Of a stretch of 64,000 nucleotides of DNA, positions 1 to 64,000 are shown in pieces. A program made the translations under genes and the position numbers. Source of the stretch: Sporosarcina sp. Marseille-Q4063. GTDB lineage: Bacteria; Bacillota; Bacilli; Bacillales_A; Planococcaceae. The notes beneath the pieces are model-generated. The model was not told the DNA's origin, ran no database searches, and was given only the letters and a program-made list of their open reading frames with translations. Every line of letters starts with the position of its first letter. The stretch's first letter is position 1. The stretch covers positions 2,108,001 through 2,172,000 of the forward strand of contig NZ_CP070502.1 of the NCBI RefSeq assembly GCF_018309085.1, given 5' to 3'.

Positions 1-3000
1 TTGGCCGCGTTCAATTACATCGCCGACTTTAACTGTGAAGCGCGCGTTGTATGGTCCAAGGTATTTACGCGTTTCCACGCTACCTTCGATTGTAACTTCA
101 TGCTGACCTTCACGGATTTCATCGATTTCTGTAACGGTTCCGTTGATTTCCGAGATAACGGCTTTACCTTTCGGATTACGCGCCTCGAAAATTTCTTGAA
201 TACGTGGAAGACCTTGTGTAATATCGTCTCCTGCAACTCCACCTGTATGGAACGTACGCATTGTAAGCTGTGTACCTGGTTCTCCGATTGATTGTGCAGC
301 GATGATTCCAACTGCTTCACCAACTTCGACTTGTTCACCTGTTGCGAGGTTAATTCCGTAACACTTCTTACATACGCCGTGTTTCGTATCACATGTAAAT
401 GCTGAACGAATCGTAATAGTTTCAATACCCAAGTCCGTAATAATACGAGCTGTATCTTCTGTTATCAATTCATTTCTGCCAAGTATTACGGCACCAGTTT
501 CAGGGTGGTAAATTGTTTTCTTCGTATAACGTCCGAAAATACGCTCATCGAGTCTTTCGATGACTTCTGCACCTTCCATAAGCGCACCGATTTCCAATCC
601 ACGATCCGTACCGCATTCGTCTTCTCTGACAATGACGTCTTGTGCAACGTCAACGAGTCGACGAGTTAGGTAACCTGAGTCAGCAGTCTTAAGCGCCGTA
701 TCTGCAAGTCCTTTACGGGCACCGTGTGTAGAAATAAAGTACTCAAGAACAGTTAGGCCCTCTCGGAATGATGACTTAATCGGAAGTTCGATAATACGTC
801 CAGCCGGGTTTGCCATCAATCCTCGCATTCCTGCAAGTTGCGTAAAGTTAGATACGTTACCACGAGCACCTGAATCACTCATCATAAAGATTGGGTTCAG
901 ATTGTCCAATGATTCCATAAGTCTAACTTGAATGTCATCCCTAGCAGCACTCCAGTAAGCGATAACGCGGTCGTAACGTTCCTCATCTGTGATTAGACCA
1001 CGACGGAACTGCTTTAATACGTTGTCGACTTTACTTTGTGTTTCTGCAAGAATTTCATCTTTGTCTGGAAGCACGATAATATCGGACATACCGATTGTTA
1101 TTCCAGCACGAGTTGAGTATTTAAAGCCGAGATCCTTCATCCGGTCAAGCATTTTAGAAGTCTCTGTAATGTGGAAACGTTTAAAGATTTCAGCAATGAT
1201 ATTACCAAGAATATTCTTTTTGAACGGTCCAACAAGTTCAGTGTTTTCAAAATGCTCTTTCACATTTTCAGTTCCTGAAATGAAGTACTTATCTGGCGTT
1301 TGGATTTGCAAATTGAAATCAGTCGGTTCATTGATGTACGGGAATGATTCCGGCAAGATTTCGTTGAAAATAACTTTACCAACAGTTGTTAGTAAAAGCT
1401 TTGCATTGTTTTCTTCAGTAAATGTCGGGTTTTTGAGTGAACCAGCTTGAACAGCGATACGTGTATGAAGATGAACATAACCGTTTGTATAAGCGATCAT
1501 CACTTCATCCGTATCACGGAAAACTAGGCCTTCACCTGTTGCCCCCGTACGTTCCAATGTCAAGTAATAGTTTCCTAAAACCATATCCTGGGATGGGGTA
1601 ACAACCGGCTTCCCGTCTTTCGGGTTCAAAATGTTTTGTGCTGAAAGCATTAGAAGACGAGCTTCTGCTTGCGCTTCAGCGGATAAAGGTACGTGAACAG
1701 CCATTTGGTCACCATCAAAATCCGCGTTGTATGCAGTACATACAAGTGGGTGAAGTGTGATCGCACGACCTTCTACTAGTACCGGTTCAAATGCTTGGAT
1801 ACCAAGTCGGTGAAGTGTAGGTGCTCGGTTTAACAGCACTGGGTGTTCTTTAATAACTTCTTCTAGAACGTCCCAAACTTCCGAATGAAGGCGTTCGATT
1901 TTACGTTTAGCACTCTTAATGTTATGAGCTAGACCACGTTCAACGAGCTCTTTCATAACAAAAGGTTTAAACAATTCGATGGCCATTTCTTTCGGCAAAC
2001 CGCACTGATACATTTTCAACTCGGGTCCAACAACGATTACAGATCGTCCTGAATAGTCAACACGTTTACCAAGTAAGTTTTGACGGAATCGACCTTGTTT
2101 ACCTTTCAACATATGTGAAAGTGATTTCAATGGGCGGTTTCCTGGTCCAGTAACCGGGCGACCTCGACGACCGTTATCAACTAGCGCGTCAACAGCTTCT
2201 TGAAGCATACGTTTTTCGTTTTGAACGATAATTCCAGGCGCGCCAAGATCAAGAAGTCTTTTCAGACGGTTATTCCGGTTAATAACCCGGCGATACAAGT
2301 CATTCAAATCGGAAGTCGCGAAACGACCGCCGTCAAGTTGTACCATTGGGCGTAATTCAGGTGGAATAACTGGCAGAACCTCAAGAACCATCCATTCTGG
2401 TTTATTGCCAGAGTTACGGAATGATTCAACAACATCCAGGCGTCTAATTGCACGTGTGCGTCGTTGTCCTTGAACAGTTTTCAGTTCTTCTTTTAACGAT
2501 TCTGTTTCTTGATCTAAATCGATTGCTCTAAGGAGGCGTTCAATTGCTTCCGCACCCATTAGCGCTTCGAATTTATTTCCGTATTTTTGTCGATATGCAC
2601 GATATTCTCTTTCAGAAAGCAATTGCTTTCTTTCAAGTGGCGTATCTGCAGGTTCAACAACAACGTAGGAAGCGAAATAAATGATTTCTTCCAAGGCGCG
2701 CGGTGTCATATCAAGAATAAGACCCATACGACTTGGAATTCCTTTAAAGTACCATATATGCGTGACTTGAGCCGCAAGTTCGATGTGGCCCATACGTTCG
2801 CGACGTACTTTTTGACGTGTTACTTCTACTCCACAGCGATCACAAACGACGCCTTTATAACGAACGCGTTTATACTTTCCACAGTGACATTCCCAATCTT
2901 TCGTAGGACCAAAAATACGTTCACAAAACAGACCTTCTTTTTCCGGTCTCAATGTACGGTAGTTAATTGTTTCTGGCTTTTTGACCTCACCATAAGACCA

Positions 3001-3066
3001 CGAACGGATTTTATCCGATGAAGCGAGGCCTATTTTCATATACTCAAAGTTGTTTACATCTACCAA
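1..3066 (-). CDS. rpoC: DNA-directed RNA polymerase subunit beta' (3' end cut by window)
   Basis: Largest catalytic subunit of RNA polymerase; it carries the metal-binding loop of the active site. About 1022 codons are present and the C-terminal part lies outside the window. Translating the minus strand gives the N-terminal zinc finger (CHCGKYKR followed by CDRCGVEV), the clamp region and the invariant [10 protein letters not shown] motif (about 1700-1728) whose three Asp residues hold catalytic Mg2+. A second Cys cluster ([11 protein letters not shown]) lies near 345-385. The start is TTG at 3066-3064, eight bases after a GGGAGG site; it aligns with the usual [15 protein letters not shown] start. 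It follows rpoB by about 130 bp, as in all Bacillales. No frame break was seen. Confidence 0.97.
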
Positions 3067-3157
3067 GGAGCCTACCTCCCTTAAGTGTTATCGCTGGCAA
3101 TTGGTTTTGGGGGAAAAGTGAATTGCTTTTCCAGTTTTATTAACTTGTTTACCTTAA

Positions 3158-3185
3158 AGTAAAGGGGAAACGACTGCTTCCCCTA
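3158..3185 (-). terminator. Stem-loop in the rpoB-rpoC gap
   Basis: The inverted repeat AGGGGAAGC / GTTTCCCCT, read on the minus strand, lies just after the rpoB stop and is followed by a poor T-rich stretch. It may be a processing or stabilising hairpin rather than a full terminator, because rpoC must be read through it. Confidence 0.4.
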
Positions 3186-3195
3186 TCTTCTTTTA

Positions 3196-6100
3196 TTATT
3201 GCTCTGCCTTCATTAGATTCAAGGCATCTGTTGGTTGCGTGTCATCATCTTCGTCTAAGTTACGGAGTTCAATTTCTTCGTAATCAGCTGAAAGCATCTT
3301 AACGTCTAGTCCTAAACTTTGAAGTTCTTTGATGAGTACTTTAAACGATTCCGGTATGCCCGGTTGCGGAACACTTTCACCTTTAACAATCGCCTCGTAC
3401 GTTTTCACACGTCCGACAACATCATCTGATTTCACAGTTAGAATTTCTTGCAACGTATAAGCTGCACCATAAGCTTCAAGCGCCCAAACTTCCATCTCTC
3501 CGAAACGCTGTCCGCCGAATTGCGCTTTACCACCAAGCGGTTGTTGTGTAACAAGTGAGTATGGACCTGTTGAACGAGCATGAAGTTTATCGTCAACCAT
3601 GTGATCAAGTTTAATTAAATACATAACCCCGACTGATACGCGGTTATCAAAAGGTTCACCTGAACGACCATCATAAAGGATTGTTTTCCCGTCTCGGTCC
3701 ATTCCGGCTTCTTCCATCGTCAACCAAACATCTTCTTCATTCGCTCCGTCAAATACCGGCGTAGCCATATGAATGCCGAGTTCTCTAGATGCCATTCCTA
3801 AATGCATTTCGAGCACTTGCCCAATGTTCATTCGAGAAGGAACACCTAATGGGTTAAGCATGACATCAATCGGCGTGCCATCCGGTAAGAACGGCATATC
3901 TGATTCAGGTAAAATACGTGAAATAACACCTTTGTTTCCGTGTCTTCCAGCCATTTTATCTCCGACAGAAATTTTACGCTTTTGAACGATGTACGCACGA
4001 ACGAGTTGGTTAACTCCCGGCGGAAGCTCATCTCCGTCTTCACGGTTGAACACTTTCACGTCGAGAACAATTCCACCTGCTCCGTGTGGTACACGAAGTG
4101 AGGTATCGCGAACTTCACGTGCTTTCTCACCGAAAATTGCATGTAGGAGGCGCTCTTCAGCCGTTAACTCAGTGACACCTTTTGGCGTTACTTTTCCGAC
4201 TAGAATATCACCATCACGAACTTCTGCACCAATACGGATGATTCCGCGGTCGTCGAGGTGACGAAGTGCTTCTTCACCGACGTTAGGAATGTCCCGTGTA
4301 ATTTCTTCTGGTCCAAGTTTCGTATCTCGGGCTTCTGATTCGTACTCTTCGATATGAACTGAAGTATAGTCGTCATCTTTCACGAGACGTTCACTCATGA
4401 TGATCGCATCTTCATAGTTGAATCCGTCCCATGTCATAAACGCGGTTAGAACGTTACGTCCAAGCGCAAGTTCTCCTCTTTCCATTGACGGACCATCTGC
4501 GAGAATATAATTCGGTTCAACACGATCTCCGACACTGACAATCGGACGTTGGTTGTAACAAGTTCCTTGGTTTGAACGGATAAAGTTGTCCAAACGGAAG
4601 GTTGTTAAATCACCTTGAACTTCTTTTCCGTCTATTGTTTCAATACGACGTACTCGGATTTCTTTCGCTTCAACATGTTCAACGATTCCGGTATGCGTTG
4701 CTAGAACTGCTGCCCCTGAATCGCGTGCGGATACGTGCTCCATACCCGTACCTACAACTGGTGATTGAGGATTAAGAAGCGGAACAGCTTGACGTTGCAT
4801 GTTCGCACCCATGAGCGCACGGTTCGAGTCATCATTCTCAAGAAACGGAATACATGCTGTAGCTACTGAAACGACTTGCTTAGGTGAAACATCCATATAG
4901 TCAATTTGTTCACGTTTGAATACAGTGTTATCACCTTGGAAACGACCGACAACACCTTCATTGACGAATGAACCATCCTCATTTAAAGGTGCGTTCGCTT
5001 GGGCAACTACAAAGTTGTCCTCGACATCGGCAGTCAAATAATCAATTTGCTCAGTGACGCGACCCGAATCAGGATCGACTTTTCTATATGGCGTCTCAAT
5101 GAAACCGAATTTATTTACTTTCGCATAGGTTGATAACGAGTTTATCAACCCGATATTCGGACCTTCCGGCGTTTCAATCGGACACATCCGTCCGTAGTGA
5201 GAATAATGCACGTCACGTACTTCCATTCCAGCACGTTCACGTGTTAACCCACCAGGTCCAAGTGCTGAAAGACGACGTTTATGCGTCAACTCTTCCAACG
5301 GATTCGTTTGACCCATAAATTGTGAAAGTTGCGAGCTGCCAAAAAATTCTTTTATAGATGCGATAACTGGACGAATGTTAATCAATTGTTGTGGCACAAT
5401 AGACGACGTATCGTTAATTGACATTCGCTCTTTTACAACACGTTCCATACGGGATAGACCGATTCGGAATTGGTTTTGTAAAAGTTCACCTACAGAACGA
5501 AGACGTCGGTTACCGAGGTGATCAATATCGTCTGTATTTCCAACACCATGCAATAAGTTAAAGAAATAACTTACTGACGCAAGAATATCAGCAGGCGTCA
5601 CATTTTTAATGGAATCGTCGATATAAGCATTCGAGATGACATTAATTGCTTGTGGTTCATCGCCATTTGGGTTCGGCGCGTATACCTTAATGCTTTGAAT
5701 TACAGTTGGTTCATCAAGAACGCCTTCCGCATGAGTGATTTCACGGAAGCCTATTCCTTTTTCCAAATGAGGTAGTAATGTGTTTAGCGCACGGCGATCA
5801 ATAACCGCACCTTCTTCTAGAAGAATTTCGCCTGTTTCAGGATCAACAAGTGTTTCTGCCACTGTTTGTCCGAATAAACGGTTTTGAATATCAAGTTTTT
5901 TGTTCATTTTATAGCGACCAACATCAGCTAGGTCGTATCTTTTCGGATCAAAAAATCTTGAAAACAATAGACTTCTTGCACTATCAAGCGTTGGTGGCTC
6001 ACCTGGGCGAAGTCTTTCATATATTTCAAGTAATGCTTTTTCTGTAGTTTCAGTATTATCTCTTTCGAGCGTGTTACGTAGGTACTCATTATCGCCAATA

Positions 6101-6729
6101 AGATCGATAATTTCTTCATCAGTTGAAAAGCCTAGTGCACGTACTAGCACTGAAATTGGAAGCTTACGCGTCCGATCAATTCTAACGTGAACTACATCTC
6201 TTGCATCGATTTCATACTCGAGCCAAGCTCCCCGGTTCGGAATAACTGTCGCTCCGAAACCACGTTTCCCGTTCTTGTCGATCTTTGCGTTATAATAAAC
6301 ACTTGGTGAACGGACAAGCTGAGAAACAATAACTCTTTCCGCACCATTTATAATAAATGTACCGTTCTCTGTCATGAGTGGAAAATCACCCATGAAGACG
6401 TCCTGTTCCTTCACTTCTTCAGTTTCCTTGTTGTGCAGGCGGACCTTAACTCTGAGCGGTGCTGCGTATGTCACATCACGCTCTTTCGATTCATCCATAG
6501 GGTATTTCGGATCCTCAAGATGATAATCGACAAATTCTAATTGAAGATTTCCAGTGAAATCTTCGATTGGAGAGATATCACGGAACATTTCCCGCAAACC
6601 TTCCTCCAGGAACCAACCGTAAGATGCCGTCTGAATTTCGATTAAGTTCGGTAATTCTAAAACCTCACTAATCCGCGCGAAACTTCTGCGCTGACGGTGT
6701 TGACCATATTGAACTAGATGACCTGTCAA
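3196..6729 (-). CDS. rpoB: DNA-directed RNA polymerase subunit beta
   Basis: Second large catalytic subunit of RNA polymerase and the target of rifampicin. The full protein, about 1177 residues, aligns along its length with Bacillus RpoB, including the fork-loop/rifampicin region, [11 protein letters not shown], the [12 protein letters not shown] motif and the C-terminal [20 protein letters not shown] block. I chose TTG at 6729, with an AGGGGTG site seven bases upstream; a GTG at 6738 is in frame but abuts that site. In the rifampicin region the sequence reads [13 protein letters not shown] where most bacteria have SQFMDQ. The Gly codon is GGT at 5313-5311 and matches E. coli Asp516. His526 and Ser531 equivalents are normal. 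The C-terminus is short and acidic. Confidence 0.98.
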
Positions 6730-6799
6730 CTCATTCACCCCTCATTTACAATAATAATTCTTTTCAAAAACAGAAATACGGTGTACGATATAAAAAACT

Positions 6800-6834
6800 A
6801 AAAAGAAAATGAGTTCTACTGCGAGCTCATTTTC
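6800..6834 (-). terminator. Terminator-like hairpin in the rpoB leader
   Basis: GAAAATGAG and CTCATTTTC form a 9-bp stem with a 12-base loop followed by CTTTTTAG on the minus strand. It sits between the methyltransferase gene and rpoB, with no clear promoter after it, so it may act as a partial terminator or attenuator of rpoBC. Confidence 0.6.
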
Positions 6835-6958
6835 GATTTGACAATTTTTCTATCCATCATAAGTATGCCAAATAATGTTAACTTTCATGCAAAAGGGCAC
6901 ACGATTGCATTATATTAATTTATCCATCTTTTAACGCTACCATATAATTAAGTTGTCG

Positions 6959-7561
6959 TCAAACTTTAATCGCCCTAATAATATGATAACCTTTTTTCTT
7001 CACGATAATCTCAGCATTGCCAAAAAGTTTCTCTAGATGTTGAATCGTAGAAGGCGCACCTTGTTTTTTCTGAATAACAACCCACAATTCGCCACCAGTT
7101 TTCAATTTCGAAAATGCACCATCGTAAAAACTAAAGACAGTTTTCTTGCCCGCACGTATGGGCGGATTCGTCAATATTGCAGAAAACCCTGTAGTCGCAA
7201 CATCGTCCAGTGCATCACTGGGATAGATTTCGATATTCGAAATGCTATTATTCTCAGCGTTTTTAGCACTTAGCGATAACGCTCGTTCATTCACGTCAAC
7301 CATATGGATTTTTCGCTCCGGAAATGAAGCAGCTATCGATAAGCCAATCGGCCCGTAGCCGCAGCCCACATCAAGCACATCGCCTTCGACCTCCGGCATG
7401 ACAAATGATTCTGCAAGAAGCCTTGAACCGAAATCCACATCTCCCTTACTGAAAACACCTGCATCCGTGACAAAGCGAAATGATCGTTGCCGCAACGTGA
7501 CAAACAATTCCTTCGGCTGACTCTTCACTGTCGGATCTTTTGAATAATAATGTTCAGACAT
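6959..7561 (-). CDS. Class I SAM-dependent rRNA methyltransferase, RsmC/YbxB type
   Basis: Predicted to methylate a guanine base in 16S rRNA (RsmC family, known for m2G1207); the exact target here is inferred. The 200-residue protein has the SAM-binding motif I DVGCGYGPIGLS (about residues 63-74) and the catalytic NPPIRAGK motif (about 131-138), typical of RsmC-like guanine-N2 methyltransferases. It is the size of Bacillus YbxB, which occupies the same place between rplL and rpoB, and lacks the extra N-terminal domain of E. coli RsmC. The ATG at 7561 follows an AAGGAGAATCTTA site. Confidence 0.9.
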   Translation of the reverse strand: MSEHYYSKDPTVKSQPKELFVTLRQRSFRFVTDAGVFSKGDVDFGSRLLAESFVMPEVEGDVLDVGCGYGPIGLSIAASFPERKIHMVDVNERALSLSAKNAENNSISNIEIYPSDALDDVATTGFSAILTNPPIRAGKKTVFSFYDGAFSKLKTGGELWVVIQKKQGAPSTIQHLEKLFGNAEIIVKKKGYHIIRAIKV

Positions 7562-7620
7562 TAAGATTCTCCTTTTATTGAAATAAGGAAGTTCCCATCA
7601 TCCATCAAGATAAAATAACG

Positions 7621-7655
7621 AAGAAAAGCCCGTCTTAGCTGACGAGCTTTTCTTC
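7621..7655 (-). terminator. Rho-independent terminator after rplL
   Basis: On the minus strand GAAAAGCTCGTC and GACGGGCTTTTC form a stem around the loop AGCTAA, ending in a TTTTC tract, 15 bp after the rplL stop. Confidence 0.75.
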
Positions 7656-7669
7656 ACTATTCATACGAA

Positions 7670-8035
7670 TTACTTAAGTTCTACAGATGCGCCTACTTCT
7701 TCAAGTTTAGCTTTTAGTTCTTCTGCTTCTTCTTTAGCAACGCCTTCTTTAACCGGACCTGGTGCGCCGTCTACAACTGCTTTAGCTTCTTTCAAGCCAA
7801 GGCCTGTAATTTCACGAACTGCTTTGATAACTTGGATTTTCTTGTCTCCAGCAGCTGTTAGAATTACGTCGAATTCTGATTGCTCTTCTTCAGCAGCTCC
7901 GCCAGCAGCTCCACCAGCAGCAGCAACAGGTGCCGCAGCAGTTACGCCAAATTCTTCTTCAATTGCTTTTACAAGGTCGTTTAGTTCAAGAACTGTCATT
8001 TCTTTAACAGCATCTAAGATTTGTTCAATAGTCAT
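7670..8035 (-). CDS. rplL: 50S ribosomal protein L7/L12
   Basis: Stalk protein of the large ribosomal subunit that recruits and activates translational GTPases. The 121-residue protein shows the N-terminal dimerisation helix (residues 1-30), an Ala/Gly-rich hinge (about 33-50) and the C-terminal domain with the [15 protein letters not shown] region that binds factors. Length and order are typical. It lies downstream of rplJ with an 81-bp gap and its own AGGAGG site, which fits the need for several L12 copies per L10. Confidence 0.98.
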
Positions 8036-8116
8036 TAATAGTTCCTCCTAATGGTTTTTTATTGTCAAGCTACCCACATCGGGTCAGGCTCGCATTGTTT
8101 TGTTCAGGCAGCTTTA

Positions 8117-8620
8117 TTAAGCTCCTTCTTGTCCTTCTTTGTCGTCTGCAACAGCTTTCGTAATTGCAGCGAAGTTGCGCATTGGCGCTTGTAGAACGCT
8201 GAGTAGCATAGAAAGTAAACCTTCGCGTGATGGAAGTTCAGCTAATGCTTTCACTTCTTCTGCAGATGCAAGCGCACCTTCAATCACACCAGCTTTAATT
8301 TCGAGCTCTTTGTTCTGTTTCGCAAAATCGTTAAGGATTTTTGCAGGTGCAACAACATCTTCATCTGAAAACGCAATCGCGTTTGGTCCTGTTAGGTGTT
8401 CGTTCAACCCTTCAAGTCCTGCTGCTTCAGCTGCGCGGCGAGTCATTGAGTTTTTATAAACTTTGAAATCGATTCCTTGATCACGTAGCGTTTTACGAAG
8501 TTCCGTAACTTGACTTACGTTTAGACCGCGGTAGTCAACTACAACAACCGTAGCCGCTGACTTTAGTTTGTCTTCGATTTCTGTAACAACTGCTTTTTTC
8601 GCTTCTAATACTTTGCTCAT
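8117..8620 (-). CDS. rplJ: 50S ribosomal protein L10
   Basis: L10 anchors L12 dimers to 23S rRNA and represses its own operon by binding the leader RNA. The 167-residue protein has the N-terminal globular domain with VVDYRGL and [11 protein letters not shown], and a helical C-terminal tail that holds L12. The ATG at 8620 follows TTAGGAGGTGTCC. The upstream L10 leader (8659-8790) supports autoregulation. Confidence 0.98.
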
Positions 8621-8658
8621 CTGGACACCTCCTAAATAAATTTCTTACTCATACCATA

Positions 8659-8790
8659 TAAAAAGCCCTCAGTCTACATAGGCAGACACGAGGGCAGAAA
8701 AAGTCGTCTTCTTTATTTAAGAAAGAGCGTCTTGTCCTCGGCAGGATTATTAAGCGGCAAGCCGCTCCTACTGTCTACGGTACAAATAAT
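8659..8790 (-). promoter_or_regulatory. L10 leader RNA (autoregulatory, with terminator-like stem)
   Basis: The rplA-rplJ gap holds a structured leader of the L10-leader type. On the minus strand it begins with the paired AGCGGC/GCCGCT region and ends in a GCCCTCGTGTCTG / CAGACTGAGGGC stem followed by TTTTT (8660-8695), a clear intrinsic terminator shape ahead of rplJ. In Bacillales this leader binds L10(L12)4. Assignment rests on position and structure; a covariance-model search was not run. Confidence 0.8.
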
Positions 8791-8844
8791 TATATTATTA
8801 ACAATGTCGATTATCTTATCATGAGATAATCAGTCTGTCAACAT

Positions 8845-9546
8845 TTATTTTTGAACTTTAACACTTGTTGTATCAATTTTCACAGCAGGACCCATTGTAG
8901 TCGTTACGTTAACAGACCTCATGTATGTGCCTTTTGAAGCTGCAGGTTTTGCTTTTTCAATCGTATCAAAAACCGTCAAGAAGTTTTCTACTAGTTTTTC
9001 ATTGTCGAATGATACTTTTCCGATTGGCGCGTGGATGATTCCAGCTTTGTCCGCACGGTATTCAACTTTACCAGCTTTAATTTCTTCAACTGCTTTTGCA
9101 ACGTCGAATGTAACAGTTCCTGTTCTCGGGTTCGGCATAAGTCCTTTAGGTCCAAGTACGCGACCGATCTTACCAACTTCACCCATCATGTCAGGAGTCG
9201 CAACGATAACGTCGAAATCGAACCAGCCTTGCTGGATTTTGTTGATGTACTCTACATCGCCAGCATAGTCTGCGCCAGCAGCTTCTGCTTCTTTAAGTTT
9301 TTCGCCTTTTGCGAAAACAAGTACTTTTTGAGTTTTACCAGTACCGTTCGGCAGTACAACTGCTCCACGAACTTGCTCATCATTTTTCTTTACGTTGATT
9401 CCTAGACGGAATGCAACTTCAACTGTTGCGTCAAAGTTTGCTGTGCTCGTTTTTTTCGCAAGATCGATTGCTTCTTGCACGTCATAAAACTTAGTGCTGT
9501 CGACAAGCTTCACTGCTTCAGTGAATTTTTTACCTCTTTTTGCCAT
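8845..9546 (-). CDS. rplA: 50S ribosomal protein L1
   Basis: L1 forms the mobile stalk at the ribosomal E site and in many bacteria represses translation of its own operon. The 233-residue protein starts MAKRGKKF and contains the signature around [20 protein letters not shown] (about 128-147). Its length is typical. The ATG at 9546 follows AAGGAGGAAATTTCAA. It lies between rplK and the L10 leader. Confidence 0.98.
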
Positions 9547-9598
9547 TTGAAATTTCCTCCTTGTTGTGGTGTTAACGGATTGAACCTCCCACGAATAA

Positions 9599-9630
9599 AG
9601 GTTGCGAGTTCCGAGGAACTATCGCAACCT
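9599..9630 (-). other. Stem-loop in the rplK-rplA gap
   Basis: AGGTTGCGA and TCGCAACCT form a perfect 9-bp stem enclosing a second inverted repeat GTTCC/GGAAC. No T-tract follows on the minus strand, so this looks like an RNA structure (possibly an L1-binding or processing element) rather than a terminator. The function is inferred. Confidence 0.5.
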
Positions 9631-9652
9631 CTTACTACAATGCAACTCTATA

Positions 9653-10078
9653 TCAGTCTTCGATAGTGATTCCCATACTGCGTGCAGTACCTTCAACCAT
9701 CGCCATCGCCGCTTCAACTGATGCAGCGTTCAAGTCTGGCATCTTTTGTTCTGCAATTTCGCGTACTTTGTCGCGTTTTACAGTTGCTACCTTCGTTTTA
9801 TTCGGTTCACCTGAACCTTTTTGAAGATTAGCTGCAACCTTTAGCAATACTGCCGCAGGTGGAGTTTTTGTAATGAATGTAAATGAACGGTCTTCAAATA
9901 CAGTGATTTCAACAGGAATAATTAGACCTGCTTGATCTGCTGTACGAGCGTTGAACTCTTTACAGAATCCCATAATGTTCACACCTGCTTGACCTAGCGC
10001 GGGTCCAACTGGTGGAGCCGGGTTCGCTTTCGCTGCAGGAATTTGTAGTTTAACAATCGTAGAAACTTTTTTAGCCAC
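9653..10078 (-). CDS. rplK: 50S ribosomal protein L11
   Basis: L11 binds the GTPase-associated centre of 23S rRNA and is needed for RelA-type stringent signalling. The protein of 141 residues starts [15 protein letters not shown] from a GTG at 10078, seven bases after a perfect AAGGAGGT; a longer reading frame to 10129 lacks a ribosome site and homology. The Pro-rich [12 protein letters not shown] segment, site of thiopeptide binding, is intact. First gene of the rplKA unit, with a good promoter upstream. Confidence 0.97.
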
Positions 10079-10207
10079 GTGATATACCTCCTTAAGTCCG
10101 TGATGTGGTAATCGGGTTGCCCCTCCCACTCAATATGTGTCTGCCGACTTGCATCGGTAGAATCAGTAAATGTGATCAAACTGTCCCTTGACAGCCTGAC
10201 CTTTGAA

Positions 10208-10236
10208 ATGATACCACTTTTTCGCTTCTAGTGCAA
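10208..10236 (-). promoter_or_regulatory. Sigma-A type promoter of rplK-rplA
   Basis: On the minus strand TTGCAC (10236-10231) is separated by 17 bp from TATCAT (10213-10208), about 130 bp before the rplK start. The long leader contains a GTGGGAGGGG segment that might carry an L1-binding site, which is inference. Confidence 0.65.
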
Positions 10237-10248
10237 GTGGCATTGCAA

Positions 10249-10782
10249 TTATATTTTTTTAACTTGGACGAAATCCAATTCCATCTTCGTTTCGCGACCG
10301 AACATATCCACAGCCACTTTAACTTTTCGCTTATCTTGATCGATTTCCTCGATTTTTCCTTGGAAATCAGCAAATGGACCTTCAAGCACTTGAACGAGCT
10401 CGCCAAGTGAAATATCCATTTCAGCCATGCTTTCTTTCACGCCCATTTGTTTCAAGATAAAATCGACTTCTTCCTCAAGTAGCGGAGTCGGCTTTGCGCC
10501 ACCACCTGAAGAACCGATAAAGCCAGTAACGCCAGGAGTATTTCGTACAACATACCATGAATCATCCGTCATGATGATTTCCACCAGAACATATCCAGGG
10601 AACGTTTTCTTCATGACTGTACGTTTTTTACCGTCTTTAAAATCTGTCTCTTCTTCTTCCGGGACGATAACTCGGAAAATCTTATCTTGCATACCCATCG
10701 TTTCAACACGGGCTTCCAGGTTTGCCTTTACTTTGTTCTCATAACCAGAATACGTATGAACGACATACCAATTCTTTTCCAT
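10249..10782 (-). CDS. nusG: Transcription termination/antitermination factor NusG
   Basis: NusG binds RNA polymerase and modulates pausing and termination. The protein has the NGN domain (MEKNWYVVHTYSGYENKV onward, with PGYVLVE and RNTPGVTGFIG) and the C-terminal KOW domain (about 125-177). I place the start at ATG 10782 from family alignment; ATG 10788 and an upstream ATG at 10827 are in frame. The best ribosome site, AAAAGGAGGG, lies at about 10822-10812, too far from 10782/10788 and inside the longer frame, with an in-frame ATA at the ideal spacing. The start is therefore uncertain. A weak terminator hairpin precedes the gene. Confidence 0.95.
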   Translation of the reverse strand: MEKNWYVVHTYSGYENKVKANLEARVETMGMQDKIFRVIVPEEEETDFKDGKKRTVMKKTFPGYVLVEIIMTDDSWYVVRNTPGVTGFIGSSGGGAKPTPLLEEEVDFILKQMGVKESMAEMDISLGELVQVLEGPFADFQGKIEEIDQDKRKVKVAVDMFGRETKMELDFVQVKKI

Positions 10783-10833
10783 TTCCATAACTTCTAGGAC
10801 TATTCGTCCGTCCCTCCTTTTTTCCATACAAAA

Positions 10834-10862
10834 TAAAAAAACCCGTTAAATTCGCAGACGGG
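10834..10862 (-). terminator. Terminator-like hairpin between secE and nusG
   Basis: CCCGT (minus strand) pairs with ACGGG around an 11-base loop and is followed by TTTTTTTATTTTG, six bases before the longest possible nusG start. The stem is short, so read-through is likely, but it is placed to attenuate nusG. Confidence 0.6.
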
Positions 10863-10916
10863 CTATTTTTAAGGAATTATTTATTCTACTTTATTATAAC
10901 GTATAGTTCCACACTA

Positions 10917-11102
10917 TTAAAAGTTAATGTACCATTCCATCAAACTTGAAATCCCTAAATCCGTTAGAGCAAAATAGACCGCCATAAACGCGACCGTCAC
11001 AAGAACTACAATCGTGTATTTCGTTAGCTGTTCTTTCTTTGGCCAACTTACTTTTCTCATTTCTGAGACTACGTCTTTAAGAAACCCGGTAATCTTCCCC
11101 AT
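10917..11102 (-). CDS. secE: Preprotein translocase subunit SecE
   Basis: Small essential subunit of the SecYEG channel. The 61-residue protein starts MGKITGFLKDVVSEMRKVSWP, with the conserved amphipathic helix and KVSWPKKEQL, followed by one transmembrane helix (about residues 32-52). The ATG at 11102 has GGAGGGG ten bases upstream; the longer frame to 11144 has no family support. It sits between rpmG and nusG as usual. Confidence 0.96.
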   Translation of the reverse strand: MGKITGFLKDVVSEMRKVSWPKKEQLTKYTIVVLVTVAFMAVYFALTDLGISSLMEWYINF

Positions 11103-11154
11103 TTGTATCGTGCCCCTCCGAATACAGATATATTGCTTCCCCACTAGGTAGCTA

Positions 11155-11304
11155 TTATGCAGTTTGTCTATGCACAGTATGCGAATTACAATGTTTGCAA
11201 AACTTCTTTAATGTCAAACGCTCCGACGGATTGTTATTGCGTGCCGGAACCGAATAATTGCGTGATCCACAGACATCGCAGCTCAACATAATTTTTTTAG
11301 CCAT
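11155..11304 (-). CDS. rpmG: 50S ribosomal protein L33
   Basis: The 49-residue protein starts [17 protein letters not shown] and carries two CxxC pairs (CDVC and CKHC), so it is the zinc-binding form of L33. It is too short for usual ORF cut-offs but has a clear start with a GGTGATGAA region upstream, ends at TAA 11155-11157, and lies directly before secE as in Bacillus (rpmGB-secE-nusG). Confidence 0.95.
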
Positions 11305-11383
11305 TTCATCACCCTCGGACCTTTAGTCTTGATAAAGAGTATCACCTTGTCTGTACTCTGTCAACAACTCTCGAAATACGTCC

Positions 11384-12031
11384 CTATCTTACAGCGTCAA
11401 ATTGCATGTATCGTTCAAGTTTTCGTTTTATTCGTTGTAATGCGTTGTCAACTGACTTTACTTGCCGATTCAACTCGAAAGATATTTCTTGGTAAGATTG
11501 ACCGTCTAAATAAAGCGCTAACACTTCTTTCTCAAGGGCACTAAGCACTTTGTTCATTTCTTTTTCCATGTGACTATAATCTTCCTGATGAATGATTAAA
11601 TCTTCAGGATCATCATGGACCGAACCCGATAACATGTCGAGCAACGTGCGGTCGGAGTCTTCCGCGTAAACTGGCTTGTCCAACGAAATTGAAGAGTTAA
11701 GCGGAATATGTTTTTGGCGCGTCGCAGTTTTGATCGCGGTAATGATTTGCCTGGTTATGCATAGCTCCGCGAACCCTTTAAACGAACTTAATCGATCCGG
11801 CCTGAAATCGCGTATCGCTTTATACAAGCCAATCATGCCTTCTTGGATAATATCTTCACGATCTCCGCCCGTTAAAAAATAAGACCGCCCTTTCAAACTA
11901 ACAAATGAACGATATTTTGTAATGAGATAATCAAGCGCATCCGTGTTGCCAGTATGAATAATTAGAATAATTTCTTCGTCGGACAACGCAGTGAAGTCTA
12001 AAACTCTACCATCGATGTATGTTTTTTCCAC
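11384..12031 (-). CDS. sigH: RNA polymerase sporulation sigma factor SigH
   Basis: Alternative sigma factor for the transition state and early sporulation. The protein of about 215 residues contains sigma region 2 (DALDYLITKYRSFV, DREDIIQEGMIGLYKAIRDF, FAELCITRQIITAIKTATRQKHIPLNS) and a region 4 helix-turn-helix (LYLDGQSYQEISFELNRQVKSVDNALQRIKRKL). I prefer GTG 12031 because a GGAG site lies 11 bases upstream; GTG 12043 overlaps that site. The N-terminus differs from B. subtilis SigH, but the core is very similar. It supports a spore-forming host. Confidence 0.95.
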   Translation of the reverse strand: MEKTYIDGRVLDFTALSDEEIILIIHTGNTDALDYLITKYRSFVSLKGRSYFLTGGDREDIIQEGMIGLYKAIRDFRPDRLSSFKGFAELCITRQIITAIKTATRQKHIPLNSSISLDKPVYAEDSDRTLLDMLSGSVHDDPEDLIIHQEDYSHMEKEMNKVLSALEKEVLALYLDGQSYQEISFELNRQVKSVDNALQRIKRKLERYMQFDAVR

Positions 12032-12102
12032 TATAAGGATCACTCCGGTTCATCATAGCTATAAACCTAGTATACCTTATGGAAAATTTTAACGTCAACT
12101 GT

Positions 12103-12621
12103 TTATTTCATTCCGCGCCGCCACTTTTCAAATATTTCCTTAATTTCGTCAGTTAAATCAATCTTCGACACGGGTCGTTGCTCTTCAAAGTTTTTCACAC
12201 TTTTTGTTATTAAATTAGTAATCTCTCTCATTTCAATTTCAAGTTCCCGTGCCGATTTGCGCAGTGCACCTTGGGCAAAGATGATCCACTGCTCGGTTAA
12301 ATCCGATGTGGCGACATGAATTTGGACACGCCGACCACCAAGTTCAGACACGAGTTTTTCAATTCGCTCATCGGCTGTTTCGTTTTCTCTTGTGAATAAA
12401 ACCTCTACGTCATGTGTTCGTTTCTTTTTCTCGATTCCAGGCACCATATACGCATCGAAAACGACAATGACTCGCCATCCCATGTATGCCTTGTATTCGG
12501 CCATTCTTTCAATAAGCAAATCCCGTGCATCTGCCAACTGGTGTTTTTTCAGTCTTTGCAGTTCCCCCCATGCACCGATAATATTATAGCCATCGACAAG
12601 AAGAACATTTTTCTTTTCCAT
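12103..12621 (-). CDS. rae1: Ribosome-associated endoribonuclease Rae1 (YacP, NYN domain)
   Basis: NYN/PIN-like endoribonuclease that in B. subtilis cleaves mRNA in the ribosomal A site. The 172-residue protein begins MEKKNVLLVDGYNIIGAWGE with the acidic DGYN motif, followed by VVFDAY and an HVATSD acidic motif that complete the nuclease site. It starts two bases before the rlmB stop, with no strong ribosome site, so it is probably translationally coupled to rlmB. Confidence 0.93.
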   Translation of the reverse strand: MEKKNVLLVDGYNIIGAWGELQRLKKHQLADARDLLIERMAEYKAYMGWRVIVVFDAYMVPGIEKKKRTHDVEVLFTRENETADERIEKLVSELGGRRVQIHVATSDLTEQWIIFAQGALRKSARELEIEMREITNLITKSVKNFEEQRPVSKIDLTDEIKEIFEKWRRGMK

Positions 12622-12623
12622 CT

Positions 12624-13376
12624 TTACTGTTCGGCAGGTTGGCGCTTTCGCAACACTTCATACATGAGGAGAGAAGCTGCAACAGAAGCATTTAGCGATG
12701 TAACACGTCCACGCATTGGAAGATGATATAGGAAATCGCATTTTTCTTTTAGTATGCGCGACATGCCTTTCCCTTCACTCCCGATAATTACCGCAAGCGG
12801 AAGCGTTGCATCCATTTTTCGGTAATCGGCAGAACCTAACGCATCAGTTCCCGCAATCCAGACGCCGCGTTTTTTTAATTCATCGACAGTTTGCGACAAG
12901 TTATTCACGCGCACGACGGGGACGTGTTCGATGGCACCCGTTGATGCTTTCGCCACGACTGCCGTTAAACCTACAGAACGTCTTCTTGGAATGATGACCC
13001 CGTGAACGCCTGATGCATCAGCCGTACGTAATATAGAACCTAAATTATGCGGATCTTCAAGCTCATCTAAAATGACAAACAAAGGATCTTCCCCGCGGTC
13101 AGCCGCGACTTCAAAAAGATCATCAAGTTCCGCGTAGCGATAGGCTGCAACAGACGCGATAATTCCTTGATGATTCACATCCAACATGCTATCTAATTTT
13201 TGCTTGGGCACAGATTGGACAATTACTTTCGCCTCTCTTGCAAGCGATAAAATTTCGCCGATGCTTTTTTTATTCAACCCTTCAGCAATCCAGATTTTAT
13301 TTAATTCCCGACCCGAACGAAGCGCTTCAACAATCGGGTTCTTCCCGCCGAGCATTTCAGATTCAATTTCAGTCAT
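12624..13376 (-). CDS. rlmB: 23S rRNA (guanosine-2'-O-)-methyltransferase RlmB
   Basis: SPOUT-class TrmH-family enzyme that 2'-O-methylates a conserved guanosine in the 23S peptidyl-transferase region. The 250 residues include an N-terminal substrate-binding domain (GKNPIVEALRSGRELNKIWIAEG) and the knot motifs DPHNLGSILRTADASGVHGVI, VIIGSEGKGMSR and LPMRGRVTSLNASVAASLLMYE. The ATG overlaps the mrnC stop by four bases and has an AGGAGGGTG site. Confidence 0.95.
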   Translation of the reverse strand: MTEIESEMLGGKNPIVEALRSGRELNKIWIAEGLNKKSIGEILSLAREAKVIVQSVPKQKLDSMLDVNHQGIIASVAAYRYAELDDLFEVAADRGEDPLFVILDELEDPHNLGSILRTADASGVHGVIIPRRRSVGLTAVVAKASTGAIEHVPVVRVNNLSQTVDELKKRGVWIAGTDALGSADYRKMDATLPLAVIIGSEGKGMSRILKEKCDFLYHLPMRGRVTSLNASVAASLLMYEVLRKRQPAEQ

Positions 13377-13795
13377 AACGTTTCACCCTCCTTAACAGTT
13401 TCAATGATTCGAATTGATTCGACGATAAATTCCTCGGTTCTTTCGGTTCTTCCGAGCAAATATAAAAAGCCGAGAACAGCCTCGAAGCCCGAGCTGTTTT
13501 TATACGTGCCGACATCTGTATTCTTCGGTACGGAACCTGACTTTGCATTGCGGCCGCGTCTCATCACGGCCGCTTCCTCTTCCGTCAAATAGTCCGATGC
13601 CAACATCTCCTGCAAAACAGCGGCTTGCGATTTCGCCGCTACATATTTTGTCGCTTCTCGGTGCAAAACATTCGGCTTAACGCGGCCCGAACGCAGTAAA
13701 TGCTCTCGGACCGCTTGCTCGTAAACCGCGTCGCCCATATACGCCAATGCGAGGGCATTCAATTGTTTTACATCCATGTCTCTTAATACGTACAT
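13373..13795 (-). CDS. mrnC: Mini-ribonuclease 3
   Basis: RNase III-like nuclease without a double-stranded RNA-binding domain; in Bacillus it matures 23S rRNA ends. The 140-residue protein has ALAYMGDAVYEQAVREHLL (catalytic Asp), VAAKSQA, and RRGRNAKSGSVPKNTDVGTYKNSSGFEAVLGFLYLLGR with the second acidic site. It lies immediately after cysS, a conserved pairing. Confidence 0.95.
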   Translation of the reverse strand: MYVLRDMDVKQLNALALAYMGDAVYEQAVREHLLRSGRVKPNVLHREATKYVAAKSQAAVLQEMLASDYLTEEEAAVMRRGRNAKSGSVPKNTDVGTYKNSSGFEAVLGFLYLLGRTERTEEFIVESIRIIETVKEGETL

Positions 13796-13800
13796 ATGAA

Positions 13801-15201
13801 TTAGCCTCTTCTCCAGCGCGTTCCTTGCGCAGTATCTTCTAGAAGAATTCCTTTTTCAATGAGTTCATCACGAATTTCATCTGAACGTCCGAAATCCCGG
13901 TTTCGACGCGCTTCAAGCCGCTCTTCGATTAATTTTTCAATATCTGCATCTAAGAGGTCCTCAGTTTCATCGAAAGGTAGCCCAAGCACATCCATCAGCG
14001 CCTCAAATGTTGTCTTAAAGTAAGTGAGTACGCTGGATTCCGTATTTTTCTCCAATAAATAAACGTTTGCTAGTCGGACAAGTTCAAAAATCGCCGCAAT
14101 GCCGTTTGCCGTATTAAAGTCATCATCCATCGCTACCGTAAACTCGGTTTTGCATTCGTCGATTTTGTTCATCCAAATATCTTTTTGGTCGCCGAGATCT
14201 GCAGAGTTTTCAAGACGGTGTTTAACATTATTGTAAGCCGTCGTAATTCTCTCCAAGCCATTTACCGCATTTCCAACAAGTTCCTCGGAGAAATTAATCG
14301 GATGTCTGTAATGAACAGATAGCATGAAAAAGCGAAGCACTTTCGGATCAACTTGTTTTCGGATTTCGTTGACCATGACAAAGTTATTTAACGACTTCGA
14401 CATTTTTTCATTATCGATATTAATATACCCATTATGCATCCAATAGTTCGCGAAAGATTTTCCTGTCATCGCTTCGGATTGCGCAATTTCGTTTTCATGG
14501 TGCGGGAACGTCAAGTCTTGACCGCCTCCGTGAATATCGATCGTATCGCCGAGGTGAACACGCGCCATTGCCGAACATTCAATATGCCAACCCGGACGTC
14601 CCGCGCCCCATGGACTCTTCCATGAAACCTCATTCTCTTTTGCCGCTTTCCACAAGACGAAGTCCAATGGATCATCTTTCTTTTCGCCTTGTTCGACACG
14701 TGCGCCGATGACTAATTCATCAGTTGATTGTTTGGACAGCTTTCCATACCCGTCGAATTTTGTCGTACGGTAATAAACGTCGCCGTGCGATTCATAAGCG
14801 AAATCTTTATCAATCAGCACTTGAATAAATTCAATAATGTCATCGATATGTTCTGTCACTCGCGGATGAACATCCGCCTCGCTGCATCCAAGTGCAGAAA
14901 CATCCTGGAAATAAGCATCTATAAAACGTTCTGTTAATTCACTAGTGTCTTCACCAAGCTCATTTGCCGCCGCGATAATTTTATCGTCGACGTCCGTAAA
15001 GTTGGAAACAAACTTTACATCGTACCCGCGGTATTCCAGGTATTTGCGAACTGTGTCGAATACGATGACAGGACGAGCGTTTCCGATATGAATATAGTTG
15101 TAAACGGTCGGACCGCATACATACATCGAAACCTTCCCTTCGACTTGCGGGATGAAAGGCTCCTTTTTTCGTGTCAACGTATTGTAAATTTGTATCGTCA
15201 T
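13801..15201 (-). CDS. cysS: Cysteine--tRNA ligase
   Basis: Class I synthetase that charges tRNA-Cys. The 466-residue protein shows the HIGN signature ([10 protein letters not shown], about 36-45), the zinc ligands in [10 protein letters not shown] and HIECSAMA, and KMSKSLNNF (about 266-274). It overlaps cysE by four bases and has an AAGGAAGGGG site, so cysE-cysS form a unit under the cysteine T-box. Confidence 0.97.
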
Positions 15202-15860
15202 TGCAAATCCCCTTCCTTGTTAGTAGATTCTTCGAGTTTCTTGAGACGTTCTTGTAGTTGCGAAATTTTGTTTTCAAGTAAGTCACATTTGTCTGCTACC
15301 GGATCCGGCATGTCTTGGTGATCCAGTCTTCGGTTTACCTTTACGCCGTTTGTCACGACTACTTGCCCAGGGATTCCCACCACTGTCGAATTTGCTGGAA
15401 CGTTTTTCAAAACGACGGACCCCGCGCCCACTTTACTATTCTCTCCAATTGTAATGGATCCAAGCACCTTGGCTCCTGTTGCAACCAGCACATTATCTTC
15501 AAGTGTCGGATGTCGTTTTCCTTTTTCCTTGCCCGTTCCGCCTAGCGTGACGCCTTGGTATATGGTGACATCATTGCCGATTTCACAAGTTTCACCAATG
15601 ACGATTCCCATACCGTGATCGATAAACAATCGACGACCGATCGTTGCGCCCGGATGAATTTCGATTCCCGTGAAAAAGCGACTGATTTGCGAAACTGCAC
15701 GCGCTAAAAAGAGTAAATTCATGTTATATAAAGCATGTGCAATTCGGTGAGACCATATTGCATGCAAGCCGGAATACGTTAGTATTACCTCGAATACGCT
15801 ACGTGCTGCAGGGTCCTGGTCAAAAATGCATTGTATATCTTCTTTCATTTTCCCAAACAC
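15198..15860 (-). CDS. cysE: Serine O-acetyltransferase
   Basis: Makes O-acetylserine from serine and acetyl-CoA, the first step of cysteine synthesis. The 220-residue protein has the N-terminal helical domain and a left-handed beta-helix with hexapeptide repeats ([25 protein letters not shown], then [20 protein letters not shown]). The start is GTG 15860, seven bases after AGGAGG. The C-terminal 30 residues form a coiled-coil-like tail, longer than in E. coli. It is preceded by a T-box leader. Confidence 0.96.
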
Positions 15861-15895
15861 CGGCTCTCCTCCTAGTTTCATTTTCCCCGAAAATA

Positions 15896-16130
15896 AAAAT
15901 ACGCCTCTGTCAAAAATGACAGAGACGCATTGAATGCGTGGTTCCACTCCGCTTGAAAGGCTCGCGCCTTCCCGCTTAACGCCTGTTAACGTTGGCGAAA
16001 CGTCCGGCTTACTATGACTTCAGCGCGGCACTCAAAGGGGCATTTCCACATCGTAATTACCCGGATCACTTCCAGCCAGTGATGATCCTCTCTGAAGAGC
16101 TTACCAATGTGTACTTATCCTTATCAACGA
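15896..16130 (-). promoter_or_regulatory. T-box riboswitch, cysteine-specific (TGC specifier)
   Basis: On the minus strand stem I is closed by CTTCAG (16097-16092) and CTGAAG (16023-16018). In the specifier loop the codon is TGC (16030-16028), which reads Cys. The conserved T-box sequence GGAGTGGAACCACGC is at 15950-15936, followed by a terminator (GCGTCTCTGTC / GACAGAGGCG plus TTTTT, about 15928-15896). Uncharged tRNA-Cys should let transcription pass into cysE-cysS. Confidence 0.93.
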
Positions 16131-16176
16131 TTTCATATTAACTATAATCTTACACGCAAAGATTGGAAAGTCAAAA

Positions 16177-17637
16177 TTATTGTTCTGCGTATTTGGCAAT
16201 GCGAGAAATTGCAATTTCTTTTCCTACGAGGGCGATGGCTGCAGGTAATTCAGGCCCGCTCGTTTCACCTGTTGTGACGACGCGAATCGGCATGAATAAG
16301 TTACGGCCTTTATGACCCGTTTCTTTTTGAACAGCGCTAATCGCCGCTTTGATTGACGACGCATCAAATGTTTCAAGTTCAGAAAACTTGTTTTCCAACG
16401 ATGCCATTACTTCCGGAACTTGTTCACCTGCAAGCACCTCTTGGGATTGTTCATTATATTCAATGTCATCCTTAAAGAACTGGGCGGTTAACTGAACAAT
16501 TTCAGCCCCGTAACTCAACTGACCGTGATATAGAGCAATTAAATCATGTGCCCACTCTTGTTGTTCCCCGGAAAGTTCAGTTGGCAATGCACCTGACTTT
16601 TGCAAATGAGGAAGCGCCAATTCAATTACTTTATCGAGCGGCAATTGTTTAATGTATTGGTTGTTCATCCACGTCAGTTTGTTTTTATCGAATGCAGCTG
16701 GGGACTTCGATAAACGTTTCTCGTCAAAAATTGAAATAAGCTCTTCTTTTGAAAATAGCTCATCTTCTCCTTCTGGCGACCAACCGAGCAATACGATGAA
16801 GTTGAAAAGTGCTTCTGGCAAATACCCAAGCTCCTCGTATTGTTCGATAAACTGGATAATGGCTTCATCACGCTTACTTAGTTTACGACCGCTTTCATTC
16901 ACGATTAATGTCATATGGCCGAAAATCGGCGTTTCCCATCCGAATGCTTCATAAATCATTTGTTGTCTCGGCGTGTTTGAAATATGGTCGTCTCCGCGTA
17001 AAACATGCGTGATTTCCATGTAGTGATCATCTACGACTACAGCAAAGTTATACGTTGGGATCCCGTCTTTTTTCACGATGACAAAGTCGCCGATTCCGTC
17101 CGCTTCAAACGTTACATTATCTTTCACGATGTCGTTGAACGTATATGTTTTCCCGCGCGGCACTGCAAAACGAATGCTCGGCTCTCTGCCTTCAGCCTCG
17201 CGTTCAGATCGTTCCTCGGCAGATAAATGACGGCATTTTCCGCCGTAACGCGGCATCTCATTTCTAGCAGTTTGCGCTTCGCGTTCAGCTTCCAACTCTT
17301 CAGGTGTACAGTAACATTTATATGCTAATTCTTTCTCTAAAAGTTCATCATATAGTTTTTTGTACAGATCATTTCGTTCAGACTGACGATATGGTCCGAA
17401 ATCCCCGCCAACGTCAACGCCTTCATCCCAATCGAGCCCTAGCCATTCCAAATACTCAAGTTGGGAGCTTTCGCCACCTTCAATATTACGGGAAGCATCC
17501 GTATCTTCAATTCGAATGATGAACTTTCCGCCTTTACTGCGTGCATATAAATAGTTAAATAATGCCGTACGTGCATTTCCGATATGTAAATGCCCTGTCG
17601 GACTCGGCGCGTAACGAACGCGAACTTCCTTTGTCAT
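16177..17637 (-). CDS. gltX: Glutamate--tRNA ligase
   Basis: Class I synthetase; in Bacilli it usually also charges tRNA-Gln with glutamate for later amidation. The 486-residue protein starts [33 protein letters not shown] (HIGH motif) and has KLSKRDEA as the KMSKS equivalent. The ATG at 17637 follows AGGAGGATTTATT; a longer frame to 17664 lacks a ribosome site. The single-copy order cysE-gltX-ispF matches Bacillus. Confidence 0.97.
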
Positions 17638-17696
17638 AATAAATCCTCCTAAGTTTTCGTGCATAGTTCAATTTTATTTTATCATAGGTTTGATTG

Positions 17697-18173
17697 TTAG
17701 TCTTTTTGCAAAAGAATCGTGGCCATCGCGGCAATTCCTTCTCCGCGGCCCGTAAACCCTAATTTTTCGGTCGTTGTCGCTTTGACATTCACTTGTGAAG
17801 TCTCCGCCTTCAAAAGTTCGGCCACACGTTCTTGAATCACTTCAATATGGGGCGCCATTTTTGGTTGTTCTGCGATAATCGTGCAATCTATATTCCCTAA
17901 TTTATAACCGCGTTCAGTGACTAGTTCCCAAATCTTCTCCAATAAAACCGCGGAATCCGCATCTTTAAACGCGCTATCTGTATCTGGAAAATGCCTCCCG
18001 ATATCGCCTTCGCCAATAGCACCCAGTGCTGCATCCGTAATCGTGTGAAGAAGCACATCCGCGTCGGAATGACCTGCCAGTCCCTTATCATGCGGGATTA
18101 ATACTCCGCCGAGAATCAAAGGGCGTCCCTCTTCAAATTTATGCACATCAAAACCTTGTCCAATACGAATCAT
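17697..18173 (-). CDS. ispF: 2-C-methyl-D-erythritol 2,4-cyclodiphosphate synthase
   Basis: Fifth enzyme of the MEP isoprenoid pathway. The 158-residue protein has the zinc ligands in GQGFDVHKF (Asp and His) and [21 protein letters not shown] region (here HSDADVLLH), the [11 protein letters not shown] loop, and the [20 protein letters not shown]-terminal block. Its ATG overlaps the ispD stop (ATGA) and has GGAGG upstream. Confidence 0.97.
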
Positions 18174-18862
18174 ACTAAATCCTCCTGCTGCCTCTTAAGT
18201 ATTATTTCACCGAATACAAGATCTTCTTGCGTCGTCATTTTCACATTTTCATATGTGCTTTCTACAATTCGAACGGGATGCCCTAACCTTTCAACCAACA
18301 TGGACTCATCCGTTCCTAAAAAACCTTCGCGAATCGCCGACTCTGATGCCTCTTTTAACACATCATAGCGGAAAGCTTGCGGCGTTTGAACAATCCACAA
18401 CTTATCGCGGTCGACCGTTTTCTCCACAACCCCGTCTGTCGCTATTTTCATCGTATCTTTTGGTTGAACCGCTGCAATCGCCGCGCCAAACTCCGTTGCT
18501 TTTTGAACGAGATTAGCAATGACAGACCTCTCTAGAAATGGACGGGCTGCATCGTGAACTAAAACAATTCCATTTTCAGCATGCGCTTCAATACAAGCCG
18601 CAACACTAAATTGACGCTCCGTTCCCCCGTCTACAATCGCCTTGATTTTTGAAATACCAAATTGGTCAAGCATGGATTGAATTTCATTTCGCTCATCCCG
18701 CTTCACCGCAAGAATAACACCTTTACATGCTGGATCTTCTTCAAACACTAAAAGCGTGTGAATAATAATCGGTTTATGATCGAGTTGCAAAAAAAGCTTA
18801 TTATAGCCGGCACCCATCCGCTTCCCGCTTCCGGCTGCCGGCATCATTACTACGTAGTCCAC
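18170..18862 (-). CDS. ispD: 2-C-methyl-D-erythritol 4-phosphate cytidylyltransferase
   Basis: Third enzyme of the MEP pathway, which activates methylerythritol phosphate with CTP. The 230-residue protein begins [22 protein letters not shown], the nucleotide-binding loop, and contains VHDAARPFL and the TPQAFRYD motif. I chose GTG 18862 from homology and the GAGGAAG site; an in-frame start at 18913 would overlap the previous gene and add unrelated residues. Confidence 0.96.
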
Positions 18863-18887
18863 TTTCCATCTTCCTCGTCTATCGTTA

Positions 18888-19991
18888 TTAATTTGCCTTG
18901 GCAGATCGACCATTTTTCGGTTTCGCGAAAATCATTCGTCCTGCTGATGTTTGCAACACGCTCGTTACCGTCACATCAACTGCGTTGCCAATATGGAACT
19001 TGCCATCTTCAACGACAATCATCGTCCCGTCATCCAAATAGGCAATTCCTTGCTGATGCTCTTTCCCGTCTTTAATAACGACGACATGCATGTCTTCTCC
19101 GGGGATTACGACCGGCTTCACCGCATTCGCCAAATCATTAATATTTAATACAGGAACGCCGTGTAAATCTGCGACCTTGTTCAAATTAAAATCATTGGTG
19201 ACGACGAGTCCACTCATCTCTTTTGCTAGATGAACGAGCTTTAAGTCAACTTCCGCGACGTCCGCGAAATCCCTATCCGTAATTAAAATTCCCGGCCCTT
19301 CATCCGTTTGTAAACGTCTAAGTACATCTAACCCGCGTCTGCCTTTCGTCCTCTTCAATGTATCCGAAGAGTCCGCGATATGTTGAAGTTCCGTCAACAC
19401 AAACTGCGGAACAACTAACACGCCTTCCAAAAAACCAGTTGCGGAGATATCTGCAATACGCCCATCGATAATGACGCTTGTATCTAGTATTTTATATGTG
19501 TTTCCTTGTGTAGCAGCAACCGCGTCATCGGACTCTTTTTTCTTATTGCCAACATTCTTGGCGGACTGAATCGCCTGAAGAAATTCATCACCTTGCTTGT
19601 AACCGACTTGAAATCCCAGATACCCAAGAATGATGAATAACACCGTCGGCAACACAGAATTGATAATCGGAATTTCGATATTTCCTAACCAAAAACTAAT
19701 AAGAAAAGCCACGCTTAATCCGACAATCAAACCGAGCGTCCCAAATAACAAATCAAAAATTGGCGCTTTTAATAACCGATCTTCCATCCACTTAACAAAA
19801 TTCACGACTGGTGAAGTTAGAAAAAGATTCAACAAGAAAAAAATAAGTGCACCGATAATAGCGGATATATACGGGTTATTAATAAGCGGAGTTGAAGTAA
19901 ATGAAAATAATGAGAATAATTGCGGTAGAAATAAAACTCCGAGCGTACCTCCAATAAGTAAAAATGAAAGCTGAACAACTCTTTTTAACAT
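18888..19991 (-). CDS. yacL: PIN/TRAM domain membrane protein YacL
   Basis: The 367-residue protein has four predicted transmembrane segments (about residues 8-28, 42-62, 80-101, 110-130), a PIN nuclease-fold domain (about 165-295, with KILDTSVIIDGRI and VTNDFNLNKVADL acidic motifs) and a C-terminal TRAM-like domain (about 300-355). It is conserved between radA and ispD in Bacillales; its in vivo substrate is not established. The ATG follows GGGAGGTG. Confidence 0.92.
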   Translation of the reverse strand: MLKRVVQLSFLLIGGTLGVLFLPQLFSLFSFTSTPLINNPYISAIIGALIFFLLNLFLTSPVVNFVKWMEDRLLKAPIFDLLFGTLGLIVGLSVAFLISFWLGNIEIPIINSVLPTVLFIILGYLGFQVGYKQGDEFLQAIQSAKNVGNKKKESDDAVAATQGNTYKILDTSVIIDGRIADISATGFLEGVLVVPQFVLTELQHIADSSDTLKRTKGRRGLDVLRRLQTDEGPGILITDRDFADVAEVDLKLVHLAKEMSGLVVTNDFNLNKVADLHGVPVLNINDLANAVKPVVIPGEDMHVVVIKDGKEHQQGIAYLDDGTMIVVEDGKFHIGNAVDVTVTSVLQTSAGRMIFAKPKNGRSAKAN

Positions 19992-20066
19992 TATGAAACA
20001 CCTCCCTGTCTTTAAAAAGCTGGAAAATCAAGACTTGTAGATAGCTTTTACATCACTATACTACAT

Positions 20067-20206
20067 CCAGCTTCAGCGCCTAGCCCCTCGGGTCACAAGC
20101 CATTTTGCTAGGGAAGGATTGAACTGCATCCTTCCTTGGTGGCTGAAGTACGCCTCCTCACAAACCGTCTTGTGCCTGTCGGGGCTGATCAGGCGCTTAC
20201 GCTTTT
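20067..20206. repeat. Palindrome-bounded intergenic element of about 140 bp
   Basis: The yacL-radA gap holds AGCGCCTAGCCCC at the left and GGGGCTGATCAGGCGCTT at the right, an imperfect inverted repeat. Inside are smaller hairpins (GGAAGGAT with ATCCTTCC; ACAAG with CTTGT). I recall similar AGCGCCTAGCCCC elements as dispersed intergenic repeats in Bacillales, but cannot confirm copies because none recurs in this window. It could fold as a structured RNA on either strand. Confidence 0.6.
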
Positions 20207-20362
20207 GTTTATTATACATGTATTCCCTATCACCCGCCTTCAATAACCTAGCTAAACCATCTAAATGTGACTAATTTAACTCGGCATATCAACACTCGTT
20301 GTCTAGCATGTGCAAAATGCCCTAATTTCAAGCAAGTAAATCTAGGGACTAACACGTAGCCC

Positions 20363-21736
20363 CTATTTTGCAAAACCGACCTTCAAGGCATCACTTACTG
20401 TTTCGACACCGATTACCTGAATTCCTTTCGGGTAATCCCAACCGCCTAGATTTGACTGGGGAACGATTGCGCGTTCAAATCCCAGTTTGGCAGCTTCTGA
20501 GACTCGTTGTTCAATACGCGAAACACGCCGAACTTCTCCCGTTAACCCAACTTCCCCAATAAAGCAGTCAGATAAACCAGCTGCAGTATCGCGGTAACTG
20601 GATACAATGCTTACTAAAACCGCAAGATCGATTGCCGGTTCATCTAGTTTCACGCCGCCCGCGACTTTAATATAGGCATCTTGCGCTTGTAATAGCATAC
20701 CCATCCGCTTTTCCAAAACCGCCATTAAAAGGGATACCCTGTTTTGGTCCAACCCCGTCGCCATTCGTTTTGGATAATTAAAACTGGAAGGTGTCACGAG
20801 CGCCTGGATTTCAACGAGTATCGGCCTTGTTCCCTCCATTGAAGCAACAACCGTTGAACCCGCACCGCCTTGTGATCTTTCTCGAAGAAACAGCTCGGAT
20901 GGATTTAGCACTTCTTTCAATCCAGATTGCAACATCTCAAAAATAGCGATTTCATTTGTTGAACCGAATCTGTTTTTAACGCTTCGCAAAATCCGGTACG
21001 TATGATGGCGTTCTCCTTCAAAATAAAGAACCGTGTCTACCATATGTTCGAGTATTCTCGGACCCGCAATTTGACCGTCTTTCGTCACATGCCCGACGAG
21101 AAATATCGCGATGTTTTGCGTCTTCGCGATACGCATGAGCTCAGCTGTGGATTCACGCACTTGCGTAATGCTTCCCGGGGCAGATTTCACTTCCGGGTGA
21201 TGAATCGTCTGGATGGAGTCGACAATGACAAACTTCGGTTTTACTTCTTCGATCGTATGATGAATTTGCTCCAAATCGGTTTCAGCATATATGTAAAGTT
21301 CATCCGATAAAACGCCAAGTCGTTCCGCGCGCAGTTTCGTTTGACGAATCGATTCTTCACCTGAAATATACAAAACGCGATGACCTGCATTCGCAAGTAG
21401 CGAGGATACTTGGAGGAGAAGCGTTGACTTACCGATACCTGGATCTCCGGCCGTTAGAAGAAGAGAACCCGGTACAATTCCACCGCCGAGAACTCGGTTT
21501 AATTCACCTAAATCGGTTTCCACACGAGGTTCTGCATTGATTTCAACTTTACTGATTGGCATGGCTTTTTGACGCACATTTTCAGAATGCTGGAAAGCGC
21601 CTCGCGGACCTTTACTCACAACTTCTATTTCTTCGTTCATTGTGTTCCATTCGCCGCAACCTGGGCAGCGTCCCATCCATTTAGGAGATTCATAGCCACA
21701 ATCTTTACACATGAATTTTGACTTTCGTTTCGACAT
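20363..21736 (-). CDS. radA: DNA repair protein RadA
   Basis: RecA-like branch-migration ATPase with a Lon-like C-terminal domain, involved in recombination repair. The 457-residue protein has an N-terminal zinc finger ([18 protein letters not shown]), Walker [14 protein letters not shown] (about 98-110), the RadA-specific KNRFG motif, and a C-terminal LonC-like region. ATG 21736 has GGAGG five bases upstream. It follows clpC across a hairpin, suggesting partly separate expression. Confidence 0.97.
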
Positions 21737-21755
21737 ATTTACCTCCAAAGACGGA

Positions 21756-21799
21756 AAGGACAGTCCTATCCCGCCAAAAGTTCCGACGGGGGACTATCC
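21756..21799 (-). terminator. Long hairpin between clpC and radA
   Basis: GGATAGTCC and GGACTGTCC, with inner CCCGTC/GGCGGG pairing, form a long imperfect stem in the 74-bp gap, followed by TTTCC. It may be an attenuator or processing site limiting read-through from clpC into radA. Confidence 0.5.
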
Positions 21800-21810
21800 T
21801 GGTTCCACCA

Positions 21811-24273
21811 TTATTTTTCTGCGATTACTTCTTCTTTCGATTCGACGCCTTCTGTTCGAACGACAAATTCGTCTTTTTCGACATCGACTACTACTTTACC
21901 TCCAGTTAAGACTGTTCCTTTTAGGAGTTCTTCAGATAACCGGTCTTCAATATGTTTTTGAAGCGCGCGGCGTAATGGTCGAGCACCGTATTCAGGGTCG
22001 TAGCCAACTTCGGAAATCTTCAGTTTCGCTGCGTCTGTTAATTCTAAGACAATATCTTGTTCATGCAGACGTTTTGATAATTCATTTGCCATAAGCGTAA
22101 CGATTTTACGCAAATGTTCTTTCTCAAGTGAGTGGAAGACAATCATTTCGTCAACACGGTTCAAGAACTCCGGACGGAATGTTTTCTTCAACTCTTCCAG
22201 CATCGTTTTTTTCATGCCTTCGTAATTACGATCGGAATCTTGTAGATTAAAGCCGACATAACGATTCTGTTTAAGGGCATTCGCGCCCACGTTAGATGTC
22301 ATGATCACAACTGTGTTTCGGAAATCGACTGTACGGCCTTTTGAATCCGTTAGTCGACCATCTTCTAATACTTGAAGAAGAATATTAAAGACGTCTGGAT
22401 GCGCCTTTTCAATTTCATCAAGCAAAATAACGGAATAGGGTTTACGGCGAACTTGTTCGGTTAATTGACCGCCGTCATCGTGCCCGACATAACCTGGAGG
22501 CGAACCGACTAGACGAGAAGTGGAATGCTTCTCCATATATTCGGACATGTCGACACGAATCATCGCATCTTCATCGCCAAACATTGTTTCCGCCAGCGCT
22601 CGTGCGAGTTCCGTTTTCCCGACCCCTGTAGGCCCTAGGAAAATAAATGAACCAATCGGTCGTTTTGGATCCTTAAGCCCCGCACGCGCGCGTCGAATGG
22701 CTTTGGAGATGGCTGTGACAGCTTCCGCCTGACCAATTACGCGTTCGTGTAATGTATCTTCCATTCTCAATAACTTAATCGACTCGGTTTCGGCGATTTT
22801 TGAAACCGGAATGCCGGTCCACATGGCGACAACTTGGGCAATGTCATTCACCGTTACTTTCGATTCTGTCTTGCCTTGTTCTTCTTTCCACGCTTTTTTC
22901 GTTTTATCGAGTTCTTCTTTCATCTTCTGTTCCTTATCGCGGAACGAAGCAGCCTTTTCGAACTCTTGGCTTTGAACAGCCTCATTTTTCTCAGAACGAA
23001 TGGCTTCTAATTTCGTTTCAAGTTCTTTCAAGTTCGGCGGTGTTGTGTACGAACGTAAACGCACTTTCGAACCCGCTTCATCGATTAAGTCAATCGCTTT
23101 GTCCGGCAGGAATCTGTCTGAGATATAACGATCCGACATTTTCGCTGCAGCTTCGATTGCTTCATCTGTAATTTTCACGCGGTGATGCGCTTCGTAACGG
23201 TCGCGCAACCCTTTAAGAATTTGAATCGATTCGTCGACAGATGGTTCGTCAACTTGAATCGGTTGAAAACGTCTTTCGAGCGCGGCATCTTTTTCAATGT
23301 ATTTACGGTATTCATCCAGCGTCGTTGCCCCGATACATTGGAGTTCTCCGCGCGCTAATGACGGCTTCAAAATATTCGATGCATCGATGGCACCTTCCGC
23401 GCCGCCTGCACCGATTAGCGTATGAAGCTCATCGATGAATAAAATAACGTTGCCCGCTTGGCGGATTTCTTCCATTACTTTTTTCATGCGGTCTTCAAAT
23501 TCGCCTCGGTATTTCGTACCCGCGACGACCGTACCCATATCAAGTGTCATCACGCGTTTATCGCGAAGGATTTCCGGCACTTCATTGTTCACGACTTGTT
23601 GTGCAAGACCTTCTGCAATCGCCGTTTTACCAACACCCGGCTCTCCGATTAGTACCGGATTGTTTTTCGTACGGCGCGCAAGCACTTCAATGACGCGCGT
23701 AATCTCATTGCTTCTTCCAATTACAGGGTCGAGTTGTCCTTCACGGGCCACTTCCGTTAAATCGCGCGCAAGTCCATCTAGCGTCGGCGTTGCGGCGGAA
23801 GCAGATGCGTTGGCATTTGAACCGCTTGAACTTTCAGTAGTTCCCAGCAATTGCAATACTTGCTGGCGAGCCTTGTTAAGACTGACACCGGCATTGCTAA
23901 GTACACGTGCCGCGACGCCTTCCCCTTCACGGATAAGCGCGAGCAAGATGTGTTCTGTTCCGATATATGAATGATTTAACTTCCTTGATTCATCAACAGA
24001 TAGTTCAATTACTTTTTTCGCACGCGGTGTGTAGTGAACGATAGGACCAACGTCTTTTGTGCCGGATCCGACAAGCTTGTTGACACCTTCTTCAATCGTT
24101 ACAAAACTGACATCGATTGCTTCAAGCGCTTTCGCTGCGATCCCCCCGCCCTCGCGAATAAGGCCAAGCAAAATATGCTCTGTGCCAATGGACTCGTGTT
24201 TCATTCGAATCGCTTCTTCTTGGGCAAGTTGCAACACTTTTTGTGCTCGTTGTGTAAATCGGTTAAACATCAT
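21811..24273 (-). CDS. clpC: ATP-dependent Clp protease ATP-binding subunit ClpC
   Basis: AAA+ unfoldase that works with ClpP and the McsB arginine-phosphate tag. The 820-residue protein has two N-terminal Clp repeats (1-145), D1 with GEPGVGKTA (about 205), a UVR-containing middle domain (about 415-465) and D2 with GPTGVGKTE (about 545). The start [18 protein letters not shown] matches Bacillus ClpC. It lies last in the ctsR-mcsA-mcsB-clpC cluster but has its own CtsR-box promoter. Confidence 0.98.
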
Positions 24274-24376
24274 AATTCAGTCCTCTCCTTCTACTATATA
24301 TAATCTATTCCACAACCTTATACGTCGTTAAACGAAAATAATTAAATCTTTCTAAAGAAGGTCCGGTTTCACTTGA

Positions 24377-24423
24377 TTTGACCTAATTTGACTAATTATA
24401 CTTCAATGAAATGCAAGGTTCAA
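24377..24423 (-). promoter_or_regulatory. clpC promoter with CtsR operator
   Basis: On the minus strand TTGAAC (24423-24418), a 17-bp spacer and TATAAT (24400-24395) form a near-consensus sigma-A promoter. Directly after the -10, 24393-24377 reads AGTCAAATTAGGTCAAA, a CtsR tandem heptad box of the RGTCAAA-N3-RGTCAAA type. CtsR bound here would block clpC initiation. Confidence 0.88.
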
Positions 24424-24432
24424 AAATATTGC

Positions 24433-25521
24433 CTATTCTTCCGTGCCTTTTTCAGTAGACGGCCGAGAACCATCAATGGCCAGTCGTTTACGAAAGAGTT
24501 TCGCTCTGAAAATATCACGCTCTTCTTGCGTTAAGTCCGTTTGGGCAAATTGCTGAAGAAAACCCGGTTGCATGAAAATCATGAGTTCATTGAGAATTGT
24601 CATATCAACATCTTTGATGATGCCCAAGTCAATGCCTAGCCGCACATCCGATAAGCAACGAGCGGCTTCGCCGGTTTGCAATAATCGGGAATAGACAAGC
24701 GTCCCAAGCGAGCGGAACAATCGATCTTCTAGCGCGATTTGCGATTTTTCTACCAGTAATTTTCTTGCCCTACGTTCATGGGCGAGAAGATGCGATGTGA
24801 TATTGCTGAGGTCTTCCAGGATGTCTGCTTCGGTTTTTCCAAGCGTTACTTGATTGGACACTTGGTAAACATTGCCGAGCGCCTTGCTTCCTTCACCATA
24901 ACTTCCCCGAACCACCAAACCTAAACGCCCGATTGCGGGAATAATTCGGTCAATTTGTTTCGTGATTGTCAAGGCAGGCAAATGCATCATGACCGAAGCC
25001 CGCATTCCGGTTCCCGTATTTGATGGGCAACTCGTCAAATAACCAAAATCTTCATCAAATGCATAGGGCAATTCTTTTTCTAAAATATCGTCCACGTGGT
25101 TGGCTTTTTCAAAAGCCTCTTCCAACTGTAAACCAGGATAAATGCATTGAATTCGAATATGATCTTCTTCATTGACCATGACGCTTATCGACTCATCTGA
25201 CGACAATAAGACTGCACCATGTCGATCCGGGTTCGTTAAATGTGGACTCACTAGATGTTTTTCAACGAGCACTTCCCGGTCCAATGAAGAGAGTTCAGAC
25301 ATTCTAGAATAGGTATAATCATCTTCGTTGTTATCCAATAAAGTTCCCGACACGATTTTATCCACGGCTAAAGCTTCGTCGTCATTGGCGGCGATTGGAA
25401 ACTTATAACCTCTTAAATTCCGTGCCAATCGAATGCGTGTGGAGAGTACAATATCCGAGTTTTCACCGTGAGCAGTCATCCAACCCGTCGCTGCGTTTTG
25501 AATGAATTTCTCAATCGACAT
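24433..25521 (-). CDS. mcsB: Protein arginine kinase McsB
   Basis: Guanido-kinase-like enzyme that phosphorylates arginines, marking proteins for ClpCP and inactivating CtsR. The 362-residue protein shows VLSTRIRLARNLRGYKFP, the SCPSNTGTGMRASVMMHLP active-site block and a C-terminal helical domain. ATG 25521 follows GGAGGTGAAGAACGCA and overlaps the mcsA end by 11 bases; a longer frame to 25596 is unlikely. Confidence 0.97.
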   Translation of the reverse strand: MSIEKFIQNAATGWMTAHGENSDIVLSTRIRLARNLRGYKFPIAANDDEALAVDKIVSGTLLDNNEDDYTYSRMSELSSLDREVLVEKHLVSPHLTNPDRHGAVLLSSDESISVMVNEEDHIRIQCIYPGLQLEEAFEKANHVDDILEKELPYAFDEDFGYLTSCPSNTGTGMRASVMMHLPALTITKQIDRIIPAIGRLGLVVRGSYGEGSKALGNVYQVSNQVTLGKTEADILEDLSNITSHLLAHERRARKLLVEKSQIALEDRLFRSLGTLVYSRLLQTGEAARCLSDVRLGIDLGIIKDVDMTILNELMIFMQPGFLQQFAQTDLTQEERDIFRAKLFRKRLAIDGSRPSTEKGTEE

Positions 25522-26068
25522 TGCGTTCTTCACCTCCATGCGCAAGCTGCTCTTGGAGTTCATTTGCTTCGTCGCGTAAAGCGGCAGCCTCTTCAAATCG
25601 TTCTTCCGCTACAGCGGCTTGCATTTTTGCGCGTACTTCTTCAACTTTGCGTTTGATTGCGTAAACTTTGTTAAACGAAACAGGTATTTTTCCCGTATGG
25701 GTTGTGTGACCACTATGCAGTTTGCCAAAGACATTCGGAAGATGTTGCCGGAACGTATCATAGCAAGTCGCACAGCCAAATTTCCCGATGTCGAGAAACT
25801 TCGAAAATGTTAATTTGCAACCCGGGCATTCGATACTTCCAAATTGATTGCCGCGGGCTTGTTGCTGCTCCGTTTTGAATGGCTCCGTTCCGCCGAACCA
25901 TTGTGATAAGAATTGCTGAATCGATAACGGTTCTTGATGTGGATCAAAATGAAACGTTTCCGATTGGAATGCGCACTTCTCACATAAGTGGCGTTCGACA
26001 GCCTCACCGATATACCCTTTTTTAATGATGACGGAAGCGGGTCGTTCTTTACAACTTTCACAAATCAT
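25511..26068 (-). CDS. mcsA: McsB activator McsA (zinc fingers plus UVR domain)
   Basis: Zinc-binding activator of the McsB kinase. The 185-residue protein has CxxC pairs at the N-terminus (MICESCKERP and CEKC), a second pair set (CPGC and CATC) and a C-terminal UVR motif (about 140-175). ATG 26068 has GAGGTG upstream; the frame to 26083 adds five unlikely residues. Second gene of the ctsR operon. Confidence 0.96.
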   Translation of the reverse strand: MICESCKERPASVIIKKGYIGEAVERHLCEKCAFQSETFHFDPHQEPLSIQQFLSQWFGGTEPFKTEQQQARGNQFGSIECPGCKLTFSKFLDIGKFGCATCYDTFRQHLPNVFGKLHSGHTTHTGKIPVSFNKVYAIKRKVEEVRAKMQAAVAEERFEEAAALRDEANELQEQLAHGGEERNVD

Positions 26069-26109
26069 AGTGTGCCACCTCACTTTTGTTTGGTTACTAA
26101 TTTCTCTTC

Positions 26110-26577
26110 TTATAGCTGTTCATAAATAAGCGTTATGAGCATTGCGCGCAAAATACGCGCTCGAATTTCATCGCGTTCCGGCAGCGGAATACGGATGGTC
26201 GTTCGATCGACTGCCGCAAGTATCAGCTTAGATTCGCGTTCCGAAATCACTTCTTCATCGATGAGCCGATACACAACGTCCAGCGCCATCGTATGCGAAG
26301 CGCCGCCGTCGAGACCCGATAGGATATGTTCGATTAATTCTTTACGGGTGTTTGGCCGGACACGAAAAATACGAATATAGCCACCGCCGCCCCGTTTCGA
26401 TTCAACGGCATATCCACGCTCTGCTGTAAAACGGGTATTGATCACGTAATTGATTTGCGATGGCACGCATTGAAATTTCTCCGCAACTTCATTGCGCTTA
26501 ATTTCAATAATGCCATTCTGTTCTTTTTCGATAATCGTTTTTAAATACCCTTCAATAATATCAGAAATGTTTCGCAC
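26110..26577 (-). CDS. ctsR: Transcriptional repressor CtsR
   Basis: Heat-sensing repressor of clp genes. The 155-residue protein has the N-terminal winged helix-turn-helix (residues 1-75) with the glycine-rich wing RGGGGYIRIFRV, which senses temperature, and a helical C-terminal dimer domain. Start is GTG 26577 after AGAGGTGAGG. It represses its own operon through the box at 26616-26632. Confidence 0.97.
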   Translation of the reverse strand: MRNISDIIEGYLKTIIEKEQNGIIEIKRNEVAEKFQCVPSQINYVINTRFTAERGYAVESKRGGGGYIRIFRVRPNTRKELIEHILSGLDGGASHTMALDVVYRLIDEEVISERESKLILAAVDRTTIRIPLPERDEIRARILRAMLITLIYEQL

Positions 26578-26615
26578 GTCCTCACCTCTTTCATCACGGG
26601 CGATAAGGTATTGAC

Positions 26616-26663
26616 TTTGACTATCTTTGACTTAATTGTACAATCGAATTCCCCGATTCGCAA
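26616..26663 (-). promoter_or_regulatory. ctsR operon promoter with CtsR operator
   Basis: Minus-strand TTGCGA (26663-26658), 17 bp, TACAAT (26640-26635), then AGTCAAAGATAGTCAAA (26632-26616), a tandem CtsR box just after the -10. The layout is the same as at clpC. Confidence 0.88.
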
Positions 26664-26783
26664 TCGATTTGCATTGGGTTTGGTGATCAGAATCAGTATC
26701 GGCGGATGAGGGGGGTGTTTAGACATTGGATTGTGATGTGGGAGCTAGCAGAGTTCGTCGAGGCAGGGTGGGAGACGGAGACC

Positions 26784-27248
26784 GTTGCGGGAATAAACTA
26801 GCGTGTTACGGGAGCAAACACAGGCGATACGGGAAGAACCAACGGCGTTGCGGGAATAAATTTGCGCGGGACTCCGTTGCGGGAATAAACAGGCGAGTTA
26901 CGGGAGCAAACACAGGCGATACGGGAAGAACCAACGGCGTTGCGGGAAGAAATTTGCGCGGGACTCCGTTGCGGGAATAAACTAGCGTGTTACGGGAACA
27001 AACACAGGCGATACGGGAAGAACCAACGGCGTTGCGGGAAGAAATTTGCGCGAAACCCCGTTGCGGGAATAAACAGGCGAGTTACGGGAGCAAACACAGG
27101 CGATACGGGAAGAACCAACGGCGTTGCGGGAATAAATTTGCGCGGGACTCCGTTGCGGGAATAAACTAGCGTGTTACGGGAACAAACACAGGCGATACGG
27201 GAAAAACCAACGGCGTTGCGGGAATAAATTTGCGCGGGATCCCGTTGC
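26784..27248 (+). repeat. 92-bp satellite array 1 (five units of four phased words)
   Basis: Five consecutive units start at 26784, 26876, 26968, 27060 and 27152, each exactly 92 bp, plus a five-base stub. Each unit holds four related words (GTTGCGGGAATAAA, GTTACGGGARCAAA, GATACGGGAARAAC, GTTGCGGGAAKAAA) at start-to-start distances 21, 21, 21 and 29 bp. Units 1, 3 and 5 carry the linker CTAGCGT after the first word, units 2 and 4 AGGCGA, giving a 184-bp higher-order repeat. The stretch lies between the ctsR promoter and the 3' end of the next gene; frames through it are not genes because 92 is not a multiple of three. Confidence 0.95.
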
Positions 27249-27303
27249 TGTTTCACCAGGTAAAGATTGGCCTCGTTTACCAGCACGCTGTCTAACACCA
27301 TTT

Positions 27304-27338
27304 AAAAAAGGACTTCCCTCAACCTGGGAAGTCCTTTT
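27304..27338 (-). terminator. Rho-independent terminator of the 27343-29037 gene
   Basis: GGACTTCCC and GGGAAGTCC form a strong stem on the minus strand, followed by TTTTTT. Confidence 0.85.
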
Positions 27339-27342
27339 CACT

Positions 27343-29037
27343 TTATTTCACACTCGTATTCGTCAATTCCCTAACCGGTAAAAATTGTTCTCCAGTTTCT
27401 AAATACGTCAGAACCAGTTTATCGCCTTCTTGAATATAGATTGCGAGTGGTTCAACCTCAGAGGAAACGAGGTAATTTCGACCATCATCCGCCAAAATCG
27501 ACACTAGCGTGAAATCGCCGACACGTTCTTTAAACACACGAACGACCGTGATCGCCGCTTTTGCCTCTTCTGCATTCGAACTGCCGTCAACCGTGCTTCC
27601 GCCTCGCTGAAGTGCTGTCTTATATAGTTTCAACGCTTCGTTCGGCGTGGTTCCATACACGGATATTTCAGGATTCGCTGCCGACACGATAAAGTAGTTT
27701 TGCAAGAATCCGTTCGAGTCCAGAACCGGCGTCAGCCAGCTGGCTTCGCCGTAAAAATTATACAGAACCGGCATTTCGCCAGACCATTTCTTTTCAATAA
27801 ACTTCTTTTCGATAATCTGTAGAGCCCCTTGCGAATCCATATAGGACTCTTCAAGATTCCCAGTGTAATAAGTCGCCTTCCCTGTACGGCCATCTGTTAA
27901 CGCATAGCCTAACATCGAATCGACGCCTTCTTTCGGACTCGTGAAGTCTGTGAAGTAATACATATGCCCTTCTTCATCGAATATCGGACTCACATTTGCT
28001 TCTGTTCCTTCATCCGAAGGAAGTTTCACGTCTTTCTTACCGACAACGGAATTCCAAAAACCATGAATGTAATTCCCGAAATAACTGTTTTGCAGACTTA
28101 CAGCTTCCGGAGAAACCGCACCGTTAATAAATGCAGGCACTTCAGCAATCGGGAATTTCTCGATATCGCCTGTCGCCGGGTCCATCATGACAATACCTTT
28201 AACGTCAAAACCGTTACGCGCGGTAATAAATTCTCCGTATGAACGAATGTAATGAGGTTTTCCTTCGTCATCAACCTCCAACTGGACGTCGCCGTAAAAA
28301 ATGAGGTTCGGCATGGCCATTCTGATGTGTCGCTCCACATTCTTGCCGAAATAGGAGGACGGCGTGTAAATCATTTCAGCTTTCACAAATTTCGGATTGT
28401 CTGCTGAATCGGTCGCGCTCATCGTAAAGTATCCAGGAGTGGACTTCGCGCTAAACCATTTGAAGAATCCTGAAAATTCAACGGGCGCGATATAGACGAA
28501 ATCATCGCCCACCTTCTGGATTTGCAAGTTGCCGAGTTCATAGTAACTCGTATTCGGAACTTGGCCGAACGCTTTTTTCATTTTATTCCGCGCGAATTTC
28601 GGCGGAACACTTGCCGGCGTTTTTGTTTCATCAAACGCTGTAATTTCCACTTTCTGATCCATTTCCACCGCTTTAAATTTCTTGTCTGCGTTGAAAAGCG
28701 GCGCGCTCAGTAGATAGACTACGAACACGGCTGCCCCGATAAATAGAACGATTTTCGGTTTGCGGTCTTTCGGTCCCGCGAACGCTACCCCCATGAAAGT
28801 GATGATAAGCAGCATCACCCATAATGAAGTCCAATTTCTATCTAAATTGGATAGGTAATAAACGCCGAACACGATAGCTGCTATCAAAGCCGCGGTGCTT
28901 GCCAAGGCTGCCCAACGGTTGAACACTAACTCTTGTTCTTCATTTTCCTTATTCCTTTTCACAGTTGTCGCGAACGGAACGATAATTAGACTAGCTACAA
29001 TTCCGACTATAATGGAAAATAATAATAGATTAATCAT
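27343..29037 (-). CDS. Membrane-anchored protein of unknown function
   Basis: I do not recognise this protein. Its roughly 564 residues begin with a hydrophobic N-terminus (MINLLLFSIIVGIVASLIIVP), followed by two to three more predicted transmembrane helices (about 45-65, 72-90, 97-115). A large soluble region of about 440 residues follows, rich in aromatic and acidic residues, probably extracytoplasmic. I use ATG 29037; GTG 29046 is also in frame, and neither has a strong ribosome site. It stands alone between the bioB terminator and array 1. No catalytic motif was seen. Confidence 0.8.
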   Translation of the reverse strand: MINLLLFSIIVGIVASLIIVPFATTVKRNKENEEQELVFNRWAALASTAALIAAIVFGVYYLSNLDRNWTSLWVMLLIITFMGVAFAGPKDRKPKIVLFIGAAVFVVYLLSAPLFNADKKFKAVEMDQKVEITAFDETKTPASVPPKFARNKMKKAFGQVPNTSYYELGNLQIQKVGDDFVYIAPVEFSGFFKWFSAKSTPGYFTMSATDSADNPKFVKAEMIYTPSSYFGKNVERHIRMAMPNLIFYGDVQLEVDDEGKPHYIRSYGEFITARNGFDVKGIVMMDPATGDIEKFPIAEVPAFINGAVSPEAVSLQNSYFGNYIHGFWNSVVGKKDVKLPSDEGTEANVSPIFDEEGHMYYFTDFTSPKEGVDSMLGYALTDGRTGKATYYTGNLEESYMDSQGALQIIEKKFIEKKWSGEMPVLYNFYGEASWLTPVLDSNGFLQNYFIVSAANPEISVYGTTPNEALKLYKTALQRGGSTVDGSSNAEEAKAAITVVRVFKERVGDFTLVSILADDGRNYLVSSEVEPLAIYIQEGDKLVLTYLETGEQFLPVRELTNTSVK

Positions 29038-29146
29038 ATGAAGCACTCATTTCTTGTTAAGGATTTTAACTACTTCCCTCTATACGATTAAAATACGAAA
29101 ACGTTTCATTTCTTCCACAAGTTTTTATTAGAAAAAAATTCTTCAA

Positions 29147-29185
29147 TAAAAAACGGACCTCCCTAAACTCTGGGAAGTCCGTTTT
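29147..29185 (-). terminator. Rho-independent terminator after bioB
   Basis: ACGGACTTCCC and GGGAGGTCCGT pair on the minus strand and are followed by TTTTTT, directly after the bioB stop. Confidence 0.85.
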
Positions 29186-29191
29186 GTGTCA

Positions 29192-30190
29192 TCAAGATAC
29201 CGGTTGTTTTAACGGTTCAAGATCAACTTCAAATCCTAGATCTTCTAGCATTTTCCGGTCTTGATTGTCTTCTTGACCTTCAGTAGTCAAGTAATCACCA
29301 ATGAAAATCGAATTTGCTGGATATAATCCAAACGGTTGTAAGCTACGTAAATTTACTTCTCGACCACCCGAAATTCGAATCTCTTTCGACGGGTTAATAA
29401 ACCTGAATAAACACAGTACTTTTAAACAATAACGCGGAGATAACTCATCAACTCCGCCAAGTGGCGTACCGTCAACAGCATGTAAAAAGTTTACAGGGAT
29501 CGAGTCTGCATCCATTACATGAAGACTGCGTGCCATTGCGATAACATCTTCTTTTGTTTCACGCATACCGATAATAACTCCGGAACACGGCGAAATGCCC
29601 GACTCCTTGACTAAATCAACCGTATTTACTCGGTCTTCGTATGTATGTGATGTCGTAATACTTTCATGATGGGCTTCAGATGTATTGATGTTGTGGTTGT
29701 ATCGATCGACGCCCGCTTCTTTTAAACGCACTGCCTGTTCTGTCTTTAATAATCCTAAACAAGCACAAACTGTCATATGTTCATGTTTCGATTTAATTGC
29801 TTTAACAGAATCAATGACTATATCAAGTTCACGATCAGCAGGACCACGCCCACTCGCAACGATACAATAGGTACCCGCATTCAGTTTCGCCGCGCGTTCA
29901 GCACCAGCAATAATCTCTTCTCTTTTCATCATGGAATACTTTTCGATTGGCGCTACGGATACGATTGACTGCGCACAATACCCGCAGTTTTCCGGGCATA
30001 ATCCAGACTTTGTATTAATGATCATATTGAGCTTAACTTTGTTACCAAAATAATGTTTTCGGATTTTATAGGATGCATGGAGAAGGAGCAGCAAATCGTC
30101 ATCCGGGCTATTTAAAATCGAAAGTGCTTCATCATCAGATAATACTCCCCCCGCAAGGGCGCGTTCCGCTAAATTATCATATAGTGTCAA
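29192..30190 (-). CDS. bioB: Biotin synthase
   Basis: Radical-SAM enzyme that inserts sulfur into dethiobiotin. The 332-residue protein has the 4Fe-4S motif CPENCGYCAQS (about 61-71), YNHNINTSEAHH, GVIIGMRET and the C-terminal ISGGREVNLRSLQPFG block with the Arg ligand of the 2Fe-2S cluster. TTG start at 30190 after GAGGCG. It lies two bases after bioY, so uptake and the last synthetic step share one BirA-type promoter; bioA, bioD and bioF are not in this window. Confidence 0.97.
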   Translation of the reverse strand: MTLYDNLAERALAGGVLSDDEALSILNSPDDDLLLLLHASYKIRKHYFGNKVKLNMIINTKSGLCPENCGYCAQSIVSVAPIEKYSMMKREEIIAGAERAAKLNAGTYCIVASGRGPADRELDIVIDSVKAIKSKHEHMTVCACLGLLKTEQAVRLKEAGVDRYNHNINTSEAHHESITTSHTYEDRVNTVDLVKESGISPCSGVIIGMRETKEDVIAMARSLHVMDADSIPVNFLHAVDGTPLGGVDELSPRYCLKVLCLFRFINPSKEIRISGGREVNLRSLQPFGLYPANSIFIGDYLTTEGQEDNQDRKMLEDLGFEVDLEPLKQPVS

Positions 30191-30192
30191 AA

Positions 30193-30783
30193 TTAACGCC
30201 TCACTTTCAACACTTTATACATGCGGTGCCCGAAAATTCCTGCCAATACAGATAGAAAAATATCTTTCGGCAATGGCGGAACCATCCATAACCAAGCGAT
30301 TTTGTACGTAAATGCATCGGGTGCCGCCGCCCATAGTTTATAAGCAAAGTACATCCAGTTCGTCCCGAACAAGTAGTTAATCGTACAACCAACGAGTGCT
30401 GCGAAAATATAACTGTTTAAATGACCATTTTTCTCAACGATTTTTCCGACTATGTACGCTACGAATATAAATGAAACAATAAATCCGAATGTCGGGCTCA
30501 TTAACGATCCAAACCCTCCGCCAAATTTCGCGAAAACTGGCGCGCCCGCAAGCCCCACAAACATGTAAACCGTCATCGAAATCGCACCCAACCGGCTTCC
30601 AAGAATTAAACCTGCAAGAATCGCGAAAAATGTCTGAAGCGTGATCGGCACGCCGCCAACTGTTAAAAACGGGGCAAATGCAGTTATATTCGCTCCGATC
30701 ATCATGAGCGCTGCAAACATACCGCTGTAAACCAAGCTTAATGCGCTCATTCCACTTTTTGTCTTTGCCGTTGCTGTCGTCAT
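30193..30783 (-). CDS. bioY: Biotin transporter BioY (ECF S-component)
   Basis: Substrate-binding membrane subunit of an energy-coupling-factor biotin transporter. The 196-residue protein has about six transmembrane helices and BioY signatures such as PITLQTFFAILAGLILGSRLG and LAGAPVFAKFGGG. ATG 30783 follows GAGGTGACTT. The shared EcfA/T module is not in this window. Confidence 0.95.
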   Translation of the reverse strand: MTTATAKTKSGMSALSLVYSGMFAALMMIGANITAFAPFLTVGGVPITLQTFFAILAGLILGSRLGAISMTVYMFVGLAGAPVFAKFGGGFGSLMSPTFGFIVSFIFVAYIVGKIVEKNGHLNSYIFAALVGCTINYLFGTNWMYFAYKLWAAAPDAFTYKIAWLWMVPPLPKDIFLSVLAGIFGHRMYKVLKVRR

Positions 30784-30814
30784 AAGTCACCTCTATTAGT
30801 TTGTCATGTTTTTA

Positions 30815-30868
30815 ATAATAAGAGATAAAACCATTTGAGTCAACTGGATTTCAATTAAGGTTAACCTA
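30815..30868 (-). promoter_or_regulatory. bioY-bioB promoter with BirA-like operator
   Basis: Minus-strand TTGACT (30843-30838), 17 bp, TATTAT (30820-30815) form a good promoter. The -35 is part of an imperfect dyad, GGTTAACC then GTTGACTC about 14 bp apart, resembling the BirA operator TTAACC-spacer-GGTTAA. Biotin-dependent repression is inferred from the family. Confidence 0.7.
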
Positions 30869-30883
30869 AAGTGTTTTACCCAT

Positions 30884-30917
30884 AAAAAAATACCGACAGC
30901 TGGATGGCCGTCGGTAC
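30884..30917 (-). terminator. Terminator after the small membrane gene
   Basis: TACCGACGGCC and GCTGTCGGTA pair on the minus strand and are followed by TTTTTTTATG, just past the 30921 stop. Confidence 0.85.
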
Positions 30918-30920
30918 TTA

Positions 30921-31106
30921 TTATTTCTTTTTAAATTCATCTTTCGGAAAAAGAAAGTATGAAATAATCCCGCTGACAACCACAGCGCCGATCGTGATGA
31001 GGACGCGTGATGTTTCGGGCACTTCGGTGTGGCTCCGATTTAACATGAACCAGCTACCCCAAGCAACAATAATCATAATCGGAACCACGTACGCTAAAGC
31101 TTTCAA
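30921..31106 (-). CDS. Small two-helix membrane protein, unknown
   Basis: The 61-residue protein has two predicted transmembrane helices (about residues 4-22 and 36-54) and a charged Lys-rich tail (FPKDEFKKK). I place the start at TTG 31106, eight bases after GAGGGTG; GTG 31115 overlaps the ribosome site. It has its own terminator. No function is proposed. Confidence 0.75.
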   Translation of the reverse strand: MKALAYVVPIMIIVAWGSWFMLNRSHTEVPETSRVLITIGAVVVSGIISYFLFPKDEFKKK

Positions 31107-31157
31107 CTTGTTCACCCTCAGTAAGTTTTAATAGCTTTAGTCTACCATAATTCGGTT

Positions 31158-31439
31158 TTAGAACCAGCGTGAACGGCCTCTCCTGCCGAACTCAGGACCA
31201 TAGCCACCTCCGAACTCCGGTCCAAAACCACCACGTGGGACGACTGGTGCTCCCATTACGTCCTCCGTCGTTTCTGGATAATAATGTCTTGGTATATCGA
31301 CGTAATGATGTCTATTCACATTGACAATCGGGTGAATAACAGGAACTTCCCGCGGCATATATTCATCGTGAAATCTATATTCCGGCGGGCATACAATCGG
31401 CATAACATGATTGTCAGGGCACTTTCCATGATTCATCAT
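31158..31439 (-). CDS. CotD-family spore coat protein
   Basis: The 93-residue protein resembles inner spore coat protein CotD: His-, Tyr- and Pro-rich, with CPDNHVMPIVCPPEYRFHDEY at the N-terminus, VNVNRHHYVDIPRHYYPE in the middle, and a Gly-Phe rich end. A very strong GGAGGAGGTGATC site precedes ATG 31439. It is expected to be made in the mother cell during sporulation. The family call is from motif resemblance. Confidence 0.85.
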   Translation of the reverse strand: MMNHGKCPDNHVMPIVCPPEYRFHDEYMPREVPVIHPIVNVNRHHYVDIPRHYYPETTEDVMGAPVVPRGGFGPEFGGGYGPEFGRRGRSRWF

Positions 31440-31532
31440 ACGATCACCTCCTCCTTCTAGTACATGTTTTTAAAAGGAGAATAGACGGGCGAGCGACTAT
31501 GGGCAATTGAAAAGAATGAGAAATGGGGCTGT

Positions 31533-32180
31533 GTGTTGCGGGAATATATGTGGAGACTCGTGCGTTGCGTTGCGGGAATAACGTTGGTCGTTACGGGAGC
31601 AAAATGACGCGATACGGGAACAAAATCTACGACCCGCGCGTTGTGGGAATAAACTAGTCTGTTACGGGAACAACGTCGGCCGATACGGGAGCAAAATGAC
31701 GCGATACGGGAACAAAATCTACGACCCGCGCGTTGTGGGAATAAACTAGTCTGTTACGGGAGCAACGTTGGCCGATACGGGAGCAAAATGACGCGATACG
31801 GGAATAAAATCTACGACCCGCGCGTTGTGGGAATAAACTAGTCTGTTACGGGAGCAACGTTGGCCGATACGGGAGCAAAATGACGCGATACAGGAACAAA
31901 AACTACGACCCGCGCGTTGCGGGAATAAACTAGTCTGTTACGGGAATAACGTCGGCCGATACGGGAGCAAAATGACGCGAGACGGGAATAAAATCTACGA
32001 CCCGCGCGTTGCGGGAATAAACTAGTCTGTTACGGGAACAACATCGGCCGATACGGGAGCAAAATGACGCGATACGGGAACAAAATCTACGACCCGCGCG
32101 TTGTGGGAATAAACTAGTCTGTTACGGAAACAACGTCGGCCGGTACGGGAGCAAAATGACGCGATACGGGAATAAAATCA
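31533..32180 (+). repeat. 92-bp satellite array 2 (about seven units)
   Basis: Six near-complete units start at 31640, 31732, 31824, 31916, 32008 and 32100, exactly 92 bp apart, preceded by a 71-bp three-word unit at 31569 and one decayed word at about 31534. Words GTTGYGGGAATAAA, GTTACGGGARCAAC, GATACGGGAGCAAA and GATACGGGAAYAAA occur at 21, 21, 21 and 29 bp. Linkers (CTAGTCT, GTCGGCC, ATGACGC) differ from array 1 but the words match. The array fills most of the 865-bp gap between the divergent cotD-like and NERD genes. Confidence 0.95.
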
Positions 32181-32304
32181 GCAACCGCATCAGTTCAGAA
32201 AATCAACACTGTTAAAATAAACATAATGTTTTATAGGCCATTTTTTCATATAGACAGTCTTCAATTTTCATGGTATTCTAATTTCAGAATATTATGTTAG
32301 GAGG

Positions 32305-33267
32305 ATGAACAAATTTATCGTTAAAAAACGTGTTGAACCCTTAATTATCGAGAGCCTTCGGGCGGCTTTGTCTCGACTTGATCCAACTCACGAGAAATAT
32401 GCAATGCTAAATGGGATGTATTCTTCTCGTATTTCAGGTTTAGCCGGGGAGGATAAGGTAGACCAAGTTTTCCAGAAGTACAAATTCTCGATGCAACATA
32501 AAATTTTTAATGGGCTTTCCCTGACATCAAGTACAGATTTCCAAATTGATTCACTGTTCATTACCCCCGCATACGCAGTTGTAATCGAAACCAAAAACCT
32601 TGCCGGTTCGATTAAGGTGAAAAACAATCCACCTCAATTGCTACAAACTCTTGATAATGGCGATATAAGAAGTTATGTAAGTCCTGTTTTGCAAGTGCAG
32701 TCTAATAAGGAATTGCTACAAGATTGGTTCCATAGCCGGAATATTTCACTTCCCATTTATGGCATCGTCGCCCTTGCTTTCCCAAAGAAAGATGTTGAAC
32801 TATTTGATACAGATATCCAGTTTTTATACCCTTCCGGAATTCCCTCATATATCCGGAGTCTCCCAACAACCCCTCATTTGTTGGATGAAAAGAACTTTTC
32901 CCTTTTGATTAATGACCTTTTTCACAGCGATAAAGAGTTTATTCCTAATCCGCTTTGTCTAACCTACTCTTTACAAAAAAATGATATCTTTACGGGCGTT
33001 TTCTGCCCTGCCTGTCGTTTTTTAAGTATGACTAAATATAGGGGCGGCTGGCGTTGTCCAGCATGTGCACACAAAAGTTCACAAGCACATGTACAAGCCA
33101 TACGTGATTGGTTTCTTTTATTCGGAGGAAAAATGACAAATAAAGATTGTCGTGAATTTCTTAACATACACCAACGATCAACAGCTACCCGAATTTTACA
33201 AAGTATGGATTTGCACACAGCTGGAGAAAAGCGCAATCGCACCTATGCAATATCCACTTTTAGATAA
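32305..33267 (+). CDS. NERD-domain protein with zinc ribbon
   Basis: The 320-residue protein has a NERD (nuclease-related) domain, about residues 48-160, with GLAGEDKVDQVF, DFQIDSLFITPAYAVVIETKNLAGSI (the restriction-like D-x-EtK core) and conserved downstream helices. A C-terminal zinc ribbon (CPAC at about 243 and CPAC at about 258) and a helix-turn-helix-like tail follow. It could bind or cut nucleic acid; the substrate is unknown. The GGAGG site abuts ATG 32305 with no spacer, so the true start is unclear. An AbrB-like gene follows 20 bp downstream. Confidence 0.88.
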   Translation: MNKFIVKKRVEPLIIESLRAALSRLDPTHEKYAMLNGMYSSRISGLAGEDKVDQVFQKYKFSMQHKIFNGLSLTSSTDFQIDSLFITPAYAVVIETKNLAGSIKVKNNPPQLLQTLDNGDIRSYVSPVLQVQSNKELLQDWFHSRNISLPIYGIVALAFPKKDVELFDTDIQFLYPSGIPSYIRSLPTTPHLLDEKNFSLLINDLFHSDKEFIPNPLCLTYSLQKNDIFTGVFCPACRFLSMTKYRGGWRCPACAHKSSQAHVQAIRDWFLLFGGKMTNKDCREFLNIHQRSTATRILQSMDLHTAGEKRNRTYAISTFR

Positions 33268-33287
33268 AAAATAAATGGAGGAATCAT

Positions 33288-33677
33288 ATGATTGGACTAC
33301 TACCGGAAGAAACAATAAAAGTGTATTTATCAGAGGAAAACACGATTGAGTTGCCCGAAAAATTCTGTAAAAAACTCAACGCCGAATACGAATTAACCCT
33401 TGACATACATGTGGATCACATCGTTATACGCCCAGTTCCTAAAGACCCGCATGACTTTTATGAAAAACTATTAACTCAGGTTATCGAGGAGGGATTCAAA
33501 GGGAGTAAACTAATTGCAGAAATGCGGAAAAGACTTATACAGCATCAAGGAATTGCACGTGCGATAGCTGCCGATGCAAGAGCAGAAAGAAAAAATGTGG
33601 AATACATCGCAAGCATGAAAGAGTTAGAATTGGAGAGTCGACTAGACAGTGATGATTGGAGATACGAAAGCTATTAA
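33288..33677 (+). CDS. AbrB/SpoVT-like N-terminal domain protein, unknown
   Basis: The first about 45 residues (IKVYLSEENTIELPEKFCKK followed by a VIRPV strand) resemble a swapped-hairpin AbrB/MazE DNA-binding domain. The rest is helical and charged (about 60-129). It follows the NERD gene closely with a GGAGGAATCAT site, so the two are probably co-transcribed. An antitoxin or regulator role is possible but unproven; no toxin-like gene follows. Confidence 0.75.
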   Translation: MIGLLPEETIKVYLSEENTIELPEKFCKKLNAEYELTLDIHVDHIVIRPVPKDPHDFYEKLLTQVIEEGFKGSKLIAEMRKRLIQHQGIARAIAADARAERKNVEYIASMKELELESRLDSDDWRYESY

Positions 33678-33708
33678 ATTAACTAAGGGAAATTGACAAA
33701 ATAAAATT

Positions 33709-33741
33709 AAAAACGTGCACTAAGCCCCCCAGTGCACGTTA
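33709..33741. terminator. Bidirectional terminator (33.7 kb)
   Basis: ACGTGCACT and AGTGCACGT form a perfect 9-bp stem around AAGCCCCCC. T-rich flanks on the minus side (TTTTTAATTTT) terminate the Yip1 gene; the plus-strand gene also ends here. Confidence 0.8.
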
Positions 33742-33747
33742 ACTAAA

Positions 33748-34359
33748 TTACAACATAATCATTACGATTAAAACAATAATCGGAATGGTAATTACCACCA
33801 AAATCCCAATCATAATCGCGATTGCTCCGAAACCACGCCATGCCGAGAAGTTATGCACGAGTCCGAGTCCTTTTGACAAAACGACCACGGCGTATATCGA
33901 AACCCCTAATTGGATCAGATTAAGCGGAAGATAAAAACCAATCGACATATTCGTTATGGTGAAAATATCAACTGGCTGCATAAATAGATTCTTTCCATAC
34001 AGGATAACTGCGATAATCCCAAGCGGCATTGTCCATATGGTTGGTATCAAACCAGCCGCAACCGCATAACTCGTATTGCGTATCGTTCCGGTTCCTCCCA
34101 ATAGTTTCCCAATCCAAGTGTAAACGACAGATGATAATCCCAAACCTGCGACAGTGCCGATGATTGACAATATCGTAATAATTAAAAGAATAACGGGTAA
34201 TGAAAACTCAACAAAAAACCCTTGATCCGCGAACGCTAAGATTCCTGTAGCAAAAGATGATAATATGGCCAAAAAGATTAAATAACTAATCGGTTTATTG
34301 TCCATCATGTATTGCACGGTGTTCTTGGGCTGAGACCAAATCGATAATAATGGGTTCAT
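33748..34359 (-). CDS. Yip1-family integral membrane protein
   Basis: The 203-residue protein starts MNPLLSIWSQPKNTVQYMMD, the typical NP-x-x-SIW start of bacterial Yip1-domain proteins, and has five predicted transmembrane helices (about 27-47, 53-80, 95-122, 135-160, 175-200). Its function in bacteria is not known. It is flanked by its own terminator. Confidence 0.85.
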   Translation of the reverse strand: MNPLLSIWSQPKNTVQYMMDNKPISYLIFLAILSSFATGILAFADQGFFVEFSLPVILLIITILSIIGTVAGLGLSSVVYTWIGKLLGGTGTIRNTSYAVAAGLIPTIWTMPLGIIAVILYGKNLFMQPVDIFTITNMSIGFYLPLNLIQLGVSIYAVVVLSKGLGLVHNFSAWRGFGAIAIMIGILVVITIPIIVLIVMIML

Positions 34360-34599
34360 ACTGTAACCCCCCCTTTATTTCATTATCAAGCCGTTGGAAT
34401 AAATTGTCTACCCAATTTTCAAACTTCATTCATGCTGCTAATTCTTTTTTGAGTCGAAACTGATTCATTCGAACACTTCTAATCTATGCAACAGTTCATT
34501 ACGGGATTTATCGAAAACAATATAAATTCATAATTCACGAATGAAAACAGGCGTGTTTCCAACAACCAATTGGTCATTATTCGCCGCTAACTTCAAAAT

Positions 34600-34630
34600 A
34601 AAAAAAGAGTCCTCCTTTTTAGGAAAACCC
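34600..34630 (-). terminator. Terminator of the 34661-34828 small gene
   Basis: GGGTTTTCCT and AGGAGGACTC can pair with wobble bonds on the minus strand and are followed by TTTTTTT. Confidence 0.65.
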
Positions 34631-34660
34631 TTTGTATGACACGTATGTTAGGCAATTTTA

Positions 34661-34828
34661 TTATTGATAAGTCTCAGGTAGTTGTTGGTCTTGGAATAAG
34701 TGTTCCTTTGCTTCTTCCGCGCAGGAACTAAATATAGGTGCGCCTTCACCGACCATTTTTAACGAAGCAATATAATCTTCGTCATGTCTACGCGCCATTT
34801 CTTCTGGATCAACTGGTAAACGATTCAT
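34661..34828 (-). CDS. Small hypothetical protein, 55 residues
   Basis: ATG 34828 follows a perfect AAAGGAGG ten bases upstream; the frame runs to TAA 34661-34663 and encodes an acidic, soluble 55-residue protein (MNRLPVDPEEMARRHDEDYI at the start, single Cys near residue 36). It has its own terminator. The gap from 34360 to 34600 upstream of that terminator holds nothing I can support. Confidence 0.75.
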   Translation of the reverse strand: MNRLPVDPEEMARRHDEDYIASLKMVGEGAPIFSSCAEEAKEHLFQDQQLPETYQ

Positions 34829-35010
34829 AAACGATCAGCCTCCTTTACATAATAACCGTGGCTAAATGTGACGGGACAAGAAAAATCGCTTAAATCAAAC
34901 CGATTATCTAGTTATAGTATACCAAATCTTCTGTCACTAGTAAACTACTACGCTTCATTCGTTATACTTTCCAGGTGTAAGGTTATACTATGCAGTAGGG
35001 AGGGATTTTT

Positions 35011-35403
35011 ATGCAGAGAGTAATTCTTTTTGACGGCGAGTGTAATTTCTGTGATGCCAACGTGCAATTTATTATCAAACGAGATCCGTACGCACACTTT
35101 CATTTCGCATCGTTGCAAGGTGAAACAGGTACGAAGTTCACGAATAAATACGGTATACCCGAAGACGTAGACAGCCTAGTCTTGATTGAAAAAAATAAAG
35201 CCTTTACAAAATCGGACGCCGCGCTTCGCATCGCGAAAAAACTTGACGGGTTATGGCATCTGTTATTCATATTTATACTCGTCCCGCGACCGATTCGTGA
35301 CGGCGTTTATAACTACATCGCTAAAAATCGCTATAAATGGTTCGGCAAAAAAGAACTGGCTTGTTCATTACCATCCCCGGATGTTAGAAAACGATTTTTA
35401 TAA
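35011..35403 (+). CDS. DCC-family (DUF393) thiol-disulfide oxidoreductase-like protein
   Basis: The 130-residue protein opens with VILFDGECNFCDANVQF, the DxxCxxC signature of the DCC/DUF393 family, a thioredoxin-like fold. KSDAALRIAKKL and the VPRPIRDGVYNYIAKNRYKWFG block are also typical. Redox role is inferred from the family. ATG 35011 has AGGGAGGG upstream; the gene is monocistronic with a shared terminator. Confidence 0.9.
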   Translation: MQRVILFDGECNFCDANVQFIIKRDPYAHFHFASLQGETGTKFTNKYGIPEDVDSLVLIEKNKAFTKSDAALRIAKKLDGLWHLLFIFILVPRPIRDGVYNYIAKNRYKWFGKKELACSLPSPDVRKRFL

Positions 35404-35406
35404 ATC

Positions 35407-35441
35407 AAAAAAGCCTTCTGGATTTCTCCAAAAGGCTTTTC
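35407..35441. terminator. Bidirectional terminator (35.4 kb)
   Basis: AAAAGCCTTCTGG and CCAAAAGGCTTTT pair; T-tracts on both strands serve the converging DCC and DUF779 genes. Confidence 0.8.
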
Positions 35442-35445
35442 ACAT

Positions 35446-35802
35446 TCATACTTGCAATGCTTCATTTTCTTCAGCGGTAAAGGCACGCGATCTAACTAAG
35501 AAACGTTTTCCTTCGACGCCTTCGAGTGAAAACATGCCGCCTCGACCTTCAACTACGTCGATAATGAGTTGCGTATGTTTCCAATAGTCGAACTGGTTTT
35601 TATGCATATAAAACGGTGCATCCCCGATGTGACCGAGAAGGACGTCTTGCTCCCCGATTATTAATTCGCCGTCTGGGTAGCACATCGGTGACGACCCGTC
35701 GCAACAACCGCCCGATTGATGAAACATGAGCGGTCCATGCTTCTTTTTCAAAAACTCAATGAGTTCCAGTGTCGCGTCAGTCGCAATCACACGTTTTGTC
35801 AT
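35446..35802 (-). CDS. DUF779 protein, aldehyde-dehydrogenase partner
   Basis: The 118-residue protein has FHQSGGCCDGSSPMCYP, a Cys-rich block of DUF779 proteins that commonly sit next to acetaldehyde dehydrogenases. Function unknown; a metal or redox role is possible because of the Cys cluster. It follows the dehydrogenase by 12 bp, so the two form an operon. Confidence 0.9.
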   Translation of the reverse strand: MTKRVIATDATLELIEFLKKKHGPLMFHQSGGCCDGSSPMCYPDGELIIGEQDVLLGHIGDAPFYMHKNQFDYWKHTQLIIDVVEGRGGMFSLEGVEGKRFLVRSRAFTAEENEALQV

Positions 35803-35814
35803 TGATCTACTCGC

Positions 35815-37356
35815 TCAAAAGAATCCTTGTTTGTTTTCGTTGTAACTAACAAGCATGTTTTTCGTTTGCTGATAGCCGGACAACATAGCGAGATGGTTTT
35901 CGCGTCCGATACCAGATGCTTTGTAGCCTCCGAAAGCTGCATGAGCTGGGTAGACGTGGTAGCAATTCGTCCAAACGCGTCCTGCTTGAATGCCGCGCCC
36001 GAAACGATATGCCGTATTGACGTCGCGTGTCCAAACTGCAGCGCCTAGACCATATAATGTGTCATTCGCGATTTCGAGTGCTTCTTCTTTCGTTTTGAAA
36101 GTCGTCACGGAAACGACAGGTCCGAAAATTTCTTCTTGGAAAATCCGCATTTTATTGTCGCCTTTAAAGACTGTCGGTTTGACATAATAGCCTTCCGCCA
36201 AATCTCCTTCGAACTTGTTTTGTTCGCCGCCCGCTAAACATTCCGCGCCTTCTTGCTTACCGATATCTAGATAGGACAAGATTTTCTCCAACTGTTCCGT
36301 TGAAGCTTGAGCGCCCATCATTACTGTTGGGTCGAGCGGGTTTCCTACTTTAATCGCTTCTACTCGAGCAAGTGCCCGTTCCATGAATTTATCATAAATT
36401 GATTCGTGGATTAAAGCACGTGACGGACATGTGCACACTTCGCCTTGATTGAGCGCGAACATGACAAATCCTTCGACAGCTTTATCGAAAAACGCATCGT
36501 CTTCGTCAGCAATATCCTCAAAGAAGATATTCGGCGATTTTCCGCCCAACTCGAGCGACACCGGGATTGTATTTTGAGATGCATATTGCATAATTAGACG
36601 TCCTGTTGTTGTTTCGCCTGTAAAAGCAATTTTCCCGATGCGTGGATTCGATGCAAGCGGCTTTCCTGCTTCTAGACCAAAACCGTTTACAACGTTTACG
36701 ACACCTGCCGGAAGTAGATCTTCGATTAATTCGACAAGAACCATAATCGATGCCGGTGTTTGTTCAGCCGGTTTTAAGATGACGCAGTTTCCAGCTGCTA
36801 GTGCTGGTGCTAATTTCCAAACCGCCATTAAAATCGGGAAGTTCCACGGAATAATTTGACCGACGACTCCAATCGGCTCATGGAAGTGATACGCGACTGT
36901 ATCATCATCAATTTGGCTTACGCCGCCTTCTTGCGCACGAATTGCCCCTGCAAAATAACGGAAGTGGTCAATTGCGAGCGGAATGTCCGCGTTCAATGTT
37001 TCGCGAACCGCTTTTCCATTTTCCCACGACTCCGCAACAGCCAACATCTCCAAATTTTGTTCCATGCGATCTGCGATTTTGAGTAAAATATTTGAGCGTT
37101 CCGTTACAGACGTTTTTCCCCATGCATCTTTTGCGGCATGCGCTGCATCAAGTGCAAGTTCAATATCTTCTGAAGTTGAACGGGCTACTTCCGTGAAAAC
37201 TTTCCCCGTAACCGGCGTCGGATTATCAAAATACTTGCCGCTTACCGGCGGTGTCCATTTCCCACCGATATAATTTTCGTACCTTTCCTTGTAATTCACT
37301 TTCGCTCCGTCCGTGTTTGGAAATGCGTAAACTTGATTCTCTACTGCTTGTACCAT
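35815..37356 (-). CDS. NAD-dependent aldehyde dehydrogenase (acetaldehyde type)
   Basis: The 513-residue class-I-like aldehyde dehydrogenase oxidises aldehydes, probably acetaldehyde, to acids. Visible motifs: [24 protein letters not shown] (cofactor site), [20 protein letters not shown] (general base Glu) and [11 protein letters not shown] with the catalytic Cys near 306. The DUF779 partner supports the ExaC/acetaldehyde subgroup. ATG 37356 follows GGGAGGAATGG. Confidence 0.93.
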
Positions 37357-37462
37357 TTTCCATTCCTCCCATTTCGATAATTTTCTAAAACATGTTGCGA
37401 ATAGATTCCCTATGAATCTACTTGCCTACCAAATTCCTGAAATTCTAAGAGGTTGCACACTC

Positions 37463-37491
37463 ATTATGTCAGACTAAATATAATATTTCAA
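37463..37491 (-). promoter_or_regulatory. Candidate promoter of the aldehyde dehydrogenase operon
   Basis: Minus-strand TTGAAA (37491-37486), 17 bp, CATAAT (37468-37463), about 105 bp before the start. The rest of the 37357-37870 gap is A/T-rich without a gene; it includes the 10-bp palindrome CGGGTACCCG near 37777 and a terminator at its right end. No sigma-54 motif was found. Confidence 0.55.
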
Positions 37492-37821
37492 CTAAATAAA
37501 TAACGAGTCTTGTTTTAGTGCGGATTTACGACAAATAAAGTTGTAATTCGATAGTATTCCCCAGGAAATAGGGTGAAAATAATCCATTTTTCGAGCCGAC
37601 TATAGACCCTTCAATTCTATTAAAAGAATCAAAGTTCATTGTAAATAACTTTTTAAAACCATTCACAACTGTTAATAATTATCTGATTCATCTGACACCA
37701 CTCCCTGCTCTGTTGGGTTTCTCCGCCAACATGATGATTTGACGTGATTTTTTCACGCACTACTATCCTATGGGCGGGTACCCGGGAATATGCCTAAACA
37801 GGTAAAGTTTTTTTATTCTAC

Positions 37822-37858
37822 AAAAAAAGCCTCTCCATCTTTACGAGATAGAGAGGCA
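37822..37858 (-). terminator. Terminator of the permease-amidohydrolase operon
   Basis: GCCTCTCTATCTCG and AGATGGAGAGGC pair on the minus strand and are followed by TTTTTTT. Confidence 0.88.
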
Positions 37859-37870
37859 ATTCTTATATAG

Positions 37871-39043
37871 TTATTTTAGATAAGCCCAAGCATACTGCGC
37901 GTACAGTTCCGCACCGGTGGCAAGTGCATCTTCGTCAATATCAAAATTTCCATGGTGATGCGACCATTCAGTATCTTTTTTGGCATTCCCACTCCCTACG
38001 AGCGCGAAACTGCCAGGGGCTTTGTCTAGATAGAACGAGAAATCTTCTGCGCCCATTGTCGGCTTTTCAGCAAAAATAACGTCAGATCCAAATGCCTCTG
38101 TAGCAACTTGCTGAACGAGAACGGCACTTTCCTCATCATTAATGACTGGTTGCGTGCCGCGGATGTACTCAACTTCTGCAGTAGCGCCGTATGTCGATGC
38201 CACGTTTTGTGCGTAGTGACTAATGCTCTTTTCAATATGATTTCGCGTCTCTTGATTAAATGTGCGAACAGTTCCTTCTATAAGCGCATTCTCAGCAATC
38301 ACGTTAAAACGAGTGCCGACATCCATTCTTCCGATTGTAAGTACGGCTGCGTTTTGTGGATCGATTGTTCGCGAAACAACTGTTTGAATATTCATGACAA
38401 AAGAAGAGGCAACGAGTGCGGCGTCGATGCAATCTTCGGGAATCGCCCCGTGTCCGCCTTTCCCTACGAAATTAACCCTGAAAATATCAGCTGCGGCAAA
38501 CGACGGTCCAGGTGGGCATGAAACTTTATGCGTCGGCATTTGCGACCAAATATGGATACCGAATACATTATCGACACCATCCATCGCGCCTTGTTCGACC
38601 ATCGCTTTTGCGCCTTCGGCAATTTCTTCAGCGGGTTGGAATATAAGACGTACATTTCCTGGAAGATCATCTTTCACTTCAGACAATGCTTTTGCTGCAA
38701 TCAAAAGCATTGATGTATGGGCGTCATGTCCGCAAGCATGCATTTTCCCATTCACTTTTGACGCATAAGGGACGTGGGTATTGAGCTGTTCAACTGGTAG
38801 CGCATCCATGTCTCCACGCAGTGCAACTGTTTTTCCGCCCGGTTGACCTTCTATCGTTGCAATGACGCCAGTCGGTTCGGTTCTTCGATACGAAATGCCA
38901 AGCGCATCGAGATAATCACAGATGAATTGGGTTGTTTGCACTTCTTCCCACGGCAATTCCGGTTCGCTGTGCAATTTTCGTCGAAGCGCTGTTAATTCGT
39001 CGCTATATTGAGTGATTAAATCTTTAATCTTTTGATTAATCAT
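37871..39043 (-). CDS. M20-family amidohydrolase (aminoacylase/hippurate hydrolase type)
   Basis: The 390-residue metal-dependent hydrolase has RRKLHSEPELPWEE, LRGDMDALPV, MHACGHDAHTSMLL and FQPAEE with the His, Asp and Glu metal ligands, plus the dimerisation domain near 185-295. Substrates of this subgroup are N-acyl amino acids or indole conjugates; the exact one is unknown. It overlaps the upstream hydrolase by four bases, in an operon with a permease. Confidence 0.92.
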   Translation of the reverse strand: MINQKIKDLITQYSDELTALRRKLHSEPELPWEEVQTTQFICDYLDALGISYRRTEPTGVIATIEGQPGGKTVALRGDMDALPVEQLNTHVPYASKVNGKMHACGHDAHTSMLLIAAKALSEVKDDLPGNVRLIFQPAEEIAEGAKAMVEQGAMDGVDNVFGIHIWSQMPTHKVSCPPGPSFAAADIFRVNFVGKGGHGAIPEDCIDAALVASSFVMNIQTVVSRTIDPQNAAVLTIGRMDVGTRFNVIAENALIEGTVRTFNQETRNHIEKSISHYAQNVASTYGATAEVEYIRGTQPVINDEESAVLVQQVATEAFGSDVIFAEKPTMGAEDFSFYLDKAPGSFALVGSGNAKKDTEWSHHHGNFDIDEDALATGAELYAQYAWAYLK

Positions 39044-40275
39044 GACGTCTCTTCCTCCATTAATCGTTTTACCGTTTCGAATAAAATATTTGTGCCAGCT
39101 GCCAAATCACTTGCATCCGACCATTCTTCCGGACAATGGCTGAGTCCGTCTTTACTCGGGATGAATACCATTCCACAAGCAGTGAAATCTGACAACACCA
39201 TCGCATCATGCCCGGCGCCACTTTGCATGTTGCAGTTCGTAATTTCTAACGCATCGCTCGTCTCCTTCAAAATGGAACGAATATTTTCATCCAAAAACTT
39301 CGGTTGAATATAGAGCATTTCCTCCACACTGATATGAATGCCCTTCTCTTGCCCGGTAGCAATTCGTTCGTTAGTACGTCGAACAGCTTCAAGGATATTT
39401 TCTTCCTTGCCCGCTCGTATATCGATTGTGAAAGTAACTTTATCTGGAATTACATTCGCACCGTTTGGATAAACATTCAATCGACCTGTTGTAATTACAG
39501 TCCCTTCCCCTATAGAGGTTGCCAGTTCAGGCAAGTCACCAATAATTTGCGCGGCTGAGACAAGGGCATCGGAGCGCCGGTTCATGGGCGTTGTACCTGC
39601 ATGCCCGGCTTGCCCTTGCACGGTTACTTCCAATTGCGTCAGTCCCACGATCGACTCAACAATACCTACCTGGATGCCTTTTTCTTCGAGAATCGGGCCT
39701 TGTTCGATATGCAGTTCTAGAAAAGCACGAATGGTTTCGTGATCACGCACCTTCTTTTTCAAGGGATCCAGTCCAATGGTCAACATCGCATCTTCGGCTA
39801 AAACACCATCTTTATCCGCGAGCTTTTTAAAATCCTCATCGGAAAGCATCCCCATCATGCCCCTAGAACCCATGAGTCCCCCGCCGAACCGCGAACCTTC
39901 TTCTTCCACAAGCGCGATAATTTCGAGGGGATACGTTGGCTGCACGTTATTTTCTTTGAACAATGCAGCTACTTCTAGCCCGACAACAACACCTGCAGTA
40001 CCGTCGTAAGCACCGCCATTCGGAACAGAATCGAAATGAGAACCGACAATAACAGATGGCTTGTCTGGTGAAGTTCCTTCGAGTTTCCCGAAAATATTTC
40101 CAAATCCGTCTTCAGACACTTCGAGACCGTACTCGATCATTTTTTCTTTAATAAAGTTTCGCGCCTGCAAATCTTCTTTGCTATATGTAAGCCTCGTCAC
40201 GCCTTGACCTGGCGTTGACGTAAAACGGTTTAATAATTCTATATGTTGTTCGATTCGTTCTTGATTTGCCTTCAT
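39040..40275 (-). CDS. M20 Zn-dependent hydrolase, N-carbamoyl-amino acid/allantoate type
   Basis: The 411-residue protein belongs to the hydantoinase/carbamoylase group: GSHFDSVPNGGAYDGTAGVVVGLE, EEEGSRFGGGLMGSRGMMG, ELHIEQGPILEEKG and SGAGHDAMVLSD hold the two metal sites. It likely releases an amino acid from an N-carbamoyl or allantoate-like substrate. ATG 40275 follows GGAGGATAAGTCT. The neighbours (another M20 enzyme and a permease) suggest uptake and cleavage of a blocked amino acid. Confidence 0.9.
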   Translation of the reverse strand: MKANQERIEQHIELLNRFTSTPGQGVTRLTYSKEDLQARNFIKEKMIEYGLEVSEDGFGNIFGKLEGTSPDKPSVIVGSHFDSVPNGGAYDGTAGVVVGLEVAALFKENNVQPTYPLEIIALVEEEGSRFGGGLMGSRGMMGMLSDEDFKKLADKDGVLAEDAMLTIGLDPLKKKVRDHETIRAFLELHIEQGPILEEKGIQVGIVESIVGLTQLEVTVQGQAGHAGTTPMNRRSDALVSAAQIIGDLPELATSIGEGTVITTGRLNVYPNGANVIPDKVTFTIDIRAGKEENILEAVRRTNERIATGQEKGIHISVEEMLYIQPKFLDENIRSILKETSDALEITNCNMQSGAGHDAMVLSDFTACGMVFIPSKDGLSHCPEEWSDASDLAAGTNILFETVKRLMEEETS

Positions 40276-40294
40276 AGACTTATCCTCCCACTAC

Positions 40295-41479
40295 TTATAA
40301 AAATCCAACAAAAATGCCAGCGAGAACGACAGAAACTATTGTGACGCTGATAAAACCGCCGACCAGCATCGGTGGAAGCATATGACTCGTCAATACTTCA
40401 CGTTCCTTTTCATCTTCCGTCAAGGAGACAATCACTTCATTCGTAATGATGTAATCTGCTGGGAAGCCATACAATGCAGTCAAAGAAATAGCGAATGCCA
40501 TCTCCTTGCTCACTTTTAGCACTTTACCCATGAAAAATGAAAATATGTACATGCCGAAAACCCCTAACCCGATACATACAACAAGCGGGTACAGAATATC
40601 CATCATCATTTCCGGAGTAGCAACTTTCAAACCGTCGAAAACAAAGAGCATTAGCGCAAGAATCGCAAATCCGAATCCATTTGCCTTTTGCAACACTTGA
40701 CGCTCCAAAAACCCGATACTCGTTGCAATGACGCCGAATAATAAACAAAGAACATACGGACTGATTGTAAAGAGCGGCGCAACCAACTCCGACGTTAGGT
40801 ATGCAAGGTAGCCTACAATGGCCAGTCTAAAAAACTTAAAGTAATCAGTATTATATTTCGAGGGCATTTTGCTAAATAACTTGAGTTCGTGTTGTTCTGG
40901 ACCGCCGTTCTTACTTTCCGACTTCTCCGCCAACTCCCCATTTCGAAACTTACCAAGAAGCATTTTACCTTCTTTCTTTAACACAAATGAAGTCAATGGG
41001 TATCCTGCAAATCCCTGCATCACGTATATAACAATCGCAAATACCGACAACATCGTAAGTCCGGCACCTGCTGCGCCTTCTGACATAATTAACGCTGATA
41101 CGATACCACCGACGAGAGGCGGAATCGCAACAAGAACTGTTTGCACATCAAACAACAACGTACCGATTCCAAACAATATGACAACAATCCCTAAAATTCC
41201 TGCCAGGGAAATTAATATTGTTTTCCACTGCCTCATCAATTCTTGAACAGACAATAATGTACCCATATTCGTAATCAGCAAGTAGATTAACATTGTTGCA
41301 ACAACCGGTGGTACACCTGCAAGCGCGACAATATCTTGCGGGAAAAAAGTCCAATAACCAAGCAAAAATAGGACTGCACTGATAAACACGGAAGGGATCC
41401 AAGCTTTTGTGCGAACTGCGACAAGATCTCCGATGAATAAAATAGCTACGACAAGCACTAAAGCGAGCATTTGCGACAC
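40295..41479 (-). CDS. Predicted multi-pass permease of the amidohydrolase operon
   Basis: The 394-residue protein has about ten predicted transmembrane helices with a short cytoplasmic loop near 180-210 that is rich in charge. It may belong near sodium/glutamate-type symporters, but I cannot name the family with confidence. First gene of the operon with two M20 hydrolases, so it probably imports their substrate. GTG 41479 follows AAAGAGGG. Confidence 0.82.
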   Translation of the reverse strand: MSQMLALVLVVAILFIGDLVAVRTKAWIPSVFISAVLFLLGYWTFFPQDIVALAGVPPVVATMLIYLLITNMGTLLSVQELMRQWKTILISLAGILGIVVILFGIGTLLFDVQTVLVAIPPLVGGIVSALIMSEGAAGAGLTMLSVFAIVIYVMQGFAGYPLTSFVLKKEGKMLLGKFRNGELAEKSESKNGGPEQHELKLFSKMPSKYNTDYFKFFRLAIVGYLAYLTSELVAPLFTISPYVLCLLFGVIATSIGFLERQVLQKANGFGFAILALMLFVFDGLKVATPEMMMDILYPLVVCIGLGVFGMYIFSFFMGKVLKVSKEMAFAISLTALYGFPADYIITNEVIVSLTEDEKEREVLTSHMLPPMLVGGFISVTIVSVVLAGIFVGFL

Positions 41480-41595
41480 TAAAATCCCTCTTTTCTAATA
41501 ATAATGAATTAACTTACACTATCACAAAAGTTTGTGAAATAAAAGTGTATCTTTTTACCATTATCAAAAACTTCTTTTTATTGAGAGATTTACAC

Positions 41596-41628
41596 TTTGT
41601 TCATATCCCTTTAATAATTTGTTCATAT
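41596..41628 (+). promoter_or_regulatory. Direct-repeat operator upstream of htrA
   Basis: TTTGTTCATAT occurs at 41596-41606 and again at 41618-41628, 22 bp apart, about 50 bp before the htrA start. The same box occurs at the prsA promoter. Tandem direct repeats spaced by whole helical turns are typical of OmpR-type response regulators, so the regulator at 43157-43858 is the obvious candidate. A TATATA stretch at about 41643 may be the -10. Confidence 0.65.
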
Positions 41629-41675
41629 TTTCCATGTAATCTATATATAACAAGAAAATACGAGGAGGAATTAAT

Positions 41676-42839
41676 TTGGAAACAGAAAAGAGAAATAGTC
41701 CTTGGAAACGGTTTTTATCCACTGTAGGCGCTGGTGTCATTGGTTCTGTGTTGACACTCGGAGTTGTTTTCAACACGGATTTAGTGCCAGCAACATCACA
41801 AAATACCGCTGGGGTTCAAGCGGACAACACCCCTTCCTATAACATCGAACAAGCATCGGCAAAAAATGCCCCCCTTTCACTTTCAGATATGGTTGAACAA
41901 TCATCAAATGCGATTGTCGGTGTCGTGAAGTATCAAAGCAACGGAAATCGTTTTGCGCAAAACGTTGAAGATGTTGAAAGCGGCACGGGATCCGGCGTTA
42001 TTTATAAAGTAGACGGGAACGATGCTTACGTCGTTACGAATAATCACGTCATTGCAGATGCGCAGAAAATTGAAGTATCCCTTGAGAGCGGAGAAACGAC
42101 GACCGCTGAACTTATCGGGCAAGACGCGCTCAGCGATTTAGCCGTTTTGAAAATCGATGCGAAATACGCGAAAAGCGTCCTTGAATTTGGTGATTCCGAC
42201 AAGCTTCGAGCCGGAGATCCAGTCGTCGCGATTGGAAACCCGCTTGGTCTCGAGTTTTCTAGAACGGTTACACAAGGAATTGTCAGTGCCGTCGACCGAA
42301 CGATAAATGTGGAAACAGCGGCTGGCGCTTGGGAATTAAACGTTATCCAAACCGACGCAGCCATTAACCCTGGAAACTCCGGCGGCGCATTATTGAACGC
42401 GGCTGGCGAACTGATCGGCATTAACAGCTTGAAAATCGCGCAAGGCGGCGTTGAAGGACTCGGATTCGCCATTCCGAGTAATGAAGTCGGTCCGATTGTC
42501 GATGAAATCGTTAAAAACGGAAGTGTTGAACGACCGTATATCGGTGTCGGCCTTGCCAATCTCAACGAGGTTCGCGCGGAGTACGTGCAACATCTTCCAG
42601 AATCTGTCGAAGGCGGCGCCATGATTGTCAGCGTCGACCCTGAATCAGCGGCCGGAAAAGCCGGTATCAAAGAACAAGATATTATTACCGAGATCAACGG
42701 CACAGCCGTGAAAAACTCCACTGAATTACGCAAGTATCTTTATTCGGAACTGAAAGTCGGCGACAAAGCCTCTTTCACCATCTACCGCGGAGCCGACAAA
42801 ATAACGATTGACCTTACTTTAACGAGCAATAGTAAATAA
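41676..42839 (+). CDS. htrA: HtrA-family membrane-anchored serine protease (S1C, PDZ)
   Basis: Extracytoplasmic quality-control protease. The 387-residue protein has an N-terminal membrane anchor (about 17-33), a trypsin-like domain with His (TNNHVI, about 121), Asp (SDLAVLK, about 151) and Ser (NPGNSGGA, about 233), and one PDZ domain (about 290-380). TTG start 41676 follows AGGAGGAATTAAT. It neighbours a two-component system, as htrB does with cssRS in B. subtilis. Which of the B. subtilis paralogues it matches is not resolved. Confidence 0.95.
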   Translation: METEKRNSPWKRFLSTVGAGVIGSVLTLGVVFNTDLVPATSQNTAGVQADNTPSYNIEQASAKNAPLSLSDMVEQSSNAIVGVVKYQSNGNRFAQNVEDVESGTGSGVIYKVDGNDAYVVTNNHVIADAQKIEVSLESGETTTAELIGQDALSDLAVLKIDAKYAKSVLEFGDSDKLRAGDPVVAIGNPLGLEFSRTVTQGIVSAVDRTINVETAAGAWELNVIQTDAAINPGNSGGALLNAAGELIGINSLKIAQGGVEGLGFAIPSNEVGPIVDEIVKNGSVERPYIGVGLANLNEVRAEYVQHLPESVEGGAMIVSVDPESAAGKAGIKEQDIITEINGTAVKNSTELRKYLYSELKVGDKASFTIYRGADKITIDLTLTSNSK

Positions 42840-42852
42840 AAATCTGAACTTT

Positions 42853-42897
42853 ACCGAGTACTTGAATGATTAATTGTTCAAGTACTCGGTTTTTTCT
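42853..42897 (+). terminator. Terminator of htrA
   Basis: ACCGAGTACTTGAA and TTCAAGTACTCGGT form a 14-bp stem followed by TTTTTT. Confidence 0.92.
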
Positions 42898-42940
42898 TTG
42901 ATTGAGTTGATTTCCGTCTCGGATATGCAAACTGTGGAGC

Positions 42941-43033
42941 TCGCTTGCACCTGATGTGGTTTTGCTTGCACTCTAGGGTAGTTTGCTTGCACTTGGTAGA
43001 TGTTTGCTTGCACTCAAATCATTTTGCTTGCAA
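42941..43033 (+). repeat. Five phased copies of TTTGCTTGCAC
   Basis: The core GCTTGCAC (last copy GCTTGCAA) starts at 42943, 42964, 42985, 43006 and 43026, so the spacing is 21, 21, 21 and 20 bp; the linkers share no sequence. The repeat lies between the htrA terminator and the response-regulator start and takes up much of this 317-bp gap. It could be a regulator-binding array or a relic of a satellite like those elsewhere in the window. Confidence 0.9.
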
Positions 43034-43156
43034 CTCGTGACCTTTGACGCACTCGAAACACCGCACGAGTTTCAAGACAAGGGGTTTCTAGTTGCTTATT
43101 TCTCGTTTTCACTTTAATTTTAGAATAATGACAACTTGGGAAGGAGGCGCCGTTTG

Positions 43157-43858
43157 TTGAAAATTTTAGTAATTGAGGACAATGAAAGTGTCTCCTCGAT
43201 GATTGAATTGTTTTTCTCGAAAGAAGGAATTGAAGGCGAATTCGTTAAAGACGGTCTTGAGGGCTTGAAACGGGCACGTGCAGGCGGTTGGGATTGCCTC
43301 ATCATCGACTGGATGTTGCCCGGAATGGAAGGCATTATGATTTGCCGGAAATTACGCGCAGAAAATTATTCCGGCCCGATCATCATGCTCACCGCAAAAG
43401 ACAGCGAATCCGACCAAGTGCTAGGCCTGGAAATGGGCGCGGATGATTATGTAACAAAACCATTCAGCCCATTAACATTAATGGCTCGAATAAAAGCCGT
43501 CACAAGGAGATACTCGACACATACAGCTGAACCAGAACAATCAGGAATCATCAAAACCGCTCATTTTATTATTAATCAAAACACGCGGGAAGTATTACTC
43601 GACGGAAAACCCGTCCAAAACTTAACGCCAAAAGAATTCGATCTGTTACTGCATTTCGTGCAACATCCAAAACAAGTATTTTCACGCGAACAACTATTAG
43701 AACGCGTTTGGGGTTTCGACTTTTACGGAGATGATCGAACGGTGGACGTCCACATTAAACGTTTGCGAACAAAAATCGCGACTGATACGCAGCCGTTTTT
43801 CCATACGGTTTGGGGCGTCGGGTATCGTTTCGATGAAACCGTTGGTGATTCCACTTGA
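43157..43858 (+). CDS. OmpR-family response regulator (CssR-like by context)
   Basis: The 233-residue protein has a receiver domain (MKILVIEDNESVSS; phospho-acceptor Asp in LIIDWMLPGMEG, near 51; TAKDS; Lys in YVTKPFSP) and an OmpR winged helix (about 135-228, NLTPKEFDLLLHF and DDRTVDVHIKRLRTKI). Start TTG 43157 lies nine bases after AGGAGG; TTG 43154 is also possible. It overlaps the kinase gene by four bases. Position between htrA and prsA suggests control of secretion stress. Confidence 0.93.
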   Translation: MKILVIEDNESVSSMIELFFSKEGIEGEFVKDGLEGLKRARAGGWDCLIIDWMLPGMEGIMICRKLRAENYSGPIIMLTAKDSESDQVLGLEMGADDYVTKPFSPLTLMARIKAVTRRYSTHTAEPEQSGIIKTAHFIINQNTREVLLDGKPVQNLTPKEFDLLLHFVQHPKQVFSREQLLERVWGFDFYGDDRTVDVHIKRLRTKIATDTQPFFHTVWGVGYRFDETVGDST

Positions 43859-45258
43859 GGATTAAATACTTATACCAACAACTTGCCAGTCACTTAAGCG
43901 TGATTATTGTCGCTTTCCTGATTTTAAGTTTAGTGTTTTCCCAGTACGTCGAGAAATTCGTTTACGACTCGAAAACTGAAGAACTCGTGACCTACGGGCA
44001 AAACATTTTGGCAGATACCGAAAGAAACCAACTTAATTCGAGCAGTATTTTAAAATCCTATGGACATATTCTCGATGGCCGAGATATTCAGTACAGCCTT
44101 TTCAATGAAAACTCGGTCATCACGTATTCAACCGGACAAAAAACGCCGCTCATTGAATTGCGGGATGAAGAATGGCAAGACATCAAAAATGGCAATATCA
44201 TCACCGTTAAACAAGACTTCAACCGTTTTGATGAAGCCGTCACTTTTGTCTTGCTACCGTATTTTCATAACGACCGATTCATCGGCGGGATCCTGCTCAC
44301 CTCTCCCATTAAAGGATCGCGTCAAGTCGTCTCGCAAATGAATACCTTTTTACTCTACACAACCGCCATTGCGCTCGTGTTTTCATTATTATTGAGTTGG
44401 ATTCTATCCACCTTTCATGTCCGACGCATTAAACGACTTCAAGAAGCAACATCGCTTGTTTCAGGCGGGGATTATTCCGTACGCATTCCTTCCTCCAACT
44501 TCGATGAAATCAGCGAACTGGCGGGCGATTTCAATAGCATGGTGGAGAAACTGAATGACTCTATGGAAGAGATTAAAACATTGGAAAATCGGCGACGCCA
44601 ATTCATGGCAGACGTCTCCCACGAATTAAGAACGCCGCTCACCACAATTCGCGGCATTATCGAGGGCATGAGCAACAACATGATTTCCGAAGAGGAAAAA
44701 GCAAAAGGACTAGGACTTGCCAGCAATGAAACACGACGTCTCATCCGCCTAGTCAATGAAAACTTGGATTACGAAAAAATTCGATCGAACCAAATCGAGC
44801 TGCATAAACAAGATATTCATCTCATCGAGTTATTTGAAATCATTAAAGATCAACTCGGCGATATGGCTGCTGAAAGGGACAATGAAATCGTTATTTCTGC
44901 AGAATCCGATGTGATTTTGCATGCGGATTATGACCGTTTGACGCAGATTTTGATTAACATCACCAAAAACAGCATTCAATTTACTGAGAACGGCGTTATA
45001 TCTTTACGTGGATTTGAGCAAAATGAACATGTCATGATTGAAATTTCCGATACGGGCGTCGGCATCGATCCAGCTGATATTGAAAAAATATGGAGCCGCT
45101 TTTACAAGGCGATTTTATCGAGAACGACGAACCCTTATGGAGAATTCGGCCTGGGGTTATCCATTGTCAAACAACTCGTAATGATGCATAATGGAACAAT
45201 TGATGTTGCAAGTGACCAAGGAAAAGGAACAAAATTTACAATTACTTTGCCGAAATAG
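43855..45258 (+). CDS. Sensor histidine kinase (CssS-like by context)
   Basis: The 467-residue protein has two transmembrane helices (about 13-33 and 162-184) flanking an extracytoplasmic sensor of about 125 residues. A HAMP region (about 185-235), HisKA with SHELRTPLTTIRG (phospho-His near 256) and HATPase with NITKNSIQF, DTGVGIDP and GEFGLGLSIVKQL follow. TTG start 43855 overlaps the regulator stop. The ligand is inferred to be misfolded secreted protein because of the htrA and prsA neighbours. Confidence 0.93.
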   Translation: MRIKYLYQQLASHLSVIIVAFLILSLVFSQYVEKFVYDSKTEELVTYGQNILADTERNQLNSSSILKSYGHILDGRDIQYSLFNENSVITYSTGQKTPLIELRDEEWQDIKNGNIITVKQDFNRFDEAVTFVLLPYFHNDRFIGGILLTSPIKGSRQVVSQMNTFLLYTTAIALVFSLLLSWILSTFHVRRIKRLQEATSLVSGGDYSVRIPSSNFDEISELAGDFNSMVEKLNDSMEEIKTLENRRRQFMADVSHELRTPLTTIRGIIEGMSNNMISEEEKAKGLGLASNETRRLIRLVNENLDYEKIRSNQIELHKQDIHLIELFEIIKDQLGDMAAERDNEIVISAESDVILHADYDRLTQILINITKNSIQFTENGVISLRGFEQNEHVMIEISDTGVGIDPADIEKIWSRFYKAILSRTTNPYGEFGLGLSIVKQLVMMHNGTIDVASDQGKGTKFTITLPK

Positions 45259-45304
45259 GGTATACTACTAATTAGCATTCGGAAGTTTTCATCACCAAAT
45301 TCTA

Positions 45305-45326
45305 TTTGTTAATAGTTTGTTCATAT
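45305..45326 (+). promoter_or_regulatory. Direct-repeat operator upstream of prsA
   Basis: TTTGTTAATAG (45305-45315) and TTTGTTCATAT (45316-45326) are adjacent 11-bp repeats followed by TTTCGCATGTACAAT, which parallels the htrA promoter (TTTTCCATGTAAT). TACAAT may be the -10. Confidence 0.65.
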
Positions 45327-45373
45327 TTCGCATGTACAATCGAAGTAAATCTAACATTTATGGGGGAGAAATA

Positions 45374-46258
45374 ATGCGCAAGAAGTTCATGAAATCACTG
45401 CTACTCACTGGTTTGCTAGCAATCGCATTCGTTATCGCGGGTTGTTCAAATGATGGTGAAAAAGTAGCAACAGTCGACGGTCAAAAAATTACAAAAGATG
45501 AGTTATACAATGCAATGGTAAAAACGGGTGGTCAAGAAGCCCTTTCAGTATTAATCGACGGCAAATTAATCGATCTTGAAGTAAAAGATAAAAAAATTAA
45601 AGTATCCGACAAGGAAGTCGAAGATGAGTTTGCAACCTTCGTTGAACAAACTGGCGGCGAAGAAGCATTCAAATCCGCTCTTGAACAAAGTGGAATGAGC
45701 GAAAAAGAATTCAAAGAAAATATTGTTGAATACTTATCACTTCGTAAATTACTAGAACCACGCATTGAAATTACTGATGAAGAAATCGAAGCTTATTACG
45801 AAGAACACAAAGAGCAATTGGGCCAACCTGAACAAGTAGAAGCAAGCCATATTCTTGTTGAAGATGAAAAAACAGCAAAAGAAGTCGAACAAAAGCTTAA
45901 AGACGGCGGAGACTTCGCGAAACTTGCCGAAGAGTATTCACAAGATCCATCCAATGCAACGAACGCGGGCGAACTAGGATTTTTCGGAAAAGGTAAAATG
46001 GTTCCGGAATTCGAAGAAGTTGCATTCGCAATGGAAGTTGATGAAATCAGCGGTCCTGTAGAAACGAGTCACGGTTTCCACATTATCCACGTCACGGATA
46101 AAAAAGAAGCAAAAGAAGCTTCACTTGAAGATTCAAAAGAGCAAATTAAAGACGCTATTTTCGAGGAAAAAATGAACACAGAATACGAAGCCTTAATGGG
46201 CGAATTGAAAGAGAAGTACAAAGTTGAAAATACTTTGACTGAAAAAGAAGGAAAATAA
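45374..46258 (+). CDS. prsA: Foldase lipoprotein PrsA (parvulin peptidyl-prolyl isomerase)
   Basis: Lipid-anchored foldase that helps exported proteins fold outside the membrane. The 294-residue precursor has a lipoprotein signal ending AFVIAGCS (Cys near residue 23), an N-terminal chaperone domain and a parvulin domain (about 155-245, EASHILVEDE, GELGFFGKGKMVPEFE, SHGFHIIHV). ATG 45374 follows GGGGGAG; the frame from 45317 is too long. It has a strong terminator. Confidence 0.96.
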   Translation: MRKKFMKSLLLTGLLAIAFVIAGCSNDGEKVATVDGQKITKDELYNAMVKTGGQEALSVLIDGKLIDLEVKDKKIKVSDKEVEDEFATFVEQTGGEEAFKSALEQSGMSEKEFKENIVEYLSLRKLLEPRIEITDEEIEAYYEEHKEQLGQPEQVEASHILVEDEKTAKEVEQKLKDGGDFAKLAEEYSQDPSNATNAGELGFFGKGKMVPEFEEVAFAMEVDEISGPVETSHGFHIIHVTDKKEAKEASLEDSKEQIKDAIFEEKMNTEYEALMGELKEKYKVENTLTEKEGK

Positions 46259-46269
46259 GTCAGCGTTTA

Positions 46270-46300
46270 AAGGAAAAGCTTTCGGGCTTTTCCTTTTTTT
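46270..46300 (+). terminator. Terminator of prsA
   Basis: AGGAAAAGC and GCTTTTCCT pair and are followed by a T-tract, directly after the prsA stop. Confidence 0.9.
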
Positions 46301-46335
46301 ATTGGGGAATTAGCCTGTAATATAATGGGTTCAGA

Positions 46336-46644
46336 GTTTATTACCGTTGCTCTATGGTTTATTCCCGTAACGACGCTCGTTCATCCAGTATCGCCCGGGT
46401 TTGCTCCCGTAACTCAATCGTTTATTCCCGCAACAGGATCCAGCGCGATTTTATTCCCGTAACGACACTCGTTATTCCCGTATCGTCCGGGTTTGCTCCC
46501 GTAACTCAATCGTTTATTCCCGCAACAGGATCCAGCGCGATTTTATTCCCGTAACGACGCTCGTTATTCCCGTATCGCCCGGGTTTGCTCCCGTAACTCA
46601 ATCGCTTATTCCCGCAACGGGATTACGCGGTTATTTATTACCGG
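46336..46644 (-). repeat. 92-bp satellite array 3 (three units, minus orientation)
   Basis: Read on the minus strand, units start at 46618, 46526 and 46434, exactly 92 bp apart. Words GTTGCGGGAATAAA, GTTACGGGAGCAAA, GATACGGGAATAAC and GTTACGGGAATAAA lie 21, 21, 21 and 29 bp apart, the same design as arrays 1 and 2 but with other linkers (CGATTGA, CCCGGAC). Decayed words (GCAACGGTAATAAA) flank both ends. The array sits between the converging prsA and HAAS genes and fills most of the 397-bp gap. Confidence 0.93.
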
Positions 46645-46655
46645 GATTCGACACG

Positions 46656-47426
46656 TTATGATCGTTGCGCAAATTTCGATTCCCTCTTTTTCAGAACCAA
46701 TAGATGCACAGCGAACATCACAGTTATAAGCCCCATCGAAACAATCCAACTCACGATTATTTTCGCCTCATCATTAATCGATGTAAAATTGAACGCTATC
46801 TGCGGCGCGAACAGTAAAACGGGAACCACAATGGCTATCCACTGATTTAACCAAACGGCCCCAACAACAAATATTAATGCACAAATAATCGCTATGACAA
46901 TATTCATCTTCGGCGACGCTACATACAATGGTTCGATAAAAAACGTGCTTGAAAGAGCCACTACGATAAACAATAGCATGACAAACGTGACTGCGAAAAA
47001 TGCCGTAAAAAATAATTTCTTACCGGTCCACTCCTTTTTCGCCATATTTCTAAACAATGCCCAGTAAATAATTAGCGATACCATCCCCACAGCCGGCACC
47101 CCGATTAGCTGGATGATATTCACTTCAAATGCACCGTTTATCGCACTGCCCATCACCGAATACGCCACAATAATTAGCCCAATAAACGGAACACACTTCA
47201 ACCAAGCCGCATAATCATTCGTCATCTCTTTCTCCAACGACTCCATGTACGCTACCGGCGATCCTGCCGTAATACTCTCAACACTTTTCCCGCGACTTTC
47301 AAGTTCCGCAAGATGATCTTCCAGCTCCCCCGTAACCTCGACAATTTCCTGTTCATTTTTCCCCGATGTGAACAAATACAGCCGAACGTTTTTGACAAAC
47401 TCATCACTTCTCTTTGATAGCTTCAT
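46656..47426 (-). CDS. HAAS-type multi-pass membrane protein paired with PadR
   Basis: The 256-residue protein has an N-terminal soluble helical region (about 1-75, with ELEDHLAELESRGKS, typical of HAAS/DUF1700-like domains) and six predicted transmembrane helices. It overlaps the PadR gene by 23 bases; such pairs commonly sense membrane or antibiotic stress in Firmicutes, but the role here is unknown. Confidence 0.8.
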   Translation of the reverse strand: MKLSKRSDEFVKNVRLYLFTSGKNEQEIVEVTGELEDHLAELESRGKSVESITAGSPVAYMESLEKEMTNDYAAWLKCVPFIGLIIVAYSVMGSAINGAFEVNIIQLIGVPAVGMVSLIIYWALFRNMAKKEWTGKKLFFTAFFAVTFVMLLFIVVALSSTFFIEPLYVASPKMNIVIAIICALIFVVGAVWLNQWIAIVVPVLLFAPQIAFNFTSINDEAKIIVSWIVSMGLITVMFAVHLLVLKKRESKFAQRS

Positions 47427-47757
47427 GATGCTCCCCCTCCCTTTCCATCAGCAAATCAACGCCTGTTGAAAGCTCTTTCCAACGGGCTTTAAAACTTTCG
47501 AGCTCTGTTCTTCCTTCTGGAGTCAGCGAATAATACTTCCGTCTCGGTCCGTTCGGAGATGGACGCATCGCGGTCGATACGAACCCTTCTTTTTGCATCC
47601 GCAGAAGCACGGGATAGATGCTTCCCTCACTGACCATCGTTAATCCGAATGTCCCCAATCGCTCAATCATTTCGTACCCATACGTTTCCCCTTTGCTGAT
47701 GACTGCAAGAAGGCAGCCTTCTAAAACTCCTTTTAACATCTGACTTGATGAAGCCAT
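47404..47757 (-). CDS. PadR-family transcriptional regulator
   Basis: The 117-residue protein has the PadR winged helix (MLKGVLEGCLLAVISKGETYGYEM, then VSEGSIYPVLLRMQKEGFVST and the GPRRKYYSLTPEGR wing). ATG 47757 follows GGAGGTGGAACTGG; the frame to 47805 is too long. It probably represses itself through the upstream palindrome and controls the membrane partner. Confidence 0.92.
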   Translation of the reverse strand: MASSSQMLKGVLEGCLLAVISKGETYGYEMIERLGTFGLTMVSEGSIYPVLLRMQKEGFVSTAMRPSPNGPRRKYYSLTPEGRTELESFKARWKELSTGVDLLMEREGEHHEAIKEK

Positions 47758-47777
47758 CCAGTTCCACCTCCACATCG

Positions 47778-47841
47778 CTATCTTGTAATACATACTAGCA
47801 GGCATAAATAAATATGTCTACTAGTTTGTATAACAAGATAG
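47778..47841 (-). promoter_or_regulatory. PadR operator palindrome with internal promoter
   Basis: Arms 47778-47798 and 47821-47841 are 21-bp imperfect inverted repeats (CTATCTTGTAATACATACTA versus CTATCTTGTTATACAAACTA), separated by 22 bp. On the minus strand TAGACA, 17 bp, TAGTAT fall inside the dyad and are a plausible promoter, so a dimer bound to both arms would enclose it. Confidence 0.75.
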
Positions 47842-47846
47842 CCAAC

Positions 47847-47879
47847 AAAAAAATCGACTCCAACCAGAGTCGATTTTCT
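47847..47879 (-). terminator. Terminator of wrbA-like gene
   Basis: AATCGACTC and GAGTCGATT pair on the minus strand around TGGTTG and are followed by TTTTT. Confidence 0.88.
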
Positions 47880-47883
47880 ACAA

Positions 47884-48504
47884 TTATGCTTCTAAATGTT
47901 TCAATGCTTTCGCGACTTTCACTGTACGTTTCGCTTGGTGTTGAACCGCTGCTTTAATCGCTGCTTCATCATCGGCCATTTTGCCGTCTTGACCGACAGT
48001 TACACTTGTTCCATATGGATTTCCGCCAGCCGCATAAGCAACCGGATCTGTATATCCTGGTGCTGCTACAATCGCGCCCCAGTGGTACATCGTTGTATAT
48101 AACGAAAGAATCGTTGCTTCTTGTCCTCCGTGTGGATTTTGTGCGGATGACATTGCGCTCACTGCTTTATTCGCAAGCTTGCCTTGTGCCCAAGATCCGC
48201 CTGTCGTATCCAAGAAGTTCTTCATTTGCCCAGGCATATTTCCGAAACGCGTCGGCACGCTAAAAATGATGGCGTCTGCCCACTCAAGATCTGCAGGCGT
48301 CACTTCCGGAACATCTTTCGTTGCTTCAACGTGCGCTTTCCAACCCGCATTTGAATCGATTGCAGCTTGTGGTGCTGTCTCAGGCGCTTTCAATACTCTT
48401 ACTTCTGAACCCGCTTCACTCGCTGCTTCTTCTGCCCACTGTGCAAGTTGATAGTTTGTACCACCCGAACTGTAATAAACGATTGCTGTTTTTAAATTTG
48501 ACAA
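47884..48504 (-). CDS. wrbA: NAD(P)H:quinone oxidoreductase, WrbA family
   Basis: Flavodoxin-like FMN enzyme that reduces quinones by two electrons and so avoids semiquinones. The 206-residue protein has AIVYYSSGGTNYQLAQW (FMN phosphate loop), PTRFGNMPGQMKNFLD and a HGGQEATILSLYTTMYHWG block. I prefer TTG 48504 (LSNLKTAIVYYSS), nine bases after AAGGAG; ATG 48513 abuts it. It follows mhqD, which fits a quinone-stress operon. Confidence 0.9.
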   Translation of the reverse strand: MSNLKTAIVYYSSGGTNYQLAQWAEEAASEAGSEVRVLKAPETAPQAAIDSNAGWKAHVEATKDVPEVTPADLEWADAIIFSVPTRFGNMPGQMKNFLDTTGGSWAQGKLANKAVSAMSSAQNPHGGQEATILSLYTTMYHWGAIVAAPGYTDPVAYAAGGNPYGTSVTVGQDGKMADDEAAIKAAVQHQAKRTVKVAKALKHLEA

Positions 48505-48586
48505 ATCATCCATCTCCTTTGTACTTGTGTTCCCGAATAGTCTATATAAGTAACCCATATTTATTCACCCACCAGAGGAATTTGAT

Positions 48587-49192
48587 TTAGAACTGGCTTC
48601 GGTACCAATCCGCTGCGACAGCAACTTCGGAACCCGTTAACGTATGCCCGTTCATCTCCCAGTGTACCGTTGTCTTTGCGCCAGCACCTCTTAAAAGCTC
48701 ATCCAATTCCTCGGATTCCGCAGCGGGACAAATCGGATCATTTTTCCCCGCGGCGATAAACACCGGAACCTCGGATAGATTCGGCATCTGAATCCCGCGT
48801 AACGGAACCATCGGATGATGCAAACTTGCGCCTTTTAACGAATCATCATAATGGAACAATAAACTTGCCGCGATATTGGCACCGTTCGAATAACCGAATG
48901 CTACGATATTCGAGCGATCAAAGCCGTGTTCACTTGCAGCTTTATCTAGAAAGTCATGAAGCTCCTTCGTGCGAAAAATCAAATCTTCCTCATCAAATAC
49001 ACCTTCCGAGAGACGACGGAAAAATCGCGGCATGCCATTTTCCGATACATTCCCACGCACACTCAATACTGAAGCTTCCGGATCAATCATCTCCGCAAGC
49101 GGCAATAAATCCTGTTCTGTCCCGCCTGTACCATGCAATAATAATAAAACTGGTTTCGACGCATCGCTACCTTGTTTAAAAATATGCTTCAA
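48587..49192 (-). CDS. mhqD: Carboxylesterase/hydrolase MhqD
   Basis: The 201-residue alpha/beta hydrolase has LLLHGTGGTEQDLLPLA, the nucleophile elbow GYSNG (Ser near 98), the acid in AGKNDPIC and His in NGHTLT. It is close to B. subtilis MhqD, a member of the MhqR quinone-resistance regulon. TTG start 49192 follows AGGAGGAATGAAAC. An MhqR-like box and promoter lie just upstream. Confidence 0.9.
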   Translation of the reverse strand: MKHIFKQGSDASKPVLLLLHGTGGTEQDLLPLAEMIDPEASVLSVRGNVSENGMPRFFRRLSEGVFDEEDLIFRTKELHDFLDKAASEHGFDRSNIVAFGYSNGANIAASLLFHYDDSLKGASLHHPMVPLRGIQMPNLSEVPVFIAAGKNDPICPAAESEELDELLRGAGAKTTVHWEMNGHTLTGSEVAVAADWYRSQF

Positions 49193-49241
49193 GTTTCATT
49201 CCTCCTTACAATTCTTTTCCCATATAGTTCAAAAAACAAAC

Positions 49242-49288
49242 TATCTCGAATTCAAGGTAATGTTATCAAACCAGATTCACATTGTCAA
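49242..49288 (-). promoter_or_regulatory. mhqD-wrbA promoter with MhqR-like operator
   Basis: Minus-strand TTGACA (49288-49283), 17 bp, TAACAT (49265-49260) form a good promoter. Directly downstream 49242-49259 reads TATCTCGAATTCAAGGTA on the plus strand, close to the B. subtilis MhqR palindrome TATCTCGAATTCGAGATA as I recall it. No mhqR gene is in this window. Confidence 0.8.
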
Positions 49289-49298
49289 AAAGGTTGTT

Positions 49299-50501
49299 TC
49301 ATTCAAAATTGGAAAATCGCCAATATTGCCATGCGATAACCCCGGACATCCAAGCAAGACCCTTGCTCCTGCTTAAATGGATGGTTCGCCATTCGCTTCC
49401 TTCCCCGCGAGCGATATAAATTTCGTGATGAGGTGCTTGATCATGAAAACCTGTCATATCAAACGTGCCGTCGCGCCTGAAAACAGCCCGCACTTCATAA
49501 TCGACAGTTGGCGCGGTAACGAGCGGATTGCCGACAGCATGCGTCAATAGAAAACCGACTTCTCCCGGTTGATGTTCGCTTTTTTCTAACACGATACCAT
49601 CGCTTGAAGCGACTCCGTCTTCACGGACTCTTCCAGAACGGTCATAGGCAATCGTACGACCAATATCTTTCGTAAACGTCATTGATCGGTGATTAGGATA
49701 ATCGAGATTCACATTGACACATGTACGATACTTTTCACTTTCTGGTTGAAAATCTCTGCCGTCGCCTTTAAAAACATGATTTTTCGACAACAAATTTGGA
49801 TTGACAACAAACTCTTCAGTTAAAAATGTAGCATAGCGAAATTTCCAATAATCTACGTTTTTACGATGGTTCCTCTTTAAGACAGGGACTAATAAGAGCC
49901 TCGGCTTCGCAATTAATTTCGATACGGTATAACGCTCCATAGCTGGTTCTGAACTGGCTGAGGCTTGATTAAACCTCTCGAATACATTCGATAGAATCGA
50001 TTTACTTCGGCTCATTCGCTCCTCAGATTTTTCTAGCGGCCGCTTCGAATGAATCCGATATGTATAGGGTTCATCTAACGAGAAGTCGCGGTCAATATAG
50101 CGATTCCCTTTCACCGTCTGCATATAAATGCCGTTCCGATAAATTTCATAGGTGTCGACATCTTTTATTTCCTCCCACGATAAAGCAATTTGCGACTTTG
50201 CGACGATGGTCGTCATCACAAGAAACTGGAGTGGATTTTCAGGATTTCGTTGTTCGGCAAATGCCGAAGTTTGCAGTGCGATGACATCTACAACTACATC
50301 ATCGATAAGTCGTTCGATTGAATAATTGTACATTTTCGCGTGTTTAAAATTACCATCGCAAAACTCCGCGACAGTCCCTTCATAGAGGAGTTCCTCGTCT
50401 CTGTAAACTTGATAAATTCCACCGACATCCTTCCAAGTGAAGGAGATTAAGTCATGCTTATGTGTTACGGTTTCTACTTCGAAAAGGATATTATTGTCCA
50501 T
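49299..50501 (-). CDS. Fibronectin-type-III-like / DUF3238-like protein, unknown
   Basis: The 400-residue protein shows two beta-rich repeats that look like fibronectin III modules (about 10-80 and 90-155, each with a W-x-x-x-x-YEIYR-like pattern), then a domain of about 200 residues that resembles DUF3238 (from about 200, with DYPNHRSMTFTKDIGRTIAY). No signal peptide is seen. ATG 50501 lies right after the thiE terminator; GTG 50513 is inside that stem. Function unknown. Confidence 0.75.
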   Translation of the reverse strand: MDNNILFEVETVTHKHDLISFTWKDVGGIYQVYRDEELLYEGTVAEFCDGNFKHAKMYNYSIERLIDDVVVDVIALQTSAFAEQRNPENPLQFLVMTTIVAKSQIALSWEEIKDVDTYEIYRNGIYMQTVKGNRYIDRDFSLDEPYTYRIHSKRPLEKSEERMSRSKSILSNVFERFNQASASSEPAMERYTVSKLIAKPRLLLVPVLKRNHRKNVDYWKFRYATFLTEEFVVNPNLLSKNHVFKGDGRDFQPESEKYRTCVNVNLDYPNHRSMTFTKDIGRTIAYDRSGRVREDGVASSDGIVLEKSEHQPGEVGFLLTHAVGNPLVTAPTVDYEVRAVFRRDGTFDMTGFHDQAPHHEIYIARGEGSEWRTIHLSRSKGLAWMSGVIAWQYWRFSNFE

Positions 50502-50502
50502 A

Positions 50503-50541
50503 CAAAAAGCCACACTCCCTCTTAAAGGAAGTGTGGCGTAT
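50503..50541 (-). terminator. Terminator of thiD-thiE, touching the next gene start
   Basis: GCCACACTTCC and GGGAGTGTGGC pair on the minus strand, followed by TTTTTG and at once by the ATG of the next gene. The only ribosome-site-like sequence, GAGGGAG, is in the stem. Confidence 0.88.
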
Positions 50542-50566
50542 TTTAAAGTTTGCTATACGTCTTTAC

Positions 50567-51226
50567 TTACATTTCAACGCCGGTCAACGCAAGCGTGATG
50601 CGACCTTTGATATTTCGTGTCGTTTCTTCTATATTTTCACCATTTGTAATTGCTGAAATGATCGCGACTCCCGATGCGCCGGCATGTATGACCTTGCTCG
50701 CTTTTCCCTCAGTGATCCCACCGATTCCCACGAGGCACAAGCCGGGAAGATGCGAGACGATCTCCTCGACAAGTTCCGTCCCTACTGCGGGTCCGGCATC
50801 CTCTTTAGAATCAGTGTCAAATAATGGACCGACGCCGACGTAATTCGCTCCTGCGTCTGATGCGGCTAATGCTTCATTTACCGAATTTGTTGAAACGCCG
50901 AGAATTTTGTCCTTGCCGATTTTCGAACGCACTTCTGAAACGACACCGTCATCTTGCCCGATATGAACGCCGTCTGCGCCGATTTCAAGCGCTAAATTAA
51001 CATCGTCATTAACAATGAATGGCACCTTGTATTCTTCGCATAGCGCTTTACATTGTTCCGCAAGTTCTTTTAATTCGGCACCGACGCGCGCGCCTTCCCC
51101 TTTTTCTCGGAGTTGGAAAGCGGTGATACCGCCTTTTAACGCCCCTTCAAGTACTGCAAGCGGATCTCTTTCGCCTATGTTTGGTGTCCCCATTACAAAG
51201 TATAATTGTAGTTTGCTTTTATCCAA
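50567..51226 (-). CDS. thiE: Thiamine-phosphate synthase
   Basis: Joins HMP-PP and thiazole phosphate into thiamine phosphate. The 219-residue TIM barrel has FQLREKG, NDDVNLALEIGADGVHIGQDD, the GVS-type loop and GVGPLFDTDSKEDAGPAVG. I use TTG 51226 with AAGGGG nine bases before; TTG 51235 abuts that site. It overlaps thiD by eight bases and is in the TPP-riboswitch unit. Confidence 0.95.
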   Translation of the reverse strand: MDKSKLQLYFVMGTPNIGERDPLAVLEGALKGGITAFQLREKGEGARVGAELKELAEQCKALCEEYKVPFIVNDDVNLALEIGADGVHIGQDDGVVSEVRSKIGKDKILGVSTNSVNEALAASDAGANYVGVGPLFDTDSKEDAGPAVGTELVEEIVSHLPGLCLVGIGGITEGKASKVIHAGASGVAIISAITNGENIEETTRNIKGRITLALTGVEM

Positions 51227-52055
51227 TGATCGCAACCCCTTCTATAAGTTTCTCGTTTTTGATCCGATGGCCATACGCCCAATGATTTGTTGGCCCATGA
51301 CCTCCGCCGATAGTTAGACCATCTTCAATTGCCGCATGGATAAAATGCTTTGCGGAAACGACCGCATCTTCTAGTTTTTCCCCATTCGCTAGAAACGCCG
51401 ACAACGCGGCTGCGTAGGTGCATCCTGTTCCATGTGTGTCTTTAGTGTTTACCCAAGATGAGCGAACTGAAAACTTTGTGCCTACTTTCGACATAAACAC
51501 ATCTTCAGCAAAGGCTGCATCCTGACGATGGCCGCCCTTGATGACAACAGCCTTCGCGCCTAAGGCTAGTATATGCCCCGCTGCCGCTTCTATGTCTTTA
51601 TCCGTTTTGATGGTCAATCCCGTTAAAACTTCAGCTTCCGGGATATTCGGTGTGACAACAGCCGCTAACGGTAGAAGGACAGACTTCAATGCCTCTACTG
51701 CCTCATCGTGGAGTAAGGAGGCCCCCCCTTTGGCAATCATGACTGGATCGACAACAAGGGGTATTCCAGTATCCCGTATCGAATCGGCAACTGCATGAAT
51801 AATTTCAGCCGAAAATAACATGCCCGTTTTGATAGCTTTCACTGTAAAATCTTCTGTAACTGCTTTTATTTGCGCGGAAATAATCTTTGGTTCCATTGCT
51901 TGAATTGCTGTCACGCCGTGTGTGTTTTGCGCCGTGACCGCTGTTATTGCTGATGTGCCAAATACGCCGAGTTCTTGAAAAGTCTTGAGGTCCGCTTGAA
52001 TTCCAGCGCCACCGCCACTATCCGAACCCGCTATTGTCATTGCTACATTCACCAT
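51219..52055 (-). CDS. thiD: Hydroxymethylpyrimidine (phosphate) kinase
   Basis: Phosphorylates HMP and HMP-P in thiamine synthesis. The 278-residue ribokinase-fold protein has TIAGSDSGGGAGIQADLKTF at the start, VDPVMIAKGGASLL, VIKGGHR and DTHGTGCTYAAALSA with the catalytic Asp. The ribosome site before ATG 52055 is weak. First gene after a TPP riboswitch; thiC is not in this window, so HMP may be salvaged. Confidence 0.95.
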   Translation of the reverse strand: MVNVAMTIAGSDSGGGAGIQADLKTFQELGVFGTSAITAVTAQNTHGVTAIQAMEPKIISAQIKAVTEDFTVKAIKTGMLFSAEIIHAVADSIRDTGIPLVVDPVMIAKGGASLLHDEAVEALKSVLLPLAAVVTPNIPEAEVLTGLTIKTDKDIEAAAGHILALGAKAVVIKGGHRQDAAFAEDVFMSKVGTKFSVRSSWVNTKDTHGTGCTYAAALSAFLANGEKLEDAVVSAKHFIHAAIEDGLTIGGGHGPTNHWAYGHRIKNEKLIEGVAIIG

Positions 52056-52081
52056 ATAGAAACACGCCCTTTATTAAGATA

Positions 52082-52232
52082 AAAGCCGCCCCTGAAAACG
52101 ACAGGAAGCGGCAACCATGAAAATAAAAGGCGCGGATGCCCACTTTCCTCCGTCGGTATAATCCGAATCAGGTTCCAAGGGTCCGCGCATACTCGCACGT
52201 CTCAGCCTATAAAAGGCACCCCTAGTGGTTAT
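52082..52232 (-). promoter_or_regulatory. TPP riboswitch with terminator, thiD-thiE
   Basis: On the minus strand the THI-box elements follow in order: ACTAGGGGTGCC, GGCTGAGA, ACCCTTGGAACCTGAT, CGGATTATACCGACGGAGGA and AGTGG (about 52231-52143). A GCCGCTTCCTG / CAGGGGCGGC stem with TTTTATC (52112-52082) is the terminator. It should shut off thiDE when TPP is high. Confidence 0.95.
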
Positions 52233-52353
52233 CAAACTATTCAGCTTTGACTCAACTATAACACACTTAAACGGAAATCTGAAATGGACATCGTGAAATG
52301 TTTTCGACTTTTCGGTGAAATATTGGTGTTGGCGGGTTTTATATAACTACTTA

Positions 52354-52827
52354 CTAATCCATCACAAAGACTTTGCCAGTATCGGGAATAACCATTATTG
52401 AAATTTTTTCTGACATTGAATTTACCCCTTCAAAAAAGTAAGCCCAGTTAGTTTCAAAAGGATTCCATTCATTGTCTGGCAGGAGCGGAACGTTATACGT
52501 TTCTTCAATCGTAATATCATGATTGTTAAGCACCTTTTCCTTCGCTTGATTAAATGTCAATTCTGGTAAAGAAAAATATACGCACAACAGAAATATAAAA
52601 ACATAAGTAATGTACCCCAAAATCCGCCTTTTAGCCGAAACAGTTTTTCTAGTGTCTATATTATGTTTAGAAACAATAACGTAAGATACCAAGAATGAAA
52701 TTAGCACACCAAAAGGCATGACATTGTTGTAAACTTGCCAATTAACTAATTCGAGTATTATATAAATAATTAGTGAAATGATGAGTCCAGGCATGTAATC
52801 CTTCAATAAATCTCCCCTATTCAACAT
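52354..52827 (-). CDS. Small membrane protein, unknown
   Basis: The 157-residue protein has three predicted transmembrane helices (about 13-30, 36-52, 70-87), then a 70-residue tail probably outside the cell (ELTFNQAKEKVLNNHDITIEE resembles short PepSY-like folds, weakly). It is alone between two riboswitches. The ATG at 52827 is preceded by a modest GGGGAGATT site. Confidence 0.7.
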   Translation of the reverse strand: MLNRGDLLKDYMPGLIISLIIYIILELVNWQVYNNVMPFGVLISFLVSYVIVSKHNIDTRKTVSAKRRILGYITYVFIFLLCVYFSLPELTFNQAKEKVLNNHDITIEETYNVPLLPDNEWNPFETNWAYFFEGVNSMSEKISIMVIPDTGKVFVMD

Positions 52828-52928
52828 TGATTATGAAATATATCTTCTGGTATTCGACCTCTAAATTTAAAAACCCTTTTTCACTTTTCGTATTTCTATG
52901 GTATAGTGAAAACAAATTGAATGATTTT

Positions 52929-53090
52929 GCCACTAGGGGTGTCCTTTACAAGGACTGAGATGCATATGGATATGCGGACTCTTATTACCTGATCTGGTTC
53001 ATACCAGCGGAGGGAAGTGGGACTGCGTATTTTCACGAACTTAATTCAAAACCGCAGGCCGCTTCCCGACTATCAGGGAGCGGCTTTTTC
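52929..53090 (+). promoter_or_regulatory. TPP riboswitch with terminator, thiM-thiW
   Basis: CCACTAGGGGTGTCC, GACTGAGATG, ACCTGATCTGGTTCATACCA, GCGGAGGGAAGTGG (52929-53025) match the THI box. The GCCGCTTCCC / GGGAGCGGC stem with CTTTTTC (53058-53090) is the terminator. A candidate promoter TTCACT-16-TATAGT is at 52880-52907. Confidence 0.95.
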
Positions 53091-53123
53091 ATTTTTAAAA
53101 ATGAGTGAAGGCGGGAACAGTTT

Positions 53124-53894
53124 ATGAATCAAACCGAAAACCTCTTAACAAAACTACGTGCAGAGCAACCACTTATTCATTGCATCACGAATATCGTAGT
53201 CGCGAATTTCCAAGCAAACGGCTTACTAGCACTCGGCGCATCACCGGTGATGGCGGATGCAATCGAAGAAGCTGCGGAAATTGCGGCAGTGTCGTCTGCG
53301 ACCGTATTAAATATCGGAACGTTAAAACGAGATACCGTTGAAGCCATCATTTTGGCTGGAAAAAGCGCTGTAAAACATGGTTCTCCCGTTGTACTTGACC
53401 CAGTTGGCGTAGGGGCTACTTCTTTCAGAAAAGAAAACGTCCAACGAATATTGAACGAAGTGGACGTCACGCTTATTCGTTGTAATGCAGGAGAACTTGC
53501 GGCGATCGCGGGGGTCGATTGGCAGGCAAAAGGAGTCGATGCGGGTGATGGCGATGCCGATATCGAAGAAATTGCAAAAGAGGTTGCGCGTAAACATAAT
53601 TGCCTTGTTGCCGTTTCCGGAACTATCGATATAGTGACTGATGGCCATGAAATCATGAAAATAACAGGCGGACACCCGCTTATGACGCGCGTCACTGGCG
53701 TTGGATGCTTATTAAGCAGTGTCGTCGGAGCCTTTTTAGCAGTTGCCCATGAAAATCAAATGGAAGCCGCCGCTACTGCACTAACTTTTTATAAATGCGC
53801 TGGTGAAAAAGCCGCAAAACTTGCCGTTGGACCTGGCGATTTCGCCGTCCACTTCTTGAACGCGCTTTATTCAGAGGAGGCGTTTGAAGAATGA
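53124..53894 (+). CDS. thiM: Hydroxyethylthiazole kinase
   Basis: Salvage kinase for the thiazole half of thiamine. The 256-residue protein has HCITNIVVANFQANGLLALG, SPVMADA, VVLDPVGVGATSFR, and TGVGCLLSSVVGAFLA with the active-site Cys. It overlaps thiW by four bases. The start at 53124 has a modest AAGGCGGG site. Confidence 0.95.
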   Translation: MNQTENLLTKLRAEQPLIHCITNIVVANFQANGLLALGASPVMADAIEEAAEIAAVSSATVLNIGTLKRDTVEAIILAGKSAVKHGSPVVLDPVGVGATSFRKENVQRILNEVDVTLIRCNAGELAAIAGVDWQAKGVDAGDGDADIEEIAKEVARKHNCLVAVSGTIDIVTDGHEIMKITGGHPLMTRVTGVGCLLSSVVGAFLAVAHENQMEAAATALTFYKCAGEKAAKLAVGPGDFAVHFLNALYSEEAFEE

Positions 53895-54388
53895 GTACAA
53901 GAAAACTAGCGATTATGACGATGTTTGTGGCGATAGCTGTCGCTGGATCAGCTTTTGTTTCATTCCCCGCGGGTATCGCGCGCGCTTACCCAATTCAACA
54001 CGCAGTCAATGTGCTGGCGGCGATTATGCTTGGACCGATTCCTGCGCTTACGATTGCATTTGTGACGGGACTCGTTCGCTTGTTAACCGGGACAGGATCG
54101 CTTCTTGCATTTCCGGGCGGCATGATTGGCGCTTACCTGGCGGGCGTGATGTATAAACGATTTGGAAAGACCGCGTTTGCCGCGATTGGCGAAGTAATCG
54201 GGACTGGCTTCATCGCCCCGTTGTTTGCAGTTCCGTATGCGAAAATCTTGATGGGCACAACGGTAACGACTTTTTTCTTTGTACCGCCGTTTCTCATTTC
54301 CAGCTTTAGTGGAGCGGCATTAGGTTTACTTCTAGCTGCACGATTACAACATACAACAGTCGGGAAAAAACTTGGAACATTAGAGTGA
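53891..54388 (+). CDS. thiW: Thiazole ECF transporter S component ThiW
   Basis: Predicted to import hydroxyethylthiazole, the ThiM substrate, through a shared energy-coupling factor. The 165-residue protein has about five transmembrane helices and the ThiW features FVSFPAGIARAYPIQHAVN and LLAFPGGMIGAYLAG. ATG overlaps the thiM stop. The pair thiM-thiW under a TPP switch is a known salvage arrangement. Confidence 0.93.
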   Translation: MSTRKLAIMTMFVAIAVAGSAFVSFPAGIARAYPIQHAVNVLAAIMLGPIPALTIAFVTGLVRLLTGTGSLLAFPGGMIGAYLAGVMYKRFGKTAFAAIGEVIGTGFIAPLFAVPYAKILMGTTVTTFFFVPPFLISSFSGAALGLLLAARLQHTTVGKKLGTLE

Positions 54389-54393
54389 ACCCA

Positions 54394-54440
54394 AAAAGCC
54401 GCCCTGGCAATTGCTAAGGCGGCCATTGGTATTTTATTTT
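54394..54440. terminator. Terminator between thiW and the phosphatase gene
   Basis: GCCGCC and GGCGGC pair around CTGGCAATTGCTAA; T-rich runs follow on both strands (TATTTTATTTT and TTTTTGGG), so it can serve both converging genes. Confidence 0.7.
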
Positions 54441-54478
54441 CCTATTAGTACTTCGTCCCAATCGACATTTACAAATTT

Positions 54479-55027
54479 TTATGCCGCGCAATCATCCCAA
54501 ATCCGTTCTACAGAAACATCTTCAGCATGGAATTTTATACGATAGACATCGGGATTTGTGAGATTCGACCATTCTTCAAAACCAAACCGCTTATCAAAAC
54601 ACCTCAATAATAATGTCATCAGATTTCCATGTGTCACAATGACCGTGTGCGAATCATCTTTCAATTCTTTCACAACTTTATAGGCGCGCGTCATCGCTTC
54701 TATCGACGACTCGCCGCCTTTATATTTTAAATGGACATCCGAAAAACTATCCTCTAATTTTCCCATCCAATCTACTTCATTTTGCGAACTAAGCACGCGC
54801 TCAGTCAAATCGCTATTTTGCTCAATATACAATCCTTTTGATTCGGCAAGTGGTAATACCGTGCACCTTGCACGTACGAAAGGACTTGATATGATTCGAT
54901 CTATTTGAATTTCATCAAAACATGATAACAGTTTCTCTGCTTGCACCTTACCTTCTGGCGTCAATTTCGCATGCGGCGACTGCCCCTCAGCCTCGCAGTG
55001 ACGCACGAGATATAATACTTTTTCCAT
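54479..55027 (-). CDS. Histidine phosphatase family protein
   Basis: The 182-residue protein of the phosphoglycerate-mutase-like branch has LVRHCEAEGQ (catalytic His in RH, though the usual RHGE reads RHCE), SSPFVRARCT and VTHGNLM with the second His. Substrate unknown. ATG 55027 has GGGGTG upstream; GTG 55036 is also in frame. Confidence 0.88.
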   Translation of the reverse strand: MEKVLYLVRHCEAEGQSPHAKLTPEGKVQAEKLLSCFDEIQIDRIISSPFVRARCTVLPLAESKGLYIEQNSDLTERVLSSQNEVDWMGKLEDSFSDVHLKYKGGESSIEAMTRAYKVVKELKDDSHTVIVTHGNLMTLLLRCFDKRFGFEEWSNLTNPDVYRIKFHAEDVSVERIWDDCAA

Positions 55028-55096
55028 AATTAACACCCCACTCTACTTTCCCCCGGAAACCATTAACGGAAACATTTAATACTTTATTCATTCAAA

Positions 55097-55133
55097 TAAA
55101 AAACAACGCCAATATTTCAGGACGCTGTTTTTA
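55097..55133 (-). terminator. Terminator of the P1 peptidase gene
   Basis: AACAGCG and CGTTGTT pair on the minus strand around TCCTGAAATATTGG and are followed by TTTTTTATTTG. Confidence 0.7.
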
Positions 55134-55135
55134 TA

Positions 55136-56197
55136 TTAAGTAAACGGATAGGCATGAACAATATTCCCCATACGCCCCGTTGTAGTTACTGCTTGCGACA
55201 AAGAATTCAATATCGCTTCTTCAGTAACTTCAGCGGCAGCAAGGAAAAGATCATTCATAATCGCCTGATCTTCTCTTAAATGCAAACTGCTTTCGACACT
55301 TTCCGAGGAAGAATGCTTTATTTTCTGAGCTGTCGAAAAAGCAATGACGATGTCTCCGCTTCCATTACTAAAATGACTGCCAGTCCTGCCGAGCCCGATT
55401 CCGCATCTTTTCGCGATTCTTCGCAACTGCCTGCTATCCACCGGCGCATCTGTAGCCAGTACAATCATGATAGATCCATCCGCTGATTTGGGATAGGCTG
55501 GAACTTCTTGTTGATTAGCCAATTTATACTTTTCAATCTGAAAATCTTCTTTCTCACCGAAATTACTGAGAACGAGACAACCAACTGTGTAGGTTTTTCC
55601 TGATGACTCATCTTTAACAGTTCTCGAAGAAGTACCGATACCACCTTTATAACCGAAGCAAATCATCCCTTTTCCAGCGCCAACCGCCCCTTCCAATGAA
55701 GAATTGTGCGTCGCTCCTTTAATGGCAGCTATCGCATCACTTGGTTTTACCGGAAGCGTCCGAATCGAATTCAATCGGCTGTCATTGCATTCCCCGACGA
55801 CTATATTAATCGTTCCAGTCGTGTCACCAATTTCCGGGGTTTCTTCCAACATATATTGAAGCGTCCCTTGAGTCACCGAAGGTACTCCAAATGTATTTGT
55901 TAACATAATCGGCGATTCAATAAGACCTAATTCTTCTATTTGAACAAGCCCCGTTGTTTTTCCAAAACCATTCAGAATATAAGTCGCGCCGACTACTTTA
56001 TTTTCAAATAAATTATCTCCGTGCGGCAAAATGGCTGTCACGCCCGTCGCAGCATATTCATTCCCGTTCAACGGTTTATCAATCGTGACATGCCCGACCT
56101 TTACACCTTCTACATCCGTAATACAGTTTTTCATTCCAACAGATAGCCGCCCAATCGTTATTCCTCGGTTTCGAACTTTCTTCGGTTCATTCATCAT
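55136..56197 (-). CDS. P1-family (DmpA-type) aminopeptidase
   Basis: The 353-residue protein belongs to the autoprocessing L-aminopeptidase/D-esterase family: NCITDVEGVKVGHVTI at the start, AVGAGKGMICFGYKGGIGTSSR, where self-cleavage and the nucleophilic Ser are expected (near residue 205), and the RTGSHFSNGSGDIVIAFST block. It releases N-terminal residues from short peptides; specificity is unknown. It has its own ribosome site and terminator. Confidence 0.9.
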   Translation of the reverse strand: MMNEPKKVRNRGITIGRLSVGMKNCITDVEGVKVGHVTIDKPLNGNEYAATGVTAILPHGDNLFENKVVGATYILNGFGKTTGLVQIEELGLIESPIMLTNTFGVPSVTQGTLQYMLEETPEIGDTTGTINIVVGECNDSRLNSIRTLPVKPSDAIAAIKGATHNSSLEGAVGAGKGMICFGYKGGIGTSSRTVKDESSGKTYTVGCLVLSNFGEKEDFQIEKYKLANQQEVPAYPKSADGSIMIVLATDAPVDSRQLRRIAKRCGIGLGRTGSHFSNGSGDIVIAFSTAQKIKHSSSESVESSLHLREDQAIMNDLFLAAAEVTEEAILNSLSQAVTTTGRMGNIVHAYPFT

Positions 56198-56244
56198 TAT
56201 CCACTCCGATTAACTGTGTTTTGTCAATTATACCAATAACAAAC

Positions 56245-56280
56245 AAAAAAACTCAGCAATATCACTATTGCTGAGTTTTC
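56245..56280 (-). terminator. Terminator of the parM-parR-like operon
   Basis: AACTCAGCAAT and ATTGCTGAGTT pair on the minus strand and are followed by TTTTTTTG. Confidence 0.92.
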
Positions 56281-56291
56281 TCTATTTATAA

Positions 56292-56822
56292 TCACTTATT
56301 CATCTGCGCAAGAAAATCGGCCAGTGGATCGATTTCTTCTTCAACTGCTATTGGCTCGCTCTTTGTAACCTGGGTCCAGTCAAAGTTATCTAAATCATCA
56401 TCACCGATATCGTTATAATCATTTGTTTCCGGTTCGACGGTCGCCGCTGTTTCTTCTTGTAGATACAAGGCATCATCCACTTCCAGTGCATTACTGTTAA
56501 TCGATGCAAAAAGAGCTGCCGTACGATTCGGATCTGACAAGAGCTGATAAACAATGCTTCCGAGAAGCGCTTCGGAATGTTCGTGCTTTAACCAATCACG
56601 TTGCGCTTTTGATAACCCTTTTGGCAACGGAATGACGATGGCTTCTCGGTGTTTCAACAGAGAATCATTCACACCATCAGTTACAAACTCTGCAATTTTA
56701 CTGGAGAAGTTTCTTCTTTCGACATCTTTCAGCTTCTGCAGTTGTCGTAATGTGTGATCAGATGTATCGGATGGGATACGAAACGTAATGGGTTGACCCC
56801 TTTTTAATCCTTTTTCACTCAC
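56292..56822 (-). CDS. ParR-like ribbon-helix-helix partner of the ParM-like protein
   Basis: The 176-residue protein starts VSEKGLKRGQPITFRIPSD (GTG 56822, seven bases after AGGGTG). Residues 10-55 fit a ribbon-helix-helix fold (ITFRIPSDTSDHTLRQLQKL, then NFSSKIAEFVTDGV), a middle helical part follows, and the last 50 residues are very acidic and end DPLADFLAQMNK. ParR adaptors have the same plan: DNA-binding N-terminus and an acidic tail that contacts the filament. It starts 11 bp after the ParM-like gene. The call rests on this plan and the context. Confidence 0.8.
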   Translation of the reverse strand: MSEKGLKRGQPITFRIPSDTSDHTLRQLQKLKDVERRNFSSKIAEFVTDGVNDSLLKHREAIVIPLPKGLSKAQRDWLKHEHSEALLGSIVYQLLSDPNRTAALFASINSNALEVDDALYLQEETAATVEPETNDYNDIGDDDLDNFDWTQVTKSEPIAVEEEIDPLADFLAQMNK

Positions 56823-56833
56823 GCACAATCACC

Positions 56834-58030
56834 CTATTTTGTTTTAGCTGTTGCTTTTTCTTCTGCCTTCGGTTGTGCTTTCGGTTCTTCTTTTTGATTC
56901 TTTTTAGCAAAATCTGTAATCAGTTTGTAATAAGCATTCGCCATCATCCAAACGCTTTCTTTTTCATCTTCAAAGAAATCGATGTTATAACCATCCAAGC
57001 TATTATTCAACGTTTTCAGGTAATCTTTAAGAACGATTGACCCTCCGCCAATGAAATAGCAAATTTCAGTTTGAGAATTTCTTGCCCATGTATTACGTAA
57101 ATGACGATATTGCTTCTTCGCTAAATCCAAGAGAATCCGGTCCACGATATCATGCACGTTTGTCCGGCTACCTCTCACCATGATATGGTTGCGGTCATTT
57201 TTGCGCGTAAGGATATCCACGACATCCATCCGGCTATCTAATTCAACTTCATGTCTAGCATAGATTTCTTCGCGAATCGCATCAAGTGACTCTGATACGC
57301 CCAAGTTAAAGCCTTGCGCTTTATCATCATCAACTTTACGGTTTTTAATGACTGCCACATCCGTTGAAAGACCACCGATATCTTGAATCAAAATTTGTTT
57401 GTCAATCAATTCTTTATTGATGACATTCAAGTCATTGTCCATAACAAGGTTAATAAATGCCGCAAACCCTTCCGGATAAACTTTAACTTCATCAAATTTG
57501 ATATTTACTTTAATACCTTGATATTTAGGTGTCACTAAAAACTCTACTTGGTGAACTGATCCAAGCAATTGGGAACGATAACCAACGTCTTTCCCTTCCT
57601 TAACTTCTCTTAGCGGAAGACCTGTCCCTAAAGTGTAAGTTGCTTCGATGACATTATCTTTGCGCTTGAAAACTTCACTGTTCTCTTCATTAGCCGCATC
57701 CAATGCCAGTGCCGCAAATAACATGACTAGCGTTTGATCTTCTTCAGATTTGTTGCTCCCTGGATCAAGTTCAGTAGAATTGCCGCTTTTCGCAGCTAAA
57801 TTCCCGACACGGTAAATCGAGTTGTTATCTCTTAATGCAGGGGAGTGCAAACGAATATGAATACCATCAATCGATTCTTGTTTGTCAAGCTCTTCAATTC
57901 CGATAACCGGACGATCTTCGATATCCTGTGCAATAACATTCGGGATATTAAGTTCTGCTTCTAATTTTCCAAAAATACCTTTTAGCGAATCATTTCCAAC
58001 GTCAATTGCTGCAATGCGTGATTTTGTCAA
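56834..58030 (-). CDS. parM: Actin-like ATPase of the ParM/StbA family
   Basis: The 398-residue protein has the actin-fold motifs: phosphate 1 IAAIDVGNDSLKGIFG (about 6-21), phosphate 2 ILIQDIGGLSTDVAVI (about 216-231) and the adenosine motif CYFIGGGSIVLKDYL (about 330-344). ParM proteins form filaments that push DNA apart. The last 25 residues are Lys/Glu/Pro/Ala-rich. TTG start 58030 follows GAGAGGATG. The operon with a ParR-like gene and upstream iterons is a full type II partition layout, here flanked by ordinary chromosomal genes. Confidence 0.9.
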   Translation of the reverse strand: MTKSRIAAIDVGNDSLKGIFGKLEAELNIPNVIAQDIEDRPVIGIEELDKQESIDGIHIRLHSPALRDNNSIYRVGNLAAKSGNSTELDPGSNKSEEDQTLVMLFAALALDAANEENSEVFKRKDNVIEATYTLGTGLPLREVKEGKDVGYRSQLLGSVHQVEFLVTPKYQGIKVNIKFDEVKVYPEGFAAFINLVMDNDLNVINKELIDKQILIQDIGGLSTDVAVIKNRKVDDDKAQGFNLGVSESLDAIREEIYARHEVELDSRMDVVDILTRKNDRNHIMVRGSRTNVHDIVDRILLDLAKKQYRHLRNTWARNSQTEICYFIGGGSIVLKDYLKTLNNSLDGYNIDFFEDEKESVWMMANAYYKLITDFAKKNQKEEPKAQPKAEEKATAKTK

Positions 58031-58130
58031 AATAAAACATCCTCTCTATTAACATAGATTACTATATAAACTTTATCGAACTTCTACCTTCAGGTCAATG
58101 CCTAGCAAACATTTAACACACAACTGTAAC

Positions 58131-58272
58131 GTGTACACTTTAACGTATACACGTTTACGAATATGTACACATCGTGTCACTAAGGCATGTGTACTTGTTT
58201 GTATACTTGTACACTTTATTGTTTACAATTGTATACACTTTTGTGTACTTGTAACTATTTTTGTATACATCG
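58131..58272 (-). repeat. parC-like centromere iterons upstream of parM
   Basis: At least nine variants of GTRTACWTKT are packed in about 140 bp: GTGTACACTT (58131), GTATACACGT (58145), TGTACACAT (58164), GTGTACTTGT (58189), GTATACTTGT (58201), GTACACTTTA (58209), GTTTACAATT (58221), GTATACACTT (58231), GTGTACTTGT (58243), GTATACATCG (58263). Many lie 10-12 bp apart, about one helical turn, like ParR-binding centromeres. They lie 100-240 bp before the parM start, so they may also be the operator. The rest of the 58031-58600 gap is A/T-rich without a supported gene. Confidence 0.8.
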
Positions 58273-58606
58273 AAAAAAGGAGCTGCAGAGAACATTTCAG
58301 ATCCCCTCTTCTCCCTCTTTTTTTGCGCAAATAAAAAGCCGGCCTTCAAAAGGTACCGACTTCTTGGAATACTCCGTATAATTAATAATTATTTTTTGAA
58401 ATTAATTTTGCAAAAATGAGTGATTTTTGATGCAGATTTCGTATTTTATTTATGAATATCCTCAAAATTGACCTCTCAGCAGCCATCCTGAACCTAATCA
58501 ACGGTAAAAGTAGACATAGACTATGCAAATCCCCTATAATTGCTTATATTGGCTACTGTGGCTTGTAGAAGAATAGGGACAAAGCTGACGAATAATTTAG
58601 ATAGAA

Positions 58607-58636
58607 TTAGAATGTACGTTCTCGATATGATAGAAT
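58607..58636 (+). promoter_or_regulatory. Promoter of the small toxin gene with a LexA-box-like dyad
   Basis: TTAGAA (58607-58612), 18 bp, TAGAAT (58631-58636). Between them AGAATGTACGTTCT (58609-58622) is close to the Bacillus SOS box CGAAC-N4-GTTCG, with mismatches at both outer bases and one inner base. LexA control is a hypothesis. Confidence 0.45.
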
Positions 58637-58698
58637 AGAAAGACAACTACATAAGCAGGGTGGGCGGTTGGTCACTTCCTTTCAAGGAGGTGATGCCA

Positions 58699-58809
58699 AT
58701 GATAACAATTTTTGAGTTACTCAGTTTGCTAATACAACTTTCCGTTGTATGGCTCACGATTATAACGATATTGTTATCGGTCATCTTTTTCCACAAGAAA
58801 AAGAAGTAA
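58699..58809 (+). CDS. Holin-like type I toxin candidate, 36 residues
   Basis: After a perfect AAGGAGGTG, ATG 58699 opens a 36-residue frame with one transmembrane helix (about 4-30) and the basic end FFHKKKK, the plan of Fst/TxpA/BsrG-type and putative holin-like toxins. The mRNA leader GCGGTTGGTC (58664-58673) is perfectly complementary to GACCAACCGC (58855-58864) after the stop, a long-range pairing seen in type I toxin mRNAs. ATG 58693 is also in frame. No antitoxin RNA can be defined from sequence alone. Confidence 0.7.
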   Translation: MITIFELLSLLIQLSVVWLTIITILLSVIFFHKKKK

Positions 58810-58887
58810 CCGTCCCCTGTGGTAAGGATTGATGGTTACTTCTAGTCAAATCTGGACCAACCGCTCTTCTTGCGGTTAGTAGTTGTG

Positions 58888-58917
58888 AAGCCGGATGTTA
58901 GCGCATCCGGTCTTTTT
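58888..58917 (+). terminator. Terminator of the small toxin gene
   Basis: CCGGATG and CATCCGG pair around TTAGCG and are followed by TCTTTTT. A smaller hairpin AACCGC/GCGGTT precedes it. Confidence 0.85.
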
Positions 58918-59025
58918 CATGTTATGCACTTCTACTATTATTATACACTGGATATTACAGAAAATCCAATATTCTCATTTCATTCAAGAAATCTATCGGC
59001 CAAAATCCAAATATAAAAAATTTTG

Positions 59026-61200
59026 TTATACAATAATTCTTTCCTTCGCTTTCGCCTCAATCCGGCGTTTGTGTAAAATGGGTTCAGTATAACCATTTGG
59101 CTGGTCTATCCCTTGCAAGACTAAATCACAAGCCGCGGCAAATGCGACAGATTCGTCGAAGTTAGGTGCCATCGGACGATATAATGGATCAGCTGCATTT
59201 TGCCCGTCTACTACCTTGGCCATGCGTTTCATCGTTTCAATCACTTGTTCTTTTGAACAAATTCCGTGGTGCAGCCAGTTTGCGATATGCTGACTTGAAA
59301 TCCGCAGTGTGGCACGGTCTTCCATCAACCCAACATTATTAATATCTGGAACCTTCGAACAACCCACGCCTTGGTCTACCCATCGTACGACATAACCTAA
59401 AATACCTTGCGCATTATTATCGAGTTCTGCTTGAACTTCTTCTGGAGACCAAATAGGCTTTTCAGCTAATGGAATTTGTAGAATCTCATCTTGTAAATCT
59501 AGCGAACTTTCGATGCCTTTTTGAACTTCCCCAACATCCACTTGATGGTAATGGAGCGCATGTAAGGTTGCTGCCGTTGGAGACGGTACCCATGCAGTAT
59601 TCGCGCCAGCTTTAGGATGGGCAACCTTTTGCTCTAACATTGCTGCCATTAAATCCGGCATCGCCCACATGCCTTTACCAATTTGTGCACGTCCAGGTAA
59701 TCCGCTATCAATTCCAACAACTACGTTCGATGTTTCATACGCTTGTAGCCAATTTGCAGTTTTCATTTCATTTTTACGAATCATTACGCCGGCTTCCATA
59801 GACGTGTGAATCTCATCACCTGTACGGTCCAAGAAACCCGTGTTAATGAATGCGATTCTTTCTTTCACTTCATTAATACACGCTTTCAAGTTCAGCGATG
59901 TACGTCGCTCTTCATCCATGAGGCCAATTTTTAATGTATGACGCTGCAAGTCCAGAATATCTTCAATACGGTCAAACAGCTTATTTGCAAAGGCCGCTTC
60001 TTTAGATCCATGCATTTTTGGTTTAACAATATAAATAGAACCGTGAGTAGAGTTTTTGAATTCCTGATGAGATAAGTTATGTTTCGCAATTAACGTAGTA
60101 AGAACTCCATCTAGAATCCCTTCAGGAACCTCTTCTCCCTCTTTGTCCAATATTGCATGATTGGTCATTAAATGGCCTACATTTCGAACGTACATGAGGG
60201 AACGGCCGGATAATGTAATCGATTCACCATTTAGAGATGTATATATGCGATCTGGATTTAATGTACGCCTAATCGTCTTACCACCCCGTTCAAAAGTAAC
60301 CGCCAGGTCCCCTTTCATTAAACCTAACCAGTTCCGATAGACACCTACTTTATCTTCCGCATCGACCGCAGCAATTGAATCTTCGCAATCCATAAGTGTT
60401 GAGAGTGCAGCTTCTAAATAAACATCTTTCACACCCGCTGCATCGTCTTTACCTATAGGATGCGTACGATCAATTTGGATTTCAATATGCAGGCCGTTAT
60501 TCACCAATAATATAGCTGTTGGTTCTTCAGGCGGTCCTTGATGCCCTACCAACTTCTCGGCATCTTTCAATCCTGCTTCTTCCCCATTCTCAAGTTTCGC
60601 CGACAATTTACCGTCAACAATTGCATATTTCTCCACTTTCGCATGGGAAGCATTCGCTAATGCTACATGTTCGTCTAAAAATTGTTTCGAAAAGTCGACT
60701 ACTTTCTTACCGCGTACAGGATTGTATTTTTCGCTAGCTTCCGCTCCGTTGTCCTCACTAATTACGTCTGTTCCGTAAAGCGCGTCGTAGAGGCTCCCCC
60801 AACGGGCATTTGCGGCGTTTAGCGCATAACGGGCATTGTCTACTGGTACAACTAACTGCGGTCCGGCCTGTATAGCGACCTCACTGTCTACATCGGCTGT
60901 CGACACTTTAAATTCTTCGACTTTTGGTTCAAGATAGCCAATTTCCAGTAGAAAAGCTTTATACTTTTCATAGTCAAAGGACTGTTGGTGTTGTTTATGC
61001 CAGTTATTAATCTGTTTTTGTAATTTCTCGCGTTTCACTAATAATTGCTTATTTTCCGGTGATAGTTCATGAATCAAAGTACTAAAATCTGACCAAAATT
61101 TCTGTTGATCGAGTCCAGTATCAGGTAACGCTTCTGAATTAACGAATTCATAGAGTACTTGCGAAACTTGAAGATCATTGACTTTAACGTAATTTGTCAT
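59026..61200 (-). CDS. glcB: Malate synthase G
   Basis: Condenses glyoxylate and acetyl-CoA to malate. The 724-residue protein is the large monomeric G form: [77 protein letters not shown] with the catalytic Asp region, and a C-terminal block ending in [14 protein letters not shown]. It follows aceA and a small zinc protein, together giving the glyoxylate shunt. ATG 61200 follows AAAGGGGATAATCAG. Confidence 0.97.
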
Positions 61201-61219
61201 CTGATTATCCCCTTTGTTG

Positions 61220-61260
61220 AAAAACGTCTCTATATCCTAATAGCAGGAATAGAGACGCTT
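61220..61260 (-). terminator. Hairpin with T-tract between the zinc protein and glcB
   Basis: GCGTCTCTATTCC and GGATATAGAGACG pair on the minus strand and are followed by TTTTTC, just before glcB. It should reduce read-through from aceA, so glcB may have lower or separately controlled expression. Confidence 0.75.
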
Positions 61261-61263
61261 TAA

Positions 61264-61395
61264 TTATTGTTCATGCCTACCGATACAACGTTCACACTCA
61301 TAAACGACTGATTCAACTTCTTCGATAAATTTTTCTCCGCATTCTGGACATTCTTTCTCTGCAGACATCCTAGTGATTTCTTTTTCTCTCATCAT
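61264..61395 (-). CDS. Small zinc-ribbon protein, 43 residues
   Basis: ATG 61395 follows GGAGGAGATT; the frame encodes 43 residues with CPEC (about 16-19) and CERC (about 34-37), a small zinc ribbon, and ends at TAA 61264-61266. It lies between aceA and glcB in the same direction. Function unknown; a link to the glyoxylate shunt is only positional. Confidence 0.75.
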   Translation of the reverse strand: MMREKEITRMSAEKECPECGEKFIEEVESVVYECERCIGRHEQ

Positions 61396-61417
61396 AATCT
61401 CCTCCAATTTTTATGAA

Positions 61418-61446
61418 CGCCCACCCTTTTATTAAGGGCGGGGTTT
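61418..61446. other. Stem-loop after aceA
   Basis: CGCCCACCCTT and AAGGGCGGG form a strong stem; a short T-run follows only on the plus strand. In the aceA transcript it is probably a stabilising or processing structure. Confidence 0.45.
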
Positions 61447-61467
61447 TATAATATTTTCAATTAACGA

Positions 61468-62751
61468 TTAAACAAATTGCGCTTCTTCAGTAGACCCTTT
61501 CATAGCCGTTGTAGATGAAGTTCCACCCGAAATAGCTTGTGATACTTCATCAAAATATCCAGTTCCGACTTCGCGCTGGTGTCTCGTTGCTGTATATCCT
61601 TTTGGTTCGCTTGCAAACTCGGCTTCTTGCAGTTTGGAATATGCAGCCATGCCATGATCCTTATACGCATGTGCAAGTTCAAACATGCTGTGGTTCAATG
61701 AGTGGAATCCTGCAAGTGTTACGAACTGGAATTTGTAACCCATTTTCCCTAGTTCTCTTTGATAGTTTTCAATTTCCTCGTCAGTTAGTGCCGCTTTCCA
61801 GTTGAAGGATGGTGAACAATTGTAGGCTAATAGTTTCCCCGGGAACTTTGCATGAATCGCATCCGCAAACTGTTGTGCTTCCTCTAGATTCGGTGTTGAA
61901 GTTTCACACCAGATAAGATCTGCATAAGGCGCGTACGCTAATCCTCTTGCAATCGCTTGATCAATGCCCGCTTTTGTACGGAAGAACCCTTCTGGTGTCC
62001 GTTCGCCTGTGATAAATTCCTGATCCACTGGGTCGATATCACTTGTCACCATATCTGCAGCGTCGGCATCCGTTCTTGCGATGATGATTGTTGGAACGCC
62101 CAATACATCTGCAGCTAGACGAGCAGCCGTCAAGTTGCGCACAGCGTTTTGTGTCGGCAATAATACTTTCCCACCTAAATGGCCACATTTCTTTTCCGAT
62201 GCGAGTTGATCTTCAAGGTGAACACCAGCCGCACCCGCTTCAATCATGCTTTTCATGAGTTCAAAAACATTCAATGGACCGCCAAAGCCCGCTTCCATGT
62301 CTGCTACAATCGGTGCAAACCAATCAAATCCGTCTTCTCTACCTTCAGAATGATCGATTTGGTCAGCCCGTTGAAGTGCTTGGTTAATGCGCTCTACAAC
62401 TTTCGGAACGCTATTTACTGGATATAAACTTTGATCGGGATACATCTGTCCTGCCATATTCGCATCTGCTGCAACTTGCCAGCCACTTAAATAGATTGCT
62501 TTAAGGCCTGCTTTCACTTGTTGAACAGCTTGATTTCCAGTTAATGCACCGAGCGCATTGACAAAATCTTCTTCATGAATCGATTTATATAGTCGCGTTG
62601 CTCCTTTTCTAGCAAGCGTGTGTTCAATTTGAATAGAACCTCTTAGTTTTACTACATCTTCACCCGTGTATAATCTCTCAATGCCATTCCATCTAGCGTC
62701 ATTTTCCCAGCTTTCTTCTAATTGTTTCGCTTGCTCTTCTCTGTTTAACAT
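61468..62751 (-). CDS. aceA: Isocitrate lyase
   Basis: Splits isocitrate to glyoxylate and succinate. The 427-residue protein has the signature [11 protein letters not shown] with the catalytic Cys (about 190), [10 protein letters not shown] with metal-binding Asp, and [11 protein letters not shown] 62751 lies nine bases after GGAGG; earlier ATGs at 62760 and 62757 are too close to it. The gene diverges from a LytTR regulator across a 200-bp region. Confidence 0.97.
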
Positions 62752-62786
62752 GCACATCATCCTCCAAATGGTTTTTTATTTAAGTA

Positions 62787-62851
62787 AACTGTTCCATAAC
62801 AGTTGATGTTGATATATACTACTATATAACAGAATATTTAATCTGTCACAA
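62787..62851 (-). promoter_or_regulatory. aceA promoter and downstream dyad operator
   Basis: Minus-strand TTGTGA (62851-62846), 17 bp, TATATA (62828-62823). About 12-29 bases after the expected start, AACTGTTCCATAACAGTT (62787-62804) is a perfect 7-bp dyad, and ACAGTTGAT in it fits the LytTR half-site consensus. The neighbouring LytTR protein is the likely binder. Confidence 0.6.
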
Positions 62852-62952
62852 TATTTTGATAGAATCGTATAATCACCGACAGAACAATTTATACAAGGAT
62901 GAATGATTGGCGAGTGTTAATTTTCCAAGAACCGAAGGAGAGGGGAATTAGT

Positions 62953-63603
62953 TTGACGAATGAAGGCTTACAACAGTTGGTCAGTTTAATGAAAGATTGG
63001 ATTCCGGACGAGGCTGCTATTGCAGTTGCCACTGATAACGCTTATTCGCAATACATTTCGGGCGCACATGATATTCGCATTCAAAAAGGACAAATGATAG
63101 AGAAAGGAAGTGTCGCTGAAACAGTTATCAAGAAAAAGTGTAAAGTAGAAAAACTCGTAGATGATTCGATTTTCGGGGTTCCATACTACGGAATTGGCTA
63201 TCCGATCCAGATAGAAGAGAAAGAAGGCGCATTAATTATTATTTTACCTACAACGCATCCTTATTCGAAACAGCAAACACTCACTTTTTTAACAGGGAGA
63301 AATGAAAACATTTGGTGTCCAATTGAAATAAAAGATGTTTCTCATATTGAGAGCTTGCAAAAAAAGACTTGGTTTTATACAAATAATGAGGGTTATCAAT
63401 CCATCTATACGTTAAAAGATTTAACATTTCAGCTTCCTACAAATTTCATACGTATCCATCGCTCTTATATTGTGAACATTTCATATATCATGGAAATTTC
63501 GCGTGACTTCTCTTCAAACATTCAAATTACAATAAAAGACGGAACAGTGTTGCCAGTTAGCCAAACGTATTCTGCAGACGTTCGCAAAAAACTCGGTTTC
63601 TAA
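62953..63603 (+). CDS. LytTR-family transcriptional regulator next to aceA
   Basis: The 216-residue protein has a C-terminal LytTR DNA-binding domain (about 120-216; KTWFYTNNEGYQSIYTLKDL, FIRIHRSYIVNISYI, LPVSQTYSADVRKKL) and an N-terminal sensor-like domain (about 1-110) with PAS/GAF-like character, not a receiver. I chose TTG 62953 after a strong AAGGAGAGGGG; ATG 62899 lacks proper spacing. Its divergent position suggests it controls aceA, sensing a carbon metabolite; this is inference. Confidence 0.85.
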   Translation: MTNEGLQQLVSLMKDWIPDEAAIAVATDNAYSQYISGAHDIRIQKGQMIEKGSVAETVIKKKCKVEKLVDDSIFGVPYYGIGYPIQIEEKEGALIIILPTTHPYSKQQTLTFLTGRNENIWCPIEIKDVSHIESLQKKTWFYTNNEGYQSIYTLKDLTFQLPTNFIRIHRSYIVNISYIMEISRDFSSNIQITIKDGTVLPVSQTYSADVRKKLGF

Positions 63604-63721
63604 AAGTCATAATCCACTCACGATTTCTAATTTTCGGAATCATGTACTTGTATTTAAAATTTAGATGTGGTAATAATTATAAATCTAAACAAATAAATCA
63701 GTGGAAAAGAGGGCTAATGAT

Positions 63722-64000
63722 ATGGATAGTGTAACTGCATTAGAGGTCCATCGAAAGCATAGGGGTAAACTGGAGATTAAATCTAAAGTTCCATTGGAAA
63801 ATGATGTCGACTTGAGCTTGGCTTATTCACCTGGCGTTGCGGATCCTTGTGTCGAAATCCATAATGACCCTACCAAAGTCTATGAGTATACAATTAAAGG
63901 GAATTTAGTTGGCATCGTAACAGACGGCACTGCTGTTTTAGGTCTTGGTGATATTGGACCTGCCGCTTCCTTGCCCGTTATGGAAGGAAAAGCATTGCTA
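63722..64000 (+). CDS. Malic enzyme, NAD(P)-dependent (3' part outside window)
   Basis: The first 93 residues match the N-terminus of bacterial malic enzymes (YtsJ/MaeB group): [30 protein letters not shown], and [20 protein letters not shown]. It oxidatively decarboxylates malate to pyruvate, which links the glyoxylate shunt product to pyruvate. ATG 63722 follows GAGGGCTAATGAT. Confidence 0.93.

Follow-up and report, generated by a model that had tools for sequence, protein, structure and literature searches.

Word arrays with a two-turn step in gene gaps of Sporosarcina: candidate clusters of protein-binding sites whose words change between species

Three dispersed arrays of 92-bp units stand in gene gaps of a Sporosarcina sp. 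Marseille-Q4063 chromosome, each unit carrying four short words built around CGGG. They lie in a 64,000-nucleotide stretch, called the window here, which covers bases 2108001-2172000 of a genome (G000) consisting of one 3.98-Mb contig. What these arrays are, and what keeps their words and spacing, is the question raised by this locus. A preliminary description of the window had reported the four-word design, with words at 21, 21, 21 and 29 bp. The arrays are real and built as it said, according to TRF calls with 93-94% matches and counts of word steps (Table 1). The three arrays contain 58 word steps no longer than 36 bp, 45 of 21 bp and 12 of 29 bp; the lone 34-bp step lies at the edge of array 2.

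Table 1. Positions of the arrays and adjoining hairpins in the window
Feature	Position	Strand	Found by	TRF 92-bp call (copies)
Array 1, five 92-bp units, CGGG words	26784..27248	+	TRF, word scans	26782-27248 (5.1)
Terminator-like hairpin between the end of the 567-aa ORF and array 1	27305..27339	.	script scan	
Array 2, six full 92-bp units and partial units, CGGG words	31533..32180	+	TRF, word scans	31569-32179 (6.6)
Array 3, about three 92-bp units, CGGG words	46336..46644	-	TRF, word scans	46358-46623 (2.9)
Terminator-like hairpin adjoining array 3	46269-46296		script scan	

The three gaps differ in the direction of their genes. Array 1 lies between ctsR (26110-26577, minus), the product of which is CtsR by Pfam (PF05848/PF17727), and a 567-aa open reading frame (ORF; 27343-29046, minus), and its words run antisense to both. 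Array 2 occupies a divergent gap, with a 93-aa ORF on the minus strand and an ORF with a Pfam NERD domain on the plus strand. Array 3 is in a convergent gap, between an ORF with a Pfam PPIase domain (45317-46258, plus) and an ORF on the minus strand (46656-47426). Elsewhere in the window, two CGGG-like words with two mismatches each stand 29 bp apart at 2544-2585 (minus strand), either a decayed array or chance.

The word type at each position of the unit had been described as conserved between arrays. This holds for the three arrays of the window, which run GTTG, GTTA, GATA and then GTTG, GATA or GTTA, with flaws: GTTGTGGG in four of the six full units of array 2, AAGAA or AAAAA endings in array 1, and a decayed final unit in array 3. 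It does not hold for the genome, where other loci use orders such as GTTA/GATA/GTTA/GTTA and GTTG/GCAA/GTTA/GATA; the order is thus a trait of a sub-family. The claim that linkers are uniform inside arrays and different between them was borne out by ten arrays of the genome, with linker identities of 0.900 within and 0.468 between arrays. Linker 1 is only partly free and follows an ACNANNG pattern.

The unit is spread well beyond the three places first noticed. A two-word pattern with free spacing matches 123 times in the genome, as opposed to 0 for a reversed control, so the pattern is not a product of chance. A structure-free profile built from 34 units was run under strict filters against the 68 genomes of the genus. 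In G000 it detected 61 units, which fall at about 18 loci. In Sporosarcina jiandibaonis LAM9210 (G008) it found 35 units at 14 loci, and synteny added one array. Weak matches occur in G057 (one) and G059 (four), and the profile at these filters found nothing in the remaining 64 genomes. Since the 92-bp unit is confined to two of the 68 genomes, it is the word and the step that generalise, and not the unit. Across all 18 and 14 arrays of these two species, 21 or 29 bp accounts for 347 of the 374 steps. A second word class has the same design with CGAG in place of CGGG, and some arrays mix the two.

Selection on the words had been suggested because they were conserved while the linkers appeared free, and comparison of the two species supports it. 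Flanking DNA traced ten of the 18 G000 arrays to G008. Nine gaps are shared by both flanks, namely those of the three window arrays and others near 0.65, 1.99, 2.87, 3.75, 3.77 and 3.87 Mb; the array at 1.16 Mb was matched to a G008 array by one flank. In the consensus units of five ortholog pairs of the same word class and orientation, words differ at 20 of 260 sites and linkers at 36 of 120 (P 4.7e-8), about a fourfold excess in linkers, although units were located via their words, which somewhat favours the figure for word conservation. Words of non-orthologous CGGG arrays in G000 differ by 15.7% and their linkers by 51.9% (55 pairs), indicating that the five pairs are related by descent. 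At four-fold sites in 84 gene comparisons around shared arrays, 4030 of 11535 differ, and linkers are no different from these sites (P 0.29). Linkers drift at about the neutral rate, and words do not.

Arrays of other words share the step. Words every 20-21 bp form arrays in at least 18 of the 68 genus genomes, a tally of the genomes with the word classes below plus G000, G008, G040 and G057 (the last with a TTTAGGCGC word), and in six genomes of two other genera. The most widespread word, TTATGCGY, forms three-word arrays in 19 of 261 family genomes (13 in this genus and six in the two others), and one genome reaches 179 two-word matches. The order-level search for this word covered the same 261 genomes, and its whole-genome spread therefore refers to the family. 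Arrays of CTTGAGCGCGG occur in eight of the 261, every one in the genus of Sporosarcina, and AATAAACGAGCG matches in three, one with a single match. The G040 pattern, GMGMGGAMTTC, was found in one of the 68 genus genomes. The known words are absent from 50 of the 68; the element is thus dispensable or present there in other words.

The step of these classes is strict. A fresh scan of TTATGCGY loci that preferred no step, with clusters of fewer than three exact words left out, gave 155 of 155 steps between exact words as multiples of 20 or 21 (38 arrays in six genomes, four of them inside ORFs by a crude caller). For the other classes, with at most one mismatch and steps of up to 36 bp, all 201 CTTGAGCGCGG steps (25 arrays) and all 67 AATAAACGAGCG steps (seven arrays) are 20 or 21 bp, and in G040 (four arrays) 25 of 33 are 21 bp and eight are 18 bp; the patterns by which these arrays were found permitted steps of about 17-23, 17-21 and a wider range, respectively. 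Exceptions at array edges, in words with two mismatches, are single steps of 16, 17, 19, 20 (G040) or 22 bp, and one 18-bp TTATGCGY step was seen in G009. A spacing of 20 or 21 bp is two helical turns, which places the words on one face of the DNA. The preliminary reading of 21 bp as a two-turn step is strengthened by its recurrence in other classes, with the qualification that the 29-bp fourth step breaks the phase once per unit. The linkers of TTATGCGY arrays have lost nearly all similarity, with identities of 0.390 within arrays, 0.366 between arrays of the same genome and 0.372 expected from column composition (26 arrays, G012 left out). Because word and step outlast the rest of the array, neither slippage nor selfish spread is a simple explanation, and selection on word and step is well supported. 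Around ctsR, 40 stretches no longer than 20 kb from genomes without words recognised by then contain 11 intergenic tandem-repeat loci, each with a period close to a multiple of 20 (20, 21, 40, 61, 82, 121, 122), of which those of 61, 121 and 122 bp may be another kind of repeat.

The word also varies by species at one and the same gap. At the gap of array 1, five word types occur across six species: besides G000 and G008, it holds GMGMGGAMTTC in G040, CTTGAGCGCGG in G050, AATAAACGAGCG in G059 and a TTATG-type word in G009. In G042 the same gap has a 61-bp repeat of 2.8 copies (L197:10649-10819), perhaps three 20-bp steps. These cases come from the DNA upstream of ctsR in 53 genomes (30 + 23), in seven of which a repeat was noticed, the remainder having been read coarsely. 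Near 3.77 Mb, G000 and G008 both carry CGAG words where G040 carries its own word. At two gaps, those of array 3 and the 1.99-Mb array, CGGG in G000 corresponds to CGAG in G008, and G014 and G039 carry differing words in the gap near 30.9 kb of the window. Four-fold divergence near array 1 is similar for both comparisons (442/1298 for G000-G008 and 524/1500 for G000-G040). At an equal neutral distance, G008 has kept the words yet G040 differs, which indicates turnover at the same gaps. The unit layout is 21+21+21+29 in G000 and G008 and 21+21+21+18 (81 bp) in G040. The odd steps differ by 11 bp, or one turn, so the rotation between units would be equal; as a single coincidence, this is only suggestive.

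Arrays prefer particular gaps. Of 97 arrays, 13 were dropped (12 inside an ORF of at least 90 aa by the crude caller and one without a neighbour), leaving 84 placed, with 60 in tandem, 21 in convergent and three in divergent gaps. Among 266 array-free gaps of the same loci, 167 are tandem, 29 convergent and 70 divergent. Divergent gaps are avoided (P 9e-7) and convergent gaps favoured (P 0.002). Without 14 known or likely shared-gap copies, 72 of 83 were placed, 52 in tandem, 18 in convergent and two in divergent gaps (P 1.4e-6 for divergent, 0.004 for convergent). Genes and terminators were called with simple scripts. By these, 102 gene ends face an array: 46 are followed by a terminator that precedes the array, 17 by one lying only beyond it, and for 39 none was found. 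Relative to tandem genes, words are antisense in 39 cases and sense in 21, although the sign is arbitrary between classes.

Taken together, the sequences show a word of about 8-13 bp that is kept, its step held at 20 or 21 bp and the DNA between drifting about neutrally, in arrays that occupy gene gaps, mostly at gene 3' ends, with a word that varies by species at the same gap. The best explanation, to which we give a probability of roughly 0.55, is that the words are binding sites, clustered into arrays, for sequence-specific DNA-binding proteins, with a boundary role at gene ends and with words swapped when the binder changes. From the patterns above we infer the binding protein, the row of such proteins and the boundary. 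Each word would be the site of a protein reading about 8-13 bp, one per two turns, and neighbouring bound proteins would touch, giving a polar row along one side of the DNA; arrays of the CGGG/CGAG form would have four proteins per unit, with the phase shifted from one unit to the next. Most likely the row would serve as a boundary that separates transcription units, either by stopping read-through or by retaining supercoils. A change of binding protein would bring a genome-wide replacement of words, and behind the word classes may stand several proteins or a single family of changing specificity. Turnover at fixed gaps fits strong selection redirected upon a change of binder, the rival being a re-seeding of hot spots. 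Several observations sit less well with this explanation: array 2 is one of the three arrays in divergent gaps, 39 of the 102 gene ends lack a found terminator, most genomes of the genus show none of the known words, and array 1 has the opposite orientation in S. jiandibaonis, which is odd for a polar boundary.

If the binding-site reading is right, these bacteria have a large overlooked set of putative protein-binding arrays at gene ends, with a possible bearing on how bacteria separate neighbouring transcription units, and a natural multi-species record of joint change in a DNA-binding protein and its sites. The binder could be fished out with the arrays as bait, and word swaps at fixed gaps between close species would make co-evolution directly testable. 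A wider and more doubtful proposal is a family-wide chromosome element, in which one-faced word arrays at transcription-unit boundaries are read by a rapidly evolving binder family, and words change from species to species at gaps that persist, as do the two-turn step and even the four-word unit. If true, satellite/binder co-evolution would have a bacterial counterpart here. In eukaryotic alpha-satellite higher-order repeats, multi-monomer units are homogenised per array, with rapid sequence turnover at kept places. The homogenisation of units and the turnover are analogous here, whereas these arrays span hundreds of bases, are bacterial and are dispersed in gene gaps.

An alternative that we consider unlikely is that the arrays are selfish, non-autonomous REP-like repeats, whose words are read by a transposase or recombinase that spreads arrays to gene ends and re-seeds gaps, new enzymes giving new word classes. 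As PMC2817692 and PMC3733652 describe them, REPs are dispersed, species-specific, of several types per genome, located between tandem or convergent genes and fast in turnover. The arrays share all of this, with 81 of the 84 placed between tandem or convergent genes and most at gene 3' ends; the inversion of array 1 and the sharing of only part of the arrays by G000 and G008 also suit such spread. Structure separates them, since REPs are palindromic and alternate in orientation in BIMEs, while these words are direct and non-palindromic, with a strict two-turn step and drifting linkers. Arrays 1 and 3 contain no inverted repeat with arms of at least 8, and array 2 one 8-nt palindrome. An association with the RAYT (Y1 transposase) domain PF01797 is absent as well: it occurs in 14 of 19 array genomes, a set that includes G004 (three two-word matches) from outside the 18 above, versus 37 of 49 others, and G009 and G012 have arrays and lack it. 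An ageing selfish array should also lose its words, yet words and steps persist here with linkers at saturation.

Direct repeats about two turns apart are found in plasmid-origin iterons too, which are bound by protein on one face beside a rep gene. The arrays share the spacing and differ in lying at many chromosomal gene gaps (about 18 loci) and in changing words between species at the same gap; their neighbours in the window are ctsR, the NERD ORF and the PPIase ORF instead of a rep gene. MIRU-VNTR, BOX and cyanobacterial STRR elements are intergenic tandem arrays of short units with variable copy number and are defined by sequence, whereas here word and step persist and linkers do not. The preliminary description knew of no named family of this form, and none appeared in Rfam or in the literature searched, which included few subscription papers and has no description of such arrays. 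All three refuting conditions set by that description (the unit in only three places of one strain, linkers as conserved as words, a known repeat family) came out in its favour.

Neutral minisatellites, arising by slippage and unequal exchange that mechanically favour two-turn periods, are a still less probable source. Units are homogenised inside arrays, copy number differs between orthologs, and 21-bp arrays occur also in distant metagenome-assembled genomes (MAGs), though the search pattern selected that step. Such a process would make all unit positions diverge alike between species and fails to predict the fourfold conservation of words over linkers, linkers that keep almost no trace of copying, or one word at many gaps per genome. 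In 18 stretches from other genera, nine loci show mixed periods (36, 88, 21, 42, 85, 13, 21, 20, 54), four of them 20, 21 or 42. The 121/122-bp intergenic repeats of G028 and G033 (L195:18155-18375, L196:19099-19433) look like a different repeat family.

Very unlikely is an RNA-level element, in which transcribed 3' arrays are bound by an RNA-binding protein: the sites lie past gene ends, and the fold of array 1 is no more stable than that of shuffled sequence, whichever strand is taken (z +1.9, +3.1), so that its RNA would be open, but a terminator precedes the array at 46 of the 63 gene ends where one was found, words occur in both orientations, and a strict 20/21 step suits the DNA helix better than single-stranded RNA. 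A structured RNA was rejected: the four Rfam matches of the window lie elsewhere than the arrays, and the consensus fold is -0.9 kcal/mol. The arrays are not REPs by structure or transposase, and not a known structured RNA. Two TPP riboswitches stand back to back in the window by Rfam, about 0.7 kb apart, at 52128-52233 (-) and 52925-53032 (+).

The words are not dispersed single sites either, with 29 outside arrays (260,642 bases, at most one mismatch) versus 19-22 in four Markov simulations, a slight excess at most. A reading of the words as Chi-like sites (AGCGG) was dropped as well, this motif being missing from some word classes. A phage origin was likewise set aside: of 28 viral stretches with the two-word CGGG pattern, 27 have chains of at most two words and one has three, and viral stretches gave no AATAAACGAGCG, nine three-word TTATGCGY and three CTTGAGCGCGG matches. 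Seven of the latter 12 were read; four are local repeats of three words with steps of 21-22 bp, and three look like coding matches.

Some repeats were met in passing. In genus g13 (G151, G156, G170, G154) the reversed control is unclean, with 28 hits in G151 and 27 in G156 (16 and 19 in a second search), and these many matches, YGCGTATT words at 18-22 bp steps, are probably another array word class. Viral contigs have three TTATGCGC words at 21-22 bp steps (L265:3940-3990, L264:1760-1812, L260:1616-1668, L263:3653-3703). Treponema and Prevotellaceae MAGs contain 21-bp tandem arrays of CGGGANNAA words (L040:6197-6468, L034:5223-5442, L041:5154-5310), found with a pattern that selected word and step. 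The Treponema array lies between converging long ORFs, yet is crossed by ORFs of 85-111 aa.
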